64,000 nt of DNA from Lignipirellula cremea. Its GTDB lineage: Bacteria; Planctomycetota; Planctomycetia; Pirellulales; Pirellulaceae. The position numbers were made by a program, and so were the translations under genes. The stretch's first letter is position 1. Each line of letters starts with the position of its first letter. The DNA lies in assembly GCF_007751035.1 (NCBI RefSeq), contig NZ_CP036433.1:5003001-5067000 (forward strand), written 5' to 3'. The notes beneath the pieces are model-generated. The model worked only from the letters and a program-made list of their open reading frames with translations, was not told the origin of the DNA and did not search any database. Of the stretch, positions 1 through 64,000 are shown piece after piece.

Positions 1-600
1 GGCAATGGCGAAGCGGTCGCCGACTACCTGCCCGACATGGCCGAGGCGCTGGCCGCGATCGGCCTTAACTCGCTGTTCGTCGAGTATCGCCAGTACGGCG
101 GCTCCACAGGCAAAGCCCAGCTAACGACCATGCTGGGCGACGGCGAGGTCGTGCTGCAGGAAGCAGGGCTGGAGCCTGGCGAAGTGATCGCCCTGGGCCG
201 TTCGATCGGATCCTTGTACGCGATTGAGCTGGCCCATCGCTTGCCGTCGCTGGGGGGATTGATCTTGGAAAGCGGCATCGCCGATCCGGGCCAGCGTTTT
301 CTGCTGCACGGCGATCTGGCCGCGGCCGGACTGGCTCCGCAGCAGGTGCTGGCGGAGGTCGAGCGACACTTTAACCATCAGCGCAAGATGGCCGGATACC
401 AGGGGCCGCTGCTCGTTCTGCATACCGAGAACGACGGACTGGTCGACATCGACCATGCCGAGCGGAATTACGCATGGGCGGGATCGACAAAGAAGCAACT
501 GGTTCGTTTTCCTCGCGGCAACCACAATTCAATCCTCGCGGTGAATCGTCGTGAGTACCTGGCCGCCGTGAAACAGTTCGCCGGGGAGATTCGCGGTTAG
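1..600 (+). CDS. Alpha/beta hydrolase, 5' end outside the window
   Basis: The reading frame is open from the first base, so this is the C-terminal 199 residues of a longer protein. The nucleophile elbow G-R-S-I-G has its serine codon at 202-204. A candidate acid lies in HTENDGLVD and a candidate catalytic histidine in GNHNSI near the end, in the order expected of the alpha/beta hydrolase fold. The start of the visible part, with VEYRQYGGSTG, matches strand and loop elements of prolyl-oligopeptidase or BAAT-like hydrolases that have no signal peptide in view. The substrate cannot be told. It is followed by a short hairpin (602-618) and then by a second hydrolase on the same strand 103 bases later. 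Confidence 0.85.
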   Translation, partial: GNGEAVADYLPDMAEALAAIGLNSLFVEYRQYGGSTGKAQLTTMLGDGEVVLQEAGLEPGEVIALGRSIGSLYAIELAHRLPSLGGLILESGIADPGQRFLLHGDLAAAGLAPQQVLAEVERHFNHQRKMAGYQGPLLVLHTENDGLVDIDHAERNYAWAGSTKKQLVRFPRGNHNSILAVNRREYLAAVKQFAGEIRG

Positions 601-601
601 C

Positions 602-618
602 CCAGGCGATCGGCCTGG
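602..618 (+). terminator. Weak hairpin after the first hydrolase
   Basis: CCAGGC and GCCTGG form a 6-bp stem around GATCG directly after the stop codon. There is no run of T after it, so a terminator role is only possible. Confidence 0.3.
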
Positions 619-703
619 AATCGCGGGACACGAATTGGCGACGAGGTCGCCGGTTGAGTAAGATGGCCGCATTCTTTGCTGCCACTCCTGAAGGAAAAAA
701 CTG

Positions 704-1570
704 ATGCTTCGCTGCCTCCTTGCACTCAGCATGACCTTGTCCCTTGCCGCCGGCGCCCTGGCTGCCGACAACGACGACGCGATCACTTACCGCACCGAAG
801 CGGACATTTCCTACCTCGACCCGGAAAAAGACGCCACGCCGTACCAGCAAGAGCGCTGCCGGCTCGACGTGTACTATCCTGAGAACCGCACCGGCTTCGC
901 CACGGTTGTCTGGTTCCATGGCGGCGGACTCAAAGGCGGCAACCGCTCCATCCCCCAACAGCTGCAGGGGAAGGGGGTCGCCGTGGTCGCCGTGAATTAT
1001 CGCCTTTACCCCAAGGTGAAGTGTCCGGCTTACCTGCAGGATGCGGCGGCCTCGGTCGCCTGGACGTTTCGCAATATTGAGAAGTACGGCGGCGACCCGA
1101 AAAAAATCTTCGTCTCGGGCCACTCCGCCGGCGGCTACTTGACCAGCATGCTCGGCGTCGACAAGCGCTGGCTGCAGGAGTGCAAGATCGATGCCGACCA
1201 GATCGCCGGGCTCATCCCGCTCTCCGGCCACACGATTACGCACATGACTGTGCGCGAGGAACAAGGCATCCCGCAAAAGCAGCCGACCGTCGACGAGTTC
1301 GCCCCGCTGTACCATGTCCGCGACGACGCCCCGCCGATGCTGCTGATCACCGGCGACCGGGAAATGGAAATGCTCGGCCGATACGAAGAGAACGCCTACT
1401 ACCAGCGCATGCTCAAAGTGGCCGGCCACAAAGACGTACAGCTTTATGAACTGCAAGGTTACGGACACGGCATGGTCGATCCGGCCGTGGCGCCCATGCT
1501 GCGGTGGATGCAGGGGAAGGGCAGCCATAGCGGACTGGCGCCGCGAGCGGAGACGACGGCTGGCAAGTAA
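704..1570 (+). CDS. Secreted esterase/lipase, alpha/beta hydrolase (BD-FAE / HSL-like)
   Basis: The 288-residue product opens with a signal peptide (about residues 1-20, ending ALA). The oxyanion motif HGGG is at residues 72-75, the nucleophile elbow GHSAGG has Ser141, Asp218 lies in ITGDRE, and the histidine is H255 in YGHG. This set is that of carboxylesterase/lipase families related to bifunctional feruloyl and acetyl-xylan esterases, common in planctomycetes. The start ATG follows GAAGGA at a good distance. It probably removes acyl groups from polysaccharides outside the cytoplasm; the exact substrate is inference. Confidence 0.88.
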   Translation: MLRCLLALSMTLSLAAGALAADNDDAITYRTEADISYLDPEKDATPYQQERCRLDVYYPENRTGFATVVWFHGGGLKGGNRSIPQQLQGKGVAVVAVNYRLYPKVKCPAYLQDAAASVAWTFRNIEKYGGDPKKIFVSGHSAGGYLTSMLGVDKRWLQECKIDADQIAGLIPLSGHTITHMTVREEQGIPQKQPTVDEFAPLYHVRDDAPPMLLITGDREMEMLGRYEENAYYQRMLKVAGHKDVQLYELQGYGHGMVDPAVAPMLRWMQGKGSHSGLAPRAETTAGK

Positions 1571-1651
1571 CCGGTCGAACAGGGCGTCAGCGACGCAGTT
1601 TTGTTGGATCCCGCCGGACTCCAGGCGCAGGAAACGTAAAGGGCCTCTCCC

Positions 1652-2119
1652 ATGTGGTTCTGCAGAAACTGTGATCAATGGAACAAGACGGATCAGTGCG
1701 ACAAGTGTGGAGATCGGCAGCCGGTCTCCCTGTCCCCGGCCGGATGGACTGCCGGAGAGCCCCTGGCGACCCTTATCAGCTGCCCTGTTTGCCAGCGGGA
1801 GATTTCCTCCGCGGCCGAGTCTTGTCCCCAGTGCGGGCATCCGCTGCGCGCCGCCGCGCCAAAACGGTCGGGGCCCAAATGCTACCGGTGTTCCGCGACC
1901 GCCACGACAAAATGTCCGTCTTGCGGCAAGATGAGCTGCGTCCACCATTTGAACAGCACCTTTGCCGGATCTGGACGTCGCGTCGGGCATGAGCTTCTCT
2001 GCGAGCCTTGCTCTCAGTCGGCGAAAATATGGCAAAAGATGGGATTCGTCATCGTCCTCTGTGGGCTGGCGGGGTTTGTGCTGATCGTTTGTCTCGGGCT
2101 GAGAGACTTCCTGAATTGA
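1652..2119 (+). CDS. Multi-zinc-ribbon protein with C-terminal membrane anchor
   Basis: The 155-residue product begins with a RanBP2-type finger (W2, C4, C7, C16, C19), continues with a zinc ribbon CPVC...CPQCG, and then a third cysteine cluster CYRC...CPSCG...C with a later CEPC. A single hydrophobic helix follows at about residues 130-150 with only a few residues after it. The design suggests a tail-anchored cytoplasmic zinc protein, perhaps a protein-binding adaptor at the membrane; no function is known to me. A gene of similar design, also with a C-terminal helix, is at 9602-9976. Confidence 0.75.
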   Translation: MWFCRNCDQWNKTDQCDKCGDRQPVSLSPAGWTAGEPLATLISCPVCQREISSAAESCPQCGHPLRAAAPKRSGPKCYRCSATATTKCPSCGKMSCVHHLNSTFAGSGRRVGHELLCEPCSQSAKIWQKMGFVIVLCGLAGFVLIVCLGLRDFLN

Positions 2120-2235
2120 ACGGGCGCGAAGCCGCTTCCCGGGTTGCTCCGTAGCGAATCGGGCGGGTTGCTCCTGTCCGATGGCTTTGTACATTGGGAG
2201 CTTCTCTTTTTGCTCCACTCCTGGCGAGGTTTCTC

Positions 2236-3261
2236 ATGGCGGTTGCAGTGACGTTTGGCGAAATCATGATGCGGCTTGCGACGCCCGGCCACCAGCGGTT
2301 TGTCCAGGCGACTGAGTTTGAAATCAGCTACGCCGGCGCCGAAGCCAGCGTGGCCGTTTCCCTGGCGGCCTTTGGCCACCAGGCTTCGCTGGCGACCGTG
2401 CTGCCGAACAACCCGCTGGGCGACGCCTGCCTGGGCTGGCTCCGGTATTACGGCGTGGATCCGCGGCATGTGCGGCGATCCGATACGGGCCGCATGGGCG
2501 TTTACTTCCTGGAAGCTGGTGCGGCCCAGCGGCCCAGCAAGGTCGTCTACGATCGGGCTGGCTCCGCCATCACGCTGGCTCCGGCGGCGTCTTACGACTG
2601 GCCCGCCATGTTCGACGGCGTCGACTGGTTTCATACGACCGGCATCACGCCCGCCCTGGGTCCGGCCTGCGCCGAAGCAACGGCGTCCGCGCTGAAAGCG
2701 GCCAAAACAGCCGGGCTGCAGACCAGTTTCGATATCAACTACAGAGGCAACCTGTGGTCGAAAGAGGTCGCCCAGAAGACGGTCGAGCCGATGCTGGCCA
2801 GCGTTGATCTGGTCATCGCCAACGAACAGGATGCGGCCGACGTGCTGGGCATCCATGCCGAGAAAACCGACATCTCCAAAGGGCAGATCGACCGCCAGTC
2901 GTATGAGGGCGTCGCCCGGCAGATCCAGGAGCGTTATGGCTGCGCCAAGGTGGCGATCACCCTGCGGGAAAGCGAATCGGCGACGATCAACCACTGGTCG
3001 GCCTGCCTGCTTGACGCCGACGGCTTTCACCTGAGCCAGCGATACACGATCCATGTGGTCGATCGGGTCGGCGCCGGCGACGCTTTCTGCGGCGGCATGG
3101 CCAGCGCCCTGCTCGACGGCATGGGATCGCAAGAGGCGCTCGAGTTCGCCGTCGCCGCTTCCTGCCTCAAGCACTCCATCCCGGGCGACTTCAACAAGGT
3201 CACCAAGGCCGAAGTTCTCCGCCTTTCCGGAGGCGATGGTTCCGGCCGCGTGGTGCGTTAG
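2236..3261 (+). CDS. kdgK: PfkB-family sugar kinase, likely 2-keto-3-deoxygluconate kinase
   Basis: A PfkB/ribokinase-family protein of 341 residues. The N-terminal TFGEIMMRL segment and the C-terminal signature DRVGAGDAFCGG, with its catalytic Asp, are clear. The segment KHSIPGDFN near the C-terminus is typical of 2-keto-3-deoxygluconate (KDG) kinases, which phosphorylate KDG to KDPG in hexuronate and pectin breakdown. The ATG at 2236 is preferred to an in-frame start 42 bases upstream because it follows GCGAGGT and gives the usual family N-terminus. It converges with the DUF1501 gene after a gap of only 22 bases. No KDPG aldolase is visible nearby, so specificity for KDG over other keto-sugars is inferred. 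Confidence 0.85.
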   Translation: MAVAVTFGEIMMRLATPGHQRFVQATEFEISYAGAEASVAVSLAAFGHQASLATVLPNNPLGDACLGWLRYYGVDPRHVRRSDTGRMGVYFLEAGAAQRPSKVVYDRAGSAITLAPAASYDWPAMFDGVDWFHTTGITPALGPACAEATASALKAAKTAGLQTSFDINYRGNLWSKEVAQKTVEPMLASVDLVIANEQDAADVLGIHAEKTDISKGQIDRQSYEGVARQIQERYGCAKVAITLRESESATINHWSACLLDADGFHLSQRYTIHVVDRVGAGDAFCGGMASALLDGMGSQEALEFAVAASCLKHSIPGDFNKVTKAEVLRLSGGDGSGRVVR

Positions 3262-3283
3262 GAATGGCCCGCTAACAGCGTTC

Positions 3284-4657
3284 CTACAGCAGGATCTTGC
3301 GAGCCACTTCGCCGGCCGTATCGGTCAGGCGGAAGTCGCGTCCGGAGTAGTGGAACGTCAGCTGCTCGTGATCCAGTCCCAGCAGATGCAGCATCGTGGC
3401 GTGCAGATCGTGCGTGCCCATCACGTCGGTGACCGCTTCGCGGCCCAGTTCGTCGGTGGCGCCGTAACGCATGCCGCCCCGTACGCCGCCGCCCGCCATC
3501 CACATGCTGAAGCCTTTGCTGTTGTGCCCGCGCCCGCCGTTGTTATCGGCATGGGCGCCGCGGCCGAATTCTCCGCCCCAGACCACCAGCGTGTCTTCCA
3601 GCAGGCCGCGTTGCTGCAGATCCGACAGCAGCCCGGCGATCGGCTTGTCGACCGCGACGGCCCGGCGGGCGAACGACTCCCGGATCACCGTATGATGATC
3701 CCAGCCGGTGCTGGTCAGCTGGATGAAACGGACGCCGTTTTCCAGCAGGCGACGCGCCGTCAGGCATTGCCCGCCAAACTGCGCGGTCACCGGATCGTCA
3801 AGCCCGTACAGGCTTTGCGTGGCGGCCGTTTCTCGCGACAGGTCGAGCGTTTCGGGCACCGACGACTGCATGCGGAACGCCAGTTCGGCCGATTCGATCA
3901 GCCCTTCCACCTCAGGATTTTCCGCATCACGGGCCAGCAGCCGGCGGTTTGCCTGCTGGACAAAGTCGAGCTGTTTTCGCTGGTCGCTTTCACTCAGCCG
4001 GCGGTTGCGAATATTCGGCACGCCGCGACTGGCGCTGCGGAGCTGCGTCCCCTGGAACGTCGCCGGCAGGAAGGCCGAGCCATAATTGGCGGCCCCGCCT
4101 TTGTCGCTGATCGGATCGATCGTGATGAAGCCGGGCAAATTCTCCCCTTCCGATCCCAGGCCATACGCCACCCAGGCGCCGACCGACGGCCGCACAAAAT
4201 TCTCGTTGCCCGTATGCAGCGCGACGATCGCCTGCTGATGTCCCGGGTTGTTGGTTTGCATCCCGTTGAGCAAACACAAATGATCCGCCTGGCGGGACAG
4301 GTGCGGGAAGACGTCGGAGATCATCAGCCCGCTTTCCCCTTGCGGCGAGAACCGAAAGGCCGGAGCCAGCAGCCGATGGGCGCCGCTTTCGCCGGCGCGG
4401 GCCAGTTCCGGTTTCCAGTCAAAGGATTCCAGGTGCGAAGGACCACCTTCCATGAACAGGAAGATCACCCGTTTCGCCCTGGCCGGAAAATGCGGCGGCC
4501 GCGGCGCCAGGGGGTTGCCTGGCTTTGGTTCGGCGGCAGGCGACCGCTGGGCGAACAGTCCTGCCAGGGCGACCCAGCCAAAGCCGGCAGCCGATTGCTG
4601 CAGTAGATGACGACGGTTCAAAACGGATGGCGATTCAAGGCGGGCCGCAGCGGGCAT
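3284..4657 (-). CDS. DUF1501 secreted protein (Tat substrate)
   Basis: The 457-residue product starts with a twin-arginine signal (NRRHLLQ followed by a hydrophobic stretch to about residue 42). The body has the DUF1501 hallmarks: VIFLFMEGGPSHLESFDWKP, SEIDVFPHL-type segments, GWDHH, and WGGEFGRGAHAD followed by DLHATMLHLLGL. DUF1501 proteins belong to the alkaline-phosphatase/sulfatase-like fold and are massively expanded in planctomycetes, usually next to DUF1549/DUF1553 genes, as here (71 bases downstream of that gene on the same strand). The biochemical activity of the family is unproven. Its partner gene and the upstream esterase suggest a secreted polymer-processing unit. Confidence 0.9.
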   Translation of the reverse strand: MPAAARLESPSVLNRRHLLQQSAAGFGWVALAGLFAQRSPAAEPKPGNPLAPRPPHFPARAKRVIFLFMEGGPSHLESFDWKPELARAGESGAHRLLAPAFRFSPQGESGLMISDVFPHLSRQADHLCLLNGMQTNNPGHQQAIVALHTGNENFVRPSVGAWVAYGLGSEGENLPGFITIDPISDKGGAANYGSAFLPATFQGTQLRSASRGVPNIRNRRLSESDQRKQLDFVQQANRRLLARDAENPEVEGLIESAELAFRMQSSVPETLDLSRETAATQSLYGLDDPVTAQFGGQCLTARRLLENGVRFIQLTSTGWDHHTVIRESFARRAVAVDKPIAGLLSDLQQRGLLEDTLVVWGGEFGRGAHADNNGGRGHNSKGFSMWMAGGGVRGGMRYGATDELGREAVTDVMGTHDLHATMLHLLGLDHEQLTFHYSGRDFRLTDTAGEVARKILL

Positions 4658-4728
4658 CGCAGGACTCCTGGAACTGAATTTCGTGGGACGATTCCGAACG
4701 GATAGAAACGAGAGGACAATCGCGAGCG

Positions 4729-6969
4729 TTACAGCAGCGTGCGGAACTCGCCGCTGATCATTAGCGCCTGGACTAGCGCGGACCAGCGGTAAAGCTCGTC
4801 GCTCGTTCGTCCTCCGCTGGGCGGCTCCAGGCGGGCCATCATCGTGCGGGCGGCGTCGACTTCGCTGGCTTCGGCCGGGCGGGACAGCAGCCGCATGTAC
4901 AGCCGCTGCACCCGGTCTGCGTCGCTGGCTCCGGGCGCATTCAGCAGTTGGCTGGCGATGTCGTCGGAGCAGTTGACGGCGAAGTCGCTGTTCATCAGAA
5001 ACAACGCTTGCGGAGCGACGGTTGTCACCTCGCGCTGTCCCATTAACTGCGACGGATCGGGGAAGTCGAAAATGCGGTACATGTCGGGCAACAGCGAGCG
5101 GAGAACCGGCAGATAGACGGTCCGGTACGGCGCTTCGACGCCCAACAGACTCCGCGTTACTCCCCAGCGACCCTTGCCGCCGGTGCCGGCGATCTGGATG
5201 CCAGGGGGGCGATCGTACGTCAGCCGACCGGCCGCCGTCAGCATGGCGTCGCGCAGTGCTTCCACCTCCAGTCGCTTGGGCTGCACCCGCCAGTAATGCC
5301 TGTTTTGCGGGTCGGTCGCCTGGCCTGCCGGCTGGCCGTTGCTGGAAAGGCGATACGTGCGGCTAAGCACCACCGCGCGGATCAGCGATTTGATCGACCA
5401 GTCCTGCTGGAACCGCACCGCCAGATGGTCGAGCAGTTCCGGGTGGCTGGGCGATTCGCCGCTGACGCCAAAATTATCGACGCTCCCCACCAGCCCTTGC
5501 CCCAGAAGATGCCGCCAGACCCGGTTCACCATTACCCGGGCGGCGAGCGGGTTCTCCTTCGCGACAATCCACTGCGCCAGTCGCTGGCGACCACTGACGT
5601 CGGACGGAATCTGGCCGAGTCCGCCCAGGCCCGCGATCTGGAAATCGCCGCGCGGCGGTACTTCGCCCCGCCGGTACGCTTCGCCGTCGAGACGAATGGG
5701 GCAGTCCTGCGGCGCGCCTTCCTCGGCCCCCATCGCCAGGTTGGGGTCGGTCGAAAAGAGGACCTCGCGGTAGCCGCCCTGGCGATGCTGGTGGGTGACG
5801 TCCGCCATCGAATGGATGCCGGTCACAGGAAAGTTTGAACCGCCAGCCGTCGGCAACAGCCGCATGACATCGTCGGCCACATAGTTCCCCCGGCGCTGGC
5901 CGGACAGCGTATGCGTGCTGTAGAACACGCCGGCCAGGGCGTAATAGTCCCGCATGCTGATCGGCTCATATTTGTGATCGTGGCACCGGGCGCAGCTGAC
6001 CGTGAGACCCAGCATGCCGCGGGTGACGACGTCGATCTGTTCATCGATTCGATCCATCTCGAGCGTTTCGCCAGCGGGCTCGATGATGTCGATCGGTCCG
6101 AGCGCCAGGTAGCCCGTCGCCACCAGACGCTTTCGGCGGGTCGGCAGATCGCTGGCCGGCAGCAGATCGCCCGCCAGCTGTTCGGTGATAAACTGATCGT
6201 AAGGCGTGTCGTCGTTCATCGCGTCGATCACATAGTCGCGATACCGCCAGGCATAGGTGAACGGGGCGTTCCAGTTGCGGCCGACGCTGTCGGCGTACCG
6301 GGCCACGTCCAGCCAGTGGCGTCCCCAGCGTTCGCCAAACCGGGGTGAAGCCAGGTAGCGATCCGTCTGGCGGGCCAGGGCTGTATCCAGCGGATCCGGG
6401 TCGTCGACAAAGTCGCGAATCTCCGCGGCCGTCGGCGGGAGACCGGTCAGGTCGAAAGCCAGCCGGCGGATCAACGCGTATCGGTCGGCATCGGCATTCG
6501 GCGTGAGCCTGGCCTGTTCCAGTCCGGCCAGGATGAAACGATCCAGGTCGTCCCGCGGCCAGGCCTCCTGCTTCACGGTCGGCGGAGCGACGGTCGCCAG
6601 CGGCTGGAACGCCCAGTGATCCGAGGTCGTTCGGCCCAGCGAGATCGGCGGCAAAGCGGATCGTACGGACGTGGTCGCGGGAGCAGTCGGTTCTGACGAC
6701 AGAGGAAGCCGAGGCCGGTCCTGCGGATCGGGCGTCGGGGACATGGCTGGCATCGGTTCCGCGGGACGGACATCGGTCGTACGCGAGCGCGGCTCGACTC
6801 CGCGAACCTCGCCGCGCAGCTCGTTGATTTCGCGCTGCAATTTCTGCAGGGCCTCGAAAAGAGGATCGCTTTCACTCAGCGGCGGCTGGGCGAAAGGACG
6901 CTCGTCGGCGAACGTCCCTCCACTTCCCAGCAGCGCAGCCGCCAGCGCAAGAATTCCGGCACGGAACAT
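4729..6969 (-). CDS. DUF1549/DUF1553 (PSCyt2/PSD1) secreted protein
   Basis: Beginning at the ATG at 6969, the 746-residue product has a signal peptide (FRAGILALAAALLG...FA), a short coiled-coil segment (LFEALQKLQREINELRGE), then a Pro-rich linker. The DUF1549 domain follows (DDLDRFILAGL, LTGLPPTAAEI, GERWGRHWLDVARYADS), including the family motif CARCHDHKYEP with its CxxCH haem-binding site. The DUF1553 domain occupies the C-terminal part (MVNRVWRHLLGQGLV, FGVSGESPSHPELLD). The PSCyt1 cytochrome domain often found at the N-terminus of such proteins is absent, and the coiled coil is in its place. An upstream start 168 bases earlier would run into the hairpin cluster at 7087-7189 and is unlikely. 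Confidence 0.9.
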   Translation of the reverse strand: MFRAGILALAAALLGSGGTFADERPFAQPPLSESDPLFEALQKLQREINELRGEVRGVEPRSRTTDVRPAEPMPAMSPTPDPQDRPRLPLSSEPTAPATTSVRSALPPISLGRTTSDHWAFQPLATVAPPTVKQEAWPRDDLDRFILAGLEQARLTPNADADRYALIRRLAFDLTGLPPTAAEIRDFVDDPDPLDTALARQTDRYLASPRFGERWGRHWLDVARYADSVGRNWNAPFTYAWRYRDYVIDAMNDDTPYDQFITEQLAGDLLPASDLPTRRKRLVATGYLALGPIDIIEPAGETLEMDRIDEQIDVVTRGMLGLTVSCARCHDHKYEPISMRDYYALAGVFYSTHTLSGQRRGNYVADDVMRLLPTAGGSNFPVTGIHSMADVTHQHRQGGYREVLFSTDPNLAMGAEEGAPQDCPIRLDGEAYRRGEVPPRGDFQIAGLGGLGQIPSDVSGRQRLAQWIVAKENPLAARVMVNRVWRHLLGQGLVGSVDNFGVSGESPSHPELLDHLAVRFQQDWSIKSLIRAVVLSRTYRLSSNGQPAGQATDPQNRHYWRVQPKRLEVEALRDAMLTAAGRLTYDRPPGIQIAGTGGKGRWGVTRSLLGVEAPYRTVYLPVLRSLLPDMYRIFDFPDPSQLMGQREVTTVAPQALFLMNSDFAVNCSDDIASQLLNAPGASDADRVQRLYMRLLSRPAEASEVDAARTMMARLEPPSGGRTSDELYRWSALVQALMISGEFRTLL

Positions 6970-7086
6970 GGCGTTTTTCTCCCAGAAACCAGGGGCCGCC
7001 GGCATGCCTGAACAGGCCCGCCGGGCGGCCGTGGAGCGAGTGAACCTCAATCCCTTATGCCTGTTAGAGACCGCAGCCCGCCCGAC

Positions 7087-7189
7087 GGCACGAATTTTCC
7101 TGGTAAAATTCGTGCCGTGTTCAGGGCAGGTTTGCAACCTGCCTTCGTTCCCAGCCCTTTCGTTTTTGATGTGCAGGTTGAAAACCTGC
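7087..7189. repeat. Cluster of three perfect hairpins (REP-like)
   Basis: Three perfect inverted repeats lie in a row between two same-strand genes. The first has 12-bp arms (GGCACGAATTTT, 7087-7098, and its complement 7105-7116) with a 6-base loop. The second has 8-bp arms (GGCAGGTT, 7125-7132, and 7136-7143) with a 3-base loop. The third has 7-bp arms (GCAGGTT, 7173-7179, and 7183-7189) with a 3-base loop and so repeats the core of the second. It could act as an mRNA-stabilising or terminating structure between the esterase and the DUF1549/1553 gene, or be a mobile REP-like element. Confidence 0.75.
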
Positions 7190-7209
7190 TCTACGAAGGG
7201 GGATGAACG

Positions 7210-9408
7210 CTACTTGCCCAGCAGGTATTCCACGGCGGCCTCGGTTGGCTGGTCGCCGGCGTAGACCGTGAGGGCGTCGCTGGCGCCGGACGCCTGGAAG
7301 CTGGCGGAGATGACGGGCGGGGACTTCTTCCCTTCACCGGCCAGCCAGAGCTTGTCGGGCGCCGAGAGCGAGAGCATGCCAGGCAAGTCGTCGTATTTAG
7401 CGCCGCCGGGGAGGAACGCTGGGCTGCGGTAGTCGGTCAGATTGCTGAAACGGAAGCCGCCGGTATCAATCACCGCGCGATCAATGGCGCCCCGGGCTTG
7501 GGCCCTGGCGGCGGCGGCGAGGGGCCCCATGGCCGGGCCAAGCCCGACCAGATCGACCTGGCGGGGCGTGTGCTCGTGGCTGCGCACAAAGGCGATCGCC
7601 GTAAGAATATCGTGCGTCCGCTGGGCGAACAGCGAGTGGTTATAGCCGAACGTAAAGCCGGCCGCCTCTCGCTTGTTTTCTACCTTGCGGGTCTGCTCCG
7701 GCGCTTTCTCACCGCCCAGGAACTCGCCCTGCAGGAACAGGTCGATTCCCATCACGGCGATGTCCTGGTCCAGCAGTTTCTGGATGACTGCGGTCGGTTT
7801 CCCCTGCTCGTCGTGCAGGCCCGCCTTCCCCTGTTCGCTGAGCCAGATCACCACCTGGCCGTCCCACTGCTTGGGGTAGAGAAAGAGCACCGGCAGCTGT
7901 TCTTTCAGGGCGGTGTTGGTGAGCAGGCCGGCCATTTCGATATGGTCGGCGCGCTCCGCTTTGTGCGGCTGGTCGTAGGTCAGGTTGGCCGCATCGGGCA
8001 GGACGCGGCCCAGGATCGCATCGATGCCGCCGCCGACAACCTCGCGATAGGCTCGCAGGCTTTTGGCGTCGCGAGGGCGCAGCGCTTCCAGCTGTTGATC
8101 GGCATCGGCTTTCCACCAGGCGAGGAGCTTCCGCTCGAAGTCGTCGCCGGCGGGCGGCCGGGGATGCTGGTCGTCGAAGACCGTCATCTGCTCGGTCGTC
8201 AGCCGTTCGTAGTCCCCTTCGACCAGTTTGTCGTCGGCTTTCAGATCGAGGAAGCGATTGAACCAGACGTACATGGCGGCCCGGCTGGGATAGTTGTAGT
8301 TGTGTTTGAACTGGGTGAGCGCGGCCAGCGTGGTGTGGTCGGGCTGGCCCATCATGGCAAAGTGTTTTTTGAGGTCGGGGAAACCTTTGGTTTCCATCTC
8401 TTTCGTCCAGTCATCGGCAGCCGTCATGCCGATCGGCTTGGGGGCGAACAAGGCGGCAATCTCGACGTTGCCCGTGCCCACGCGGAGCAGAGAACAGTTC
8501 TCGCAAGTGCAGCCTCCCTGCATGGCGGTCGACACCATGACCGACGGCCAGGCCACGGCCGGGCGAGGGTCAATGGCGCCCAGGATAAAGGTCTGCGTAC
8601 CACCGCCGCTGGCGCCGGTGACGGCCAGACGATCGGCGTCGACGTCTTTGAGTTCCAGCAGAAAATCGAGCGCCCTGACGGAGTTGTACGCCTGGATCCC
8701 CAGCACCGACTGCAGGTTCGCTTCGGCCTGGGCGCTATACAGCCCCCAGTTTTTCAGAGTGTTCATCTCGGGACGCTGGACGCCGAAACGATGCACCAGC
8801 TCGTACGACAGCTGCTGGCTGTCGGCGTAACCTAGCATGTCGTAGTGGAACACCACGCAGCCCATTTTGGCCAGCTGCACGCACCGCGCCTGCAGCGGGC
8901 TGCGGCCGCCTTCCTCAAACTTCTCGGCGCCGATTTCGATCTGCTCGCGTACGCCGTTCGCGCCGACATCGTAGAAGCGGCCGTCCTTCCAGTGGCCATG
9001 CGGGCACAGCACGCCCGGATGCGGGCCGGGTGTGGTGGGGCGATACAGGTTGCCTGTCACCAGCAGGCCGGGGAAGCTTTCAAAGTACGCTTTTTCGACT
9101 GTATAGCCGTCCTTCTCGATGCGGCCGTAGATGACCTTCTGCAGCGGCGTTTTCGTCGGCATCGGCCAGACGCCGAGCGCGACCTTGAGCTGGCGCCGGA
9201 CCTGTTCGGCCCGTTTCTCCCAGTCCTGCGGCGACTCGGAAACTTCAAAGGGGAAGTAACCGTTCAGGTCTTTCAGCGGCTCCAGACGTACATCGCGGAG
9301 CTTTTCGCCCGGCTTCAGAACTTGCGGCGATTGCGCGTGGACTACTGCCGAAGAGACAGCGAACAGCAATCCCAGCAGACTCAGGGAAAGAAACAGCACA
9401 CGTCGCAT
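7210..9408 (-). CDS. Large secreted esterase with two alpha/beta hydrolase domains
   Basis: The 732-residue product has a signal peptide (about residues 1-26). The N-terminal domain resembles acetyl-xylan-esterase-type hydrolases: LLVTGNLYRP, PHGHWKDGR, and a nucleophile elbow GASGGG with Ser268. A cysteine-rich segment CTCENCSLL follows, as seen in planctomycete members, and then FAPKPIGMTAADDW and a late HNYNYPSR that could supply Asp and His. From about residue 510 a second hydrolase-like segment begins (PVLFLYPKQWDG, IDLFLQGEF), but at the expected elbow the sequence is GLGPAMGP, with no serine. It lies first in a minus-strand series with the DUF1549/1553 and DUF1501 genes. Removal of acetyl or related esters from polysaccharide is inferred. 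Confidence 0.82.
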   Translation of the reverse strand: MRRVLFLSLSLLGLLFAVSSAVVHAQSPQVLKPGEKLRDVRLEPLKDLNGYFPFEVSESPQDWEKRAEQVRRQLKVALGVWPMPTKTPLQKVIYGRIEKDGYTVEKAYFESFPGLLVTGNLYRPTTPGPHPGVLCPHGHWKDGRFYDVGANGVREQIEIGAEKFEEGGRSPLQARCVQLAKMGCVVFHYDMLGYADSQQLSYELVHRFGVQRPEMNTLKNWGLYSAQAEANLQSVLGIQAYNSVRALDFLLELKDVDADRLAVTGASGGGTQTFILGAIDPRPAVAWPSVMVSTAMQGGCTCENCSLLRVGTGNVEIAALFAPKPIGMTAADDWTKEMETKGFPDLKKHFAMMGQPDHTTLAALTQFKHNYNYPSRAAMYVWFNRFLDLKADDKLVEGDYERLTTEQMTVFDDQHPRPPAGDDFERKLLAWWKADADQQLEALRPRDAKSLRAYREVVGGGIDAILGRVLPDAANLTYDQPHKAERADHIEMAGLLTNTALKEQLPVLFLYPKQWDGQVVIWLSEQGKAGLHDEQGKPTAVIQKLLDQDIAVMGIDLFLQGEFLGGEKAPEQTRKVENKREAAGFTFGYNHSLFAQRTHDILTAIAFVRSHEHTPRQVDLVGLGPAMGPLAAAARAQARGAIDRAVIDTGGFRFSNLTDYRSPAFLPGGAKYDDLPGMLSLSAPDKLWLAGEGKKSPPVISASFQASGASDALTVYAGDQPTEAAVEYLLGK

Positions 9409-9601
9409 GGGGTGGCTCCTGGATGGGGGGGACGGCAGGTTTCACGTCAAGGCGGCTAAAACTGCCGGGAATAATTCCGTAAAATGCAGGGCGAAAGCAA
9501 TCGCCCGGTGCGCGAGCAACTTGCCCCCAAGTATGCGGGCTGGCGAGGCGGGAATCAACTCAGGGAAGCAGCGCAGGAACGACTCGGCGGGAAAGGGAGC
9601 G

Positions 9602-9976
9602 ATGAGCGACCAGTTATGGCAGGAATGGCCCGTTTGCCCCAAGTGCGCACGCCGGCGACAGGCTGTCTGTCCCAGTTGCCGGGCGGCGGGGGACAACTTT
9701 CCGCTGGGCTACCAGATGGAGGAAGCAACGCCCCGCGGTTACGACGGACGCCCGCTGCCGTTGCCGCGGCATCGGATCTGGCTGATGTGCCCCGATTGCG
9801 ATGAAGCGTTCCGTCCCGCGTTCTACGCGAACTGCGCCGCCTGCGGCCATGCGTTCGACGAGGGCGTCGCGCCCGGCCGCTTCGATCGGGAGGCGGACAT
9901 GTCGCAGATGTCAGCCGTCACCCTGGGCTTCGCGGTGATCACGATCGCCGTACTGCTGTATCTGTTTGTGCTGTAA
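9602..9976 (+). CDS. Small zinc-ribbon protein with C-terminal membrane helix
   Basis: Beginning at the ATG at 9602, after AAAGGGAG, the product has 124 residues. It carries CPKCARR...CPSC near the N-terminus and a second pair MCPDCDE...CAACG in the middle, which look like two rubredoxin- or zinc-ribbon-type knuckles. The C-terminus is a single hydrophobic helix (VTLGFAVITIAVLLYLFVL). It is therefore likely a tail-anchored zinc protein. A longer reading frame upstream exists but lacks a ribosome-binding site and has unconvincing composition. Its function is unknown; compare the similar gene at 1652-2119. Confidence 0.65.
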   Translation: MSDQLWQEWPVCPKCARRRQAVCPSCRAAGDNFPLGYQMEEATPRGYDGRPLPLPRHRIWLMCPDCDEAFRPAFYANCAACGHAFDEGVAPGRFDREADMSQMSAVTLGFAVITIAVLLYLFVL

Positions 9977-10101
9977 GTCGCCGATCGTTGGGTTCAGTGC
10001 CTGGTTCAGCGTTCGGGTCGACGTCAACGTCTGTCGGTCATCTGCCGTTGTCGTAATCGGTGCGCCTGCGCCGAACGACAACGTGCAGCGCGAGGTGGTG
10101 C

Positions 10102-10488
10102 TCAGAATTGCCCTGTGATGGTTGCCCAGACGAGCACGCCGAAGAAGCCGACGGTGATCATCGTCAAGACTGCGCACACAACGCGAGCACCTGAAATCGA
10201 ATTTGTCCCCACCAACTCCATCCATTTTTGTCCAGAGGGACTTTGCAAATAGGAAGTCGGCGCACACAAAAAGGCAAAGGAAAATCCCAAGAACCATCCG
10301 GCTGCGCCAAACGTGAACGGAGAGAGGAACAATGCTTTTGCGTCGCTAAAGGAATCGACGGACGAATACTGAATCCCAATCGTGATCAATGCGCCCATCA
10401 CGCCGAATACCGCAAACGCGAATGCCGTTCGGGTGAGTTTCCTGGAATACGCGTCTGTTTCGGAATGCTCTGGCGGTTGTTCGTTCAT
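10102..10488 (-). CDS. Hypothetical small membrane protein
   Basis: The 128-residue product, taken from the ATG at 10488, has a short polar N-terminus rich in Glu and then three or four hydrophobic segments (AFAFAVFGVMGALITIGIQY, TFGAAGWFLGFSFAFLCA and a C-terminal VCAVLTMITVGFFGVLVWATI). I do not recognise a family. The upstream region shows no strong ribosome-binding site, so the start is uncertain. The gene is on the same strand as the next membrane protein, 107 bases away. Confidence 0.55.
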   Translation of the reverse strand: MNEQPPEHSETDAYSRKLTRTAFAFAVFGVMGALITIGIQYSSVDSFSDAKALFLSPFTFGAAGWFLGFSFAFLCAPTSYLQSPSGQKWMELVGTNSISGARVVCAVLTMITVGFFGVLVWATITGQF

Positions 10489-10595
10489 GGCGTGTGATTC
10501 TCTGGAGGCATAACGTTGGCCATAACCGGGATCGCCCAATGTACTGTCTTTTTGAAACCGCGTCACGGCGATCTCCGGTTCATGACGTGGTTACG

Positions 10596-11144
10596 TCACA
10601 TCCAAACCGCAACCGAGAACGCAAGTATCGCTGCCAGTGAAAGCCCAGAAGTCACAACACGCGTACGTGTGGGAATCGGGTTCGGGTACTTTCGTCGAGC
10701 CAGCACATAAACCACGATGATCACCGCTAGCGTCAGGCCAGTCAACGGCTGGGTCGCCAGAAAACGCCATCCTAGGTTATCGACACCGAAATCCTCCGAC
10801 ATCGTGTGAATTTGAATCGCTTCGACAAAGGGAAGTGATGCTATCGTCACAACCGCAGCCTGATCGCAAACTCGCGTTCGCATGGCGAATAGAAACACGG
10901 CGAACAAAACCAGAACCAGGATCGTTGGAATCTGGTTAACGAAGAATACCACATGCCCAGTGACGAAATCGATGGAGAAGCCGCGATCGATGAACCAATG
11001 ACGGATTTCAGATAAATTAGTTATGAATTCCGGTAAAACCATTGGTCCAAGGTATAGTCCAATGGAAGACGCGGCGCCGACAACCGGGCCTGCGGCGAGT
11101 ACGAGTACCGGCAATAGCATCAAATCGCGAATCGAAAATTGCAT
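10596..11144 (-). CDS. Planctomycete-type membrane protein with FSIRDLM N-terminus
   Basis: The 182-residue product starts MQFSIRDLMLLPVLVLAAG, an N-terminal motif that recurs in many small membrane proteins of planctomycetes, in which it leads into the first membrane helix. Further helices are at about residues 60-85 (IPTILVLVLFAVFLFAM), 125-150 (PLTGLTLAVIIVVYVLA) and near the C-terminus. The gene starts 96 bases from the left end of the first insertion sequence, so its promoter region may be altered by that insertion. Function unknown. Confidence 0.6.
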   Translation of the reverse strand: MQFSIRDLMLLPVLVLAAGPVVGAASSIGLYLGPMVLPEFITNLSEIRHWFIDRGFSIDFVTGHVVFFVNQIPTILVLVLFAVFLFAMRTRVCDQAAVVTIASLPFVEAIQIHTMSEDFGVDNLGWRFLATQPLTGLTLAVIIVVYVLARRKYPNPIPTRTRVVTSGLSLAAILAFSVAVWM

Positions 11145-11240
11145 TGGTGATGAGTACTACTTTGTCGGCGTATCTTGTTTTCAGGACGATCACCCTTTTA
11201 CCTGTAGACTGCAAGGTTATCAGCCTGACACTCTGACATG

Positions 11241-11267
11241 AATGGCACTCAATCCGCCTAAGTCCTT
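11241..11267 (+). repeat. Left terminal inverted repeat of the first IS
   Basis: Begins AATGGCACTCAATCCGCC and is complementary with four mismatches to 12728-12754. The outermost AATGGCACTCA is identical to the left end of the second element at 21996. Confidence 0.8.
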
Positions 11268-11364
11268 CTCGGGCTAGCGGATAAGTTGATATCGACAAGG
11301 AAGGGGCCTCGCGGGCATATTCTTTGGGAACGCTCAAATTCTCAAAGGCAAGGAGGCCCCTTCG

Positions 11365-12729
11365 ATGTTCGATTCTTTTCGCTCGCGGTTGGCTGCGGCC
11401 CGACGTGATGATCAACTGTTCTTCGCTGCGCTGATCGATCAACAGACTATCCGATCCAGCTTTGGCGACGCAAGTACAATCCTCGATTCCGCGCGAATTT
11501 ACGACACCGCCGTCACCGTTTGGGTGTTCCTCTCGCAAACCCTCACTTCCGGCCACAACTGCGTCCAGGCGGTTGCCAAATTGATCGCCTTTCGCGCCGC
11601 TAAAGGCCTGCCGATTCCTGCCGCTCTAAGCGGCGCCTACTGCATGGCGCGAGACAAACTTAACGAAGCCGGCATGCACCGCCTGGTGACAGATTCTGGC
11701 GCCGCGATCGAAGATTCCGTCCCCGATCAATGGCTCTGGCGAGGACATCGCGTTATCGTCGGCGACGGTTGCACGCTGACAATGGCTGACACTCCTGAAA
11801 ACCAAGAAGCCTATCCGCAAATGGCGGGGCAAAAACCCGGCTGTGGATTTCCCATCATGCGGATGGTGGTCTTCTTCGGCCTGGCCACCGGCGTCGTGCT
11901 GGAAGCCGCCATGGGTCGCTATAAAGGCAAGCTGACGGCCGAGGTCAGCCTGTTCCGTGAGATCGACAAAATCCTCGAAGAAGACGACGTTTATCTCGCA
12001 GATCGAGCCTATTCTGGCTGGTTCGACATCGCCCGGCAGCTGGCCCGAGGGGTGCATGTGGTGCTGCGAAAACATCAATCGCGAAGGACCGATTTCCGCA
12101 CCGGCGTGCGCTACAGCAAAGACGAACACGCGGTGTTCTGGGACAAGCCGCCACGGCCTGCCTGGATGACCGCAGAAGAGTACGCCGGCTATGACGTATT
12201 CCTGACACTGCGTGAGATCCGGGTGCGGATCGCCACGCCCGGCTTTCGCACGCGTGAGGTCATCATTGTGACCAACTTGCTCGACGACATCGAGTACAAC
12301 AAGGAGGATCTGGCGGCTCTTTATCGTCGGCGGTGGCAAGCAGAATTAAATCTAAGATCGTTGAAAACGGTGATGCAAATGGACCACTTGCGCTGCAAGC
12401 AACCCCATCGTGTGCGGAACGAAATCCGAGCTCACTTCACGGCCTATAACTTGGTCCGTCAGATGATGTGCGAGGCAGCGATCCGCGGCGACGTGCAACC
12501 CTGGCAAATCAGCTTTAAGGGGACGATGCAAACGCTTAACGAGTTGCTGCCGGTGTTGTGCATGACAGGGGACGCCGATCCGCTCTGCGACGTGTTTTAT
12601 GATTGCTGCTTGCAGCATGTCGTTGGCAATCGCCCGGACCGCTACGAACCGCGAGTCCGCAAACGCCGGCCCAATCCGTACAAGCTCATGACCAAGCCCC
12701 GTCACAGCCACCAACCCGGCAAAGAATAA
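11365..12729 (+). CDS. IS4-family DDE transposase
   Basis: The 454-residue transposase shows the IS4 catalytic set: Asp134 in VGDGCTL, Asp213 in LADRAYSG, and the YREK-type signature with Tyr320 and Glu327 in YRRRWQAELNLRSLK. The start ATG is preceded by AAGGAGG at good spacing, so the gene is well equipped for translation. No frameshift or stop interrupts it, and it is likely functional. The stop codon lies inside the right inverted repeat. It differs clearly in sequence from the transposase at 22004-23398, although the element ends are alike. Confidence 0.92.
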   Translation: MFDSFRSRLAAARRDDQLFFAALIDQQTIRSSFGDASTILDSARIYDTAVTVWVFLSQTLTSGHNCVQAVAKLIAFRAAKGLPIPAALSGAYCMARDKLNEAGMHRLVTDSGAAIEDSVPDQWLWRGHRVIVGDGCTLTMADTPENQEAYPQMAGQKPGCGFPIMRMVVFFGLATGVVLEAAMGRYKGKLTAEVSLFREIDKILEEDDVYLADRAYSGWFDIARQLARGVHVVLRKHQSRRTDFRTGVRYSKDEHAVFWDKPPRPAWMTAEEYAGYDVFLTLREIRVRIATPGFRTREVIIVTNLLDDIEYNKEDLAALYRRRWQAELNLRSLKTVMQMDHLRCKQPHRVRNEIRAHFTAYNLVRQMMCEAAIRGDVQPWQISFKGTMQTLNELLPVLCMTGDADPLCDVFYDCCLQHVVGNRPDRYEPRVRKRRPNPYKLMTKPRHSHQPGKE

Positions 12730-12754
12730 AGAGTTACGCGGATTGAATGCCATT
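12728..12754 (-). repeat. Right terminal inverted repeat of the first IS
   Basis: Reads AATGGCATTCAATCCGCG on the minus strand from its outer end. It forms the junction with the truncated receiver gene. Confidence 0.8.
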
Positions 12755-12824
12755 CGTCCCAGAGTTCATGCGTGAGCAATTTGACATTGTCGGGGACATC
12801 ATCCACCACCAGTATTTTTGGCAT
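12755..12824 (-). pseudogene. Response-regulator receiver gene cut by the first IS
   Basis: From the ATG at 12824 the sequence reads MPKILVVDDVPDNVKLLTHEL, the first strand, acidic pair and first helix of a CheY-like receiver, and then runs into the inverted repeat of the insertion sequence, ending at a stop inside the element. A good ribosome-binding site (CGGAG) precedes it, so it was a working gene. The rest of the receiver, including the phospho-acceptor Asp, is not present on the other side of the element. It would have been the last gene of the minus-strand signalling operon, 88 bases after the preceding receiver gene. Confidence 0.8.
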
Positions 12825-12912
12825 TGCTTTCTCCGTGAACTTCAGACGGCCTGACGCCGGATACGCCCGCCAGGCTGTGGTAATTCTCTGTTGGTGCGCC
12901 TGTAAAGAACGG

Positions 12913-13287
12913 CTAAGTCGTCGTATGCAGGCAGGATTCAATTTCCGAGAGAAAGGCTTCCTCGTCGATCGGCTTGGTCACCAGCGAGGTAACGCCGCAC
13001 GCTAAAATGGCATTCGCTTCCTCGGTAATGGCGTGCGCGGTGGCGGCGATGATGGGCAGTCGGGCGTAAAGCGGGTCGGCTCGCAGCCTGCGTGTCGCTT
13101 CTTTGCCGTCCATTCCGGGCAAGGAAATATCCATCACAATCAGGTCGAACGACCGTTGATTCAGCACTTCAAATCCATCTTCCGCCGATGCAGCGCCGGT
13201 TACTTCATAACCTGCGTCCTCCAGCGTCCAACGGAAGAGTTTCATATTATCGGCGTTGTCTTCAACAACCAGGATCGAAATGGTCAT
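12913..13287 (-). CDS. Stand-alone CheY/DivK-like receiver
   Basis: The 124-residue product is a single receiver domain with no output domain. It has the acidic pair in VVEDNADN, the phospho-acceptor Asp in IVMDISLPGMDG, a conserved Thr/Ala region IIAATAH and the Lys in VTKPIDE. DivK- or Spo0F-like single receivers commonly relay phosphate from hybrid kinases. Its ATG overlaps the stop of the upstream hybrid kinase (ATGA at 13284-13287), which implies translational coupling and a shared function. The domain is complete. Confidence 0.92.
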   Translation of the reverse strand: MTISILVVEDNADNMKLFRWTLEDAGYEVTGAASAEDGFEVLNQRSFDLIVMDISLPGMDGKEATRRLRADPLYARLPIIAATAHAITEEANAILACGVTSLVTKPIDEEAFLSEIESCLHTTT

Positions 13288-16200
13288 ATTGGCACGGAAG
13301 AGGAACGAGGAGAGGCGGTGTTGAAGGAAGACGAAGTTGTGTCGGCGGAGGAGTCGAAAAGTCGGGACGATTCGGGCGGGTTCCCTCGACGGGAAGAGGC
13401 CACCGCCTGGAGCACCGCCTGGAGGATTCCTCGGGCGTCGTCAGGGGTTTTAGCAACCACGAAGTCGCATAGCGTATTCACTTGCTGGGTTTCTGTTTCC
13501 GACAGGTTTTTCACTGTCATGACAACAACGGGAATCTGTTTCCAGCGAGGCCGTTCCCGCAGGTGCTCGAGAAATTCCATCCCGCCCATGACGGGCATCA
13601 CCAGATCGAGGATGATGGCTCCCGGCATGAAGTTCTCCAGGTGCGCCAACGCTTCGGCCCCGTTTCCGGCGCTTCGCACGGCGACGCCGTTTTCGAGCAT
13701 TAGCTGGCCCACCAGTTTGACCGTGTCGTGATCGTCGTCGACCACTAGCAACTCGCCGATGCTCTGCAGCAGCACGCGCCGCAGCGTTTCCAGCAGTTCC
13801 TGGGCCGGTCGTTGATCGTTCAGAACAGAGTGTGCTCCCGCCCGGACCGCCGTGGCGGCGTCGTCGGCAATGGCGACAATCGGCAAGGAACCGAAGGGCT
13901 CGCTGGCGCTGATCGCCCTGATCAGATCGACGTTTTCTTCGTCGGCGGTTCGCGTGCGGATCACGACCGCATCGGGTCGGCGTAATGCCAATTGCTGGAG
14001 CGCCGGCGTGAACGCGTCCGCCGTTTCCACCTCGTATCCGGCGGCTTCCAGCACCTGCTGCTGTTGACCGAGCAACTGGGAATCGGCGTCGACATATAAC
14101 AAACGGAGTCCGTTTCGGGGAGTTTCCGGACGCGTTGCAGGCGTAAGGACTTTCGCCCTGGGCTCTACGTTCGGGTCTTTTTTTTCCCGTTCGGTTGCGG
14201 CCCGCTTGAACGGAATCAGTACGGCGAATTCGCTCCCCTCCCCGAACTGGCTGTTGACTTCGATTCGTCCGCCATGCATGGCGACATATTCCGCGGTAAT
14301 GAACAAGCCCAGGCCGGTGCCTCCGACGGACCGCGTGTTGCTGTTATCCAGTTGGGAAAACCTCTGGAACAGTCGTTCCAGATCTTCTTCCTTGATGCCC
14401 ACCCCGGTATCGCGAATTGCGACGCGGGCGGCGGCGCCCAGGCGAGGATCTTCGACCGTGCGGACAGAAACGACGACGGTTCCGGCCGGGGTGTACTTGA
14501 TTCCGTTCGAGACCAGGTTGGTGACAATCTGGGTGAATTTGATTTGATCGGCCTCGATGGGGATCGACTCGGACGGCAAGTCGAAAGCGAGCGTCACGGG
14601 CTTGCCGTCGGCCAGGGAGCGACACTGATTTGCCGTCTGCTTTACCACGGCTACCAGATCAAAGTTCTGAGGTTTCAGCTCCATTCGACCGGCTTCTATT
14701 TTGGAAAGGTCGAGAATGTCGTTGATCAGCCCCAGCAAGTGCCGGGCGTTGCGGTCGACTGTCTGCAGAGCGTCCAGGTGTTGTTCGTTGAGGCTTGGAC
14801 CCAGCTTTTTCAGCAGTCGTTGCGTAAAGCCGATGATGGAGTTCATCGGGGTGCGCAGTTCGTGCGACATGTTCGCCAGGAATTCGCTTTTGGTGCGGCT
14901 GGCGGCTTCCGCCGCGCGGCGAGCTTCAATCAGCTCCACATTCGACGCGAGAATGCGTGCTTCGGCCTGGCAACGCTCTGTGATGTCGCTCTCGATGGCC
15001 ATAAAGCCGGTGAGGGTCTGGCCATCGTGTAACGGTTCTATTTCGACGGCGGCGACGTATTCGGTATTGTCTTTCGTGTATTTAACCAATTCGGCGGTGG
15101 CGCCGTGGGCGTTCTGAATGGCTTTGGTCAAACGGACCGCCTGCGTCGGATCGCTTTTTGGCCCTTGAAAAAATTCGTCGGGTCTCTTTCCTTTGACCTC
15201 GTCGAGGACATAACCGCTGATACGGGTAAAACCGTCGTTGACCCACTCAATTCTGCCGGCCACATCGGTAATGATCACGGCGTTACTGGTGCGGCGGGCG
15301 ATCTCCGCCAGGCGTTCCGACTTGCTGGCGGCTAACCGGGCGGCTTCTTCGCTGAGTCGTAGTTCCTGGGTCATGTCTTCGGCAAACGCCATGGCGCGGG
15401 TGCGGCTGAGTCCCATCGACCAGACAATCCCCGCCAGCAGCGCACTGAGGAGGGCTCCGCCGACGCCGATCATCGCCGGCGTCACGCGATCGACGCCTGC
15501 CTCGAACTTGGGCGAACTGCTGGTGACGATCGTCCACTGACGTCCGCCCACGGTGACCATGGTCTCCGAACGAAACATGCGATCGTGAGAATTCGGGGCG
15601 CGGAGGGCGGCTTCGTTCGCGGTCAGGTGCTGGTCGAAATCGTAAAGCTGGGCTGCTTTGTTGGCTTGCAAGCCGTCATACACTTCAAAGTCCAGCAAGC
15701 CGTCGGCGACATCGGCCAGATCGCCGATGGCCACATCGAGAATGATTGGCGCGTACAGCAGGCCGACGAGCGCCGCCTCGCGCTCCTGGGGCGTCGTCGG
15801 GTTAGAGCCGTTGACGTAAACCGGCACGAAGTAAAGAAAGCCGCTCCCTTTTTTCTTGTCCTGCAGGAGTTCAATGCGGCCCGTGATCGTCGGTTCGCCG
15901 CTGCGAACGGCAAGTTCCGCGGCGGTGCGACGCGTCTTCTCGGAGCCAATATCATAGCCCCAGGCCGCAAGATTGGTCTCCAGCGGGTAAATGTGCTGGA
16001 TGATAAAGAGATCGGAAGCATCGCCGGTGGTGTTCAACGTATAGTCGGGCGCATCATCGGCTCGTTCAGCGGCCAGCCAGGATTCCAGGTCGGAACGCTC
16101 CACCCGCTGGATCATGCCAAACCCTTGCGCGCCAGGGAACTCGACCGGTAAATCGCGCGAAGCGACATGGTCGGCGAATTCCTGTCGTTCGACCGACTTG

Positions 16201-17351
16201 CTGGCCGCGTAGAGACCGCGGGCGCCTTTGAGGCCATAGACTGTTTGATTGATGCGTCGCTGGGCCTCTTCCGTCAACAAGCGGGAAAGGTGGTCAAACC
16301 GTGAGCGATTCGCCTCGCGGAGATTGCGTTGCGCGTCCATCACCAGGCCGCCCGTTACGACCAGCCCTAGCAGCAGAGTCCCGGCGACAATGGTGATCAT
16401 CGATCTGGCGCGGCAGATCTCGCCCTGAACCACATGGGTGACGTTCGACATTGAGGCCAGCCGCAAGCCTCGCGAGGTCAGCATATAGCTGAACGCTATC
16501 GCGGCCAGCAGCAGTGCGGTGTGGATTGCGGTTGTGGAGTACAAGCCCAAGTCGCGCAACCCCGAGGCACGCACGATGAACAGCACTAACGCCACAAAAC
16601 CGATCAGTCCCCCTAGCGTCATCAACGCATGTCCCACGCGGCGGGCGCCGGCAAGACAAGCCACCAGGCTTAGCGCCAGAAGGGTGATGCCAAGGGCGGA
16701 GCCGATCGACATTCTTCCCGGCGACTTGCCGTTTGTTGTCGATTCAGGGTCCAAGCTGGCCAGCGTGTCGATCCCCAGTTCGATATGGAACAACGATTCC
16801 GCGGCGCTCGCGACCCCGATGCCCGCGACCACCAGCGCCAGCACCAGAGGCAGACGCCGGGCCCAACTGGGGAGGTTCGTCGCGGTCCGCAAGAGTCCTG
16901 CGAAGGAAAGCAGCGCAAGCGCCAAAGCGGTGTTGAATTTCATCGTCGGCAGACCGTCGATCAGGGATCGCAGCTCGATCAGATGGGCGGGCCAGGCCGC
17001 CATGACGACCAGCGAAATTCCCAAGGCAAGCATCAACACAATACGCGAGGTGACCAGCAGCCAGGCGGCATCGATAGTTTGCGAAGTCTGCGGCGCTTGT
17101 GTTTTCTGCGCTCCCACGGTCCAACCGTTCTGGGCGCGGACGCCGCCCGAGTTCTCGTGCAAGTGAGCCGTCGCGCCGAGCACCCGGCGAAGAATAATGA
17201 GCCCCAGCAAGATAGCCAGCATCGCCGCATATAGCATGGTTTTTCCGCTGCCTGCGGAGTCGGACGTGACGAGAATCGTCAAGGTGGCCGCCAGGCAGGC
17301 GCCGCCGATGATCTCGACCAGGGACCGGTGAAATTTGCTTATTTCTTGCAT
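13284..17351 (-). CDS. Hybrid sensor histidine kinase (MASE-like membrane region, CHASE, PAS, kinase, two receivers)
   Basis: A 1355-residue inner-membrane sensor. About nine hydrophobic segments occupy residues 1-340, followed by a CHASE-type extracytoplasmic sensor (about 350-610; LKGARGLYAASKSV, AQGFGMIQRV), another helix (about 625-645) and a PAS domain (about 680-795; GRIEWVNDGFTRISGY). The HisKA domain has phospho-acceptor His830 in MSHELRTP, and the HATPase carries N, DTGVGI and GGTGLGL boxes to about 1048. A first receiver (about 1082-1195) lacks the phospho-acceptor Asp (VVIRTR). The second (about 1199-1320) has Asp1249. Phosphate should pass to Asp1249 or to the coupled receiver at 12913. 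Its start lies 55 bases after the preceding kinase gene. Confidence 0.93.
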   Translation of the reverse strand: MQEISKFHRSLVEIIGGACLAATLTILVTSDSAGSGKTMLYAAMLAILLGLIILRRVLGATAHLHENSGGVRAQNGWTVGAQKTQAPQTSQTIDAAWLLVTSRIVLMLALGISLVVMAAWPAHLIELRSLIDGLPTMKFNTALALALLSFAGLLRTATNLPSWARRLPLVLALVVAGIGVASAAESLFHIELGIDTLASLDPESTTNGKSPGRMSIGSALGITLLALSLVACLAGARRVGHALMTLGGLIGFVALVLFIVRASGLRDLGLYSTTAIHTALLLAAIAFSYMLTSRGLRLASMSNVTHVVQGEICRARSMITIVAGTLLLGLVVTGGLVMDAQRNLREANRSRFDHLSRLLTEEAQRRINQTVYGLKGARGLYAASKSVERQEFADHVASRDLPVEFPGAQGFGMIQRVERSDLESWLAAERADDAPDYTLNTTGDASDLFIIQHIYPLETNLAAWGYDIGSEKTRRTAAELAVRSGEPTITGRIELLQDKKKGSGFLYFVPVYVNGSNPTTPQEREAALVGLLYAPIILDVAIGDLADVADGLLDFEVYDGLQANKAAQLYDFDQHLTANEAALRAPNSHDRMFRSETMVTVGGRQWTIVTSSSPKFEAGVDRVTPAMIGVGGALLSALLAGIVWSMGLSRTRAMAFAEDMTQELRLSEEAARLAASKSERLAEIARRTSNAVIITDVAGRIEWVNDGFTRISGYVLDEVKGKRPDEFFQGPKSDPTQAVRLTKAIQNAHGATAELVKYTKDNTEYVAAVEIEPLHDGQTLTGFMAIESDITERCQAEARILASNVELIEARRAAEAASRTKSEFLANMSHELRTPMNSIIGFTQRLLKKLGPSLNEQHLDALQTVDRNARHLLGLINDILDLSKIEAGRMELKPQNFDLVAVVKQTANQCRSLADGKPVTLAFDLPSESIPIEADQIKFTQIVTNLVSNGIKYTPAGTVVVSVRTVEDPRLGAAARVAIRDTGVGIKEEDLERLFQRFSQLDNSNTRSVGGTGLGLFITAEYVAMHGGRIEVNSQFGEGSEFAVLIPFKRAATEREKKDPNVEPRAKVLTPATRPETPRNGLRLLYVDADSQLLGQQQQVLEAAGYEVETADAFTPALQQLALRRPDAVVIRTRTADEENVDLIRAISASEPFGSLPIVAIADDAATAVRAGAHSVLNDQRPAQELLETLRRVLLQSIGELLVVDDDHDTVKLVGQLMLENGVAVRSAGNGAEALAHLENFMPGAIILDLVMPVMGGMEFLEHLRERPRWKQIPVVVMTVKNLSETETQQVNTLCDFVVAKTPDDARGILQAVLQAVASSRRGNPPESSRLFDSSADTTSSSFNTASPRSSSVPI

Positions 17352-17406
17352 AGGGCTGTGAATGTGGACGGGGCGGCGCCATTAGGCCGACCGGGGTAAG
17401 TGCTGC

Positions 17407-20265
17407 CTAAAGGGCCGTCGCGGCCGTTTTACTATGGCGCCAGTAGGTTCGAAAAATCGCATTGACCACGGTCGACGTGTCGTCATAGCCTTTGGTCAAC
17501 ACCGCGGCGCAAACCTGGTTCAAGTAGTCGTCTTCCGCTTTTGTGGGGGTCTTCATGGTATGTACGACAATCGGCGTTTCTCGCCATGACGGGGATTGGC
17601 GCACCTGTTCCACGAAGCCAAAGCCATCCACGTTCGGCATGATCAGGTCCAGCAGAATAAGGCTGGGCTGCCGCTCCTTCAAAGCGAACAGGCCTTGGGC
17701 GCCGTCGGCAGCAATGCGGGAGCTGATGCCTGCTTCGCGTAGCGCCTCTTGGATGAGTCTCGCGTTGTCGAAGTCGTCGTCCACAATGAGAACATCGCTC
17801 AATCCCACGGCGACGACGTCCTGCAGGGCTTGCTGCAGTTCGCGCGACTCGACCGTGCTGGGTAACACGCAGCAGGCGCCGGCCTGGAGCAACTCCTCCG
17901 TGTCGTGATCGCCGGAAATGGCGATCATCGGCGTCGCTGCAAACGGTTCGCTGGCATGCAGCGTCGTCAACAGTTCACAGGCGTCTTTCTTCAATTCCGG
18001 GAGGGACACGCACAGCAGATCCGGCTGAAAGAGGGACGCCTGCTGGCAAGCGCGGTCAAGGCCGCTGGCGGCGAGGGTGTGGTGGCCTTGATCCTCGAAC
18101 GCTTTTTGGATGCGACGCAGTGATTCTGCGTCGGCGTCAAGGCAGAGGACCGACAGGCCCCCGCCGTAATGTTCGTTGGTGGCGCGGATCGCTTGCGCCG
18201 GCCCTGCGGCAGGCTCATGCGGCTGCTTCTGCTCCAGGGGAACGACGATCGTGAATTCGCTGCCTTGACCATGCTCGCTTTGGACATGGATTCGTCCGCC
18301 GTGGAGCTGAACAAACTGGGCGGTGATAAACAGCCCGAGTCCGGTGCCGCCCACGACGCGGGTTTCCTCGGTGGTCAACTGGGAGAACTTGCGAAACAAC
18401 TGCTTGCGGTCTTCTTCTCGGATTCCGACTCCGCTGTCTTTGATGCAGATGCGCGCCGCGGGCCCGAGTTCCGGATCTTCTACGCGGCAAAGGGACACTG
18501 CGACGGCGCCCTGTTCGGTGTACTTCACGCCATTGGATATCAGGTTGGTGACGATCTGTACAAATTTTAGCTGGTCGGCCTCGCAAAGAATTTCTTCGGT
18601 TGGCGCCTCCAGTTCCAGAACAACCGGTTTTCCATCGGTCAGCGAGCGACAACGGTCGGCCGTTTCTCGCACCACCGTCGACAGATCAAAGCGGCTTAGC
18701 TTCAGAGCCATGTGTCCCGCTTCGATTTTGGAAAGATCGAGGATGTCGTTGATCAATCGGAGCAAATGGAGGGAATTGCGGTCGACCGTTTGCAGAGCGT
18801 CCAGGTCCCTTTCGCCCAGGGCTGGGCCGAGTTTTTTGAGCAACCTTTGCGTGAAGCCGATGATGGAGTTCATCGGAGTGCGTAGCTCGTGCGACATATT
18901 CGCCAGGAACTCGCTTTTGGCCAGGCTGGCCTGCTCCGCCTGGGCCTGGGCAAGCTGGAGTTCATTGGTGCGCGAGATCAATTTGGCGGAGTGCGTTTCC
19001 AGCTTGAACTGCGTTTGCTCCAGCGTTGCGATCTGCTCGCAACGTTCTTGCGCCGCTTTTTCCAGCGACTCACGCATTGTATTGAAGGAGGTGATTAACT
19101 GGTTGACTTCAACGCCGTTGCAGAGCGGGAGATTCTTCTGCAGGCGGCCTTCGGCCAGTTCACGTGTGGCGTGGGCCAGGCCGAGGATGGGACGGCAGAC
19201 CCGGGCGGCGTTCCGCAACGAGAACAGCCAGGCGCCGCCGATCATGGCGACCAGCATCGTCGCCAGCAGCACGACCTCGACGGTGGCAATCGTATTGGTG
19301 CGAGCCGCGTCCCGATGGAAGCGTTCCGCCTGGTCGCTTGAGATTTCGTCGAGCAGTTCCGTCACGCGGCGGCTGATCGGCGTCATTTCCGTTAGCAGGT
19401 TCTGGGATAAGTTGGCCTTCGGCGACTGGCGAATGGTGAAAATTTCCGTGGCGAAAAGATCCATCGCCAGGACATCGCGTTCGATTGCCTGGAGCGAGCG
19501 TGACTGCGACTCCGTCAACAGGTCCCGGTGCGCCGCGATGCGCTGCAAACTGGCGCGGCCGGCGGCAAAGTCCTCCACAAATTTTTGACCCGAATCGGCC
19601 GACGCCGACTTGGAAGAATCGCCCAGCAAAAATACCGACCGCGTCATATGGTTGCGCGAGTCGGACATATGCCCCAGCAACTCCAGATGCTCGGGCAGTT
19701 CGTTGCGTTTCCGTTCTTCGTTAATCATGGCGGTGATCTCCTTCAGGATCTCCTCGCCGGTGGGTAACGCCTGTAACAGAAACAAAGCGCGGGCCCGCTC
19801 ATTGCCGGGCGTGCGGGCGACGTCTTCGATCCACCATTGAATCTCTTCCAGATCGTCCAGAAGAAGCTGCAGTTCCTCGATCCGAGCATCGTAGTCTTCG
19901 CCCGGATTCTGGCCGCGAAAGCGCTTCAAGGTTGCAATCGCCGGGTGGATCTCTTCCTTCCAGGCGTACTGACGATCGACCCGAAAGCGCTCATCGCCGA
20001 GCGCGGCCCAGCTTTGCAGCGCCGCGAGCGAACGCTGGATCCCGTTTTGTCCGCTTTTCGCCGCTTCGACCAGCGGCGCCCTGACCGTCGCCAGGTGGAC
20101 CGTTTGATCACGCAGCCACATCAGCGAAATCAGGGCGATCGCTAGCAATACCAACCCGACGCCGGCGATCTGCAGATGCGAACGGAGTAATTGCGAACGG
20201 AGGGTTTGAGCATCCGGCCGGTCTTCGGAAACTGCCGCGGGAGCGGGATCAGGGCGATGGGTCAT
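17407..20265 (-). CDS. Hybrid sensor histidine kinase (HAMP, kinase, two receivers)
   Basis: A 952-residue membrane kinase. Helices at about 31-50 and 328-350 enclose a helical periplasmic sensor of about 275 residues. A HAMP-like linker (about 351-403) and coiled coil lead to HisKA with His459 in MSHELRTP and HATPase boxes DSGVGI and GGTGLGL. The first receiver (about 703-815) has Ser754 where the phospho-acceptor Asp should be (LLCVSLPEL). The second has Asp873 (ILLDLIMP). The kinase core is very similar to that of the next gene (same [16 protein letters not shown] segment), indicating duplication. Its ATG overlaps the stop of the repeat-protein gene upstream by ATGA (20262-20265). Confidence 0.93.
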
Positions 20266-21320
20266 TCCGCACTCCCTTGCTCTCGTGCGGCTCGCGTCAG
20301 CTGGGCGAGTTCCTGCAGTTGGGCGTGCAGCAAGCCGACACGTCGATCGAGTTGAGAAAAGCTGATCTCTCCGGGATAATAAGCTTCGCGGAGCGGGCCG
20401 CCGGCGTCGGACCTGGCGTGCAGGTGACGGAGTTCGCCCACCAGCAGGGCCGCCAGATCAAACAGGTCGCTGGCCGCCGCCTCGTCGCCGGAAGCGGCTT
20501 GATCCGACAGGTTCAAAATCTTGAGTCCGGATTCATTCGCAATGATCTCGATTTGCTGAAAACAAGCCAAGAGACCGCGATACACATCGGCGGAGGTGCG
20601 GCCCTCGACCAGCGGCGGCGAATCGGGAATACGCGATCCCGGAAAGCGACTGCGCAATCGGCTGGCGTAACTCATCGCCAGCGTGATCTGTTCATAGACA
20701 TCGCACGGGGCGAATTTTTCATCCAGCAGCAGGTTCAGCTGGCGATTAACGGCAATCAAAGCATGAAACACATCGGTCGGCCGTTTCGTGACATCTCGCG
20801 GCGGACGGACGGACTCTTCCACGATGCCAAACTCCTGTTTGACTCGCTGTAAACGCTCGGCAGCCGCCAGCACCATCAGCCGCACATCGTAAGGCCGGAT
20901 CTCTCCTTTTGGCGGCGCGGGCTCTGATGAGGTGGAACGGACGGATTCGAAGCAGAGGCGATTTACTTTTCGGAACATCGCCAAGGCTTGAAAGTAGACC
21001 TCGCGCGGGGCCGCGTCCTGCACTTCAAAGACCACGCCTTCTACGACGGGGCGATTCATGTGCGCCCTGATTCGCTCGACTTCGCCATGGACGTAAAGGA
21101 CTTCGCAGTAAACATCGGCTGGCAACACCTCCGTTGGCGTGGGGGCCAGGTCAGCCCCTCCGGCTATCGTTGCTCCGCTGCAGAACAGGAAAGCGATGGC
21201 GCCGCTTAGCTGCAGCAGGGAGCGGCGAGCGCGTTCTGGCGATTTTGACGACCACCCAGGCGCAGGCATCCTGTGTGATGAATCGTATGCCCCCGCGATC
21301 GGCTGCTGTTGCGATGTCAT
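20262..21320 (-). CDS. Secreted or anchored helical-repeat protein with P-x-[DE]-V-Y motifs
   Basis: The 352-residue product has an N-terminal hydrophobic segment (about residues 34-54) preceded by RARR, a signal peptide or anchor. The rest is predicted helical and carries a recurrent signature: PADVY 67, PREVY 105, PYDVR 143, PTDVF 181, PCDVY 205, SADVY 243 and a weaker SDLF near 284. Spacing is exactly 38 residues for four of the five intervals between clear copies, each motif starting an amphipathic helix followed by a second one. I do not recognise the family. Coupled translation with a hybrid kinase suggests a periplasmic accessory or ligand-binding subunit of that sensor. The start could also be Met18. 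Confidence 0.8.
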
Positions 21321-21983
21321 GGCGATGAGTCTGCTCTCGCGAATGGTATCGCCCCCAGGCGACGAGGAACTTCGAAACGGCCAGTTGGCGCGGGTCGATT
21401 CCTCAAAAAAGATAGTTCACCCACCATCCTTGACCGGGGGGAAAATCTTTTATCGTTTAATTAGGGGGAATCCCTCAGCGATCCTGACTACGAACGCGTC
21501 CAAAGAGGGCGGTTGTAACGGACGAACCTGCTGGCAAGCGGAACCCCATGCGCTGCCCAAGCGATCGCGGAGGCAGTACGCGTCCCGCGTGCTGAGCGGA
21601 AAGCCGAATGGGGTGATGAAAGCGTCTTTCACTCACTCCCGGCGACGGGCAAGAAAGCCCAAAGAATCTGAAGCGTCCTGGCGGAGGTCGAATCGGCCCT
21701 TTTCAGGCCGTCTTGTCGCAAAGGCGTGTTGCGATCGCGCGTTGCCGATCTCACTCTGCAAATCGGCGAGCCTGCGAACCCGTCAAGGATTCTGGCGATG
21801 ATCTGAGTAGCGAAGTGCGGTAGCAAGCCGTGCGACGGCGAGCGTCGTGGAGGCCGGAATGCCGGAGAAGGCCAGATGGGAAGGGACGGAATGCCTGCCA
21901 GCGCGGGCTCGCTAATATGCGATTTCGCCCAGCGGGCTAGTGGTGCGTCAAACCATAAAATAGGTTTCTCTCAATCAGCCGCC
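21321..21983. other. Intergenic region upstream of the signalling operon
   Basis: No convincing gene. It must contain the operon promoter. A short near-palindrome AGGGGGAATCCCT lies at about 21463-21475 in an AT-rich stretch that could be a control site, but I see no unambiguous promoter. The end adjoining the second IS includes another GGGCTAG segment (about 21937) similar to the target of that element. Confidence 0.5.
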
Positions 21984-21995
21984 GGGCGCTAGCCC
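21984..21995 (+). repeat. Target-site duplication, left copy
   Basis: GGGCGCTAGCCC, identical to 23523-23534. The site itself can form a small stem (GGGC/GCCC around GCTA). Confidence 0.9.
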
Positions 21996-23522
21996 AATGG
22001 CACTCACTTTGGCTCGTTTTCGGGTTGGTTCCAGGGTGGAGATCTTTTTTTAAAATGCGAGGATTTGGAGCGGCGTTTGTAGCTTTCGCGGGAGTAGCTC
22101 CGGCCGGGGCGGTTCGGCAATTTCTCTCGCGCTGCGTACTTGAGCGCTCGTGCGTAAGCCGTGCGCCAGGCGCCGGCGTCGGGGAATGTTTTTTGGAGCA
22201 GGAAGATGCGGAACACGTCCCACACGCCGGTGAAGCTGAGCCGCCGCGGCGGTACGTTGGCCTGTTCCGCCGCCTGTTTGCGGAACTGGATCGTCAGGTT
22301 ATAGGCCACGATCGACGCCATCAGTTCTTTGCGGAACATCTCAGGACTCTTGGCGAGGATGTTCTCGATGTCGAGCGTCACCTTGATCTGTGAGAGATCT
22401 GTTTCCACACGCCACCGCTGACTATACAAATCGGCGATGACGTCCAATTCGTCGGTCAGGTCGGTCGCCAGATAGATTGTTTCGCCGTGGACGCTTTCGA
22501 ACACGTGCAGCCGAATCGGCAGCGAGAAGTCCTCCGGCAATTGAGGATTGTCGCGCAGCTCGCGGCGACTGGGCGTCCATTGTCCTCGATACGTTTTCCA
22601 GTCCTCGCCTTGTTCGATCAACTCGGCGTCCTTTTGCAGCCGGCGAAAGCGGTCCTTCTTCATCCGCACCACGAAGCGTTGATTGGCCGTGTGGAACTCG
22701 TAGGCGACACGCGTAATGCCGTAAGCTGTGTCGACCAGAATCACCGAATCGGCCGGGATGCGTTGTAAATGATCGTGGATCAGGCTGGTTTCCGAGACCG
22801 CCTGGTCGCCGTACATCGCACCGATTTCCGGGGGCAACGCCGCTCCACTTTCGACCTCATGAGCCACGACCAGATAGGCCATCGGCCAGGCCGACTCTCC
22901 GTACTGATTGGAAGCGGGCGGGAAGACGTCGTACAGTTCCCATTCCGGTCCCAGCGAGATCGTCGTGCCGTCCAGCGCGAACACGCGTCGCCCGCCGAAG
23001 GTGGGCGGAGCGTTGTCGACCAGCGACCGCCAGACGGCATTGCAGAGCCACATGACGGTCTCCAGCGACAAACGGCTCCGGCCCCGGGAGTACGCCGCGG
23101 TGCTGGAAGAGAGGGTCGCTTCTTCGATGCGTTTATTGTCGGGCACGATGTCCGGGCACTGCTCGATCAAGGCCTTGACCGCCTCGGCCATCGAGCAACC
23201 GCCGCGCAATCGCTGCCAGACCAACAGCCACAGGACGACGCCAGACGTGTAAATCGTTTGGGCGTGGGAGGGCTGCAACTCATCGGCCTGGCGGAGATCC
23301 ACGATCTCTTCCAACTGGGCAAACACGGCGTCAAACTCCGCCGCCCGCGCCTGCTCGGATTTCTGTGCTTTCTGCTTACGTTTCTGTTTGGCCGCCATCG
23401 CAAGACTCCTTATCAATGAGTAAGAAGTCAGGAAGGGGCGCAAATTTCATGCCAAAACATGCGGCGCAAAATTCATGCCAAAAACCACCCCAGGCAACGG
23501 ATTTGGTAAAAACAGTGCCATT
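21996..23522 (-). mobile_element. IS4-family insertion sequence, second copy
   Basis: The 1527-bp element is flanked by a perfect 12-bp direct repeat (GGGCGCTAGCCC at 21984-21995 and 23523-23534). Its ends are AATGGCACT on both sides (21996-22004 and the complement 23514-23522). It carries one complete transposase gene on the minus strand. The perfect duplication shows a clean and probably recent insertion. The 12-bp duplication length agrees with IS4-family behaviour (10-13 bp). Confidence 0.93.
22004..23398 (-). CDS. IS4-family DDE transposase
   Basis: The 464-residue product is taken from the ATG at 23398 (MAAKQKRKQK), which follows an AAGGAGTC-like site. Catalytic residues are Asp143 in FALDGTTISL, Asp223 in ILVDTAYGI, and Glu332 in the YREK-type segment YSQRWRVETDLSQIK (Tyr325). 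The C-terminus is basic (SRESYKRRSKSSHFKKR). The frame is intact and the stop codon overlaps the inner base of the left inverted repeat. The protein is only distantly related to the transposase at 11365-12729. Confidence 0.92.
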   Translation of the reverse strand: MAAKQKRKQKAQKSEQARAAEFDAVFAQLEEIVDLRQADELQPSHAQTIYTSGVVLWLLVWQRLRGGCSMAEAVKALIEQCPDIVPDNKRIEEATLSSSTAAYSRGRSRLSLETVMWLCNAVWRSLVDNAPPTFGGRRVFALDGTTISLGPEWELYDVFPPASNQYGESAWPMAYLVVAHEVESGAALPPEIGAMYGDQAVSETSLIHDHLQRIPADSVILVDTAYGITRVAYEFHTANQRFVVRMKKDRFRRLQKDAELIEQGEDWKTYRGQWTPSRRELRDNPQLPEDFSLPIRLHVFESVHGETIYLATDLTDELDVIADLYSQRWRVETDLSQIKVTLDIENILAKSPEMFRKELMASIVAYNLTIQFRKQAAEQANVPPRRLSFTGVWDVFRIFLLQKTFPDAGAWRTAYARALKYAAREKLPNRPGRSYSRESYKRRSKSSHFKKRSPPWNQPENEPK

Positions 23523-23534
23523 GGGCGCTAGCCC
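23523..23534 (+). repeat. Target-site duplication, right copy
   Basis: GGGCGCTAGCCC, identical to the left copy at 21984-21995. Confidence 0.9.
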
Positions 23535-23705
23535 ACGGCTTTTTGGCAGCACAGCAGCACGGCCGAGATCGCTCACTCTAAGATTGAAGATTGACGCAGC
23601 ACCAGGAGAAACCCGCGCACCGTTTCTCTGGCGGATTGCCCCTACTGGTCGCCGGCCAGGGGGACGGCGACATGTGGTGCAAACCTTGGGTTTGTGTCTG
23701 GCCCA

Positions 23706-25769
23706 TTAGAGCTTGGGTACGGGGATCTTGGGTCCGGTGAAAGGATTCCGGTCGGGACCGTAATAGTCGTAACCGCCTGCTTTGACCGTGATGCCGAAGC
23801 CGCGGGACAGTTCCCACTCGGCGCGGGCCGCCCAGGGAGATCCCGGGTGTTCGGCGATGATCTGGTTGAACATCTCTGTGGAACGATCGACGTACGACTG
23901 CGTCACGTCGGGAGCAAGCAGCTCCTTGTTCCCATGCACGCGCCAGCCTTCGAAACGGAGGAAGCCGGGCTTCTCCATCGGCGGGGCTTCGGGCGGGTTT
24001 CGCACAAAGTGATCGCAGGCGGCAATGTACTCGTAACGGCGGGCCGTATACGCCAGCACCTGGGCGTACATCAGGTCGTAGTTGGCCTGGCGACGGCGGT
24101 CGCTGTCGTGGCGCAGGACTTTCGCCTGTTCCAGCGTTTTGGCCGCCGCATCAAGGTACGTCAGGAAGATACGGGCCTTTTCCAGTTCCTGGGCCATTTG
24201 CACGCCCAGTTGATCCACCCGGGGAGAGAACAGCATGCGAGCCTCCATAATTTTGGCGGCCCCTTCTCGGTACGGGTTGAGGTCCTGCACAATCTTGGTC
24301 AGCACCTGCTGCAGCGGCTTGCCCTGCATGGCCGTGATGACCTCAGCTCGGCTGCGCAGATCGGGCTTGTAGGGACGAATCGCTTCCAGCGCGTACTCAC
24401 GGTCGTCGCCGCGTACGATGTCGACCTCGATTCCCGGCAGCATGAAGAAGATGCCGCCGGTCTCTTTCGCCAGGCGACACTGTTCATAAGGACCAAAGCC
24501 CGCAGGATGGGCGTCGTACCGTTTGCGGAAGCCGTCTGTCTGCAGGTTTTCGACCAGCGCCGTTTCCGGCCCGCGATCGATTTTGATCCAGTGCACATGC
24601 TTGGTCTGCGGGTGACGCCAGCGTTGATGGGCGTACGGATAACCGAACACCGCTTCGCGACCCAGCACATAGATGCGGGACTTGGAAGCCTTGGCGTAGG
24701 CCAGCGCCTGTTCCAGGTACTGGTCGTTGTTCTGGCGATTGCCCGATTCGTCGGTCACCACAATCAGGGCGATCTTCCGATCCTGTGCGGCGGCCAGTTT
24801 GGCATGGGTATCGATCGAGCGACCGATCGCCTGGCACATCATTTCTTCGCCCGACGGGTCGATCGGCACCTGATCGATGGCTGCTTTGATCTCGTTGACG
24901 TCGGCGGTCGGCTTTTTGGTGTGGAGATAATAGCTTGCGCCAAAACTGGCCACGGCGGTGGTCAATCGCGCGTTTCGTCCTTCGCCTACCACGCCCAGCT
25001 CCGCATACACGGTTTCGATCCGCTCGCGGATCATTTGCTGGTCGTCTTTCATACTTTCGGACTGGTCGAAGATCCAGATGACCAGCACCTCTTGCTCGGA
25101 CAGCATGAACAGGAGTTCTTCGGTAATCCGGTCAAACGCCTGGTCGTAATTTTCCACCACGGCGTGCGGATCGCCGAACGCGCCATCGGGCACGCCCATG
25201 GCGATGACGTTCGCGCTGGGCATATCCAGCGTCAAGCGATCCACGCTGACGCTTCCGCCAGCCGGCTTGGAGCTGAGGATTTTGGGGTCGAGCGATACGG
25301 ACGGCAGCCCCATGCCCATGCCGATCTCGCCGCCTTCGCCCAGGTTGTTTTGCGAGGCAAAAGTCGCCGAGGTTTGCTGCGCCTGGGACTGCACTTGCTG
25401 GTTAAAATCGACGGCCTGCAGCGGCTCTTCTTGCGAGACCGGCGGCGTTTCAATGCGAATGCGATCCAGGTCCAGCAACAATTCTTCTTCGCTGGGGCCG
25501 ACGGAGATATAGCCCATCAACAGAAACAGCAGCATATGCACCAGCACCGAGCTGCCGAAAGAGCCGCCCTGCTCCAGCCAGCGGCGCAGGGTCATGGGAC
25601 GCACCGCTTCTTCGTACTCTTCGTACTCGGCGTCGTCGTCGGCGGATGCCTGATCCGCGAGCGCGTCTTCGTTGAGCTCCTCATCCGCGACGGCTGAGGA
25701 AGCGCCGTCGCGATTGGAAGGGGCTTTCATCGGGACGCGAGCAGTTTTTGATTGCGAATTCTGTTCCAT
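23706..25769 (-). CDS. Membrane-anchored von Willebrand factor A domain protein
   Basis: The 687-residue product has an acidic cytoplasmic N-terminus (clusters of Asp and Glu, residues 30-54), one membrane helix at about 73-91 (SSVLVHMLLFLLMGYISVG), a Gln/Ser-rich linker, and a vWA domain from about residue 225 with a complete MIDAS start D235-Q-S237-E-S239 (IWIFDQSESM) and a later IVVTDESGN. The C-terminal part is helical with repeated Glu/Ala/Arg stretches. The architecture resembles TonB/ExbD-like single-pass proteins at its N-terminus. It may bind metal-dependent partners in the periplasm. Function unknown. It is divergent from the DUF1501 gene, with a 511-bp gap between. Confidence 0.85.
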   Translation of the reverse strand: MEQNSQSKTARVPMKAPSNRDGASSAVADEELNEDALADQASADDDAEYEEYEEAVRPMTLRRWLEQGGSFGSSVLVHMLLFLLMGYISVGPSEEELLLDLDRIRIETPPVSQEEPLQAVDFNQQVQSQAQQTSATFASQNNLGEGGEIGMGMGLPSVSLDPKILSSKPAGGSVSVDRLTLDMPSANVIAMGVPDGAFGDPHAVVENYDQAFDRITEELLFMLSEQEVLVIWIFDQSESMKDDQQMIRERIETVYAELGVVGEGRNARLTTAVASFGASYYLHTKKPTADVNEIKAAIDQVPIDPSGEEMMCQAIGRSIDTHAKLAAAQDRKIALIVVTDESGNRQNNDQYLEQALAYAKASKSRIYVLGREAVFGYPYAHQRWRHPQTKHVHWIKIDRGPETALVENLQTDGFRKRYDAHPAGFGPYEQCRLAKETGGIFFMLPGIEVDIVRGDDREYALEAIRPYKPDLRSRAEVITAMQGKPLQQVLTKIVQDLNPYREGAAKIMEARMLFSPRVDQLGVQMAQELEKARIFLTYLDAAAKTLEQAKVLRHDSDRRRQANYDLMYAQVLAYTARRYEYIAACDHFVRNPPEAPPMEKPGFLRFEGWRVHGNKELLAPDVTQSYVDRSTEMFNQIIAEHPGSPWAARAEWELSRGFGITVKAGGYDYYGPDRNPFTGPKIPVPKL

Positions 25770-26280
25770 AATTAAATTTCTCCCATCAGCAAATCCTAAG
25801 CGAATCAGGCTGGCATGGCAAACGTTTTTTTCCCTGCATGGGGGAGGGAGCCCATTCCTGCAGACGTAGTCGTCGGTTCAGAAAGTACAAGCCGTTTTGC
25901 TGATGCTACAAGCGACCAAGGTTCCCTGTCCGGCAATCTCGCCCGGACCTTCCTGTTTTGCTGCAGGATGCCCCTGGAAAAACTTCCGGCAGGGCACGCG
26001 CAGTCACGCTGTTGGCTAGTTATTCCTGGGGAACCGGGTTATTTATTCCCGCAAAAAGCACGGGGTCCCGTTTTCCCTGCCGCACCGCCAAAGGAACCAG
26101 ATTTTTGCGTTCGCCTTTGAAAAAGCTGGTGCGAACGCATTGCGATCGGGTACACTAACGCCTGTTGATCTGTTCTGGAAATCCGGCGCGCCCGTTTTTC
26201 AATCCGCACTTATTCTGCCGACTTTCCTCCCATTCCCCGACGCATGCTGGCCCAAAGTCAAGCTTCCACGGAGTTGCTGT
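25770..26280. other. Divergent intergenic region
   Basis: Lies between the vWA and DUF1501 genes, so it must hold both promoters. I see no gene, repeat or clear promoter box in it. Confidence 0.5.
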
Positions 26281-27684
26281 ATGAACGATATCCAAATGAA
26301 CCGGCGGCAAGCCCTGCTGGTCGGCGGCCTGGGCGCCATGAGTCTGGGGATGCCGGGCTCGGTAATTGGCAGCGACAAGGTCGACGCCAACGGACAAGCA
26401 GTCGCTTCGGACAAGTCGTGCATCTTTGTATTGCTGTGCGGCGGTCCGAGCCATGTCGATACCTGGGACATGAAGCCGAACGCTCCGGCGTCGATCCGCG
26501 GGCCTTACCAGCCGATCGCCACCAAAGTGCCGGGCATGCGCATCAATGAGATGCACACCCGTCTGGCCGGCCTGACCGATCAGTTCACGCTGATCAATTC
26601 CATGACGCATCCCGGCGGTATCAGCAATCACTTTGATGCGATGCATAACCTGCTCAGCGGCCAGTCGGCCAAGCGGGTGCAGCAGGGCGTGCCCGACGAC
26701 CAGCCTTACCTGGGCTCGTTCGTCGCCAAGCACCGGCCCAGCGAGCGGAATCTGGTGTCCAACGCGTGGCTGATCAAGTGCGTGGGGCCGCCGGTTTTTT
26801 GTGCGCCGAACATCGGCATCGGCGGTTATCTGGGTTCGGCGTACGCACCGGTGTTTGTTGGAGGTGCGGACAACCATCCCGCCATGGCGACGTTTACCCC
26901 GCCGGAGATCTACAATCCGGTCGACGAAGTCAGCTTTAACCGGCGAAAGAATCTGCTCAGCCGCATTGAATCCCAGCAGCTGGCCGGAGACGCGGTCGGC
27001 AAGGACTGGAATGACCTCAGGGCGAAAGCCTACGAAGCGATGACCCGGCCCGAGGGTCGTCAGGCGTTTGAGCTGGACCGCGAACCAGCCAAGGTCCGCG
27101 AAAGTTACGGCATGCATCCGCTGGGACAGAACCTGCTGCTCGCCCGCCGCATGGTCGAATCGGGCGTGCGATTCGTCACCGTCAACGGCTGGACCGGGCA
27201 AGCGACCCACGACAAGGCCGGTCCGCCCAGCAGCAGCTGGGACATGCACGGCGGCAACATGGGCATGGGCAATGCCTTCGGGGAAGGCTCCTACGGCATG
27301 GGCTTCTGCCTGCCGCGGTTGGATCAGGCGCTGGCGGGGCTGCTCACGGATCTGAAGGATCGCGGCATGATGGAGAACACGCTGGTGGTCGTGATGGGTG
27401 AGTTCGGCCGTACGCCCAAGATTTTGACGCAGGAACCGCCGGGACGGCAGCACTGGCCCAAATGCTTTTCCGCGATCATGGCCGGTTGCGGCATCAGGGG
27501 CGGGGCCGTTTATGGCAAGTCCGACAAGGATGGCGCCTATGTCGAGAGCCACCCCGTTCGTCCCGAGGAGATGGCCGCCACCATTTACCACGCCCTTGAT
27601 ATCCCGCTTAACGAACCGCAAAACAACAGCGGGATTTCCCGGCCCATCACCACCGGCAAACCGCTGCTGGAACTGTTCGGGTAG
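26281..27684 (+). CDS. DUF1501 secreted protein (Tat substrate)
   Basis: Start chosen at 26281 because CGGAG lies nine bases before it and the product then opens with a twin-arginine type signal (MNRRQALLVGGLGAMSLG). The 467-residue body has the DUF1501 signatures CIFVLLCGGPSHVDTWDMKP, MTHPGGISNHFDAMH, SSSWDMHGGN, VVVMGEFGRTPK and a C-terminal YHALDIPL. It is a full-length paralogue of the protein at 3284-4657, but without an adjacent DUF1549/1553 partner. The next gene on the same strand, DUF1593, starts 37 bases after its stop, so the two may be one transcript. Activity of the family is unproven. Confidence 0.92.
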   Translation: MNDIQMNRRQALLVGGLGAMSLGMPGSVIGSDKVDANGQAVASDKSCIFVLLCGGPSHVDTWDMKPNAPASIRGPYQPIATKVPGMRINEMHTRLAGLTDQFTLINSMTHPGGISNHFDAMHNLLSGQSAKRVQQGVPDDQPYLGSFVAKHRPSERNLVSNAWLIKCVGPPVFCAPNIGIGGYLGSAYAPVFVGGADNHPAMATFTPPEIYNPVDEVSFNRRKNLLSRIESQQLAGDAVGKDWNDLRAKAYEAMTRPEGRQAFELDREPAKVRESYGMHPLGQNLLLARRMVESGVRFVTVNGWTGQATHDKAGPPSSSWDMHGGNMGMGNAFGEGSYGMGFCLPRLDQALAGLLTDLKDRGMMENTLVVVMGEFGRTPKILTQEPPGRQHWPKCFSAIMAGCGIRGGAVYGKSDKDGAYVESHPVRPEEMAATIYHALDIPLNEPQNNSGISRPITTGKPLLELFG

Positions 27685-27721
27685 ATCCCCGATCCGATTC
27701 CATCGCGCGACGACCGACGCC

Positions 27722-29053
27722 ATGCCCCCTGCCATCTGCATCATGCGAGTCGTCTGCTTTTGCCTGGCCGCCTGCCTGCTGGGGTCGATGTTTGGCCTGG
27801 CGAACGTCGCCTGGGGGGCGGAGCGACTGCGGGTGATGATCGAAACCGACGCACCCGGCGGCGACCCTGACGACGAAGGCTCGCTGGTTCGCTTCTTTCT
27901 TTATCTGAACGAATGGGATGTCGAAGGCATCTTCTGCACCCGGCGTGCGGACCAGTCACGAAACCAAGAAGACGGCCAGCAATGTCTGCTCCGTTTTATC
28001 GATGCCTACGCCGCAGCCTGGCCAAAACTTCGCCAGCACGCGCCCGGCTATCCTTCGCCGGAAAAGTTGCGGTCGATCACTTACGCCGCGTTCCGGGGAA
28101 CCACGGCCCGGGACGCCCTGATCGCCGCGGTGGATCGCGAGGATCCTCGGCGGATCTGGTACGTGAACTGGGGGACGAACGACGGCAATTTGACCGCGAT
28201 GCGCCAGGCGCTTGACCATGTGAAAGCGACCCGGACCGAACAGGCGTATCGTCACTTTGCCGATCGGCTCTGCTTCTCTCGCGATGCGGATCGCACTTAC
28301 CACGTGACGGAACATATCCCGTATTTGCATCAGTGGGTCGACACCCGAAACCCCGATCGCTGGTATCACCGGTTTGCACCGTTGACCGCCAAGGCAGGCG
28401 GTTTCGATCTGACGCGCGATGTCAAAACGGGGCACGGCCGGCTCGGTTCGTACTACACGATTCCCAAAGAAGGCGACACGCCGGGCTTTATGTTTTTGAT
28501 TCCGAACGGGCTGTCCGACGTGTCCCATCCGGACTGGGGATCGTGGGCCGGGCGGTTTGTTCCCCGCACCGATCGTTTTCGCCGAGAGGGATTTTTCTGG
28601 AGCGACGCCCGCGACCAGTGGAACGGCCAGAGCAACCGGGACAACACCCTGCGTCGCTGGGCCGTGCACCTGCAGAACGACTTCAAAGCCCGGCTGGACT
28701 GGTGCGTGGCGGACTACGCCCATGCCAATCATCCGCCCGTTCCGATGCTCAACGGGTCGGCCGGACCGTCGCCGGTGGAGATCATCGCGGCTCCTGGCGA
28801 AGCCGTCATGCTATCCTCCCAGGGCTCTTCCGATCCCGACCAGCAGGGGTTGTCGTGCGAGTGGATCTACTATCCCGAACCGGGAGATTACCAGGGCGAC
28901 GTGTCGATCCAGGGCGCCAGATCGCCGGAAGCGGTCGTGACCCTTCCCGGCGACGCCGACGGAAAAAGGGTCCACGTGCTGCTGGTTCTGACCGACAACG
29001 GCGAACCGGCCCTGACCCGTTACCGCCGCGCGGTGATCTACTGCCGGCGGTAA
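27722..29053 (+). CDS. Secreted DUF1593 protein (nucleoside-hydrolase-like fold)
   Basis: A 443-residue product with a signal peptide ending about AWGAERLR. DUF1593 proteins have an N-terminal domain related to nucleoside hydrolases and a C-terminal Ig-like or cellulose-binding-like domain. The acidic IETDAPGGDPDDEGSLVRF segment corresponds to the calcium/ribose-binding Asp cluster of nucleoside hydrolases. WYVNWGTNDGN and LIPNGLSDVSHPDWGSWAGR are other conserved segments. From about residue 335 (NHPPVPMLNG) a beta-rich domain follows. Either the ATG at 27722 or the one at 27743 could be used; neither has a strong ribosome-binding site. Likely glycan or glycoside breakdown outside the cytoplasm (inference). 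Confidence 0.82.
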   Translation: MPPAICIMRVVCFCLAACLLGSMFGLANVAWGAERLRVMIETDAPGGDPDDEGSLVRFFLYLNEWDVEGIFCTRRADQSRNQEDGQQCLLRFIDAYAAAWPKLRQHAPGYPSPEKLRSITYAAFRGTTARDALIAAVDREDPRRIWYVNWGTNDGNLTAMRQALDHVKATRTEQAYRHFADRLCFSRDADRTYHVTEHIPYLHQWVDTRNPDRWYHRFAPLTAKAGGFDLTRDVKTGHGRLGSYYTIPKEGDTPGFMFLIPNGLSDVSHPDWGSWAGRFVPRTDRFRREGFFWSDARDQWNGQSNRDNTLRRWAVHLQNDFKARLDWCVADYAHANHPPVPMLNGSAGPSPVEIIAAPGEAVMLSSQGSSDPDQQGLSCEWIYYPEPGDYQGDVSIQGARSPEAVVTLPGDADGKRVHVLLVLTDNGEPALTRYRRAVIYCRR

Positions 29054-29059
29054 TCAAGA

Positions 29060-29075
29060 GGCGTCGGCAGACGCC
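29060..29075. terminator. Hairpin between convergent genes
   Basis: GGCGTC (29060-29065) and GACGCC (29070-29075) form a 6-bp stem around GGCA immediately after the DUF1593 stop codon. It lies between convergent genes. No T-run follows, so a terminator role is only plausible. Confidence 0.4.
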
Positions 29076-29137
29076 GCCGTGTCAGCAGGGCGATTCGCGG
29101 CGGACGTCCGGTTAATGGGTGGGCGAGCGCGTGCGGG

Positions 29138-29863
29138 CTACTCGCTGGGCAATTCGACGTTGTGGTAAACGTCCTGCACGTCGTCGCAATCGTAGAGCAT
29201 GTTGATGAACTTCTGGAACATGGCCAGGTCTTCCTCTTCCAGCGGCTTGCTTTGCTGGGGGAAGAAGGTGATCTCCTGGACCAGCAGTTCGGTTTCCGGG
29301 AACGCTTCCAGCAGCGCCGTTTTTGCTTTGAAGAATTCTTCCGGCGGCGCAAAGATCGTCAGGCGTCCGTCCTTGCTTTCGATCTCTTCAATGTTGACGT
29401 CGGCCTCCATCATGACTTCCAGGATTTCTTCTTCGTTGTCTCCCTGGAAGGCGAGCACGGCCAGCTGGTCAAACGATATCGCGACCGAACCGGACTGCCC
29501 CAGCTTGGAGCCGGTTTTGGTGAAGCAGCTGCGGACTTCGGAAATGGTGCGCTGGTTGTTGTCCGTCAGGCAATCGGCGATCACGAGAGAGCCGCCGGGG
29601 CCAAAGCCTTCATACCGGGCCAGAACAAAGTCGTCGCTGGCGGCGCCGCGGGCCCGGTCGATTGCTTTCTCAATCACGTGGGACGGCACCTGGTCCTGCT
29701 TGGCTTTTTCGATCAGGCTGCGCAGCGCCGGGTTGCCGTCGGGGTCCGGCACGCCATTCTTGGCGATCACGTACAGCTTTTTGCCGTACTTGGAGTACAG
29801 CTTGGATTTTTGAGCCGCTGTCTTGAAAATTGCATTTTTTCTATTCTCGAAACTTCTTCCCAT
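29138..29863 (-). CDS. YebC/TACO1-family protein (YeeN-like)
   Basis: A 241-residue product from the ATG at 29863, whose MGRSFENRKNAIFKTAAQKS start is the usual family N-terminus (YeeN-type rather than AGHSKW-type). Further hallmarks are ALRSLIEKAKQDQVPSHVIEKAI, RYEGFGPGGS, DCLTDNNQRTISEVR and FTKTGSKLGQSGSVAISFD. Family members bind DNA or the ribosome; some relieve translation stalling at proline stretches and others were described as transcription regulators. The length is normal. A longer start 90 bases upstream lacks support. Confidence 0.93.
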   Translation of the reverse strand: MGRSFENRKNAIFKTAAQKSKLYSKYGKKLYVIAKNGVPDPDGNPALRSLIEKAKQDQVPSHVIEKAIDRARGAASDDFVLARYEGFGPGGSLVIADCLTDNNQRTISEVRSCFTKTGSKLGQSGSVAISFDQLAVLAFQGDNEEEILEVMMEADVNIEEIESKDGRLTIFAPPEEFFKAKTALLEAFPETELLVQEITFFPQQSKPLEEEDLAMFQKFINMLYDCDDVQDVYHNVELPSE

Positions 29864-30228
29864 AAAACAGCTCACTTCAACGACTTGGGGCCGAACGCGC
29901 GGAGTCCCGCACGGTAACACTTTTGAGAAACCAATTCCAGGCGGTCCCGCCACGCCCTCCGCGCCGCCGGTTCAACCGCCTGCATCCGATTTTAGCAGAA
30001 ACCATGTTTTCCCCGACACCCGCCCGTCGCCAGACACCCACTTTTCCTCACGCAGACACCCACCTTGGCGGAATCGGCCACACTCCGACTTTTTGGCCGC
30101 CTGGGAAGCCGGGCGAAGGACGCCTGGCGTCTCCCAGGAAGATCATGGGTGTCTGGTCGGACCTGGTCGGACCTGGTCGGACTTTGGATTATACTTGATT
30201 TGACCCAAATCCCTGGATCAGGATCCCC
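29864..30228. other. Intergenic region with several short repeats
   Basis: No gene. It holds two copies of CAGACACCCAC (30031-30041, 30053-30063) and a related GACACCC at 30015-30021, with the inverted counterpart GGGTGTCTG at 30147-30155, then three perfect tandem copies of CTGGTCGGAC (30153-30182). The arrangement permits a long-range stem between the two repeat groups. Confidence 0.7.
30153..30182 (+). repeat. Tandem repeat, three copies of a 10-bp unit
   Basis: CTGGTCGGAC repeated three times without error, 47 bases upstream of the next start codon. Confidence 0.9.
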
Positions 30229-30540
30229 ATGACAAACTCGGAAACAGAACCAGAACTGCTAACATTCGGTGGATCCCTGCGAGTGGGTTTCTTTACCGCG
30301 CAGCTGGGGGTGGAACTGGCCGTCAATCGGGCAACGCTTATCTTGAGCGCCTCAGGCAGATCGTTCCGAATCGACCGGGACAATTTTCAAGGGCTCGAAG
30401 AAACGTCGATCCTTGGGATTTTCAAACGCGGTATTCGTTTTCGACACTGCCAGCCAAACCTGACGAATCCGATTATTTTTTACCCAGCGATCGGCAGAGA
30501 GGCATTGCGCGAGCAAATCCAGCAGATCGGCTGGACGTAA
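30229..30540 (+). CDS. Hypothetical 103-residue protein
   Basis: The product alternates hydrophobic and polar residues (LTFGGSLRVGFFTAQLGVELAV, RFRHCQPNLTNPIIFYPAI) in a way that suggests a small beta-rich domain, perhaps PH-like, with no signal peptide or membrane helix. AGGATCCCC before the ATG gives a modest ribosome-binding site. No family is recognised. It stands alone between a repeat-rich gap and an opposite-strand lipoprotein gene. Confidence 0.5.
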   Translation: MTNSETEPELLTFGGSLRVGFFTAQLGVELAVNRATLILSASGRSFRIDRDNFQGLEETSILGIFKRGIRFRHCQPNLTNPIIFYPAIGREALREQIQQIGWT

Positions 30541-30784
30541 CCGACAGGTTTTCGACGCGCTCCCATGCCTGTTTCGATTGCCTGACCGCACCTTGTTTTC
30601 AGGACGGCGATTCGCTCACTTTCCATCGAAAACCGGAATTTTTGCGCAGACTCCTGCCTGGGAAAGCGATCACACAGGCGACGTCAGGTCGGAGGCGAAG
30701 AGCGGTTGGGCGCCCTGCAGCGGTCACGCTATCGACGAGGGACGAATTTCCGCAGGCGGGCGCCGGCGCGGAGATGCCGCGCTT

Positions 30785-31300
30785 TTATTTCCAGGTCCAC
30801 GACTGTGCGATCGTGTGGAGAACGGGCCAGATATCGGCTTTGGATTTCGATCCGCCAAACAGAAAGCACACCTTCTGGCCGTGATGCACAACGATACATT
30901 CACGCGGCATAATCTTTTCGTAGACGGGGGGAATTGACACACGATACGCCTCCTCTCCCGCTATGGCGAACGGCAGTTTCGAGGAAGCACCGCCAAACTT
31001 CGTTGCCAGGGCATCTGCGGAACCTTTGACGTCGCCTGCCACAGGCGTGCCGATATCGATAGAGATCATCTCCTCTAACGCTGCAGGATTTGCCCCTTGT
31101 CGGGTAAGAATCACGGCAGTATTGCGGTTTGAACGATTCGGCGCCCAGCCGCCAGGCGTGGGAAACGCAGCAATGCCGATGTCATTCATCAGCTGACCGC
31201 CAGTCTCTTTCACGGAGAGGGCGCCGTTGTCTTTTGATTCCTGGCAGCCAGCGTGGAGTGCGATCATCAATAGCAGGAGAGAAGTTGTCGCGTGTCGCAT
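30785..31300 (-). CDS. Hypothetical lipoprotein
   Basis: The 171-residue product begins with a lipoprotein signal peptide: MRHATTSLLLLMIALHAGC, with the lipobox LHAGC and the modified Cys at residue 19. The mature part is mixed polar with a few aromatic residues at the C-terminus (HTIAQSWTW) and no motif that I recognise. It is placed 54 bases after the secreted protein gene that ends at 31355 on the same strand, so it may be the second gene of a two-gene unit. Confidence 0.7.
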   Translation of the reverse strand: MRHATTSLLLLMIALHAGCQESKDNGALSVKETGGQLMNDIGIAAFPTPGGWAPNRSNRNTAVILTRQGANPAALEEMISIDIGTPVAGDVKGSADALATKFGGASSKLPFAIAGEEAYRVSIPPVYEKIMPRECIVVHHGQKVCFLFGGSKSKADIWPVLHTIAQSWTWK

Positions 31301-31354
31301 TGCATCTCTTTTCCAGAGTAGATCGCGAGGAACGGCTGGCCGGTGAATACCCGG

Positions 31355-32176
31355 TCAGGGCGCGGCTTCGATCGTGGGTTTGACGACCGTAACGTCGGAA
31401 GCGAAGACCAGGTGGGTGTCTTGTTCGCCGGTGTAAAGGTGGCCTTCGGCCGTCAGGGTATCGCCGACGGCGGCAAAGGCCAGGTCGTGCGAGTTCACAT
31501 GGGCGATCGCCTGATCGTCGATCAAAAACCACAACCGATGGATCGATCCGGCCGGCGTTTTCAACGTGAGGTGATGGCTGCGCAGGCTGGTCACCACGCC
31601 GAAAATCGACTGCACTTTGTTCGGTTCGACCCCAGGAGGCTGAAAGCCGGGCTCCAGGCTGACAACGTCTATCTGACGGAGCGGAACGGCGCAGTGGCCC
31701 GTGGCGTCGACTTCTCCCAGCAGACGAACGGTCATACCGGGCTTGAGCCATTCGGCCGGCATGTCGCCGGTCACGCCGATGCGGGAAACGCCTGCCGGAT
31801 GCGTGGCGATAATGTGAAGCTTGCCGCTTTCGTCCTGCAGCAGGACGACGCCTTGCTCGACGCGTAGTACGCGGCCATCGACTTTACCGACCGGCAGCTT
31901 GTCGATGTCGACCCGATTCTTGGCGACCGGAATCATGATGTCCTTGCGCGTGCCGCCGCAAGCGCCCAGGGCCAGGAGCCTTTGGTACCAATCGTTCATC
32001 TTGGCGGAACGATAGAATGTCGGCCAGTGGAGCTCGCCATTGGGACCTACCGGCGAAGCAAAGGATATCTCTCCTGTTGCATAGGGATTATAGGGGGTCG
32101 ACTGCGCGTAAAGCGATCCAGTCGAACTGCCAAGACATACCGCCACACACGCCATCCATACAGACTTTTTGATCAT
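31355..32176 (-). CDS. Secreted hypothetical protein
   Basis: From the ATG at 32176 the 273-residue product opens with a signal peptide (MIKKSVWMACVAVCLGSSTGSLYAQ). The mature part has several beta-strand-like segments (VLRVEQGVVLLQDESGKLHIIATHP, MTVRLLGEVDATGHCAVPL) that look like repeated OB- or SH3-type barrels. I do not recognise a family. Another start at 32197 adds seven residues. It precedes the lipoprotein gene on the same strand. Confidence 0.65.
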   Translation of the reverse strand: MIKKSVWMACVAVCLGSSTGSLYAQSTPYNPYATGEISFASPVGPNGELHWPTFYRSAKMNDWYQRLLALGACGGTRKDIMIPVAKNRVDIDKLPVGKVDGRVLRVEQGVVLLQDESGKLHIIATHPAGVSRIGVTGDMPAEWLKPGMTVRLLGEVDATGHCAVPLRQIDVVSLEPGFQPPGVEPNKVQSIFGVVTSLRSHHLTLKTPAGSIHRLWFLIDDQAIAHVNSHDLAFAAVGDTLTAEGHLYTGEQDTHLVFASDVTVVKPTIEAAP

Positions 32177-32467
32177 CGTTTTCGTTTCTGAAATCATCGG
32201 GGGGAGTTGAACAGGAAGTACGCTATCTCGAAAACGACCTTTGATCTGTATCTTAACCCCGCATAGAACCCCGTTGAAAGAAGCTTCCGGCAAGCGGCGG
32301 AAATTTCTGGCGGAGAAAGCTACCGCCACGGCCCTTTATCGAAGCAGAAACGCGGCATGCCTGGGCCCGCGGTTCCCGAAAAAGGGGCGATTGGCCGGAA
32401 CTCGCCGGCTTTCCTTCCCCTGTCGCCGTCCGCCAGGGAAAAACGGCGGCGCCGCGAAGACCTGGTT

Positions 32468-32662
32468 TCAATCGTCCAGATAGTTCAGGCACTCGTGCAG
32501 GCTGTCGATCAGGGCGTCCGGCTCGTCGGTCTCTTCGTCGCCGGCGTAGAGATGGAACTCGCTGACTGGATACCCTTCGTGGTTCCCCCTGTTATCGGTC
32601 AGGCCGAAAAGATCCTCAAGCAGGTCGATTTGCGCGGCCCACGCCACCTTTGGGATATCCAA
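32468..32662 (-). CDS. Small acidic hypothetical protein
   Basis: A 64-residue reading frame rich in Asp, Glu and Leu (IDLLEDLFGL, YAGDEETDEPDALIDSLHECLNYLDD) with a TTG as the likely start. The composition looks protein-like and fits a helical acidic protein, but there is no strong ribosome-binding site and the upstream side is a 15-bp tandem duplication. It could be a real small gene or the tail of a lost one. Confidence 0.4.
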   Translation of the reverse strand: MDIPKVAWAAQIDLLEDLFGLTDNRGNHEGYPVSEFHLYAGDEETDEPDALIDSLHECLNYLDD

Positions 32663-32671
32663 CCTATCGGC

Positions 32672-32701
32672 GCCGGCGAGTAATAAGCCGGCGAGTAATA
32701 A
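32672..32701 (+). repeat. Perfect 15-bp tandem duplication
   Basis: GCCGGCGAGTAATAA occurs twice back to back, just upstream of the small acidic reading frame and before the stop of the next gene. Confidence 0.9.
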
Positions 32702-32708
32702 ACGGTGT

Positions 32709-33299
32709 TCATTCCCGCGACGATCGGCCGGGGGCAGGCTCGCTCCCAGGGGCAGCGATTGGATTCCGGCTGGCCTTCTCCCAGGTGTTCACGGCCAATT
32801 CCAACAGGCCGACGTCAGATAGCAGGAAAGGGCACAGGTAGTATCTTTTCTGAACGGGCGAGTCGATCGACAGAACCAGATGCCGCTGCAGCGGATTCCA
32901 GACTTTGCCAAGAGGGGCCAGGGCGTTGGAGCTGACCCGAAGGTCCGCCAGTTCCGTGTACCGGAAGGTAAACGAACGAAAAGCATTCGCGTACACGATG
33001 CCGCGATCATAAACCGACATGCGGCTTCGCAGGGCGGAGGCGGCGACGAGAATTGCAATCAGGGAAATCCCACTGACGATCGCCAGCATTTCCGCCATGT
33101 GGTCGGTGTTGGTCGTGAAGAGTTCCAATATTCCATTGCAACAGATGCCAATTGCGCAGCCAGCGAGTGCGAGACTTGACCAGATTACGACCGGATGGAC
33201 ACGATACTCCGCCAGCAGATTTCCCAGCTTTTCCGATCGGCGCGCCGCCAACCGCGGCGTTGGCGCCTCGGCCGGACTTCGATAGGGGTTATCGGCCAT
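32709..33299 (-). CDS. Membrane protein with NPYRSP N-terminus
   Basis: The 196-residue product starts MADNPYRSPAEAP, a motif at the N-terminus of numerous planctomycete membrane proteins of unknown function. Two membrane helices follow (about residues 36-57 and 70-90: VVIWSSLALAGCAIGICC, MLAIVSGISLIAILVAASAL). The C-terminal half is a beta-rich cytoplasmic domain like a bacterial PH domain (MSVYDRGIVYANAFRSFTFRYTELADLRV). The tail is polar. Function unknown. Confidence 0.7.
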   Translation of the reverse strand: MADNPYRSPAEAPTPRLAARRSEKLGNLLAEYRVHPVVIWSSLALAGCAIGICCNGILELFTTNTDHMAEMLAIVSGISLIAILVAASALRSRMSVYDRGIVYANAFRSFTFRYTELADLRVSSNALAPLGKVWNPLQRHLVLSIDSPVQKRYYLCPFLLSDVGLLELAVNTWEKASRNPIAAPGSEPAPGRSSRE

Positions 33300-33399
33300 G
33301 CGAGCAAGGGGTGGCGCGAGGGAAGCAGATTCACTTTGCCAATCGGACGGCCGAAGCCCCAGCCAGCTTGCGCTGCATATCCGGGCAGCCCGCCTCGCT

Positions 33400-33426
33400 G
33401 TCCTTCTGCCACGGCAGCAGAAGGAC
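33400..33426 (-). terminator. Perfect 10-bp hairpin after the large fusion gene
   Basis: GTCCTTCTGC (33400-33409) pairs with GCAGAAGGAC (33417-33426) around a 7-base loop, 36 bases downstream of the stop codon of the minus-strand 1318-residue gene. No T-run follows on that strand, but stem strength and placement fit a transcript-end structure. Confidence 0.5.
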
Positions 33427-33461
33427 GACGGGCGACAAGCGGTCGAAGTATGTTCCGCGGT

Positions 33462-36400
33462 TTAGTTTCGCACCGGTTCCGGCGGCGAATCAAAGGCGGC
33501 TTCGGCGGCCTGCTTCACAGGCGCGTCGATCGCCTTGCGGGCGGTCAGGCTGTAGAACTGGCCGTCGGTGACTTTGTCAGGCTGCAGTTCGCCGTCCGCT
33601 TTTTTCGCCGTGTCGTAGAAGTAGACGCCGCCGCTGCCAGCGACTTCGCCGACTTCGCCCTGTACGATCAGGGCGGTCGATTCGTCGATGCCGATGCCCA
33701 GCAGTTGCGGGTAGCGGGTGACCAGCGAGACCATATCGGGCTGGCGTTTCCGCTGCGAGAAATGCTGGTCGACCGCGGCGCCAGGCAGGAATCCCAGGCC
33801 GCGTTCGTAACCATCGGCCATGACGTCGAGGTTCCCCAGCGGGTTGCCGCGGGCGAGGTACTCGGCCTGGATCGAGGCGCCGGCCGAACTGCCCATGATG
33901 ACGCCGCCGCGCTTCAGGACATCGTGCATTAACTTCTCCGCAGGCGTGTCCAGGTAAGCGTCGACGAACCGCCATTGGCGACCGCCGCCGAACCAGAGTC
34001 CGGTCGCGTTCTTGAGGGCCGTCTGGTATTCGTCGCTTTGCACTTTTTCCAGGGTTCGTCCCGGCAGGACGGTCACGTTCGCGGCTCCCGCTTTGCGGAA
34101 CGCTTCGCTGATGCTGTCCCGTGCGGGAATCGGATCGGCCAAAGCAGTCGGCAGCACGACGATGTTCGCCTTCTTGCCGCCGGCGAGTTCGACAAAACGG
34201 GAGATGATATCTTTCGGCATCCCGCCGCCGCCGATGATGATAAGCGTCCCCTTGTCGACCTGGACGGGCCGCGGCTGCTGCGGAGGACGATTGCCGGTGA
34301 CGATATCGCGGGCCGCCCTGCGGAGCGAGACGAAGTCGGCCTGGTCTTCGCTGGTCGCCAGCACGATCTCCGCGGCCGCGGCGTTGTCGTCGCCCCGGCG
34401 TTTGATCCGCACGTCGCCTTCGCCGACTTTGGTCAGCAGGCGGCCGTTAATCACCAGCGCGGCAGCCGCGTCAAGTTCCAGGCCAATGGCGTAAGGCTGT
34501 CGCTCCAGGGCGGCGTCCAGTCGGGAGGGGCTTTCTTTGCCGACAGCGTGCGTGTCGACGATCGCGTCGGGCAGCAGGGCCAGGGTCGATTCGGCCAGGG
34601 CGGAAGAATCGGCGTCGACAAAGGCGAGCGACGCCAGGAACTCGCCTGCTTCGCCGGCGGCGCCGACGACCTTCCCTTGCGAAACGAACCGGGCCAGCGC
34701 TTGCTGGGCCGACTTGATGCTGGCGAGCGCTTTGAGCTGGGCCGCATCGTTACCGGCGATCCAGACGCCTGTCGCCTGCTGGAGCAGGGCGGGCCAGGTC
34801 TGGGCCGCGAGCTTCTTCGCATTGTCCAGCCGGACGACGCGGATCTCGCCAAGCTGGCCTTCGTTCCAGCGATCCAGCAGTTTCCGCGTGGCCGCCCTGG
34901 TCGCGTCGGAGCGATCCAGAGCGAGGAGAATCGCCTGTCCCGGGGCGTTGTTTTCTCCCTGGGCAAGCTGCAGGAAACGATCGACGGCGGCGTCCGACAG
35001 TTGGCTGCCGGCGACGACGAGCGAACCGCCGACGCCGACCGGATCGATCCGCGGCAGATCGTCAATTTTGACGACGACCGGGGCCGGACGGGGACGCTCG
35101 GGCAGGTCGACCACCGTCAAACGGGAAGGCAGCGGCTGGGTCGACTGGTGCAGCAGCCGCACTGATTCTTCCAGCAGAAACTTCGGATCTTTGAAAGGTT
35201 CGAAACCGATATCCTGCCAGCGGATCATTCCTTCGCCGTCGATCAGGAACGTGCCATGCAGGGGAACCTGTTCGAAGTCGTCGTAGACGCGATACGCTTT
35301 GAAAATGTCCAGCTCGCTGTTAGCCAGCAGCGGGATCGGCATGCCGCCTTCGTAGTCGTCGAGAGACGTTTTCAGTTCCTCTACGTTCTCGCAGCTGATC
35401 GCCAGCAGCGAGATGCCGGCCTGCTGGTATTTCTCCGCCAGCGGGGCAAAGGCATGCAACTGCTCCACACAGTGCAGGCAGGAGTAGCCCAGGTAAAAGA
35501 TCAGCACGACCGGCTTGCCCTGGTACTGGGCCAGCGAGACTTCCTTGCCGGTATGGTCTCTCAGCTTCCAGGAGGGCGCCGGACTGGGCGACCAGCGAAA
35601 GGGACCCAGGGCGTCCAGTTCGGGCCGTTTGCCAAAGTCGTCCGCCGGGGTCCGGGCAATTCGCCAGTCGCCGTCGGCAGAAGTCAGGCCCAGCTCCGCG
35701 GCGATCGGCGTCAGGCGATCAAAGACTTCGACGCCCAACTGGAGAGAGCCGGAAAGTTTCTGCAGGGCGACGAAGGCATCTTTCGCTTCTTTCTTTTTCC
35801 CGGCCTGCCAGAGCAGATCAATCTGCACGGCCAGCGGCAGCACCTGGTTCTCGCGCGATTTGACTTCGTCCGCGATTAGTTTCAGGGCTTCCTCTTTTTC
35901 TCCGGCCTGGAACTGCAGGCGGGCGAGGTAGCTTTTGTCGTCGTCCGCCTTTTTCAGCATGGTGAAGGCGGCTTTGAAGTCGCCGTATTCCGCCAGCAGG
36001 CGTCCTTCGATCAGGGCGATGCTGTCTTCGAGCGATTTGACCGGATCGGCGCCGATGGCTTTTTTCTGAACGGGAGGCTTCTTGCCTTCCTTCTTGGCCT
36101 TGGCGACGGCCTCCTCGTGTTTGCGCAGGTCTGCGGCTGCTTTGGCCTTGACCTTATCGAGCCGGGCCTGCAGGTCGGCGACGGTTTCTTTCACCTTGTC
36201 GACATGATGCAGATGGGCGAACGCGATCCCGCGATGTTCGAGCCGGCGGACCTGTTCCGTATCGGTGTCGGTCGGCTCCAGGTACGGCGAGTCGGTGTAA
36301 GCGATCAGGTCGCTCCACAGCTCATACTTCTTGAGCACTTCGAACAATCGCACGCGGCCATAGTAGGAACTGCGGCGGCGGCTGATGGTGTTGTGGCTGG

Positions 36401-37418
36401 GATGCCGCGGCAGCTCGATCATGTTTTTGGCCAGGTCGAGCCCGTCCTGCCAGCGGCCGACAAAGACCAGATCGCGAATCAGCCATTCATTGTTATGGGC
36501 GAAATTGTGGATCTCGTCCGGCAGCACCCGGTCGCGCATCATGTGGGCGTGGTCGGTGCGGGCAGACGCTTCCTGCTGCCAGGCGGCGTCTTCGTAGCGT
36601 TTCAGGCGGGAGTAAATGTGGCCCGGCATGTGCCACATGTGGGCGATGGCGGGAGTGCCTTCGCCCGATTTGGCGGACGAGTCCAGGGCGTTCTTGGCGT
36701 CCTTGCTGTCCCACAGATGAATGCGATAATGATGCACTGGATGCAGCGGTTCGATCGCCAGCACTTCCTTGAGCGCGGCGTCGACGTCTTCGTACGACTT
36801 GCCGGCGTTGCTGCGATTCTTGTAGAGCGTGTAACCCAGCCAGGCCTTGGCTTCGAGATCCTCCGGGTAGCGGGCGGCGATTTCCTCGAACGCTGCCACC
36901 TGGCGGATCGCCTTTTCTTTGGCGGAGCCTTTGCCGTTGAGGGAGTCTTCGAGCGCGTCGATGTACATCGCTTCCCGCTCGGTCGCATGGCCGCGGCGTG
37001 CGATTGCTTCTTCCAGGAATTTTTTGGCGCGGCTCGAGTTGCCCGAGTTGGCCATCGCCATGCCCCAGTAGCAGATGGCGCAGTCGGGATCGAGCATGGC
37101 GGCCTGGCGGAAGGAACGCTCGGCTTCGAAATACCAGAAGCCGTGCAGTTGGCCGATGCCCTGTTCAACAAACTTCTGCACGTCGGGATTGTCGGACGTC
37201 ACCGCAAAGCGGATTGGCCCGGTGCCTGCCATCGGATAGGCAGCCTGGCGGGCGCCTTCGTTAAAGGCTTCGCCATGCAGCGAGTGGCCTGCCTGGAGCT
37301 CTTGCTCTGCTTCGACAGCGGGGCCGCCCGGGGCGACGGACTCGGCGGCCGAGAGCGCGGGGGTGATCAGCAGAAGCAGGGCGACGAAGCGAGTTAGTTC
37401 GCGAAGGGTTTTCGCCAT
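33462..37418 (-). CDS. Secreted fusion: TPR, redoxin, inactive S51 and active S51 (cyanophycinase-like)
   Basis: From the ATG at 37418 the 1318-residue product has a signal peptide (1-24), a TPR-like helical region (about 75-560, with IAHMWHMPGHIYSRLKRYEDAA), and an AhpC/TSA-type redoxin domain (about 605-760) with C647-x-x-C650 in YSCLHC and HGTFLIDGEG. Two S51-type units follow. The first (about 798-1005) keeps DTHA (His957) but reads VVGAAGEAG where the nucleophile serine is expected. The second (about 1057-1270) has GSSAGAS with Ser1178 and DQHFSQRKR with the catalytic histidine. S51 enzymes include cyanophycinase and peptidase E. The upstream ATG 102 bases earlier would add an unlikely leader. 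Role unknown; a periplasmic redox-linked peptidase is inference. Confidence 0.88.
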   Translation of the reverse strand: MAKTLRELTRFVALLLLITPALSAAESVAPGGPAVEAEQELQAGHSLHGEAFNEGARQAAYPMAGTGPIRFAVTSDNPDVQKFVEQGIGQLHGFWYFEAERSFRQAAMLDPDCAICYWGMAMANSGNSSRAKKFLEEAIARRGHATEREAMYIDALEDSLNGKGSAKEKAIRQVAAFEEIAARYPEDLEAKAWLGYTLYKNRSNAGKSYEDVDAALKEVLAIEPLHPVHHYRIHLWDSKDAKNALDSSAKSGEGTPAIAHMWHMPGHIYSRLKRYEDAAWQQEASARTDHAHMMRDRVLPDEIHNFAHNNEWLIRDLVFVGRWQDGLDLAKNMIELPRHPSHNTISRRRSSYYGRVRLFEVLKKYELWSDLIAYTDSPYLEPTDTDTEQVRRLEHRGIAFAHLHHVDKVKETVADLQARLDKVKAKAAADLRKHEEAVAKAKKEGKKPPVQKKAIGADPVKSLEDSIALIEGRLLAEYGDFKAAFTMLKKADDDKSYLARLQFQAGEKEEALKLIADEVKSRENQVLPLAVQIDLLWQAGKKKEAKDAFVALQKLSGSLQLGVEVFDRLTPIAAELGLTSADGDWRIARTPADDFGKRPELDALGPFRWSPSPAPSWKLRDHTGKEVSLAQYQGKPVVLIFYLGYSCLHCVEQLHAFAPLAEKYQQAGISLLAISCENVEELKTSLDDYEGGMPIPLLANSELDIFKAYRVYDDFEQVPLHGTFLIDGEGMIRWQDIGFEPFKDPKFLLEESVRLLHQSTQPLPSRLTVVDLPERPRPAPVVVKIDDLPRIDPVGVGGSLVVAGSQLSDAAVDRFLQLAQGENNAPGQAILLALDRSDATRAATRKLLDRWNEGQLGEIRVVRLDNAKKLAAQTWPALLQQATGVWIAGNDAAQLKALASIKSAQQALARFVSQGKVVGAAGEAGEFLASLAFVDADSSALAESTLALLPDAIVDTHAVGKESPSRLDAALERQPYAIGLELDAAAALVINGRLLTKVGEGDVRIKRRGDDNAAAAEIVLATSEDQADFVSLRRAARDIVTGNRPPQQPRPVQVDKGTLIIIGGGGMPKDIISRFVELAGGKKANIVVLPTALADPIPARDSISEAFRKAGAANVTVLPGRTLEKVQSDEYQTALKNATGLWFGGGRQWRFVDAYLDTPAEKLMHDVLKRGGVIMGSSAGASIQAEYLARGNPLGNLDVMADGYERGLGFLPGAAVDQHFSQRKRQPDMVSLVTRYPQLLGIGIDESTALIVQGEVGEVAGSGGVYFYDTAKKADGELQPDKVTDGQFYSLTARKAIDAPVKQAAEAAFDSPPEPVRN

Positions 37419-38123
37419 GGAGGTTGCCTTGAATGATTTCGAAGAAACAGGCAGGGAGGAGGCAGGTTCTTTGCAAAGGTCGGCGGAAACGACAAGGGAG
37501 GCTGCAGTCCTCGTGGTCAAACGGAAAGTCGCGAACGACCGGAGGCGGGCCGGACTACAATCTGTCGGCCGGGTTGAAAGCCTGGCCGACGACGAAGGAA
37601 AAAGAAATCAAAAGGGTGTCTGGCAGAAGACAAGGCGAGGTGCTCTCTCTCAGGCCGAGGAAGGGGGAGCCTGGAAAAAGAGCGTCTTCTGTGGGGAATT
37701 CTAGTTTCTTTGCTGCCGCAATTCAACGTTCTCGCCAGGATAAATCCGGCTGCGTGACATTCCCTGTTGCTGCCGAATCTCAAACCAGCACTGCTTCGCT
37801 CGGGCCGGACGCAGGGAGAAAAGGGGTTGTCGATTGTTACCTGCTTCTCCTGACTGCAGGAGCGGGCGCACCAGGGGGCGTCCATGCTTGATTCCCGGGT
37901 AGTGGACTTCGCCAGAAGTTCCTCTTCCTCCGTGATGCCGAACCGACCTGCAGCCACGTCCGCTACGGCCCGCCCTGATACCTGGTTGTGACGCGGCGCC
38001 AGGAGGAATTCCGCGATTCGCCTGTGCCTGCTGTTTTCGAATGGAGTAAATTGGCGGGTCAAGCGGTTGCTGCAGGCGCTTTGGTTCACGATCCCCTTGC
38101 CTTGCCTCGAAGGAATACTTTTG
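37419..38123. other. Divergent intergenic region, no gene seen
   Basis: About 700 bases between the fusion gene and the SGNH-like gene. Reading frames present in it have no ribosome-binding site, start context or recognisable domain. Both promoters should lie here. I see no repeat or RNA structure. Confidence 0.5.
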
Positions 38124-38942
38124 ATGCGAATCGTTACAAAACTGGGATGGATCGCGCTGCTGTTGGCGCTGGGATCGCCGGCGATTGCAGCGGAACCGGT
38201 TGTGGAGCCGCACCATGTTTTGATGGTGGGGAACAGCCTGACTTACACCTATAACATTCCAGCGATCCTGGCTCGGTTTGCGGCCGAGACGGATCGCGAA
38301 TTGACCCTCAAGACCCATTTCGCCGGCGGCAAGGATCTGACCTGGCACTGGAGCAATGCCCGCAAAACAGCAGGATTGACGGCCGCCCAGGTGATCGAAC
38401 AGGGGGATTTTGACCTGGTCATTCTGCAGGACAGCTCTCGGCGGTCCCTGTCAGCCGAGTCGCGTGAGGAATTCGTCCAGGTGACGAAAGAGTACCAGCA
38501 ACTCGCCGCCAAAAAGTCGACGCGGCTGCTGTTCTATATGGGCTTTCTTCGAAACGAAAAGTTTCCGGAAGATCAGGTCCAAACGCTGGATGCTATGTAT
38601 ACCGATCAGGCTGACGCCCTGGGGATCTCGTGCGCTCCGGTGGCCCTGGCCTTTCAGCGATGCCACCAGGAGCGACCCGATCTGGCGTTGCTGGACAACC
38701 GCACCGACGGCAAGTACGCCTTGAACAAAACGGGCACGCACCAGTCCCCCTTTGGCAGTTACCTGGCGGCCTGCACGATTTACGCCGCCCTGTACGATCG
38801 CAGTCCGGTCGGCCTGGAGTTTCGCGCGGCGTTTGATCAAAAGAAGGAAGTGACCTTTGAGAAGGAAGACACCGCGGCCGCCCAGGACATCGCCTGGCGA
38901 ACATGGCAAGCATGGAAAAAGCGACAGCAGCAGGGCAGTTGA
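38124..38942 (+). CDS. Secreted SGNH/GDSL-like hydrolase
   Basis: The ATG at 38124 follows GAAGGAATAC. The 272-residue product has a signal peptide (RIVTKLGWIALLLALGSPAIA). Block I is VLMVGNSLTYTYN, with the candidate nucleophile Ser in GNS, as in SGNH hydrolases where the usual GDS is altered. A central ILQDSSRRSL could serve as block III-like, and the C-terminal THQSPFGSYLAA places a His in the position of the DxxH motif. Such planctomycete proteins are often annotated SGNH/GDSL hydrolase; the substrate is unknown, possibly an acetylated carbohydrate. Confidence 0.75.
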   Translation: MRIVTKLGWIALLLALGSPAIAAEPVVEPHHVLMVGNSLTYTYNIPAILARFAAETDRELTLKTHFAGGKDLTWHWSNARKTAGLTAAQVIEQGDFDLVILQDSSRRSLSAESREEFVQVTKEYQQLAAKKSTRLLFYMGFLRNEKFPEDQVQTLDAMYTDQADALGISCAPVALAFQRCHQERPDLALLDNRTDGKYALNKTGTHQSPFGSYLAACTIYAALYDRSPVGLEFRAAFDQKKEVTFEKEDTAAAQDIAWRTWQAWKKRQQQGS

Positions 38943-38993
38943 TGCCTTGCTGGCGAACGGGTGAGCGCACCGCAGGACGTCAGGCGAAGCCCA

Positions 38994-40274
38994 CTACGAG
39001 GTTCGCTGGCTGCTCTGGAAACGGGCGGGTGAAAATGCGCTGATGTCGATGTGGGCCGGTTCGCCACGGACAAGTTCGGCGATCAGCTTGCCGGTTGCGG
39101 TCGCCATGCTGAGGCCTAGCATGTTGTGGCCGGTCGCCAGGAAGGTATTTGCCAGGCCCGGCGCGGCGCCGATGATCGGCAAGCTGTCCCATGTCATAGG
39201 GCGCCAGCCGTACCAGGCTTGCTGGACTTCGTCGGGCAACGGGACCTTGAGATAGTTGGCCGCCGAATCCCGCAGCTGCTGCAGCCGCCGGGGCGGAAGC
39301 GAAGTATCGTAGCCGCAAAACTCCATAATCGAACCCAGGCGGCAGCCTTGTTCAAAAGGCGAAACGCCCACCTTATGCTCGGGAAACAGCATCGGGTATC
39401 GCGGGCAAGGGTCGGGCCGCAGCGTGGTAATCGAGTAACCTTTGCCCGGCTGGATCGGTATCCGGCAATTCAGCTCCCCGCCCAGATGCGGACTCCAGGC
39501 GCCGGTCGCCACAATCACAAAGTCGGCCTCCATCGGCCCCTGCGAAGTCTGCAGCCGGGTGATCCGCCCTGCCTCTTTTTCAAAATGGAGCAGTTCGCAT
39601 TTCTCGATGAAACGCACTCCCTGTTCCTGCAGTCGGCGGGACCACTCCGAGTTCAGCAGATCGGGCCGGACCGAAGCATCGCCCCGGTAATGGTAACCGC
39701 CGGCCAGACCGCTGCGCAGGGCCGGATCCAGGTCGGGCAGATCGGCGCCTTGGATCCGCTGGGCGGTCGTGTCAAAGTGTTCCGTGAGCAGGCGATCCGT
39801 CTCGGCGAATTCGCTCATGCCGTGCCTGGTTTTCAAGACATACAACAGGCCGTTCTCGCGCCACTCGCAGGCCAGGTTCTCGGTCGCCATCAGTTGCCGG
39901 TACTCGCTCGCGGAAGAGTCAAGAATCGCCTTGAGATGCAGTCCCGCAGACAGCATCTGGCGGCGATTGCAACGTCTGGCGAACTGCCACATCCAGTTCC
40001 ACAAGGCAGGACGCAGCGTTGCCTTGACGCGGAACGGCGCACGGGGGTTGCAAAGCGACCTGATGGCGGCCCGTAGCGCCGCCGGCTCGGTCAGCGGCAG
40101 CACATGGCTGGGGCAAATGTAGCCGCAATTGCCGGAAGAACAGGCGCCGGCGATCCGACCGCGGTCGATCACCGTCACTCGGATCCCAGCGCGCGACAGG
40201 TAATGGGCGCAGGCGATGCCAATGATCCCTGAGCCAACCACCAAGGCCTGTTTGCTGGAGCTTTCCGGGTTCAT
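38994..40274 (-). CDS. FAD-dependent D-amino-acid dehydrogenase/oxidase (DadA-like)
   Basis: A 426-residue protein of the DAO (FAD-dependent amine oxidase) superfamily. The dinucleotide-binding fold is at the N-terminus (LVVGSGIIGIACAHYLSRAG). The C-terminal segment GWRPMTWDSLPIIGAAPGLANTFLATGHNMLGL is characteristic of the DadA group, which oxidises D-amino acids. There is no signal peptide. It diverges from a DHDPS-family gene across 506 bases. The same pair of families makes up hydroxyproline breakdown (cis-4-hydroxy-D-proline dehydrogenase and pyrroline-hydroxy-carboxylate deaminase), so that substrate is an attractive inference, not established here. Confidence 0.88.
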   Translation of the reverse strand: MNPESSSKQALVVGSGIIGIACAHYLSRAGIRVTVIDRGRIAGACSSGNCGYICPSHVLPLTEPAALRAAIRSLCNPRAPFRVKATLRPALWNWMWQFARRCNRRQMLSAGLHLKAILDSSASEYRQLMATENLACEWRENGLLYVLKTRHGMSEFAETDRLLTEHFDTTAQRIQGADLPDLDPALRSGLAGGYHYRGDASVRPDLLNSEWSRRLQEQGVRFIEKCELLHFEKEAGRITRLQTSQGPMEADFVIVATGAWSPHLGGELNCRIPIQPGKGYSITTLRPDPCPRYPMLFPEHKVGVSPFEQGCRLGSIMEFCGYDTSLPPRRLQQLRDSAANYLKVPLPDEVQQAWYGWRPMTWDSLPIIGAAPGLANTFLATGHNMLGLSMATATGKLIAELVRGEPAHIDISAFSPARFQSSQRTS

Positions 40275-40780
40275 ACGGCGGCTCCCCCAGGCAGGTCGAC
40301 GAGGCGAATACAGGCAGGCGAGTCGATAGTGCGCATGATCGCCTTTTGCGAATCGAGCAGAGAGTGCGCGGCGACCGACGTCGGCCGGCCGTCGGGTGTG
40401 ACGTTGACGCCTGACCCTTCCTCCGCAGGCCGATCGCAGGAGGCAGGGTCGGTCGTGATCTTTCGTATGTTACCGTCGAAAACGGGCAGTGTCTTGATCG
40501 AGGCGGCTCGTCCCCTGGGAATTTGCAAGAGACGGCAAGCAGCTCGTTGCCGGAATGTCGGGTCGTCCCTGCGTGGACTTCCCGGATTGACCGCAGGCGC
40601 GCGACCTTCCTCATTGTTGGCAAAACCTGCCTGTCGGTCGATGCAATGTCAAGACAACCGGCAGGCAGAACCGTACACTGTAGCCTTCCGCGTGCGCTCC
40701 GTCGACGCGGTCCCCTGACCCAGGCCGCAGGCGAATCGCGGCCTGGCTAACGATCTGACTTTGACTTTTGGAGAATCCCG
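40275..40780. other. Divergent intergenic region between DadA-like and DHDPS-like genes
   Basis: Presumed promoter region for both. A minus-strand reading frame ends at 40271 in an ATGA overlap with the DadA-like start; its last 21 codons read MRTIDSPACIRLVDLPGGAA plus one residue. No cysteine cluster or other domain is evident in it. It may be a short leader or a decayed gene. Confidence 0.4.
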
Positions 40781-41728
40781 GTGACTGACCGTTCCCACGT
40801 GTTCCGCGGCTGTGCGCCTGCACTCATGACGCCCTGGCTGCCCGACGGCGAGCCCGACTTTGACACGCTGGTGGATACGGCCCGGCAGCTGCTTGCCGCC
40901 GGCATGCGGGCCGTCGTTTATTGCGGGTCGATGGGCGACTGGCCCCTGCTGACCGACGAGCAACGGCGCCAGGGAGTGGCGAGACTGGTCCAGGCCGACG
41001 TTCCCGTCATTGTGGGAACAGGCGCCCAGAACCCGCGGACAGCAGCTGCCCATGCGGCGCACGCGCGCGAAGTCGGTGCGGCCGGCCTGATGGTGATCCC
41101 TCGCGTGCTGTCCCGCGGCAGTTCCCCCGCCGCCCAGCGAATCCACTTTGCCGATGTGCTGAAAGCGGGCGGCGACTTGCCGGCCGTGATTTATAACAGC
41201 CCTTACTACGGTTTTGAAACGAAGGCTGATCTGTTCTTTGAGCTGCGCCGCGATCATTCCAGCCTGGTCGGATTTAAAGAGTTCGGCGGCGCCGACTCGC
41301 TCAGCTATGCGGCCCAGCATATCACCGGCTGCGATCCCGACTTGCTGCTGCTGGTGGGCGTCGATACGCAGGTCGTCCACGGCTATCTGAATTGCGGGGC
41401 CGTCGGCGCCATCACCGGGGTCGGGAACGCTCTCCCGAAAGAGGTGCTTCGGCTGGTCGAATTGTGCCAGCAAGCGGCGCAAGGCGACGCGGCCGCACGT
41501 CGCCTGGCCAGCGAACTGGGCGACGCTCTGCTTGTCTTGTCCACCTTTGACGAAGGGCCTGATCTGGTTCTTTTTTACAAGCACCTGATGGTGCTGGAAG
41601 GACATTCGGCCTACGACCGCCAGGTCCACGCCAGCGACTGCCTCAGCCGCAGCCAGCGAGAATACCTGGAATCCCAGTGGAAACAGTTTCGTACCTGGTG
41701 GAGCAACTGGCCCGGCGCCAGCGCCTGA
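40781..41728 (+). CDS. DHDPS/NanA-family lyase or deaminase
   Basis: A class I aldolase (TIM barrel) of 315 residues with a GTG start preceded by GGAG eight bases upstream. The Schiff-base Lys is in LVGFKEFGG, the Tyr in VIYNSPYYG, and the substrate-carboxylate loop corresponds to VVYCGSMGDWPLLTDEQR, where dihydrodipicolinate synthases have GTTGE. That loop change means that it is not a true DapA; specificity lies elsewhere, for example 1-pyrroline-4-hydroxy-2-carboxylate deaminase or N-acetylneuraminate lyase. It is divergent from the DadA-like gene, supporting a role in amino-acid breakdown. Confidence 0.87.
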   Translation: MTDRSHVFRGCAPALMTPWLPDGEPDFDTLVDTARQLLAAGMRAVVYCGSMGDWPLLTDEQRRQGVARLVQADVPVIVGTGAQNPRTAAAHAAHAREVGAAGLMVIPRVLSRGSSPAAQRIHFADVLKAGGDLPAVIYNSPYYGFETKADLFFELRRDHSSLVGFKEFGGADSLSYAAQHITGCDPDLLLLVGVDTQVVHGYLNCGAVGAITGVGNALPKEVLRLVELCQQAAQGDAAARRLASELGDALLVLSTFDEGPDLVLFYKHLMVLEGHSAYDRQVHASDCLSRSQREYLESQWKQFRTWWSNWPGASA

Positions 41729-41877
41729 CAGACGAACGCGCTTGTTTCCTGCGGGCCGGCTTGTTTCAATAGGTCAAAGGGTTTGCCCTGTCGGCTGCAG
41801 TGTCCTCCGCAGGACGACTGTTGGCGAACAGATGCCGGGGAGACCGTCGCCGCCGATCGTACACAGGGGAACACGCC

Positions 41878-42693
41878 GTGCGTTATTTGCTGGTAATCTT
41901 CGTCGCGCTGGGTTGCAGCGGGGCCTGGGGAGCGTTCTCGGCCGTCACGCAAGCGAGCGAAGGGATCGAATGGTTTACGCCAGATCGATATCAAAGCCTC
42001 AAGCCGCTCGGCTTCCGTTTGACGGAGTTTCCCGAGAATGATTTCCTGCTGATTTTTCCGGAATGGATCACCGGCCGCGAAGCGAGCTGGCATGTGCGTC
42101 CGCAATGGAGGCTTACCGGGTCCACGGCAGTGGCGACCTGGCAGGAGGACGAAGTGGCCTTCCGGATGGAGGTCCAGCATCGGCTGACGGAAACAGGCCC
42201 GGAGCTGCGCTGGGCGATCCGATTCTCGAATGATTCCAGGCGAAAATTGACCGACGTCGCTGCGTTCAACTGCTTCAATCTGGTCGATGCGCCGGCCTTC
42301 AAGGACCTGGGCATGAACCGCACCTGGGTGGCGGAGGCGAAGGGGCAGCGGGTGCGTCTGGCAGACGTGAAGAAAACCAAAGGGCCGCGCACCATGCAAT
42401 TCTATCCGGCCCGGGGCGGGCTGCCGCTGGCTGAATTTGAACGCTATTCGCGGTATGCAGTGACTTCGAAAGAAACGCTGGCCGGCGACCGGATTGGCGT
42501 CGACTCGGTCGACGGGAAGTGGACGCTGGAATGCGTGATCGACCAGCCGGCGGCGTTTTTCTTTAACAACTGGGAAGACGACCACGGCTGCATTCATGCG
42601 GCGCCGCAACTGGGCGACGTTGCCCCGGGCGAGTCGGCCGCAGCCAGCGGGCATATTCGGTTTACTCGGCGCACCGACGATCCGTCCGAGTAG
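41878..42693 (+). CDS. Secreted hypothetical protein
   Basis: Taken from a GTG at 41878 with AGGGGA upstream, the 271-residue product has a signal peptide (VRYLLVIFVALGCSGAWGAF). The mature protein is beta-rich with many Trp, Phe and Arg residues (WHVRPQWRLTG, AVATWQEDEVAFRMEVQHRL, LRWAIRFSNDS) and looks like a large beta-sandwich, as seen in galactose-mutarotase-like or DUF families. I cannot assign a family. It lies 149 bases after the DHDPS-family gene on the same strand. Confidence 0.7.
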   Translation: MRYLLVIFVALGCSGAWGAFSAVTQASEGIEWFTPDRYQSLKPLGFRLTEFPENDFLLIFPEWITGREASWHVRPQWRLTGSTAVATWQEDEVAFRMEVQHRLTETGPELRWAIRFSNDSRRKLTDVAAFNCFNLVDAPAFKDLGMNRTWVAEAKGQRVRLADVKKTKGPRTMQFYPARGGLPLAEFERYSRYAVTSKETLAGDRIGVDSVDGKWTLECVIDQPAAFFFNNWEDDHGCIHAAPQLGDVAPGESAAASGHIRFTRRTDDPSE

Positions 42694-42704
42694 CGAATGA
42701 CGCG

Positions 42705-42729
42705 GGCCGCCATTTTGCGGTGGGCGGCC
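42705..42729. terminator. Hairpin between convergent genes
   Basis: GGCCGCC (42705-42711) pairs with GGCGGCC (42723-42729). It lies between convergent stops at 42693 and 42760. Bidirectional terminator is plausible; no T-run. Confidence 0.45.
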
Positions 42730-42759
42730 GACGATGTTTCCGCACCCACAGCGCGCCGA

Positions 42760-44445
42760 CTACATGACGGCGAAGTAGTTCTCGACGGCGTAGTCGAAGC
42801 TTTCATTGCTTAGCCGCAACTCCATTCGCTCATACAGGCAATGGTTTTTCACCTGCAGCAGCAAGTCACGCGGCTGGCAACAGCGGAAAGGGCGGTTGCA
42901 GCTTTTGTAGTGCGTTTCCACCAGGTAGTCGACGGTCGCCGGGTTGTATTCAAAACCCATTTTCGGCGACATCACTTCGAACAGCTGGCGGAACTCTTCC
43001 TCGGAAGGATCGATGATTTCGATCTTGTAAGGAATACGCCGCAGGAACGCGTCGTCGACCAGGTCCCGGGGTTCCAGGTTGGTGGAAAATACGATCAGCT
43101 GGTCAAAAGGCGCCTGGATCTTTTTACCGTTGGACAGATTCAGGAAGTCGTAACGTTTTTCCAGGGGGACGATCCAGCGATTGAGCAGCTCGTCGACCCC
43201 CATTTTCTGGCGGCCGAAGTCATCGATCACGAGCGTGCCGCAGTTACTTTTGAGCTGCAGCGGGGCTTCGCTAATGTTGGTGGTGGGACTGGTGGTGATT
43301 TCCAGGCTGTCCATCGTGAGTTCGCCGCCGGCGATGATCGTCGGCCGGCGAATCCGCACCCAGCGCTGATCGATGCGCGTATCGTTGTAAATGCCGGCGC
43401 CGGGGGGCAGCGGGGCCAGTTCGTGGTTCATGGGATCGAACAGGCGGATAATCTGGCCGTCGACGCCAATGGCCCGGGGGACCCAGATCGCCGTGCCGAA
43501 ACAGGAAGTAATCCGTTCTGCGATGCTGGTTTTGCCGTTGCCCGGCGCGCCAAAAAGGAACATGCCGCGGCCTGAGTTGATGGCGGGACCCAGCCGGGAG
43601 AACATCTTCTTGTTAATCAGAAGGTCGGCGAAAGCCTGCTCCAGGTCGTCCTGGGTGGGATGCTGATTTTCGATGGACTGGGCCTTCACGCTGGCGATGT
43701 AATCGTCCAGCGAAACAGGAGCCGAGCCAAAGTAGGTGCAGTCGATCGTATAACGGCGTGCGCGTTCTCGACCAAACTCCGTCAGCTGACAAACGTAATC
43801 GTTCATCATGGCGGAGCCTTTATAGGCGAGCATTTGATCCTGCTTCAGCTGACGCAGTAACGGCTCGACCAGCATAAAGGGGAGCTTGACCTGGTCGGCA
43901 ATTTCTCGCCCGCTGGCGTCGCCCCGGGCGAGCAGGTATTTCATGACCAGCATTTCGACGTCGCTATCCGACAAACCCGCGGCGCGGAACGAGGTCGGTT
44001 CGGCTGGAACAAACGAATCCGGAATGGCGGTCGACGCCGGGGGCGACGGGTGGGCGGGCATGGGAGCCGTTGGCGCCAGTCCGGAATGGACGGCGGGCGT
44101 CCCCGCGAGGGGGGCCGTCGGGGCGTTTACCCCCTGTTCGCCGCCTGCGGAAGTCAGACGGTTGATCCGTTCCAGCAAGCTATCCAGACGGGCTTCGTCA
44201 GCGCGCTGGGGAGCCGGAGCCGCGGCTTCGCTTTCCGCGGACGGTTCGGCGGGAGCTTCGTCGACATATCGCTCGTCGAGGTGCTGATCCGAGGGTTCCG
44301 CCGCGGGAGCTTGTTCCGCCATGGCATCGGACGGGGAATCGGGCGCGCCAGACCGCGTCGTCAAAACGGACCATGCGGACGCGCCTTCTTTCCGCGCTCG
44401 ACCGGTCAGCTGGGCCAGCAAACTTTTCGGATTCTCGTTGGGCAT
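42760..44445 (-). CDS. AAA+ ATPase with winged-helix-like N-terminus, paralogue 1
   Basis: The ATG at 44445 is preferred over the GTG just before it because GAGGA is then correctly spaced, giving 561 residues. The N-terminal 130 residues are low complexity (Ala, Pro, Glu). A winged-helix-like segment follows (about 165-250; [36 protein letters not shown]), then the linker [15 protein letters not shown] and the AAA+ module: Walker [10 protein letters not shown] (about residue 299), Walker [10 protein letters not shown], sensor [23 protein letters not shown]. Its closest relative in the window is at 49534. Family members are known in planctomycetes but have no assigned role to my knowledge. Confidence 0.88.
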
Positions 44446-44448
44446 CAC

Positions 44449-44950
44449 ATCCTCGTTATTGGACGCGCTAGTCTGACTTTTGGCGAAATGAGCCCGCTTC
44501 TACCCGGCAGAAATGCCCATCAGTGAATACGCCACCCAAACGTAGGTCTCGCCAGCCTCCCGGTCAAACAAACTCGACTCCCGACCCTCGCGGTGGCGTC
44601 AATGCAAACGGCGCAATTGCGCCAAGCGTTACGAACGATCGCAAATTCCGACCCACAAACAGGCGTCGATCGGTTCCAGTATCGGCCTGTACGTCCCGTA
44701 GCTGGTCGCCCGGCTGGCACGGAGTCAAGTGCTAGAAAATGCGATGGATCCCGTATTTTTAGGGGGGGGGAAGGGCCGAGTCTTCCGCTGCGGGAGTTGG
44801 TCAGAAATCGGTCTAGGGGCGATTTTAGGTTCCTGCTAGACTTCCGCCCCACTCGGTTCGAGACCCAGTCAGTGGCGGACGTTATCTGCCGCGCTGTGAC
44901 TCGATTGGCGGATCACACTCTCGTTGAGACTCTTTTCGGAAAACCGCTCC
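44449..44950. other. Divergent intergenic region with palindrome and G-run
   Basis: No gene. It contains a perfect 14-bp palindrome GGCGCAATTGCGCC (44610-44623), which could be an operator, and a run of nine G (44762-44770). Promoters for the AAA+ gene and the TIGR03009-like gene should lie here. Confidence 0.5.
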
Positions 44951-46027
44951 ATGACTTTCGTCCGTACCCTTGGGACCCTCAGCGTGGGTATCGGCCTTCT
45001 GGTCGCTGTCACCGCGCCGGCGATTGCCCAGCAGAGCTATCCGCAGAATTACCCCAGTAACCAGGGTCCGCAAACGCAAGCGGTTGCGAATGGGGGCGCC
45101 GCCCTCGGGCAGCCGTTTCCCCAGAACAGTCAGCTGCAGCAGCAGACGCAGAATCGTCTGATGCCGGCGCCGTTTGGACCGCTGACCGTCGAGCACACCG
45201 AATACCTCGACAAGGTGTTAGGCTACTGGGAATACAACAGCAAAAAGATTCAGCACTACGAGTGCCAGTTCCGTCGCTGGGATTACGACCCGGTCTGGGG
45301 CCCCAAAGTGGAGCACATGACCTACAGCACCGGCATTATCAAGTATGCCGATCCGGACAAAGGGCTGTTCGAAGTGCAGAAGATCTACCATTACCGCGCC
45401 CCGGAAAAACCGGGCGACAAGCCGCAATACCTGAGCATCGACGGGGAAATCGGCGAAAAGTGGATCTGCGACGGCCGGACGATTTTTGAGTTCAAGGCTT
45501 CGCAGAAAGAGCTCCACGAAACACAGCTGCCGCCCGCCATGCAAGGCAAGGCGATCGTGGATGGGCCGCTGCCCTTTATGTTTGGCGCCGAAGCAGCGAA
45601 GATCAAAGCCCGTTACTGGGTGCACGTGATCACGCCGACAACGACCAAAGGCGAGTACTGGCTCGAGGCGTTCCCCAAGTATCGCGAGGACGCGGCTAAC
45701 TTTCAGAAGATCCACATCATTATTGATTCCAGCGACTTCCTGCCGAAGGCGCTCCAGGTGTATCCGCCTAACTACCACGAGGTGGAAAACCCGAAGCGGA
45801 CGGTGTTGATGTTCGACAACCGGAACGTCAACTCGCTGAAAGAGAAGCTGCGCGAGCTGAACCTGTGGAGCAAGGCCTTCTTCGATCCGGCGACGCCGGC
45901 TGGCTGGGTCCGCGTACAGAAGCAGTTTGGCGCGGGACCGGGACCAGGTCAGCCCGGTCAAGGCCAGCCGCAAAGCGGTCCTGCCACGAATACGGCTCGC
46001 GGGCCGAACCCGTACGCTCCTCGCTAG
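44951..46027 (+). CDS. Secreted TIGR03009-like planctomycete protein
   Basis: Starting at the ATG at 44951, the 358-residue product has a signal peptide (MTFVRTLGTLSVGIGLLVAV...AIA) and a Gln/Asn/Pro-rich segment, then a conserved domain starting LDKVLGYWEYNSKKIQHYECQF that I associate with the planctomycete-only family TIGR03009 (from memory). It resembles outer-membrane lipoprotein-carrier-like folds (YSTGIIKYADPDKGLFEVQK, WICDGRTIFEF). The C-terminus is a Gly/Pro/Gln-rich tail. Function unknown; secretion is expected. Confidence 0.8.
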   Translation: MTFVRTLGTLSVGIGLLVAVTAPAIAQQSYPQNYPSNQGPQTQAVANGGAALGQPFPQNSQLQQQTQNRLMPAPFGPLTVEHTEYLDKVLGYWEYNSKKIQHYECQFRRWDYDPVWGPKVEHMTYSTGIIKYADPDKGLFEVQKIYHYRAPEKPGDKPQYLSIDGEIGEKWICDGRTIFEFKASQKELHETQLPPAMQGKAIVDGPLPFMFGAEAAKIKARYWVHVITPTTTKGEYWLEAFPKYREDAANFQKIHIIIDSSDFLPKALQVYPPNYHEVENPKRTVLMFDNRNVNSLKEKLRELNLWSKAFFDPATPAGWVRVQKQFGAGPGPGQPGQGQPQSGPATNTARGPNPYAPR

Positions 46028-46060
46028 CCGATCAGGCGAGCGGATTTCCGCCATTTCTTC

Positions 46061-46083
46061 GCGTCGGGTGTCTTGCCCGACGC
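46061..46083. terminator. Hairpin between convergent genes
   Basis: GCGTCGGG (46061-46068) pairs with CCCGACGC (46076-46083) around a 7-base loop, between the stops at 46027 and 46151. Suited to stop transcripts from both sides. Confidence 0.55.
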
Positions 46084-46150
46084 AGCCTGCGGTCGGGCCG
46101 GCACAGAGGCTCTCGCCCGCTGTGCTTCCAGGTTGACGCAAGGCTCGCTC

Positions 46151-48370
46151 TTAGTGGGAACCCTGCAGCGTCTGGTGATGCAGGGCCGACTTGAGCTTCT
46201 CCTCGGCCGTCGCCTGGTAGGGAAGACTGCGGAACCACAGCAGCAGCAGGACTCCCAGGAAGGTGGCGGCGAGCGTCACCGCCCAGTGGTAGCCAAACGC
46301 GCCTGCCGACGGTTCCAGCACCCAACTCAGTGCGGGCAAGGCCTCGACGACCTCAGTTCCGCGTAGTCCCAGGGTGAGACTGAGCGAATTGTACACGAAG
46401 TGGAAGATCACGCCCGTCCACAAGCTGCCGGTCTGCACGACCAGATATCCCAGCACCATGCCGACCAGACAGGCCGACATCGACTGCTGCAGGATGCCAT
46501 GGGCCGCTCCAAAAAACAGGCTGCTGATAACAATCGCCGCCCACTTGTGCCCCATGTGCCGCAACCCGGACAGGATGAAGCCGCGGAACGCAAGTTCTTC
46601 GCAGATCGCCGGCAGCAAGGCCATCACGACCAGCACCATCCAGAAGTGGGGCGCGTTCGCCACCAGCTGGTTGATGAGTCCCAGCTGTTTCGCCACCTCG
46701 CCTGAGAACGGGTAAAGCTCGTGGATCATGTGCGAGAAAGCCATCCCCGCCGGGTGCAGCAAGGCGGCCAGCAAGCCAGCGCCTGCCAGCACCTTCCACT
46801 TTGGCCAGGTCAGGTTCAAGGTCTTCGCCGGGCTGCGCGTCAACATGATCGTCATCAGCAGCACGGGCGTCGCAATGAGCGCCACCAGCGTCACAATCGT
46901 GACTCCGGCAAACCCGTACCAGTTTTGCGGCATGCCTGCCATGAAGCCAGCAAAAAAGCGGATCAACAGCAGCAGCACGCCGCACAGAATGGCTTCGCCA
47001 AAGGTCGGCGTTTCATCGCGATCTCGCATCAGGTGCCGCAGCCACAGCCCCAGTCCCCAGCGTTCGCTTTCGCGGAAAATAACGGATTCATTCTGGAACT
47101 GGTCAATCGCCCAGCGGATCGCCAGCACGCAGCAGACGGCCGTCACGCTTACCACCACCGGAGCAAACGGCAGCGCTTCGCGGAACTGGCCTTCCATCAG
47201 CGACCGCAACAGCAACATCACCCCGGTGACCGGAATCAGGCTGCTGCCCAGGTCAAGTTCGGCGGCGGGCAGCATCGGCAATAGCATCAGCGGCAGCGAG
47301 GCCACCATCAGCGGCATCAGGTAGTACTGTCCCTCTTTGGCGCTGCGGGCAAAGGCCGCAATCGCCAGCGACAGCGCGCTGAACAAGGCCGAGATGGGAA
47401 TCAGGGCCAGCACCAGCCAGCCCAGCGCCACCAGCGGCGGCGGTCCAATCTGATACGCCGACATGCCCGAGGCCTGTTGCATATGCTGGAAGATAAAGCT
47501 GCCGGTCGCCCCCATGCTGATCATGTTCAGCAAGGAGGTGGTCATACTGAACGTCATGATCGTCAGCAGTTTGCCCATGACGATCTCGTTCCGACCGGCG
47601 GGACTACTGAGCAAGGTTTCCAGCGTGCCCCGTTCTTTCTCGCCGGCGCACAGATCGATCGCCGGATAAAAGGCGCCCGTCAACGCCCAGATCAGCACCA
47701 CAAACGGCAGCACTTTCGACCAGAAAGCGGCCCGCCGAGAGACCTCATGGGCGACATCGGAATTGACCACATTAAACGGCGAAGCGGCCGCCACGGGGAT
47801 GCTGCTTTCCCGCAGGCTGTCGTTCACGATCATGGCCCGCCAGCGATTGAGAATCGACTGGGCGCGTTCGGCCGCCATCCGGGACTTGTCGTTGGCGGAG
47901 TCGACAAACAGCACCGGTTCCGGCAGGGGGACTTCGTCGGCGCCGTCTCGATTTTTCAGGGAGAATCGAAAGCGGTTGAGCTCCGCCCCAAAGTTGGGAG
48001 GGAAGTAGACGATCGCATCGACCGATCGATTCCGGATCGCTGTCTCCGCCATTTCTTCCAGGCGATCCAGTCCCACGGGAAGCGTCGGCGAGACCTTGAT
48101 CGCCAGCATTTCGGCTTCGGAGTCGGTGCAGACCGACGGCGCAAAGCTCTCCCCGCCGACCAGCAGCGGGTCATCGGGCAGACCGGCGGCCCCGATCAGC
48201 CAGACTTGCGACGGGTGGTCGCGGCGGAATTGCGAGACCTGCAGCATTGCCATGCCCATCAGGGGGTATAGCAATAACGGCAACACCGCGATCGTGAATA
48301 CCGTGCGGCGATCACGCAGCTGATCCCGCAACTCGCGATGGAAAATCAGTCGGACATTCGACCAGTTCAT
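46151..48370 (-). CDS. ABC-2 exporter permease fused to CPBP intramembrane protease
   Basis: The 739-residue product starts at the ATG at 48370, overlapping the stop of the ATPase gene by ATGA. The N-terminal part (to about residue 450) is a NatB-type ABC-2 permease with a large extracytoplasmic loop after the first helix and the conserved segment [26 protein letters not shown]. The C-terminal part is a CPBP (CAAX-like) protease: EELAFRG near residue 590, FFGAAHG, and HFVYNS near 656, the three expected metal-site motifs. It should export or process a small molecule or peptide together with the ATPase. Confidence 0.9.
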
Positions 48371-49134
48371 TTGCAACCTGCCGCTTTCGAGTGTGCTTCT
48401 TCGCGCTCGGAGATTAGCTGAAAGAACAGCTCTTCCAGGTCGTCTTGTTCGTGTCTTTCGGCCAGTTCCTCCAGCGGCCCTTCCGCCAGAATGTGTCCGC
48501 GGTGCATGATGGCGACCCGGTCGCACAGCCTTTCTGCTTCCCGCATGATGTGCGTGGAAAAAATCACGCACTTCCCCTGGTCGCGCAGTTCAGACACCGT
48601 GTCGAGCAGCGCCCTGGCGACCAGCACGTCCAGTCCGGAGGTCGCCTCATCAAACACCAAAACTGGCGGGTCATGCACAATGGCGCGGGCGATGGAAACC
48701 TTCTGTTTCATGCCGGTCGACATTTTGGCGCCAAGCATGTCTCGGATTTCCATCATTTTCAGCCGTTTGAAAATGTGTTCCATCCGGTCATGCAGCAGGT
48801 CGTCTTCCAGGCCGAACAGGCGACCAAAGTACTCGACCATTTCCCAGGCCGTCATCCGGTCGTAAACGGCCGTGTTGGTCGACACGAAACCAATATGCCG
48901 CCGCACCAGGGAGGGCTGGGTCAGCACATCGAAACCATTCACACGGACACTGCCCAGGGTGGGGCGCAGCACCGTGCTCAGGATCCGCAGGACGGTCGTT
49001 TTGCCCGCGCCATTGGGGCCGAGCAGCCCATAGATCTGTCCGCAACTGGCGGAAAACGACACTCCGGCGACCGCGGTAAACGGGCCCGAACGGATGTCTT
49101 CGTAGGATTTTACGAGTTCTCGCACTTGTATCAT
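48367..49134 (-). CDS. ABC transporter ATP-binding protein (NatA-like)
   Basis: A 255-residue ATPase with Walker [10 protein letters not shown], the Q-loop region [18 protein letters not shown] (the usual Gln is changed), a signature [19 protein letters not shown] (variant of LSGGQ), Walker [14 protein letters not shown] and switch His in STHIM. It is of the NatA type, paired with the NatB-like permease encoded just downstream and translationally coupled. The pair is a likely ABC exporter, as in sodium or antibiotic-peptide efflux systems; the substrate is unknown. Confidence 0.92.
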
Positions 49135-49533
49135 TCAGAATCTCCAGACGATGTACATTGGAACGTACCTTACAACCATGGCGCCGGAGCTTGAACGTGT
49201 GGGTTTTTACCTCCCATGCGTCGGCCTGAGGGCGTCACAATCGGCAGCTTCGTCCTCTTTTTTCACCACTGCCGACGACCGGCGTACGGACCTGGCTTTC
49301 TTGTGCAGCAGTCCGGCGATCGCGCCCTGTGATTCCTCCCGGGCGTACGATTCCGCGAGAGCTTTCGTCAGAGCTTTCGTCAGAGCTTCCGGCTGGTGGA
49401 ACTGGCCGCCGGTTTTCGTCGGGGGTTTTCGTCGGGGGGCCCGTTCTCCTGCTGCAATTGACCGCCTGATGCTGTGGTGTGAACTAGACTTCCGTATTGC
49501 CTGGTGATTTGATCGCAACCTTGCCTGCCGGAA
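49135..49533. other. Divergent intergenic region with short tandem repeats
   Basis: No gene. It has two full copies and a partial third copy of a 12-bp unit AGAGCTTTCGTC (49358-49388) and, shortly after, a duplicated GGTTTTCGTCGGGG-type unit (about 49413-49440). Promoters of the ABC and AAA+ genes are expected here. Confidence 0.6.
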
Positions 49534-50976
49534 ATGACTATTGTGACGACTATGCCGACGCATGCAGATTCGACGCCGAACCTGATCGCCCAGGGGATCC
49601 TGCGCACGCAGGGAGACTCCCCCTCGGAAACGCGCTTGCGCTCCGCCGCCGCTTTGCGGCGGGCCGGCTGCGAACCGACGCCGAAAGCGGCGGATGGCCG
49701 GCCGGTGGCGAAAACGCCGTTCGTCCCGCTGGCTCCTCGTTCGCTGGAGGAGATCGGGATCCCCACGGCCGAGATCGAAACGCTCATCCTTCGTTATCTG
49801 CTGTTCGCCGGATCCAGCAGCGGCCGCCGGATCGCCGATCAAATTCGTTTGCCGTTTGGGTTGCTCCGCGACCTGTTCCAGGCGATGAAAACGCAGATGC
49901 TGGTCGCTTATCGGGGGACCGCCGGCGCCAGCGACTATGAGTATGAACTGTCGTCCAGCGGGGTGGAAAAAGCCCATGCGTGCAACGGCCGCTGTACGTA
50001 CTTCGGATCCGCTCCCGTCGCCCTGGAGGATTATATCTGGGGGATCGAGCAGCAGTCAGTGCGGCAGACCCGTCCCAAGATGCGGCAGATCGCCGAGGCT
50101 TTCCAGGACATGGTGCTGTCCACGGCCGTCCTGAGCCAGGTGGGGCAGGCGATTCACGCCGGCAAAGGGCTGTTCCTGTACGGAGCGCCTGGCAATGGGA
50201 AGACGACGATCGCGGAACGCGTTATTCGCGGCATCAGCGAGCACTTGTGGATTCCTCGCACGATTACCGTCACGGGGGAAATCATTCGCCTTTATGATCC
50301 CAGCAATCACGAAGAAGTCCCGATCCAGCCGGACGAGAAGCTGGCGTCGAAAGAGATCGATCGCCGCTGGATTCGCATTCGCCGTCCCACGGTCGTCGTC
50401 GGCGGCGAACTGACGATGGCCCATCTGGAGATCACCCACAATCAGCAGACAGGCATCAATGAAGCGCCCATGCAGCTGAAAAGCAACGGCGGCGCGCTGG
50501 TCGTCGACGACTTTGGCCGGCAACGGGTGAGCACGGTCGAGCTGCTGAACCGCTGGATCGTTCCGCTGGAAAAAGGCTACGACTTTTTAACGCTGCCTTC
50601 GGGCCGGCAGATCCAGACGCCGTTTGACCAGATACTGGTTTTCGCCACCAACCTGGAGCCCAGCGACCTGGTCGATGAGGCTTTTCTCCGCCGGCTGCCT
50701 TACAAGATCGAGGTGGTCGACCCGACGATTGATCAGTTCCGCTCGCTGTTCGAAAGCCAGGCGCCCCGTTTTGAGCTGCAGTTCGACAGCAAGGTGTTCG
50801 ACTACCTGCTGGAGCACCATTACCGGCCGTTCAATCGCCCGCTGCGTTACTGCCATGTCCGCGACCTGCTGACCCAGGTGAAGAACTACTGTGAGTTCCT
50901 GGAATGCGGCTACCTGTTGAACGTAGAAACGATCGACGTGGCCGCCAGAAACTACTTCGCTGGCCTGGCCTGCTAA
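49534..50976 (+). CDS. AAA+ ATPase with winged-helix-like N-terminus, paralogue 2
   Basis: The 480-residue product is built like the protein at 42760-44445: a winged-helix-like segment (about 80-150; SGRRIADQIRLPFGLLRDLFQAM), the shared linker [15 protein letters not shown], Walker [10 protein letters not shown] (about residue 220), Walker B LVVDDFGRQ and ATNLEPSDLVDEAFLRRLPYKIE. It lacks the long N-terminal low-complexity extension of paralogue 1. The two face away from each other around the TIGR03009-like gene and the ABC exporter. The start ATG has a weak ribosome-binding site; an in-frame ATG 18 bases downstream is an alternative. Confidence 0.88.
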   Translation: MTIVTTMPTHADSTPNLIAQGILRTQGDSPSETRLRSAAALRRAGCEPTPKAADGRPVAKTPFVPLAPRSLEEIGIPTAEIETLILRYLLFAGSSSGRRIADQIRLPFGLLRDLFQAMKTQMLVAYRGTAGASDYEYELSSSGVEKAHACNGRCTYFGSAPVALEDYIWGIEQQSVRQTRPKMRQIAEAFQDMVLSTAVLSQVGQAIHAGKGLFLYGAPGNGKTTIAERVIRGISEHLWIPRTITVTGEIIRLYDPSNHEEVPIQPDEKLASKEIDRRWIRIRRPTVVVGGELTMAHLEITHNQQTGINEAPMQLKSNGGALVVDDFGRQRVSTVELLNRWIVPLEKGYDFLTLPSGRQIQTPFDQILVFATNLEPSDLVDEAFLRRLPYKIEVVDPTIDQFRSLFESQAPRFELQFDSKVFDYLLEHHYRPFNRPLRYCHVRDLLTQVKNYCEFLECGYLLNVETIDVAARNYFAGLAC

Positions 50977-51069
50977 CGAACGAGTCCTGGTCAAACCGTT
51001 TCGCTGTCTACGAACCGTACGGCGGAGATATCGACAGCCGGCAATGCAAAGTCGACTGTCGGCTCTGGC

Positions 51070-51825
51070 TCAAGTGATGATGCGCAGCCGCTCGTTTTTC
51101 AGGCTCGTTACAATGAAATCGATCGCCCTGGGCGCCATCAGGCTGTAGTACTCAAAGGAGTGCCCGCCGCCGGCCGTTTCCAGCTCGCACGTGTGCGGGA
51201 TGCCCAGGGAATACAGCTTCATGCGCAGTCGATCCACGCTGTCCCACCAGCGGTCGTCGGTCAGGCAGCAGCAGAAGAACTGGTGCCGGGGCCAGTTCAG
51301 CGGGTGAATATGCAAGGTGGCCGAATCCTGCCGGGCCGCCTCGGGGTCGTCGTACATTTGCGAGATCGTTTCATCGTCGGGATCGTAGAAACGCTTGTAG
51401 TAGTCGACCGCTGGCGAAATGGCTGCTGTCACGGGAAATAGCTGCGGGTGCTTGTACGCCAGTCGCAGCGCCCCCTGGCCGCCCATGCTGGTCCCCAGAA
51501 GGGCGAGTTTCGAAGAATCGGCCCCCATCCGCTCGCGAATAAAGGGCAATACATTCTTCAAAATGTGCTGCTCGGCCGTCAACTGCGGATCAAATTCATC
51601 CAGCTGGATATCAGTCCACCAGCTGCGCTGCGTATGCGGCGCTATGCAGGGCAATCCATGTTTTTCGAACTGCTCGATAAACGCGGTTTTATCGGTGAGC
51701 GACTGCAGGTGGACGCCATGCAGGTACAGCACCACGTACCCCTGCGGGTTGCGGACCGAGGGTTCGTAGATATCGCAGTCGTGGCCGGCGATCTTTTCGA
51801 CCGTCCATTTTCCCGTTCGATTCAT
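51070..51825 (-). CDS. Esterase-fold alpha/beta hydrolase
   Basis: A 251-residue hydrolase with no signal peptide. The nucleophile elbow is GTSMGG, the acid is likely Asp in CLTDDRWW, and the histidine is in AGGGHSFEYYSL, giving the complete triad in order. LYLHGVHLQS supplies an oxyanion segment. The size and the short cap are like those of the esterase D / S-formylglutathione-hydrolase family, which also has a GTSMGG-like elbow. The substrate is unknown. It is convergent with paralogue 2 of the AAA+ pair. Confidence 0.85.
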   Translation of the reverse strand: MNRTGKWTVEKIAGHDCDIYEPSVRNPQGYVVLYLHGVHLQSLTDKTAFIEQFEKHGLPCIAPHTQRSWWTDIQLDEFDPQLTAEQHILKNVLPFIRERMGADSSKLALLGTSMGGQGALRLAYKHPQLFPVTAAISPAVDYYKRFYDPDDETISQMYDDPEAARQDSATLHIHPLNWPRHQFFCCCLTDDRWWDSVDRLRMKLYSLGIPHTCELETAGGGHSFEYYSLMAPRAIDFIVTSLKNERLRIIT

Positions 51826-52012
51826 TGTTTTAGATTCCTTTGGGGAATCGCAAGATTAACTCAGGTTTTCCCCCGTCGCTTCGCAACAGGAAGCACAACC
51901 TATACTTTCCAGGGATCAGTATACAGGGTTCCTGCTGTTAACGTCTTTCCCTTGCGGGTTTGCCCTGCGAACTTTTGATGGTCCCTGGGAAGCTCCGCCG
52001 CGGTTTGCACCT

Positions 52013-53266
52013 ATGTATGAAATATTTATCCTGTTTTTGGTGCTGCTGATCGGGGTCGCCAACCTTGCTCTAGGGTATGCGGTCACCGCCCTGCTGGGAA
52101 TAGGTCCGCGCACGCAGGAACAACTGCAGCGGGCGCTGGCCCCGCGGAGGGTGATGGTGGTCCCTTCCCAGCGCGTTGAGCCGCCGGAAGAAACAGATGC
52201 GGTCGCAGGACCCGATTCGGCAACGCCGCCTCCGGTGGCGGCCCAGGTAGACAAAGACGCGGTGATGGCCCGGTGCGGCGAGATCCTGGAGGAACTCCAC
52301 CGATCCGATATCCAGATGGCGAATCTTGACGACCGACTGCGGCTGGCGGTCGCGGAACCGGCCGCGGAAGCGACCGCTCAATTTGCGGAACTTCTCAGCG
52401 CCGAGACTTACCTTCACCTGGAACGCTTGAACCGTGCAATTGAACCGCTGCTGCGATACGAAGGCAGTGAAAGGTTCTTGCAGATCCGCACCCAGGCCCA
52501 GGCATGCGTCGACCTGGCGGTGGTGGAAACCAACACCACGCTGGCTGACCTGGAAGAACATGCGACTGCCGAAATAGAAACGCGACTCCCTCACCTGGCG
52601 AGCTCGCTCGAACGGATCCGGGAAACGTGCTGCCGGATGCGGGATCTGCTCGAAGAATCTGTAGCCGGGATCCTGCTCGCCGAACGCAAGCCGGAAGCGA
52701 TCGAAGCGCGACTCAAGGTCGATCGCTTCCCCAAAATCGCCAGTCGACTGGGCTGGGAAATTGCTTTCGCCGCCCAGCAGGCCGATCCCGAAGTCAACAT
52801 GACGTCGCATACGGCCGTACTGTTCGACCTGGACCACCTGACGAAGATCGTCGGCGAATACGGCGTCCGCGTGGGCGATTGCCTGCTGGAAAACCTCGCC
52901 GGAAAAGTGGGAGACCAGTTCAAAAAGGACACGACCGTCGCCCGGATTATGGGACGCAGATTCTTGCTGCTGTGCTGCAGTCGCAGCGTCGACGATGCGG
53001 CCCAGTCGGTGGAGCAAGTGCGGCAAAGTCTGGAACATACGGAGTTCCGCGACGGCGACGACTCTTTTGCCTGTACGACCTGCGCCGCTGTGGTCGCGAT
53101 CCAGGAAGAGGACACGGTCGAGCTCCTGCTGGAACGGCTGGAAATGACGCTGCAGGAAGCGAAAAACTATGGACGGAACCGCACCTTTGTTTGCGAAACC
53201 GATTGCCCCGTACCCGTGAATCCGCCCAAGCTCTCTATCGAGAAACGGGCCATCTACCTCCAGTAG
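52013..53266 (+). CDS. Membrane-anchored protein with degenerate GGDEF domain
   Basis: The 417-residue product has one N-terminal membrane helix (about 4-28; FILFLVLLIGVANLALGYAV), a long helical linker with coiled-coil character (about 80-260) and a C-terminal GGDEF-like domain. FDLDHLTKIVGEYGVRVGDCLLE matches the strand and helix that precede the active site, and EAKNYGRNRTF is the usual end of the domain. The signature itself is MGRRF instead of GGDEF, so cyclase activity is very unlikely. It may instead bind nucleotide or serve as a signalling scaffold. Confidence 0.85.
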   Translation: MYEIFILFLVLLIGVANLALGYAVTALLGIGPRTQEQLQRALAPRRVMVVPSQRVEPPEETDAVAGPDSATPPPVAAQVDKDAVMARCGEILEELHRSDIQMANLDDRLRLAVAEPAAEATAQFAELLSAETYLHLERLNRAIEPLLRYEGSERFLQIRTQAQACVDLAVVETNTTLADLEEHATAEIETRLPHLASSLERIRETCCRMRDLLEESVAGILLAERKPEAIEARLKVDRFPKIASRLGWEIAFAAQQADPEVNMTSHTAVLFDLDHLTKIVGEYGVRVGDCLLENLAGKVGDQFKKDTTVARIMGRRFLLLCCSRSVDDAAQSVEQVRQSLEHTEFRDGDDSFACTTCAAVVAIQEEDTVELLLERLEMTLQEAKNYGRNRTFVCETDCPVPVNPPKLSIEKRAIYLQ

Positions 53267-53789
53267 CCGCCCACCGGTACGGTACAAGCTAAAAAGAACC
53301 GCTTTGATTTGATGCAGGAACATCAGCTCCGGCCAGGCGGCAAGACGCACCGCGACATCTCCCAGACCGCACGACGGGCGATCCGGAAGGATCTGCTTGA
53401 TTTGGCCGGGCCCGGCTTCTATCTTTCCTTACCCGATGGCAACGCACTTCCGATCCCGCTCGGGGGGGCGGACCCACTGACGTGTCGTGAGTTTTCACGT
53501 CTGCAGCGATCGGCTCCGGCCGGGCGCAGACTCGCTTCCAGTGCAGGCGTCTTTCCACTCCCGCTCCCGCCGAAGGTCTCCGCCGACGTCGCTGCTGCGA
53601 GGCTTGTCGCAGATCGCGGTAACTACTTTCCATTCCCGATGATGCGGCAAGATATGGCGACGAAGCAGGAACGACCGCCGCCCGATGCCGAAGCGAGGAA
53701 AGTCTCGCCATGCGAAGAATTCGCGATTTGATACCCCAGCGAAGAATTCGCGATTTGATACCACGGAACCAGTGGGACGCCTCGGGCGA
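53267..53789. other. Intergenic region with a long direct repeat
   Basis: No supported gene in about 520 bases; one plus-strand frame exists without a ribosome-binding site or recognisable domain. A 24-bp direct repeat lies near its right end, just beyond the queF stop codon. Confidence 0.5.
53712..53762 (+). repeat. 24-bp direct repeat, two copies with 27-bp period
   Basis: Copies at 53712-53735 and 53739-53762 are identical; each starts GCGAAGAATTCGCG and contains the inverted pair GCGAA/TTCGC. Three bases separate them. Confidence 0.9.
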
Positions 53790-54146
53790 CTACGCCTGGG
53801 CTTCGTGCGTTACCGTGACCACCGTGGAAATGCCGCCGCGGGGACTGAAGTCAGCGACAATCTTTAGCCGGCGCGGAGCCAGCACGGCGACCAGGTCGTC
53901 GAGAATGCGGTTGGTGATGTTCTCGTAGAAAATGCCTTCGTTGCGAAAGCTCTGCAGGTACATCTTCAGGCTTTTCAGCTCCACGCACCATTTCTCAGGC
54001 GTGTAAAAAAACGTCAGTACGCCGAAATCCGGCTGGCCCGTTTTGGGGCAGACCGATGTGAACTCGGGGCAGATAATTTTGATTTCGTAGTCGCGTTCCG
54101 GAAACTCATTCTCAAAGGTTTCCATTAAATTGCGGAACTCTGTCAT
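53790..54146 (-). CDS. queF: NADPH-dependent preQ0 reductase
   Basis: QueF reduces 7-cyano-7-deazaguanine (preQ0) to preQ1 in queuosine synthesis. The 118-residue product is of the short, unimodular type I form. The catalytic Cys33 and Asp40 are in [13 protein letters not shown]. The QueF signature E-x-K-S-x-K-x-Y is E56-[17 protein letters not shown] carries the Glu that follows in the family. The gene is the third of a minus-strand unit: membrane protein, small helical protein (36 bases upstream), queF. No other queuosine gene is visible, so the operon may rely on imported or separately made preQ0. Confidence 0.96.
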
Positions 54147-54181
54147 ACGCTTGGGACTCGCAGCGGGCGGGTGTCAAGAAA

Positions 54182-54526
54182 TCAGGCCGATTCCAGCAAC
54201 TCGGCCAGTTCGCGGACCGCCGTCTGCAGCGACTGGGCGGCCATTTGAAAATTGGTATGGGAGGAAATTTCCGGCTGGATTTCCTGGAACAATTCGTTCG
54301 CCCGGCGCAGCTTGCTCAGCTTTTTCCGGGCCTGTTTGAGGTATGCCTCGGGATTGTTGGCCGCCAGCGGACCGCCGAGAGCGTGCATGTAGTCGTACAG
54401 AGCCCGATGCACTTCGCACAGCTCTTCGTCTTCTTCGGCCTCTTCGCTGTGCTTGAGAAAAGTGCGGATCATCCACACGTGACTCAGCAGAGCATCGACC
54501 CGTTGCATGCACTCGACCGGCGTCAT
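54182..54526 (-). CDS. Small helical conserved-looking protein
   Basis: The 114-residue product is almost wholly helical and rich in Glu, Leu and Ala (EEAEEDEELCEVHRALYDYM, YLKQARKKLSKLRRANELFQEI), with no signal peptide, membrane segment or metal motif. Its ATG overlaps the stop of the membrane protein gene (ATGA, 54523-54526), and queF starts 36 bases after it. Coupling to a membrane protein suggests a cytoplasmic partner of it. No family recognised. Confidence 0.75.
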   Translation of the reverse strand: MTPVECMQRVDALLSHVWMIRTFLKHSEEAEEDEELCEVHRALYDYMHALGGPLAANNPEAYLKQARKKLSKLRRANELFQEIQPEISSHTNFQMAAQSLQTAVRELAELLESA

Positions 54527-55722
54527 GATTTTTCAACCGGAGAGGCGGCGTCGGCCGTCGACTCTTCATCGTCGTCGTCAAAAGATTTGCTGTCGCGGCT
54601 GGTCGCCACGTGGGAATCCGCTGGCGCTGGCTTCCGCGATTCCGCCGGGGCAGGGGCCGGGCCGCCGGGCTTTTTCTTCGGCTTGGGCGAGAAGATCAGC
54701 ACCGTGGCGGCGCCGCTGATCACCAGCAACAGGCTGAGCGCGAACCAGATCGAAATCTGCGAGAAGGACTTCTGGGCGGTCATTTCCACAAAGGTGTTCA
54801 CCACCGGAGCACAGCCAAACACCATCGGCATCACGAAGATGGGCTTGCCGCCAAAGTTGAACGCCAGAATCATTCCCAGCGCCCCAAAGGCTCCCGCCGC
54901 TCCCGCCGCTAGCGCAAATCCGGCTCCCCACCATTCCCAGGCAATCGGAGCGGGCCAAACAGTTTTCAGCAGGCCGAAGGGAACGATCACCGCAATCAGC
55001 AGGTAGGCCAGACCCACGCAGAGCAAAGCGCGCAAGCGGCTGTCGCCCAGCAGGTGCTGCCCTTTGTGCAGCACCGATCCGTAAGTACCCCAGCACAGGG
55101 CCGTCAAACCAATGCTCAGCAGCACAGGAATAAATTCATTGATCGTCAGGTCGGCGGCCGTCGTCCTCATTTCGGCGCTGACCGTTTTCGCCGGCGGATC
55201 GTGTTCTGGATGTTCCTCGCCCGCGGTCGTCGCTACGGCTTTTTCCGGAGCGTGGGGTTTATGGGCCGGCTTGAAGAACATCACACCCGCGGCGCCCGCT
55301 GCAACCATTACGATACCGACGAAGAACATCAGCCTGGCGTCTTTAAAGGTATTCGTCATCCACATGCTGACGATCGTATTCACGACCGGGGCGCATCCGA
55401 ACACCAAAGGCATCACATACAAAGGCTTGCCGCCCAGCCCCAGGGCCATAATGATCCCCAGCGCGCCGATCGCCCCGCAGGATCCCGCAAACAGCGACCA
55501 GACCGTTCCGGAAATCGACCAGTAGCCTTTTTCGCCACGGAGCTGCAGCAACAGAATCGGCACGATCACGGCGATGACGAAATAGGCCAGGCCGACGCAG
55601 ATAAACGACGCCAGCCGGCTCTTCCCCATCCCCGTTCCGCCGGTGTGCAGCAGAGGACCGTACACCCCCCAGCAGAGAAAGGTCAACGCCGCAAAGGGTA
55701 AGGACGCTAAAAAGCTACGCAT
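54523..55722 (-). CDS. Duplicated multi-helix membrane protein, candidate transporter
   Basis: From the ATG at 55722 the 399-residue product has about ten membrane helices arranged as two repeats of about 150 residues. Matching segments are LTFLCWGVYGPLLH/LTALCWGTYGSVLH, SRLASFICVGLAYFVIAVIVP/SRLRALLCVGLAYLLIAVIVP, LGGKPLYVMPLVFGCAPVVNT/FGGKPIFVMPMVFGCAPVVNT. The halves are joined by a polar linker of about 45 residues. The design resembles DMT/EamA-type or ureide-permease-like transporters. The tail is Pro/Lys rich. It is the first gene of the queF unit and may move a queuosine precursor (inference). An upstream start 285 bases earlier lacks support. Confidence 0.82.
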   Translation of the reverse strand: MRSFLASLPFAALTFLCWGVYGPLLHTGGTGMGKSRLASFICVGLAYFVIAVIVPILLLQLRGEKGYWSISGTVWSLFAGSCGAIGALGIIMALGLGGKPLYVMPLVFGCAPVVNTIVSMWMTNTFKDARLMFFVGIVMVAAGAAGVMFFKPAHKPHAPEKAVATTAGEEHPEHDPPAKTVSAEMRTTAADLTINEFIPVLLSIGLTALCWGTYGSVLHKGQHLLGDSRLRALLCVGLAYLLIAVIVPFGLLKTVWPAPIAWEWWGAGFALAAGAAGAFGALGMILAFNFGGKPIFVMPMVFGCAPVVNTFVEMTAQKSFSQISIWFALSLLLVISGAATVLIFSPKPKKKPGGPAPAPAESRKPAPADSHVATSRDSKSFDDDDEESTADAASPVEKS

Positions 55723-55797
55723 GAGGTGGATCCGCTTGGGGGAAGGCGCCGCATCTCGCGGGAAGATTTCGGCGACAAAGGTTGGAAGAAACGGCCG

Positions 55798-55827
55798 CCC
55801 GCCCCGAGCGTTAATTATTCGGGCGGG
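55798..55827 (-). promoter_or_regulatory. Hairpin in the leader of the queF unit
   Basis: CCCGCCC (55798-55804) pairs with GGGCGGG (55821-55827), with an AT-rich loop, 76-105 bases upstream of the membrane-protein start. It could be a leader structure. It does not match the preQ1 riboswitch consensus as I know it. Confidence 0.3.
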
Positions 55828-56164
55828 AAAAGGCGTTTCCCTGGTTTGGGCGATCTGTTTCTGGCGATCTGGCGACGACGCAACCAACGCCGGGAAATTC
55901 CCTGCTGGTAACGCCGCCTTGGGTATTCTAACGAAACCGGCCGCCAACGCCACTGTGTGGCCGGTTCGTTTCCGCTTCTTCCCGCTGGGCGGAAAATTAC
56001 CTCGCAATCGCTAAAACCGGAACGGACTGCATGATACTGCCCGGTCCTGCCGATTTTTCTTTCTATCCCTGGGCGCCGCCATCCGATGATGGGGGGGAAC
56101 CCGCAAGGCGGACTGCGGCGACTTGACTATCTGCCTGGAAACTATGAATGGTAAAGGATGTACC

Positions 56165-56881
56165 ATGCTGGACCGCCGTCATTTGCTGGCCTCGCTTGTG
56201 GCCGGCAGTTTCTCCCTCCTTTCCCAGGATGTCTGGGCCGGTAAAACGGGGGGACGCGGCATGCGGGTTCCCGAGAAGCCTCAGCCTTCCCGCCGACCGC
56301 CGCTCAAGTATCTGCATTACCGCGAACCGCGACTGCTGTTCTTTAGCACGAACGAAGAACCTTCGCAGGCTCAGCTAGCCCGTCTGCAGCAGCCAGGCGG
56401 CGAGTTTGCCCTGCTGGCGGATCGCGGCTGGGAAATTGGCCAGCAGAGTAACGACCACCTGCAGCTGATCTCGGTGGAACAACGCCCCGACCTGGTGGCC
56501 CGCTACCAGGCTAACGACTTCCCCTGGGTGGGCTGTCTGACGCATGGCGAAATTGTTCGCGTCTATCAGGCCAGCGATAAGGCAGAACTTGATCGCTGGA
56601 CGCTGGTCTGGCTGTTAACCGGCACGGACCGTCGGCCAGCGCCGGACGTCGAGATCCCGCCCCGCGAACTGGTGTATCCGTCCCACAACGGACACTGGAT
56701 TGTTATCGGCGACCATGCCCCGATCCAGGAGGTTGTCATCTCCCACCTGCATGGCGGCATGCATGGGCATCAAATCCCGGCGGACTGGAAGCTCGAAGAC
56801 TGGACCTACCCGGAGCTCCGTAGCCTGCACGACGACCTCCACCGCTTTGGCCGGCCTCGGGACCTCGTGCAGGTCGGCTAG
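56165..56881 (+). CDS. Tat-type secreted hypothetical protein
   Basis: The ATG at 56165 follows AAAGGA at good spacing. The 238-residue product has a signal with DRRHLLASLVAGSFSLL, a twin-arginine-type start. The mature part has a thioredoxin-like flavour (LLFFSTNEEPSQAQLARLQQ, GWEIGQQSNDHLQLISVEQRPDLVARYQANDFPWVGCLTHGEIV), though it has no CxxC. A His-rich SHLHGGMHGHQIP near residue 215 might bind a metal. No family recognised with confidence. Confidence 0.65.
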   Translation: MLDRRHLLASLVAGSFSLLSQDVWAGKTGGRGMRVPEKPQPSRRPPLKYLHYREPRLLFFSTNEEPSQAQLARLQQPGGEFALLADRGWEIGQQSNDHLQLISVEQRPDLVARYQANDFPWVGCLTHGEIVRVYQASDKAELDRWTLVWLLTGTDRRPAPDVEIPPRELVYPSHNGHWIVIGDHAPIQEVVISHLHGGMHGHQIPADWKLEDWTYPELRSLHDDLHRFGRPRDLVQVG

Positions 56882-57025
56882 AGCGGCGCCGGATCGTCTC
56901 GAATGATGCACCACCTGGCCACGGCGGTCTCGACTTGCGGAGCGGTGCACCTGGCTATTCTGGGCCGACTGCGCCGGGCCTCTGACGCACCCTACCGAGG
57001 GCGATAATCGCTCGGACGTTTCACC

Positions 57026-58510
57026 TTAAGCTTTTGACTTCTCCGGCTTGCGATCCGCGGCCGGTTCCTCCGGCTTTGTCAGGAGGCTTACAACCAGAAT
57101 GGTCAGCATCGAAAATGCAAACGCTGGCGCCAGGTTATAAACCTGGGCATGCCACTCCGGCAGCTGCCAGCGCCAGACAATCGCGGTGACGACGCCAACG
57201 ATCATCCCGCTGAGTACGCCCCAGCCCGTGGTCCGACGCCAGAGCAGCGTCAGAATCAGGGCTGGCCCGAAACCAGCTCCCAGGCCGGCCCAGCCGTAGT
57301 CGAGCACAAAGTCGAAAACCGATTGCTGGTTGCCGATGGCAATCGACAGGGCGAGCAGCCCAATCCCGATGACGGCCGATCGGTCCAAGATCATGCGCGC
57401 CTTCCGGCTCAGGTCCAGCCCAAAGATTCGCACGATCAGGTCGTGGCTGACGGACGATGCGGCGACCAGCAGCTGGGAGTCCGCGGTCGAGCAGATCGCC
57501 GCCAGCACGGCAGCCACAATCATCCCTCCCAGAAAGCCCGGCACCAGCTGCGTGTCGCGGGCGATCACCATCAGGGTTTGCTCCGGGTTGTCCAACCCCC
57601 CTTTAAAGTACACCCGCGCCGCCATGCCCAGGAAAACGGCCCCGCTGAACAGCATCAGCACCCACACCGACGCGATCACCCCGCCCCGCAAAACGGCCGC
57701 CCGATCGCGCACCGCCATCAACCGCACCATCACGTGCGGTTGTCCTGCATTTCCCAGCGGGATTCCCAGCCAGAGCGTCAAAAAACCAAGCAGCGCCAGG
57801 CCCGACTTCCCCGCGTAGGGGTCGGTCAAAACGGCGCCGGCCGGGTCGTTCGCCAGCCCTTCCCAGAAGGCGACGGGACCGCCGATTTTTACGATCAAGA
57901 GAATCGGCAGCGCGACGATCGTCAAGATCATAAAACCGCCCTGGACCACATCGGTCCAGGCGACCGCCCGAAAGCCGCCGGTGACCGTATAGACCACTAC
58001 AATTGCGAAGCCCAACAGCACGCCGTTGTTATATTTCCAGTCAAAGATCCCATTGAACGTCGTGCCGGCCGCGTTCAACTGGGCCGCCACATAGAGCACC
58101 AGCATCGAGACAATGATCATCACGCCCACGCAACGGATGAGCTGTCCCGCGAGGCCGTGGTAGGGAATCGACAACACATCGGGAATGGTCAACGCTCCCT
58201 GCTTTGCCGCCGTGTCGCGTAACCGCCAGGCCAATACGAACCAGTTAAAAAGAAAAGCGACAAAGGTTCCCAGCACGACCCACATCGCACCCAGTCCCGT
58301 TTGATACGCAACACCGACCAGTCCCAGGGTCACCCAGCCGCTCTCCGCGGAAGCCGACGACGACAACGCCGAAACCCAGGCCCCCAGGCCTCGATCCGCC
58401 AGAAAGAAATCAGAATCCGTTTGTTTGGAAAAACGGGCGCTATACAAACCCAGCGCAATAATTCCGAAGGTGTATAACGTGAAGCTGACGATCACAGGAT
58501 CAAATTGCAT
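57026..58510 (-). CDS. Sodium:solute symporter (SSS family, PutP-like)
   Basis: The start at 58510 gives 494 residues and the usual 13 or so membrane helices. Family marks are the first helix (VIVSFTLYTFGIIALGL), the segment SDFFLADRGLGAWVSALSSSASAESGW that contributes to the sodium site, the YTVTGGFRAVAWTDVVQG motif and STADSQLLVAASSVSHDL. The SSS family couples sodium to uptake of proline, sugars, pantothenate and others; the segments are most like the proline group. A proline or hydroxyproline substrate would agree with the DadA/DHDPS pair earlier in the window, but that is inference. Confidence 0.9.
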   Translation of the reverse strand: MQFDPVIVSFTLYTFGIIALGLYSARFSKQTDSDFFLADRGLGAWVSALSSSASAESGWVTLGLVGVAYQTGLGAMWVVLGTFVAFLFNWFVLAWRLRDTAAKQGALTIPDVLSIPYHGLAGQLIRCVGVMIIVSMLVLYVAAQLNAAGTTFNGIFDWKYNNGVLLGFAIVVVYTVTGGFRAVAWTDVVQGGFMILTIVALPILLIVKIGGPVAFWEGLANDPAGAVLTDPYAGKSGLALLGFLTLWLGIPLGNAGQPHVMVRLMAVRDRAAVLRGGVIASVWVLMLFSGAVFLGMAARVYFKGGLDNPEQTLMVIARDTQLVPGFLGGMIVAAVLAAICSTADSQLLVAASSVSHDLIVRIFGLDLSRKARMILDRSAVIGIGLLALSIAIGNQQSVFDFVLDYGWAGLGAGFGPALILTLLWRRTTGWGVLSGMIVGVVTAIVWRWQLPEWHAQVYNLAPAFAFSMLTILVVSLLTKPEEPAADRKPEKSKA

Positions 58511-58981
58511 CGGTGGCCTCTTCCTTGACCTGAGAGGCGAATCCGCCGACCCAAAGTTCACCAGGTGCCCCCAAGATATCGCGTTTCGATTTCTCAAGCG
58601 AGGGGGGAATCTGCCGGCTTCCCTGTCTTTGGCCCTTCCTGATTCGTGGCGGGAGCAAACAAACCTGTGTGAATGAATCCCTTATTATATGAGGGGTAGT
58701 GCCCTATGGCATGGTAGGGTTTTTGTATTTAATGGATGAGCATATCGCCGTGGTCTAAAAGCAACCAGGTGATCGTTGTGCGATCGCTCTGGCCGTGTTG
58801 CGATCACGTGACGGATCGGGCAAGTCATCTTGGCGGGTTCTCGCATTTCTGCAAGTCGCTTGTTATCAGTAACTTACGCAGATCCCGTCGGGTCGAGTTC
58901 TTTTTGGAAGGAAGTGGCGCAATTTTTGCAAGATGTGGGCTGCACGGTGGACATCCCCCGTACTAACCTGGAAAGGCGTTC
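58511..58981. other. Divergent intergenic region
   Basis: No gene. A short stem CCCTA/TAGGG with an 8-base loop, followed by TTTTTG, lies at about 58702-58721 and could end transcripts moving rightward. An AT-rich TTATTATAT segment (58682-58690) may be part of a promoter. Confidence 0.4.
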
Positions 58982-60646
58982 GTGATTTCGCTTCAACCCA
59001 AACATTTAACACGCTTTCGCGATATCGGTTGGCTCCTGATAAAATACGGCCATTCCGACCTCGTGAAGCAGTCAGGTTTGGCGGAGGCGTTTAACGATGA
59101 AGCCTGGGAACGCGATGGCTCTTCGAATGCGAATGCCGAAGAGTTTGCGGCTGATCTGGAAAAGCTGGGTCCGACCTATGTCAAATTGGGCCAACTGCTG
59201 TCCACCCGCCCCGATGTAGTGAGCGCCCCGTATCGCGAAGCGCTGGAGCGTCTGCAGGACCAGGTCGACCCGCTGGATTTTGACCAGATTGAAGCCATTC
59301 TCGTACAGGAACTCAAGGGCCCGCTGGAAGATACGTTCGCCGATTTTTGCCGGGAACCGCTGGCGGCGGCGTCGCTGGGACAGGTGCATCGGGCCGTGCT
59401 GCGGGACGGCGCTCCTGTAGCCGTCAAAGTCCAGCGACCGGGTGTCCGGGAGATGGTGATCGACGACCTCGACGCTCTCCGCGAACTGGCCCGTTTGCTC
59501 GACCATCATACGGAAATCGGTCAGCAGTACGAATTTGAACGCTTGCTCGACTCCCTGCGACGGTCGCTGCTGCTGGAACTGGATTACCGGGTCGAGGCGG
59601 CCAATTATGCGTCGCTGCGGAAAGCCCTGGAAAAGTACCCGCACCTGACGACCCCCTTGGTGAAGCAGGAATTAACAACCGGTCGCATGCTGGTGATGGA
59701 GTTCATCGATGGCGTCAAGGTGACCGAACTTGAGGAAGCCGGGATCGGGCGTATCGACGGAGAAGCCCTGGCGGAAGACCTGTTTGAAGCCTACCTGCAC
59801 CAGGTGCTGGTCAGCGGATTCTTTCATGCCGATCCGCACCCCGGCAACATTCTGTTAGCGGCCGACGGCCGACTCGCGATGATCGACCTGGGCATGGTCG
59901 CCAGGGTGCCGCCGCGTCTGCAGGCGAATCTGCTCAAAGTGCTGCTCACCATTGCGGAAGGCCGCGGGGAAGAAACGGCGGACATCGTCCTTTCCATGGG
60001 GTATCGCCGTCGCAATTTCGACAAGGAAGAATTCCTGCGGCGGATTTGCGATCTGGTCTCTGACAATCGCGACCTGAGTGTGAATCAAATATCGCTGGGA
60101 CGCGTGCTGTTTGAGATCCAGCGAGCGGCCGCCGAAACCGGGATCCGTTTGCCGCAATCTTTCACCATGCTGGGAAAAACGCTTCTCAACCTGGACAAAA
60201 CGCTAAGATGTCTACATCCCGAAATGGATCTCAATGAAGCAGTCAGCAACCATGTAACCGCCATTTTCCGCCGCCGCACACGTAATGAAATGTCGCTGGG
60301 CAAGCTGTACCAGTCCCTGATCGAAATGAACGAACTGGCGACGACCTTGCCTTCGCGGCTGAACAAGATCCTGCGCATGCTGTCAGAAAATGAGATTCGC
60401 GTGAATGTCGACGCGATCGATGAAAGGCAGCTTGTCGAAGGCATCCAAAAGGTCGCCAACCGGATTACCATCGGCCTGCTCCTGGCCTCGCTGATTATTG
60501 GCGCTTCGCTGATGACGCAGGTGCAAACCAGCTGGACGCTACTGGGCTACCCGGCCATTGCGACGGTTTTCTTTCTGCTCGCCGCGATTGGAGCGGTGGT
60601 GTTGATCGTGAACACACTCCTATCCGATCGCCAGTCCAGGGACTAG
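58982..60646 (+). CDS. ABC1/UbiB-family atypical kinase
   Basis: The 554-residue product has a GTG start preceded by GGAAAGG. It has the UbiB/ADCK marks: LGPTYVKLGQLLSTRPD (KxGQ motif), AAASLGQVHRA in the Ala-rich loop, VAVKVQRPG with the ATP-binding Lys, LELDYRVEAANY, HADPHPGNIL and AMIDLGM. Two hydrophobic helices end the protein (TIGLLLASLIIGASLM, ATVFFLLAAIGAVVLIV), so it is membrane-anchored. UbiB-like proteins support ubiquinone or other isoprenoid-lipid synthesis. Length and order are normal. Confidence 0.93.
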   Translation: MISLQPKHLTRFRDIGWLLIKYGHSDLVKQSGLAEAFNDEAWERDGSSNANAEEFAADLEKLGPTYVKLGQLLSTRPDVVSAPYREALERLQDQVDPLDFDQIEAILVQELKGPLEDTFADFCREPLAAASLGQVHRAVLRDGAPVAVKVQRPGVREMVIDDLDALRELARLLDHHTEIGQQYEFERLLDSLRRSLLLELDYRVEAANYASLRKALEKYPHLTTPLVKQELTTGRMLVMEFIDGVKVTELEEAGIGRIDGEALAEDLFEAYLHQVLVSGFFHADPHPGNILLAADGRLAMIDLGMVARVPPRLQANLLKVLLTIAEGRGEETADIVLSMGYRRRNFDKEEFLRRICDLVSDNRDLSVNQISLGRVLFEIQRAAAETGIRLPQSFTMLGKTLLNLDKTLRCLHPEMDLNEAVSNHVTAIFRRRTRNEMSLGKLYQSLIEMNELATTLPSRLNKILRMLSENEIRVNVDAIDERQLVEGIQKVANRITIGLLLASLIIGASLMTQVQTSWTLLGYPAIATVFFLLAAIGAVVLIVNTLLSDRQSRD

Positions 60647-60780
60647 AATTCGCCGCCTGGCGCTGGGCCGATCACACACTCTCTCGACGATTATCCTGTT
60701 ACAACTGATTGCTCACTTCGACTGTCGCCGATGCCTTGCATCGCCAGTTGGTAGGAGCCCTGCCTGCTACTGAGGGAACC

Positions 60781-62238
60781 ATGGCGTCATTACTTGTGGT
60801 CGACGACGACCGAACCATTCTCCACATGATCGAACGCGCGTTCGATGATTCCGCCGTTTCCATTATCGCCGTGCGCGACCCGGCTGAAGTACTCGAAGTC
60901 ATCCGCCTGCAGCAGCCCGACGTGGTCCTGCTGGATATCATGCTGCCGGAAACTTCCGGTTTGGAAATGTTCCCGCAGATCCACGAGCTTGACCCCAAGC
61001 TGCCGATTATCTTTATCACCTCCGGCGGCGCCAGCGACACCACGATCGAAGCGATGAAGCTTGGCGCCCATGACTTCCTGCTCAAGCCGCTTGACCTGAA
61101 CCAGCTGCGGAAGCAGGTCAAACAGGCGATTGAGATCCGGCGCCTGATGCTGGAGCCGGTCGCCGTGCCGGGACACAAGTCCAAAGAAACGGCCCATGAA
61201 GAGCTGGTCGGCAGCAGCCTGCCCATGCTCGATGTGTACAAAGCCATCGGCCGGGTCGCCCAGGAAGACGTCACCTGCCTGATTTGCGGCGAAAGCGGCA
61301 CCGGCAAGGAACTGGTCGCTCGCGCCATTTATCACCATAGCAAACGCTCCAAAGGACCATTCCTGGCGGTCAACTGCGCCGCCATCCCGGAGTCGCTCCT
61401 GGAAAGTGAACTGTTCGGCCATGAACAAGGAGCCTTCACCGGCGCCGATCGCCGTCGCCTGGGCAAGTTTGAACAATGCGACGGCGGCACGCTGTTCCTG
61501 GACGAAGTCGGCGATATGCCGGCCATGCTGCAGAGCAAAATGCTGCGTATCCTGCAGGAGCAGCGTTTTGAACGGGTCGGCGGAAATGAAACAATCCAGG
61601 TCGATGTTCGCGTCATCGCCGCCACCAACCGCGATCTGGAAGCGATGGTCGACAAAGCCGAATTCCGCGCCGACCTTTACTATCGCCTGAACGGCTTCAC
61701 CCTGGGACTGGCGCCGCTGCGCGATCGAGGCAGCGATATCGACCTGCTAGTAGAATACTTCCTGACCCGTCTCAACAAATCGCTCAATCGTAATATCGTC
61801 CGCATCTCCGACGAGGCGATGGAACTGCTCCGTACCTACGAATGGCCGGGCAACGTGCGGGAACTACAGGCCATCCTCAAGCAGTCGATTCTGCAGACCA
61901 CGGGGTCCGTGGTCGCGCCGGACTTTTTGCCCGACGTGATTCGCCGGGCCGCTTCGCCTTGCACGGTGGATAATGAAGACGACTCCACCACCTGCCTCAA
62001 ACGGTTTATTAACCAGCGACTGGCCGGCCACACCAGTGATCTTTACGCGGAATCGTTGGAGTGGATGGAACGCTACCTGGTAGGACGCGTGCTGCGGATG
62101 ACCGACGGGAACCAGACCAAAGCGTCCTCGGTGCTCGGCATTACCCGGGGCAGCCTGCGAAACAAAATCCGCAGCCTGGGAATCTCCGTGGAGCAGGTCG
62201 TCCATGTCGATGGCGACGAAGAAGGCGAAGACGACTAA
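60781..62238 (+). CDS. Sigma-54-dependent response regulator (NtrC-type)
   Basis: Taken from the ATG at 60781 with GAGGGAA upstream, the product has 485 residues. The receiver has an acidic pair VDDD and phospho-acceptor Asp52 (VLLDIMLPETSG). The AAA+ domain has Walker A GESGTGKE, the sigma-54 loop GAFTGA, LFLDEVGDMP and the R-finger region FRADLYYRLN. The C-terminal Fis-type helix-turn-helix (NQTKASSVLGITRGSLRNKIRSLG) precedes an acidic tail EEGEDD. It should activate sigma-54 promoters when phosphorylated. The partner kinase is not next to it. A bidirectional terminator follows. Confidence 0.95.
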   Translation: MASLLVVDDDRTILHMIERAFDDSAVSIIAVRDPAEVLEVIRLQQPDVVLLDIMLPETSGLEMFPQIHELDPKLPIIFITSGGASDTTIEAMKLGAHDFLLKPLDLNQLRKQVKQAIEIRRLMLEPVAVPGHKSKETAHEELVGSSLPMLDVYKAIGRVAQEDVTCLICGESGTGKELVARAIYHHSKRSKGPFLAVNCAAIPESLLESELFGHEQGAFTGADRRRLGKFEQCDGGTLFLDEVGDMPAMLQSKMLRILQEQRFERVGGNETIQVDVRVIAATNRDLEAMVDKAEFRADLYYRLNGFTLGLAPLRDRGSDIDLLVEYFLTRLNKSLNRNIVRISDEAMELLRTYEWPGNVRELQAILKQSILQTTGSVVAPDFLPDVIRRAASPCTVDNEDDSTTCLKRFINQRLAGHTSDLYAESLEWMERYLVGRVLRMTDGNQTKASSVLGITRGSLRNKIRSLGISVEQVVHVDGDEEGEDD

Positions 62239-62262
62239 CCGTCGGCAAATCAAGTCCTTGAC

Positions 62263-62290
62263 AGGGGGAGTCGGTTCAGCGACTCCCCCT
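62263..62290. terminator. Strong terminator hairpin between convergent genes
   Basis: AGGGGGAGTCG (62263-62273) pairs perfectly over 11 bp with CGACTCCCCCT (62280-62290) around a 6-base loop, followed on the plus strand by TTTGTC. It lies between the stops of the NtrC-type regulator and the oxidoreductase and can serve both strands. Confidence 0.8.
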
Positions 62291-62315
62291 TTGTCGCAGT
62301 CCCGGGCGGCAGGCG

Positions 62316-63398
62316 TTATTGCAGGGGACGCGCCTTGAGCACCGGATCGCTTTCCAGCGGCAGCTTGACGGCCTGGCCCGTTTCGGCCGCTTTGTAGATC
62401 GCCAGGATGATCTCGACCGAGCGACGACCTTCGTGACCATCGATCAGCGGCTTGCCGCCGGTCTCAATTGCTTTCAGCACATCGGCAAAGTGCATCGTGT
62501 GGCCATGATGGCCGATCGCTGCCGGGTCGGCGGCGCCGCCGCCGGTGTGGGTTTTCCCCGTCATTCGTTCCAGCAGGGCCTTGTCGTCATCGGTGGCTTC
62601 GGCGAAGTCCCACGTTTTAATATCTTCTTCTTCCAGCGACGCGGAGCCGCGGGAGCCGTGGATCTCCACTTTCTTGAGCGCCCCGGGATAAGCGGCGGTG
62701 GTCGCTTCGATCACTCCCAGCGCGCCGTTGGCGAAGCGGACCGCAGCCACCGCGACGTCTTCGACTTCGATCCGTTCGTGAGCCAGGGTGTCGGTCGCGG
62801 CGACAATTTCTGACACCGGCCCCATGAGCCAGGTCAAGAGATCGACGCTGTGGATCGCCTGGTTCATCAGGGCGCCGCCGCCGTCGAGCGCCCAGGTGCC
62901 GCGCCAGGCTCCCTGATCGTAGTACTCCTGGCTGCGATACCACTTGACCAGGGCGTCACCCAGAGTGAGCCGACCAAAGCGACCGCCGTCGACGGCCTGC
63001 TTGAGCAGCTGCGACGACTCATGGAAGCGGGAAGGGAAAATGGTGGAGAGCACCACGCCGGCTTTTTCGCAGGCTTCGATGATCGCGTCGCACCGGTCCA
63101 GGGTGACCTCAAGCGGTTTCTCCACGATGACATGCTTGCCCGCTTTAGCGGCGGCCAGGGCGGGCTCCAGATGGGCACCGCTGGGCGTGCAGATGGTGAC
63201 CACATGCACGTCGGGATCGGCCAGCATTTCGTCCAGGTCGTAGTAAGCCTTGCAGCCTTGCGCTTCGGCAAAGCGGTCGGCTTTCTCAGGCGTGCGGTTG
63301 TAACAGGCCGCCACCCGCGCATCGGGCAGATCGCCGACTGCTTTGGCGTGAAAGCTGGCAATCATGCCGCATCCGATAATCCCGAAACCAATCGCCAT
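62316..63398 (-). CDS. Gfo/Idh/MocA-family NAD(P)-dependent oxidoreductase
   Basis: From the ATG at 63398, after AGGAGAGG, the product has 360 residues. The Rossmann motif is GFGIIGCGMIASFHA and the family Lys is in HVIVEKPLEVT. The C-terminal alpha/beta domain has a NQAIHSVDLLTWLMG segment with the catalytic His. Members oxidise or reduce sugars and inositols and are expanded in planctomycetes. The exact substrate cannot be told. No signal peptide is present, so it is cytoplasmic. Confidence 0.92.
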   Translation of the reverse strand: MAIGFGIIGCGMIASFHAKAVGDLPDARVAACYNRTPEKADRFAEAQGCKAYYDLDEMLADPDVHVVTICTPSGAHLEPALAAAKAGKHVIVEKPLEVTLDRCDAIIEACEKAGVVLSTIFPSRFHESSQLLKQAVDGGRFGRLTLGDALVKWYRSQEYYDQGAWRGTWALDGGGALMNQAIHSVDLLTWLMGPVSEIVAATDTLAHERIEVEDVAVAAVRFANGALGVIEATTAAYPGALKKVEIHGSRGSASLEEEDIKTWDFAEATDDDKALLERMTGKTHTGGGAADPAAIGHHGHTMHFADVLKAIETGGKPLIDGHEGRRSVEIILAIYKAAETGQAVKLPLESDPVLKARPLQ

Positions 63399-64000
63399 AA
63401 TTATCGCCTCTCCTGGGGGAATCACTTTTAAGGAATTTTATTCGGGGAACGCCGCTCTGACGCGGCATCAGGAACGCCGCAGCAAAGGCAGCTGGCGCCA
63501 GGTCGACAAGAAAGCAGGTTGACCAGAAAAACCAGTCGACCAGCAACCCGTAGACAGAATCCAGGTCGTGGCGGCGCAGCTCATTCCAGCCGGGCAGATC
63601 ATTATAAAAGGATCGGAACGCCGCGTAAGTACGCCAGTCCGAGTTGGCCGCGGCTGCCGTTCGCCGCGCCGGTTTCCCTGAGGGAATCCCCAGATGCTAG
63701 TCGGCCTTCATGATCCGATTATAGCGATCGGGCCGACCTCGTCAGTTGAGGGCGACCCTGCGGGGGGCCGATGTAGGAAAAAAGCAACATCGTCGTTTGC
63801 CAGAGTGCAACATGCGGCCTAGGTTTCCCTCGGTGTCAGATTGCGCGACAGCCGATCAACCCGACGCTCCCACCGAATCTGATTCTTCCCATGGCGATCG
63901 CCCAGGCGACCTGACCGGAAGAAGAATCCTGCCCCCGTCGACGAGACACGGCGCCTCCCCGGTCGCCGCCAGAAAGCTCCCCGCAACCGAAGAGATAGCT
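63399..64000. other. Right-end region without a supported gene
   Basis: About 600 bases at the window edge. It contains an inverted pair GGTCGAC/GTCGACC (63501-63507, 63535-63541). No reading frame has convincing features, though a gene may begin beyond the end. Confidence 0.45.

Follow-up and report, generated by a model that had tools for sequence, protein, structure and literature searches.

The closest described systems to the protein analysed here are the cyanophycinases of MEROPS family S51. Their representative CphB (PDB 3en0, 7uqw) is a homodimer (PMC12661447). Extracellular cyanophycinases carrying Sec signals are also known (PMC3235067, PMC10206079), for example CphE from Pseudomonas, an exported S51 hydrolase of about 44 kDa without added parts. 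PMC3235067 cites Law 2009 for Arg183 as one of the residues that are critical to cyanophycinase, and states that CphE keeps this residue as Arg233. Peptidase E and the aspartyl dipeptidases (PDB 1fy2, 6a4r) share the S51 fold, but are single units and are more distant than the cyanophycinases in fold as well as in sequence. For proteins carrying two S51 units in tandem, no published description was found in a literature search that covered few subscription journals.

Here, a gene on the minus strand of the window, i.e., the whole stretch of 64,000 nucleotides of Lignipirellula cremea DNA that was analysed, encodes a protein of 1318 amino acids (33462..37418, ATG at position 37418; all features below lie on the same strand). 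In comparison to CphB, which resembles both S51 units in fold, the protein differs by its tandem arrangement, by one dead unit, by the replacement of Arg183 with Asp in the other, and by an N-terminal TPR-redoxin half with a signal-like segment. An earlier note had read the order TPR, redoxin, inactive S51 and active S51 from the letters alone; this order was borne out, with the TPR part being weak, and the motifs VVGAAGEAG (residues 917-925), DTH (955-957), Ser1178 and DQHF (1217-1220) are present as noted. Residues 1-25 (37344..37418) apparently resemble a Sec signal, judged by hydrophobicity, and the most hydrophobic 13-mer of the entire protein is found at residues 11-23 (FVALLLLITPALS); the protein is thus putatively exported, in which it would resemble CphE. 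A TPR-like helical region follows at about residues 60-600 (35619..37241), where matches to TPR_2, TPR_19 and TPR_8 are weak and stay under the gathering score of the Pfam/NCBIfam scan; this region is conserved in stand-alone relatives. An assembly artefact was ruled out, since G143 and G077 also have the fusion in one open reading frame and G053 has it truncated at a contig end. The architecture is real and unusual.

The C-terminal S51 unit (unit 2, residues 1055-1285, 33564..34256) is the predicted active one. It matches Peptidase_S51 (PF03575) at residues 1059-1255 (E 4e-23, 82.8 bits against a cut-off of 23.9), the NCBIfam cyanophycinase equivalog TIGR02069 at residues 1059-1282 (167 bits against 126.6) and 7uqv (E 3e-25), while the model of both units together (pLDDT 93.8, pTM 0.91) matches 3en0 with a Foldseek E of 9e-19. 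The alignment with CphB places Ser1178 (33885..33887) at the nucleophile Ser132 and predicts His1219 (33762..33764) and Glu1246 (33681..33683) as the catalytic histidine and acid. The Ser-His-Glu triad is complete, which supports the earlier prediction of an active unit. The equivalents of Gln101, Asp172, Gln173, Arg178 and Arg180 are kept as well, whereas Arg183 is replaced by Asp1228 (33735..33737), which leaves the cyanophycinase pocket incomplete. At this position Asp or Glu is present in every unit 2 examined, and the same holds for the arginine at the place of CphB Asp100, here Arg1147 (33978..33980).

The preceding unit (unit 1, residues 788-1046, 34281..35057) is reported as S51 by neither Pfam nor NCBIfam. 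A sequence comparison with this stretch alone picks up the Synechocystis cyanophycinase (7uqw, E 5e-4; 3en0, E 6.5e-4). Structure prediction, proposed by the earlier note as a check on this unit, recovered the S51 fold: the AlphaFold2 model (pLDDT 94) finds its best structure matches among cyanophycinases (Foldseek E 1.5e-12, TM 0.74), with 228 residues superposed on 7uqv at an rmsd of 2.5 (VIA Z 25.2), compared to a Z of about 18 for peptidase E. In the CphB alignment, Gly922 (34653..34655) takes the place of the nucleophile Ser132 and Ala984 (34467..34469) that of the catalytic Glu201, and the equivalents of Gln101, Gln173, Arg178 and Arg180 are missing, whereas Asp955, Arg966 and the catalytic histidine, His957 (34548..34550), are still present. 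As judged from the model, unit 1 has a genuine S51 fold from which two of the three triad residues are gone, in line with the S51 pseudo-enzyme proposed earlier; the loss of the acid and of the pocket residues had escaped the earlier note. The retained His957 of the DTH motif was ruled out as a meaningful remnant, since it is seen in one of 25 dead units, namely that of the window.

A search of 199 genomes of the class gave a match to some part of the protein in 158 and to the S51 half in 113, and 60 regions were read. In all 60, unit 2 keeps Ser, His and Glu and carries Asp or Glu at position 183. Unit 1 was readable in 58 sequences, the window included: 26 have a complete triad and also keep Gln101 and Arg183, and 32 are dead. 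A contig search with the single protein found no relatives, but one with alignment A1 did. Within 80 further loci, which partly overlap the first set and come from Planctomycetota and some sequences labelled Verrucomicrobia, Armatimonadetes or Actinomycetota, a table count gave 42 intact copies of unit 1, and unit 2 carries Asp or Glu183 throughout; in one locus (L160) the acid of unit 2 reads as Gly, which may be an alignment slip. The two-unit layout of the protein and its Asp/Glu183-type unit 2 recur in a group of uncharacterized tandem S51 proteins from Planctomycetota and from some Verrucomicrobiota. In contrast to the protein of the window, roughly half of these have a unit 1 that is intact and of the Arg183 type, and in nearly all of them the gene does not include the redoxin half. 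The earlier statement that S51 enzymes are normally single-domain was too simple: single-domain members do exist, but tandem ones are common in Planctomycetota. Homologs with both units intact had been named as a finding that would speak against a pseudo-enzyme, and they were looked for and found. This indicates that the dead state of unit 1 is derived; it does not make the unit 1 of the window active.

Two of these tandem proteins carry additional parts, one of 965 amino acids with Sortilin/BNR-type repeats at the C-terminus (L079:5542-8439) and one with about 540 additional N-terminal residues matching no Pfam family (L112:5797-8949).

The tree of unit 2 requires at least 10 changes of the unit 1 state, and, as read from the alignments, catalysis of unit 1 is lost repeatedly. 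In a tree of single units, unit 2 and the single-domain S51 proteins of the Asp183 type form one clade (SH-aLRT 96) and the intact unit 1 sits among the S51 proteins of the Arg183 type, which suggests that the tandem protein joins two paralogue types. Dead copies of unit 1 remain in frame and are under purifying selection (dN/dS 0.10-0.41 in seven close pairs). What they conserve is not the active site: the 25 dead units retain Ser once, Gln101 never, His once and Glu four times, whereas Gly798, Gly992, Arg993, Gly999, Asp1028 and Arg1034 are kept in 24-25 of the 25. Most of these residues belong to the final strands and the final helix of the unit, outside the nucleophile elbow and the DQH loop.

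Taken together, we somewhat favor the view that the protein is an exported serine hydrolase of the S51 family built as an intramolecular pseudo-dimer, in which unit 1 is a structural half and unit 2 a cyanophycinase-like hydrolase with altered specificity. Here, two diverged paralogues of the Arg183 and the Asp183 type would be joined in one chain in the manner of the cyanophycinase homodimer. Unit 1 of this lineage would no longer cleave and would act as a packing partner holding unit 2 in shape. The pTM of the tandem model together with the homodimer of CphB predicts that both units pack in a defined way, possibly through the face used by the CphB dimer. The retained scaffold residues, the low dN/dS and the scattered loss of the pocket fit such a structural role of unit 1 better than substrate binding. 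Against the pseudo-dimer stands that unit 1 evolves faster than unit 2 (41% and 70% identity, respectively, between the window and L063) and is reduced to a remnant in some relatives, as well as the occurrence of single-domain Asp183-type S51 proteins without a partner unit.

Examples of both situations were observed. Three proteins of 403-409 amino acids (L088, L093, L094) have a short remnant of unit 1 and an intact unit 2, suggesting that unit 1 is dispensable there, and seven single-domain S51 proteins (L239, L240, L241, L245, L248, L249, L250) carry the Asp183 signature of unit 2 and form its sister group.

The alternative that survives best, although we regard it as rather unlikely, is the one put forward in the earlier note, namely a regulatory or substrate-binding role for unit 1 as a pseudo-enzyme. 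In this view, the unit would bind a substrate or a product and modulate unit 2. The persistence of the S51 fold and of Asp955, His957 and Arg966 in the window would fit to this, and tandem pairs of active and inactive enzymes occur elsewhere, as described for receptor phosphatases (PMC7320164). However, the pocket is lost lineage by lineage and in different ways, with Arg178 left in three and Arg180 in two of the 25 dead units, no new conserved pocket emerges, and the positions that are conserved are mostly not those of the nucleophile elbow or the DQH loop. Substrate binding by unit 1 is therefore a weaker reading than the pseudo-dimer.

Regarding the substrate, the pseudo-dimer would cleave a peptide or isopeptide outside the cytoplasm by means of unit 2, the specificity of which may have shifted away from cyanophycin by the single-residue changes of Arg183 to Asp and Asp100 to Arg. 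It is also conceivable, but in our view unlikely, that the protein is an extracellular cyanophycinase used to scavenge external cyanophycin or some similar isopeptide polymer. The TIGR02069 score above the cut-off, the known secreted cyanophycinases (PMC3235067) and the Asparaginase_2 (IaaA-type) genes elsewhere in the genome would agree with this. The earlier objection that the signal peptide speaks against a cytoplasmic polymer such as cyanophycin fails, because secreted cyanophycinases are known (PMC3235067, PMC10206079) and export is no argument against cyanophycin. The better case against it, judged from sequence, is the Asp of unit 2 at Arg183, a position reported as critical, together with a genome in which no cyanophycin synthetase (CphA) scores above the cut-off. 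Likewise, no IadA above the cut-off is present in the genome, and no isoaspartyl dipeptidase was found among the ten neighboring window proteins scanned. Since the live unit 2 is missing an arginine that is reportedly critical for cleaving cyanophycin, the database name cyanophycinase is probably wrong for the tandem protein.

Elsewhere in the window, a protein of 562 amino acids with a loop-like motif is encoded on the minus strand (42760-44448), which has no Pfam match at E 0.01.

The N-terminal half contains a redoxin domain of the AhpC/TSA type (residues 613-741, 35196..35582), which matches AhpC-TSA (E 7e-25, residues 613-734) and Redoxin (E 1e-12), the families of peroxiredoxin and ResA, and which differs from these by its fusion to the TPR-like and S51 parts. 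Although the domain match is that of a peroxiredoxin, the motif P-x-x-x-T/S-x-x-C is absent: the stretch LGYSCLHC aligns with the peroxiredoxin stretch FTFVC, with Cys at the place of Thr and Leu at the place of Pro. The CLHC motif (Cys647 and Cys650, 35469..35480) is conserved as CxHC in 38 of 38 aligned redoxin halves. With CxHC in place of the peroxiredoxin TxxC, a role as a disulfide enzyme is likelier for the redoxin half than one as a peroxidase.

Most relatives encode the redoxin half in a gene of its own, usually about 740-850 codons long, and it is mostly not linked to S51. At 10 loci from three clades, however, this gene immediately precedes the tandem S51 gene in the same orientation, at a distance of 3-115 nt, and no other recurrent direct downstream neighbor of the stand-alone genes was found. 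The four fused proteins form one clade in the unit 2 tree (100/95), the tree of the redoxin half recovers the same clade with matching inner order, and the clade covers two taxonomic families, f1 (G000, G143) and f13 (G053, G077). Monophyly in the trees of both halves makes a single fusion the simplest reading. The recurrent upstream adjacency and the matching trees also corroborate the earlier view that the redoxin and peptidase parts belong together.

Further genes were observed next to redoxin-half genes. In three related genomes the redoxin-half and tandem S51 genes are closely preceded by a gene for a protein of 766-862 amino acids (L117:2225-4813, L183:1-2301, L197:1-2328), for which the scan of L117 and L183 gave a weak CarboxypepD_reg match only; its recurrence suggests a three-gene unit. 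A DUF1028 gene (L069:11186-11965) immediately precedes the redoxin-half gene in L069, and L070 has this cluster as well.

A neutral origin of the fusion, in which unit 1 would be a remnant in decay and the redoxin part was joined by read-through from a neighboring gene without any joint function, appears improbable to us. Such an origin would be in line with the rarity of the fusion (seen in 2 of the family's 60 sampled genomes), with redoxin halves that are mostly unlinked to S51 and with the fast evolution of unit 1. On the contrary, the dN/dS of the dead units is far below 1 and shared residues are retained, the fusion has been kept in two taxonomic families with matching trees of its halves, and the adjacency recurs in other clades. 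The weakest reading, a redox-gated peptidase whose redoxin end toggles the S51 end through disulfides, one form of the link between cleavage and redox state supposed in the earlier note, draws on the fusion, the recurrent gene pair and the conserved CxHC and is highly improbable: the cysteines of the protein are residues 113, 116, 647, 650 and 676, none is counted within residues 677-1318, i.e., the S51 half, and fused relatives have 0-1 there, so that direct disulfide switching of the peptidase within the 1318-residue protein was ruled out and indirect conformational coupling alone remains.

For the pseudo-dimer, the TPR-redoxin half would instead be a functional partner, encoded by a separate upstream gene elsewhere and fused once in the ancestor of the clade. 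Its CLHC motif would most likely target other proteins or a common substrate, and would not act on the peptidase by disulfide exchange.

More tentatively, the S51 units of the Asp183 type may make up a peptidase subfamily of their own, with a new substrate that is probably found in the periplasm or outside the cell. They would work in fused heterodimers with an Arg183-type partner that has repeatedly turned non-catalytic, and in some lineages they would be coupled to a TPR-redoxin partner. The tandem proteins provide a natural and many-times-repeated series in which one half of a fused enzyme pair loses catalysis yet stays in the protein, and a comparison of live and dead versions makes the origin of pseudo-enzymes testable. 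Furthermore, a large group of proteins is automatically annotated as cyanophycinase, in which a residue reported as critical for this activity is replaced in every member examined.
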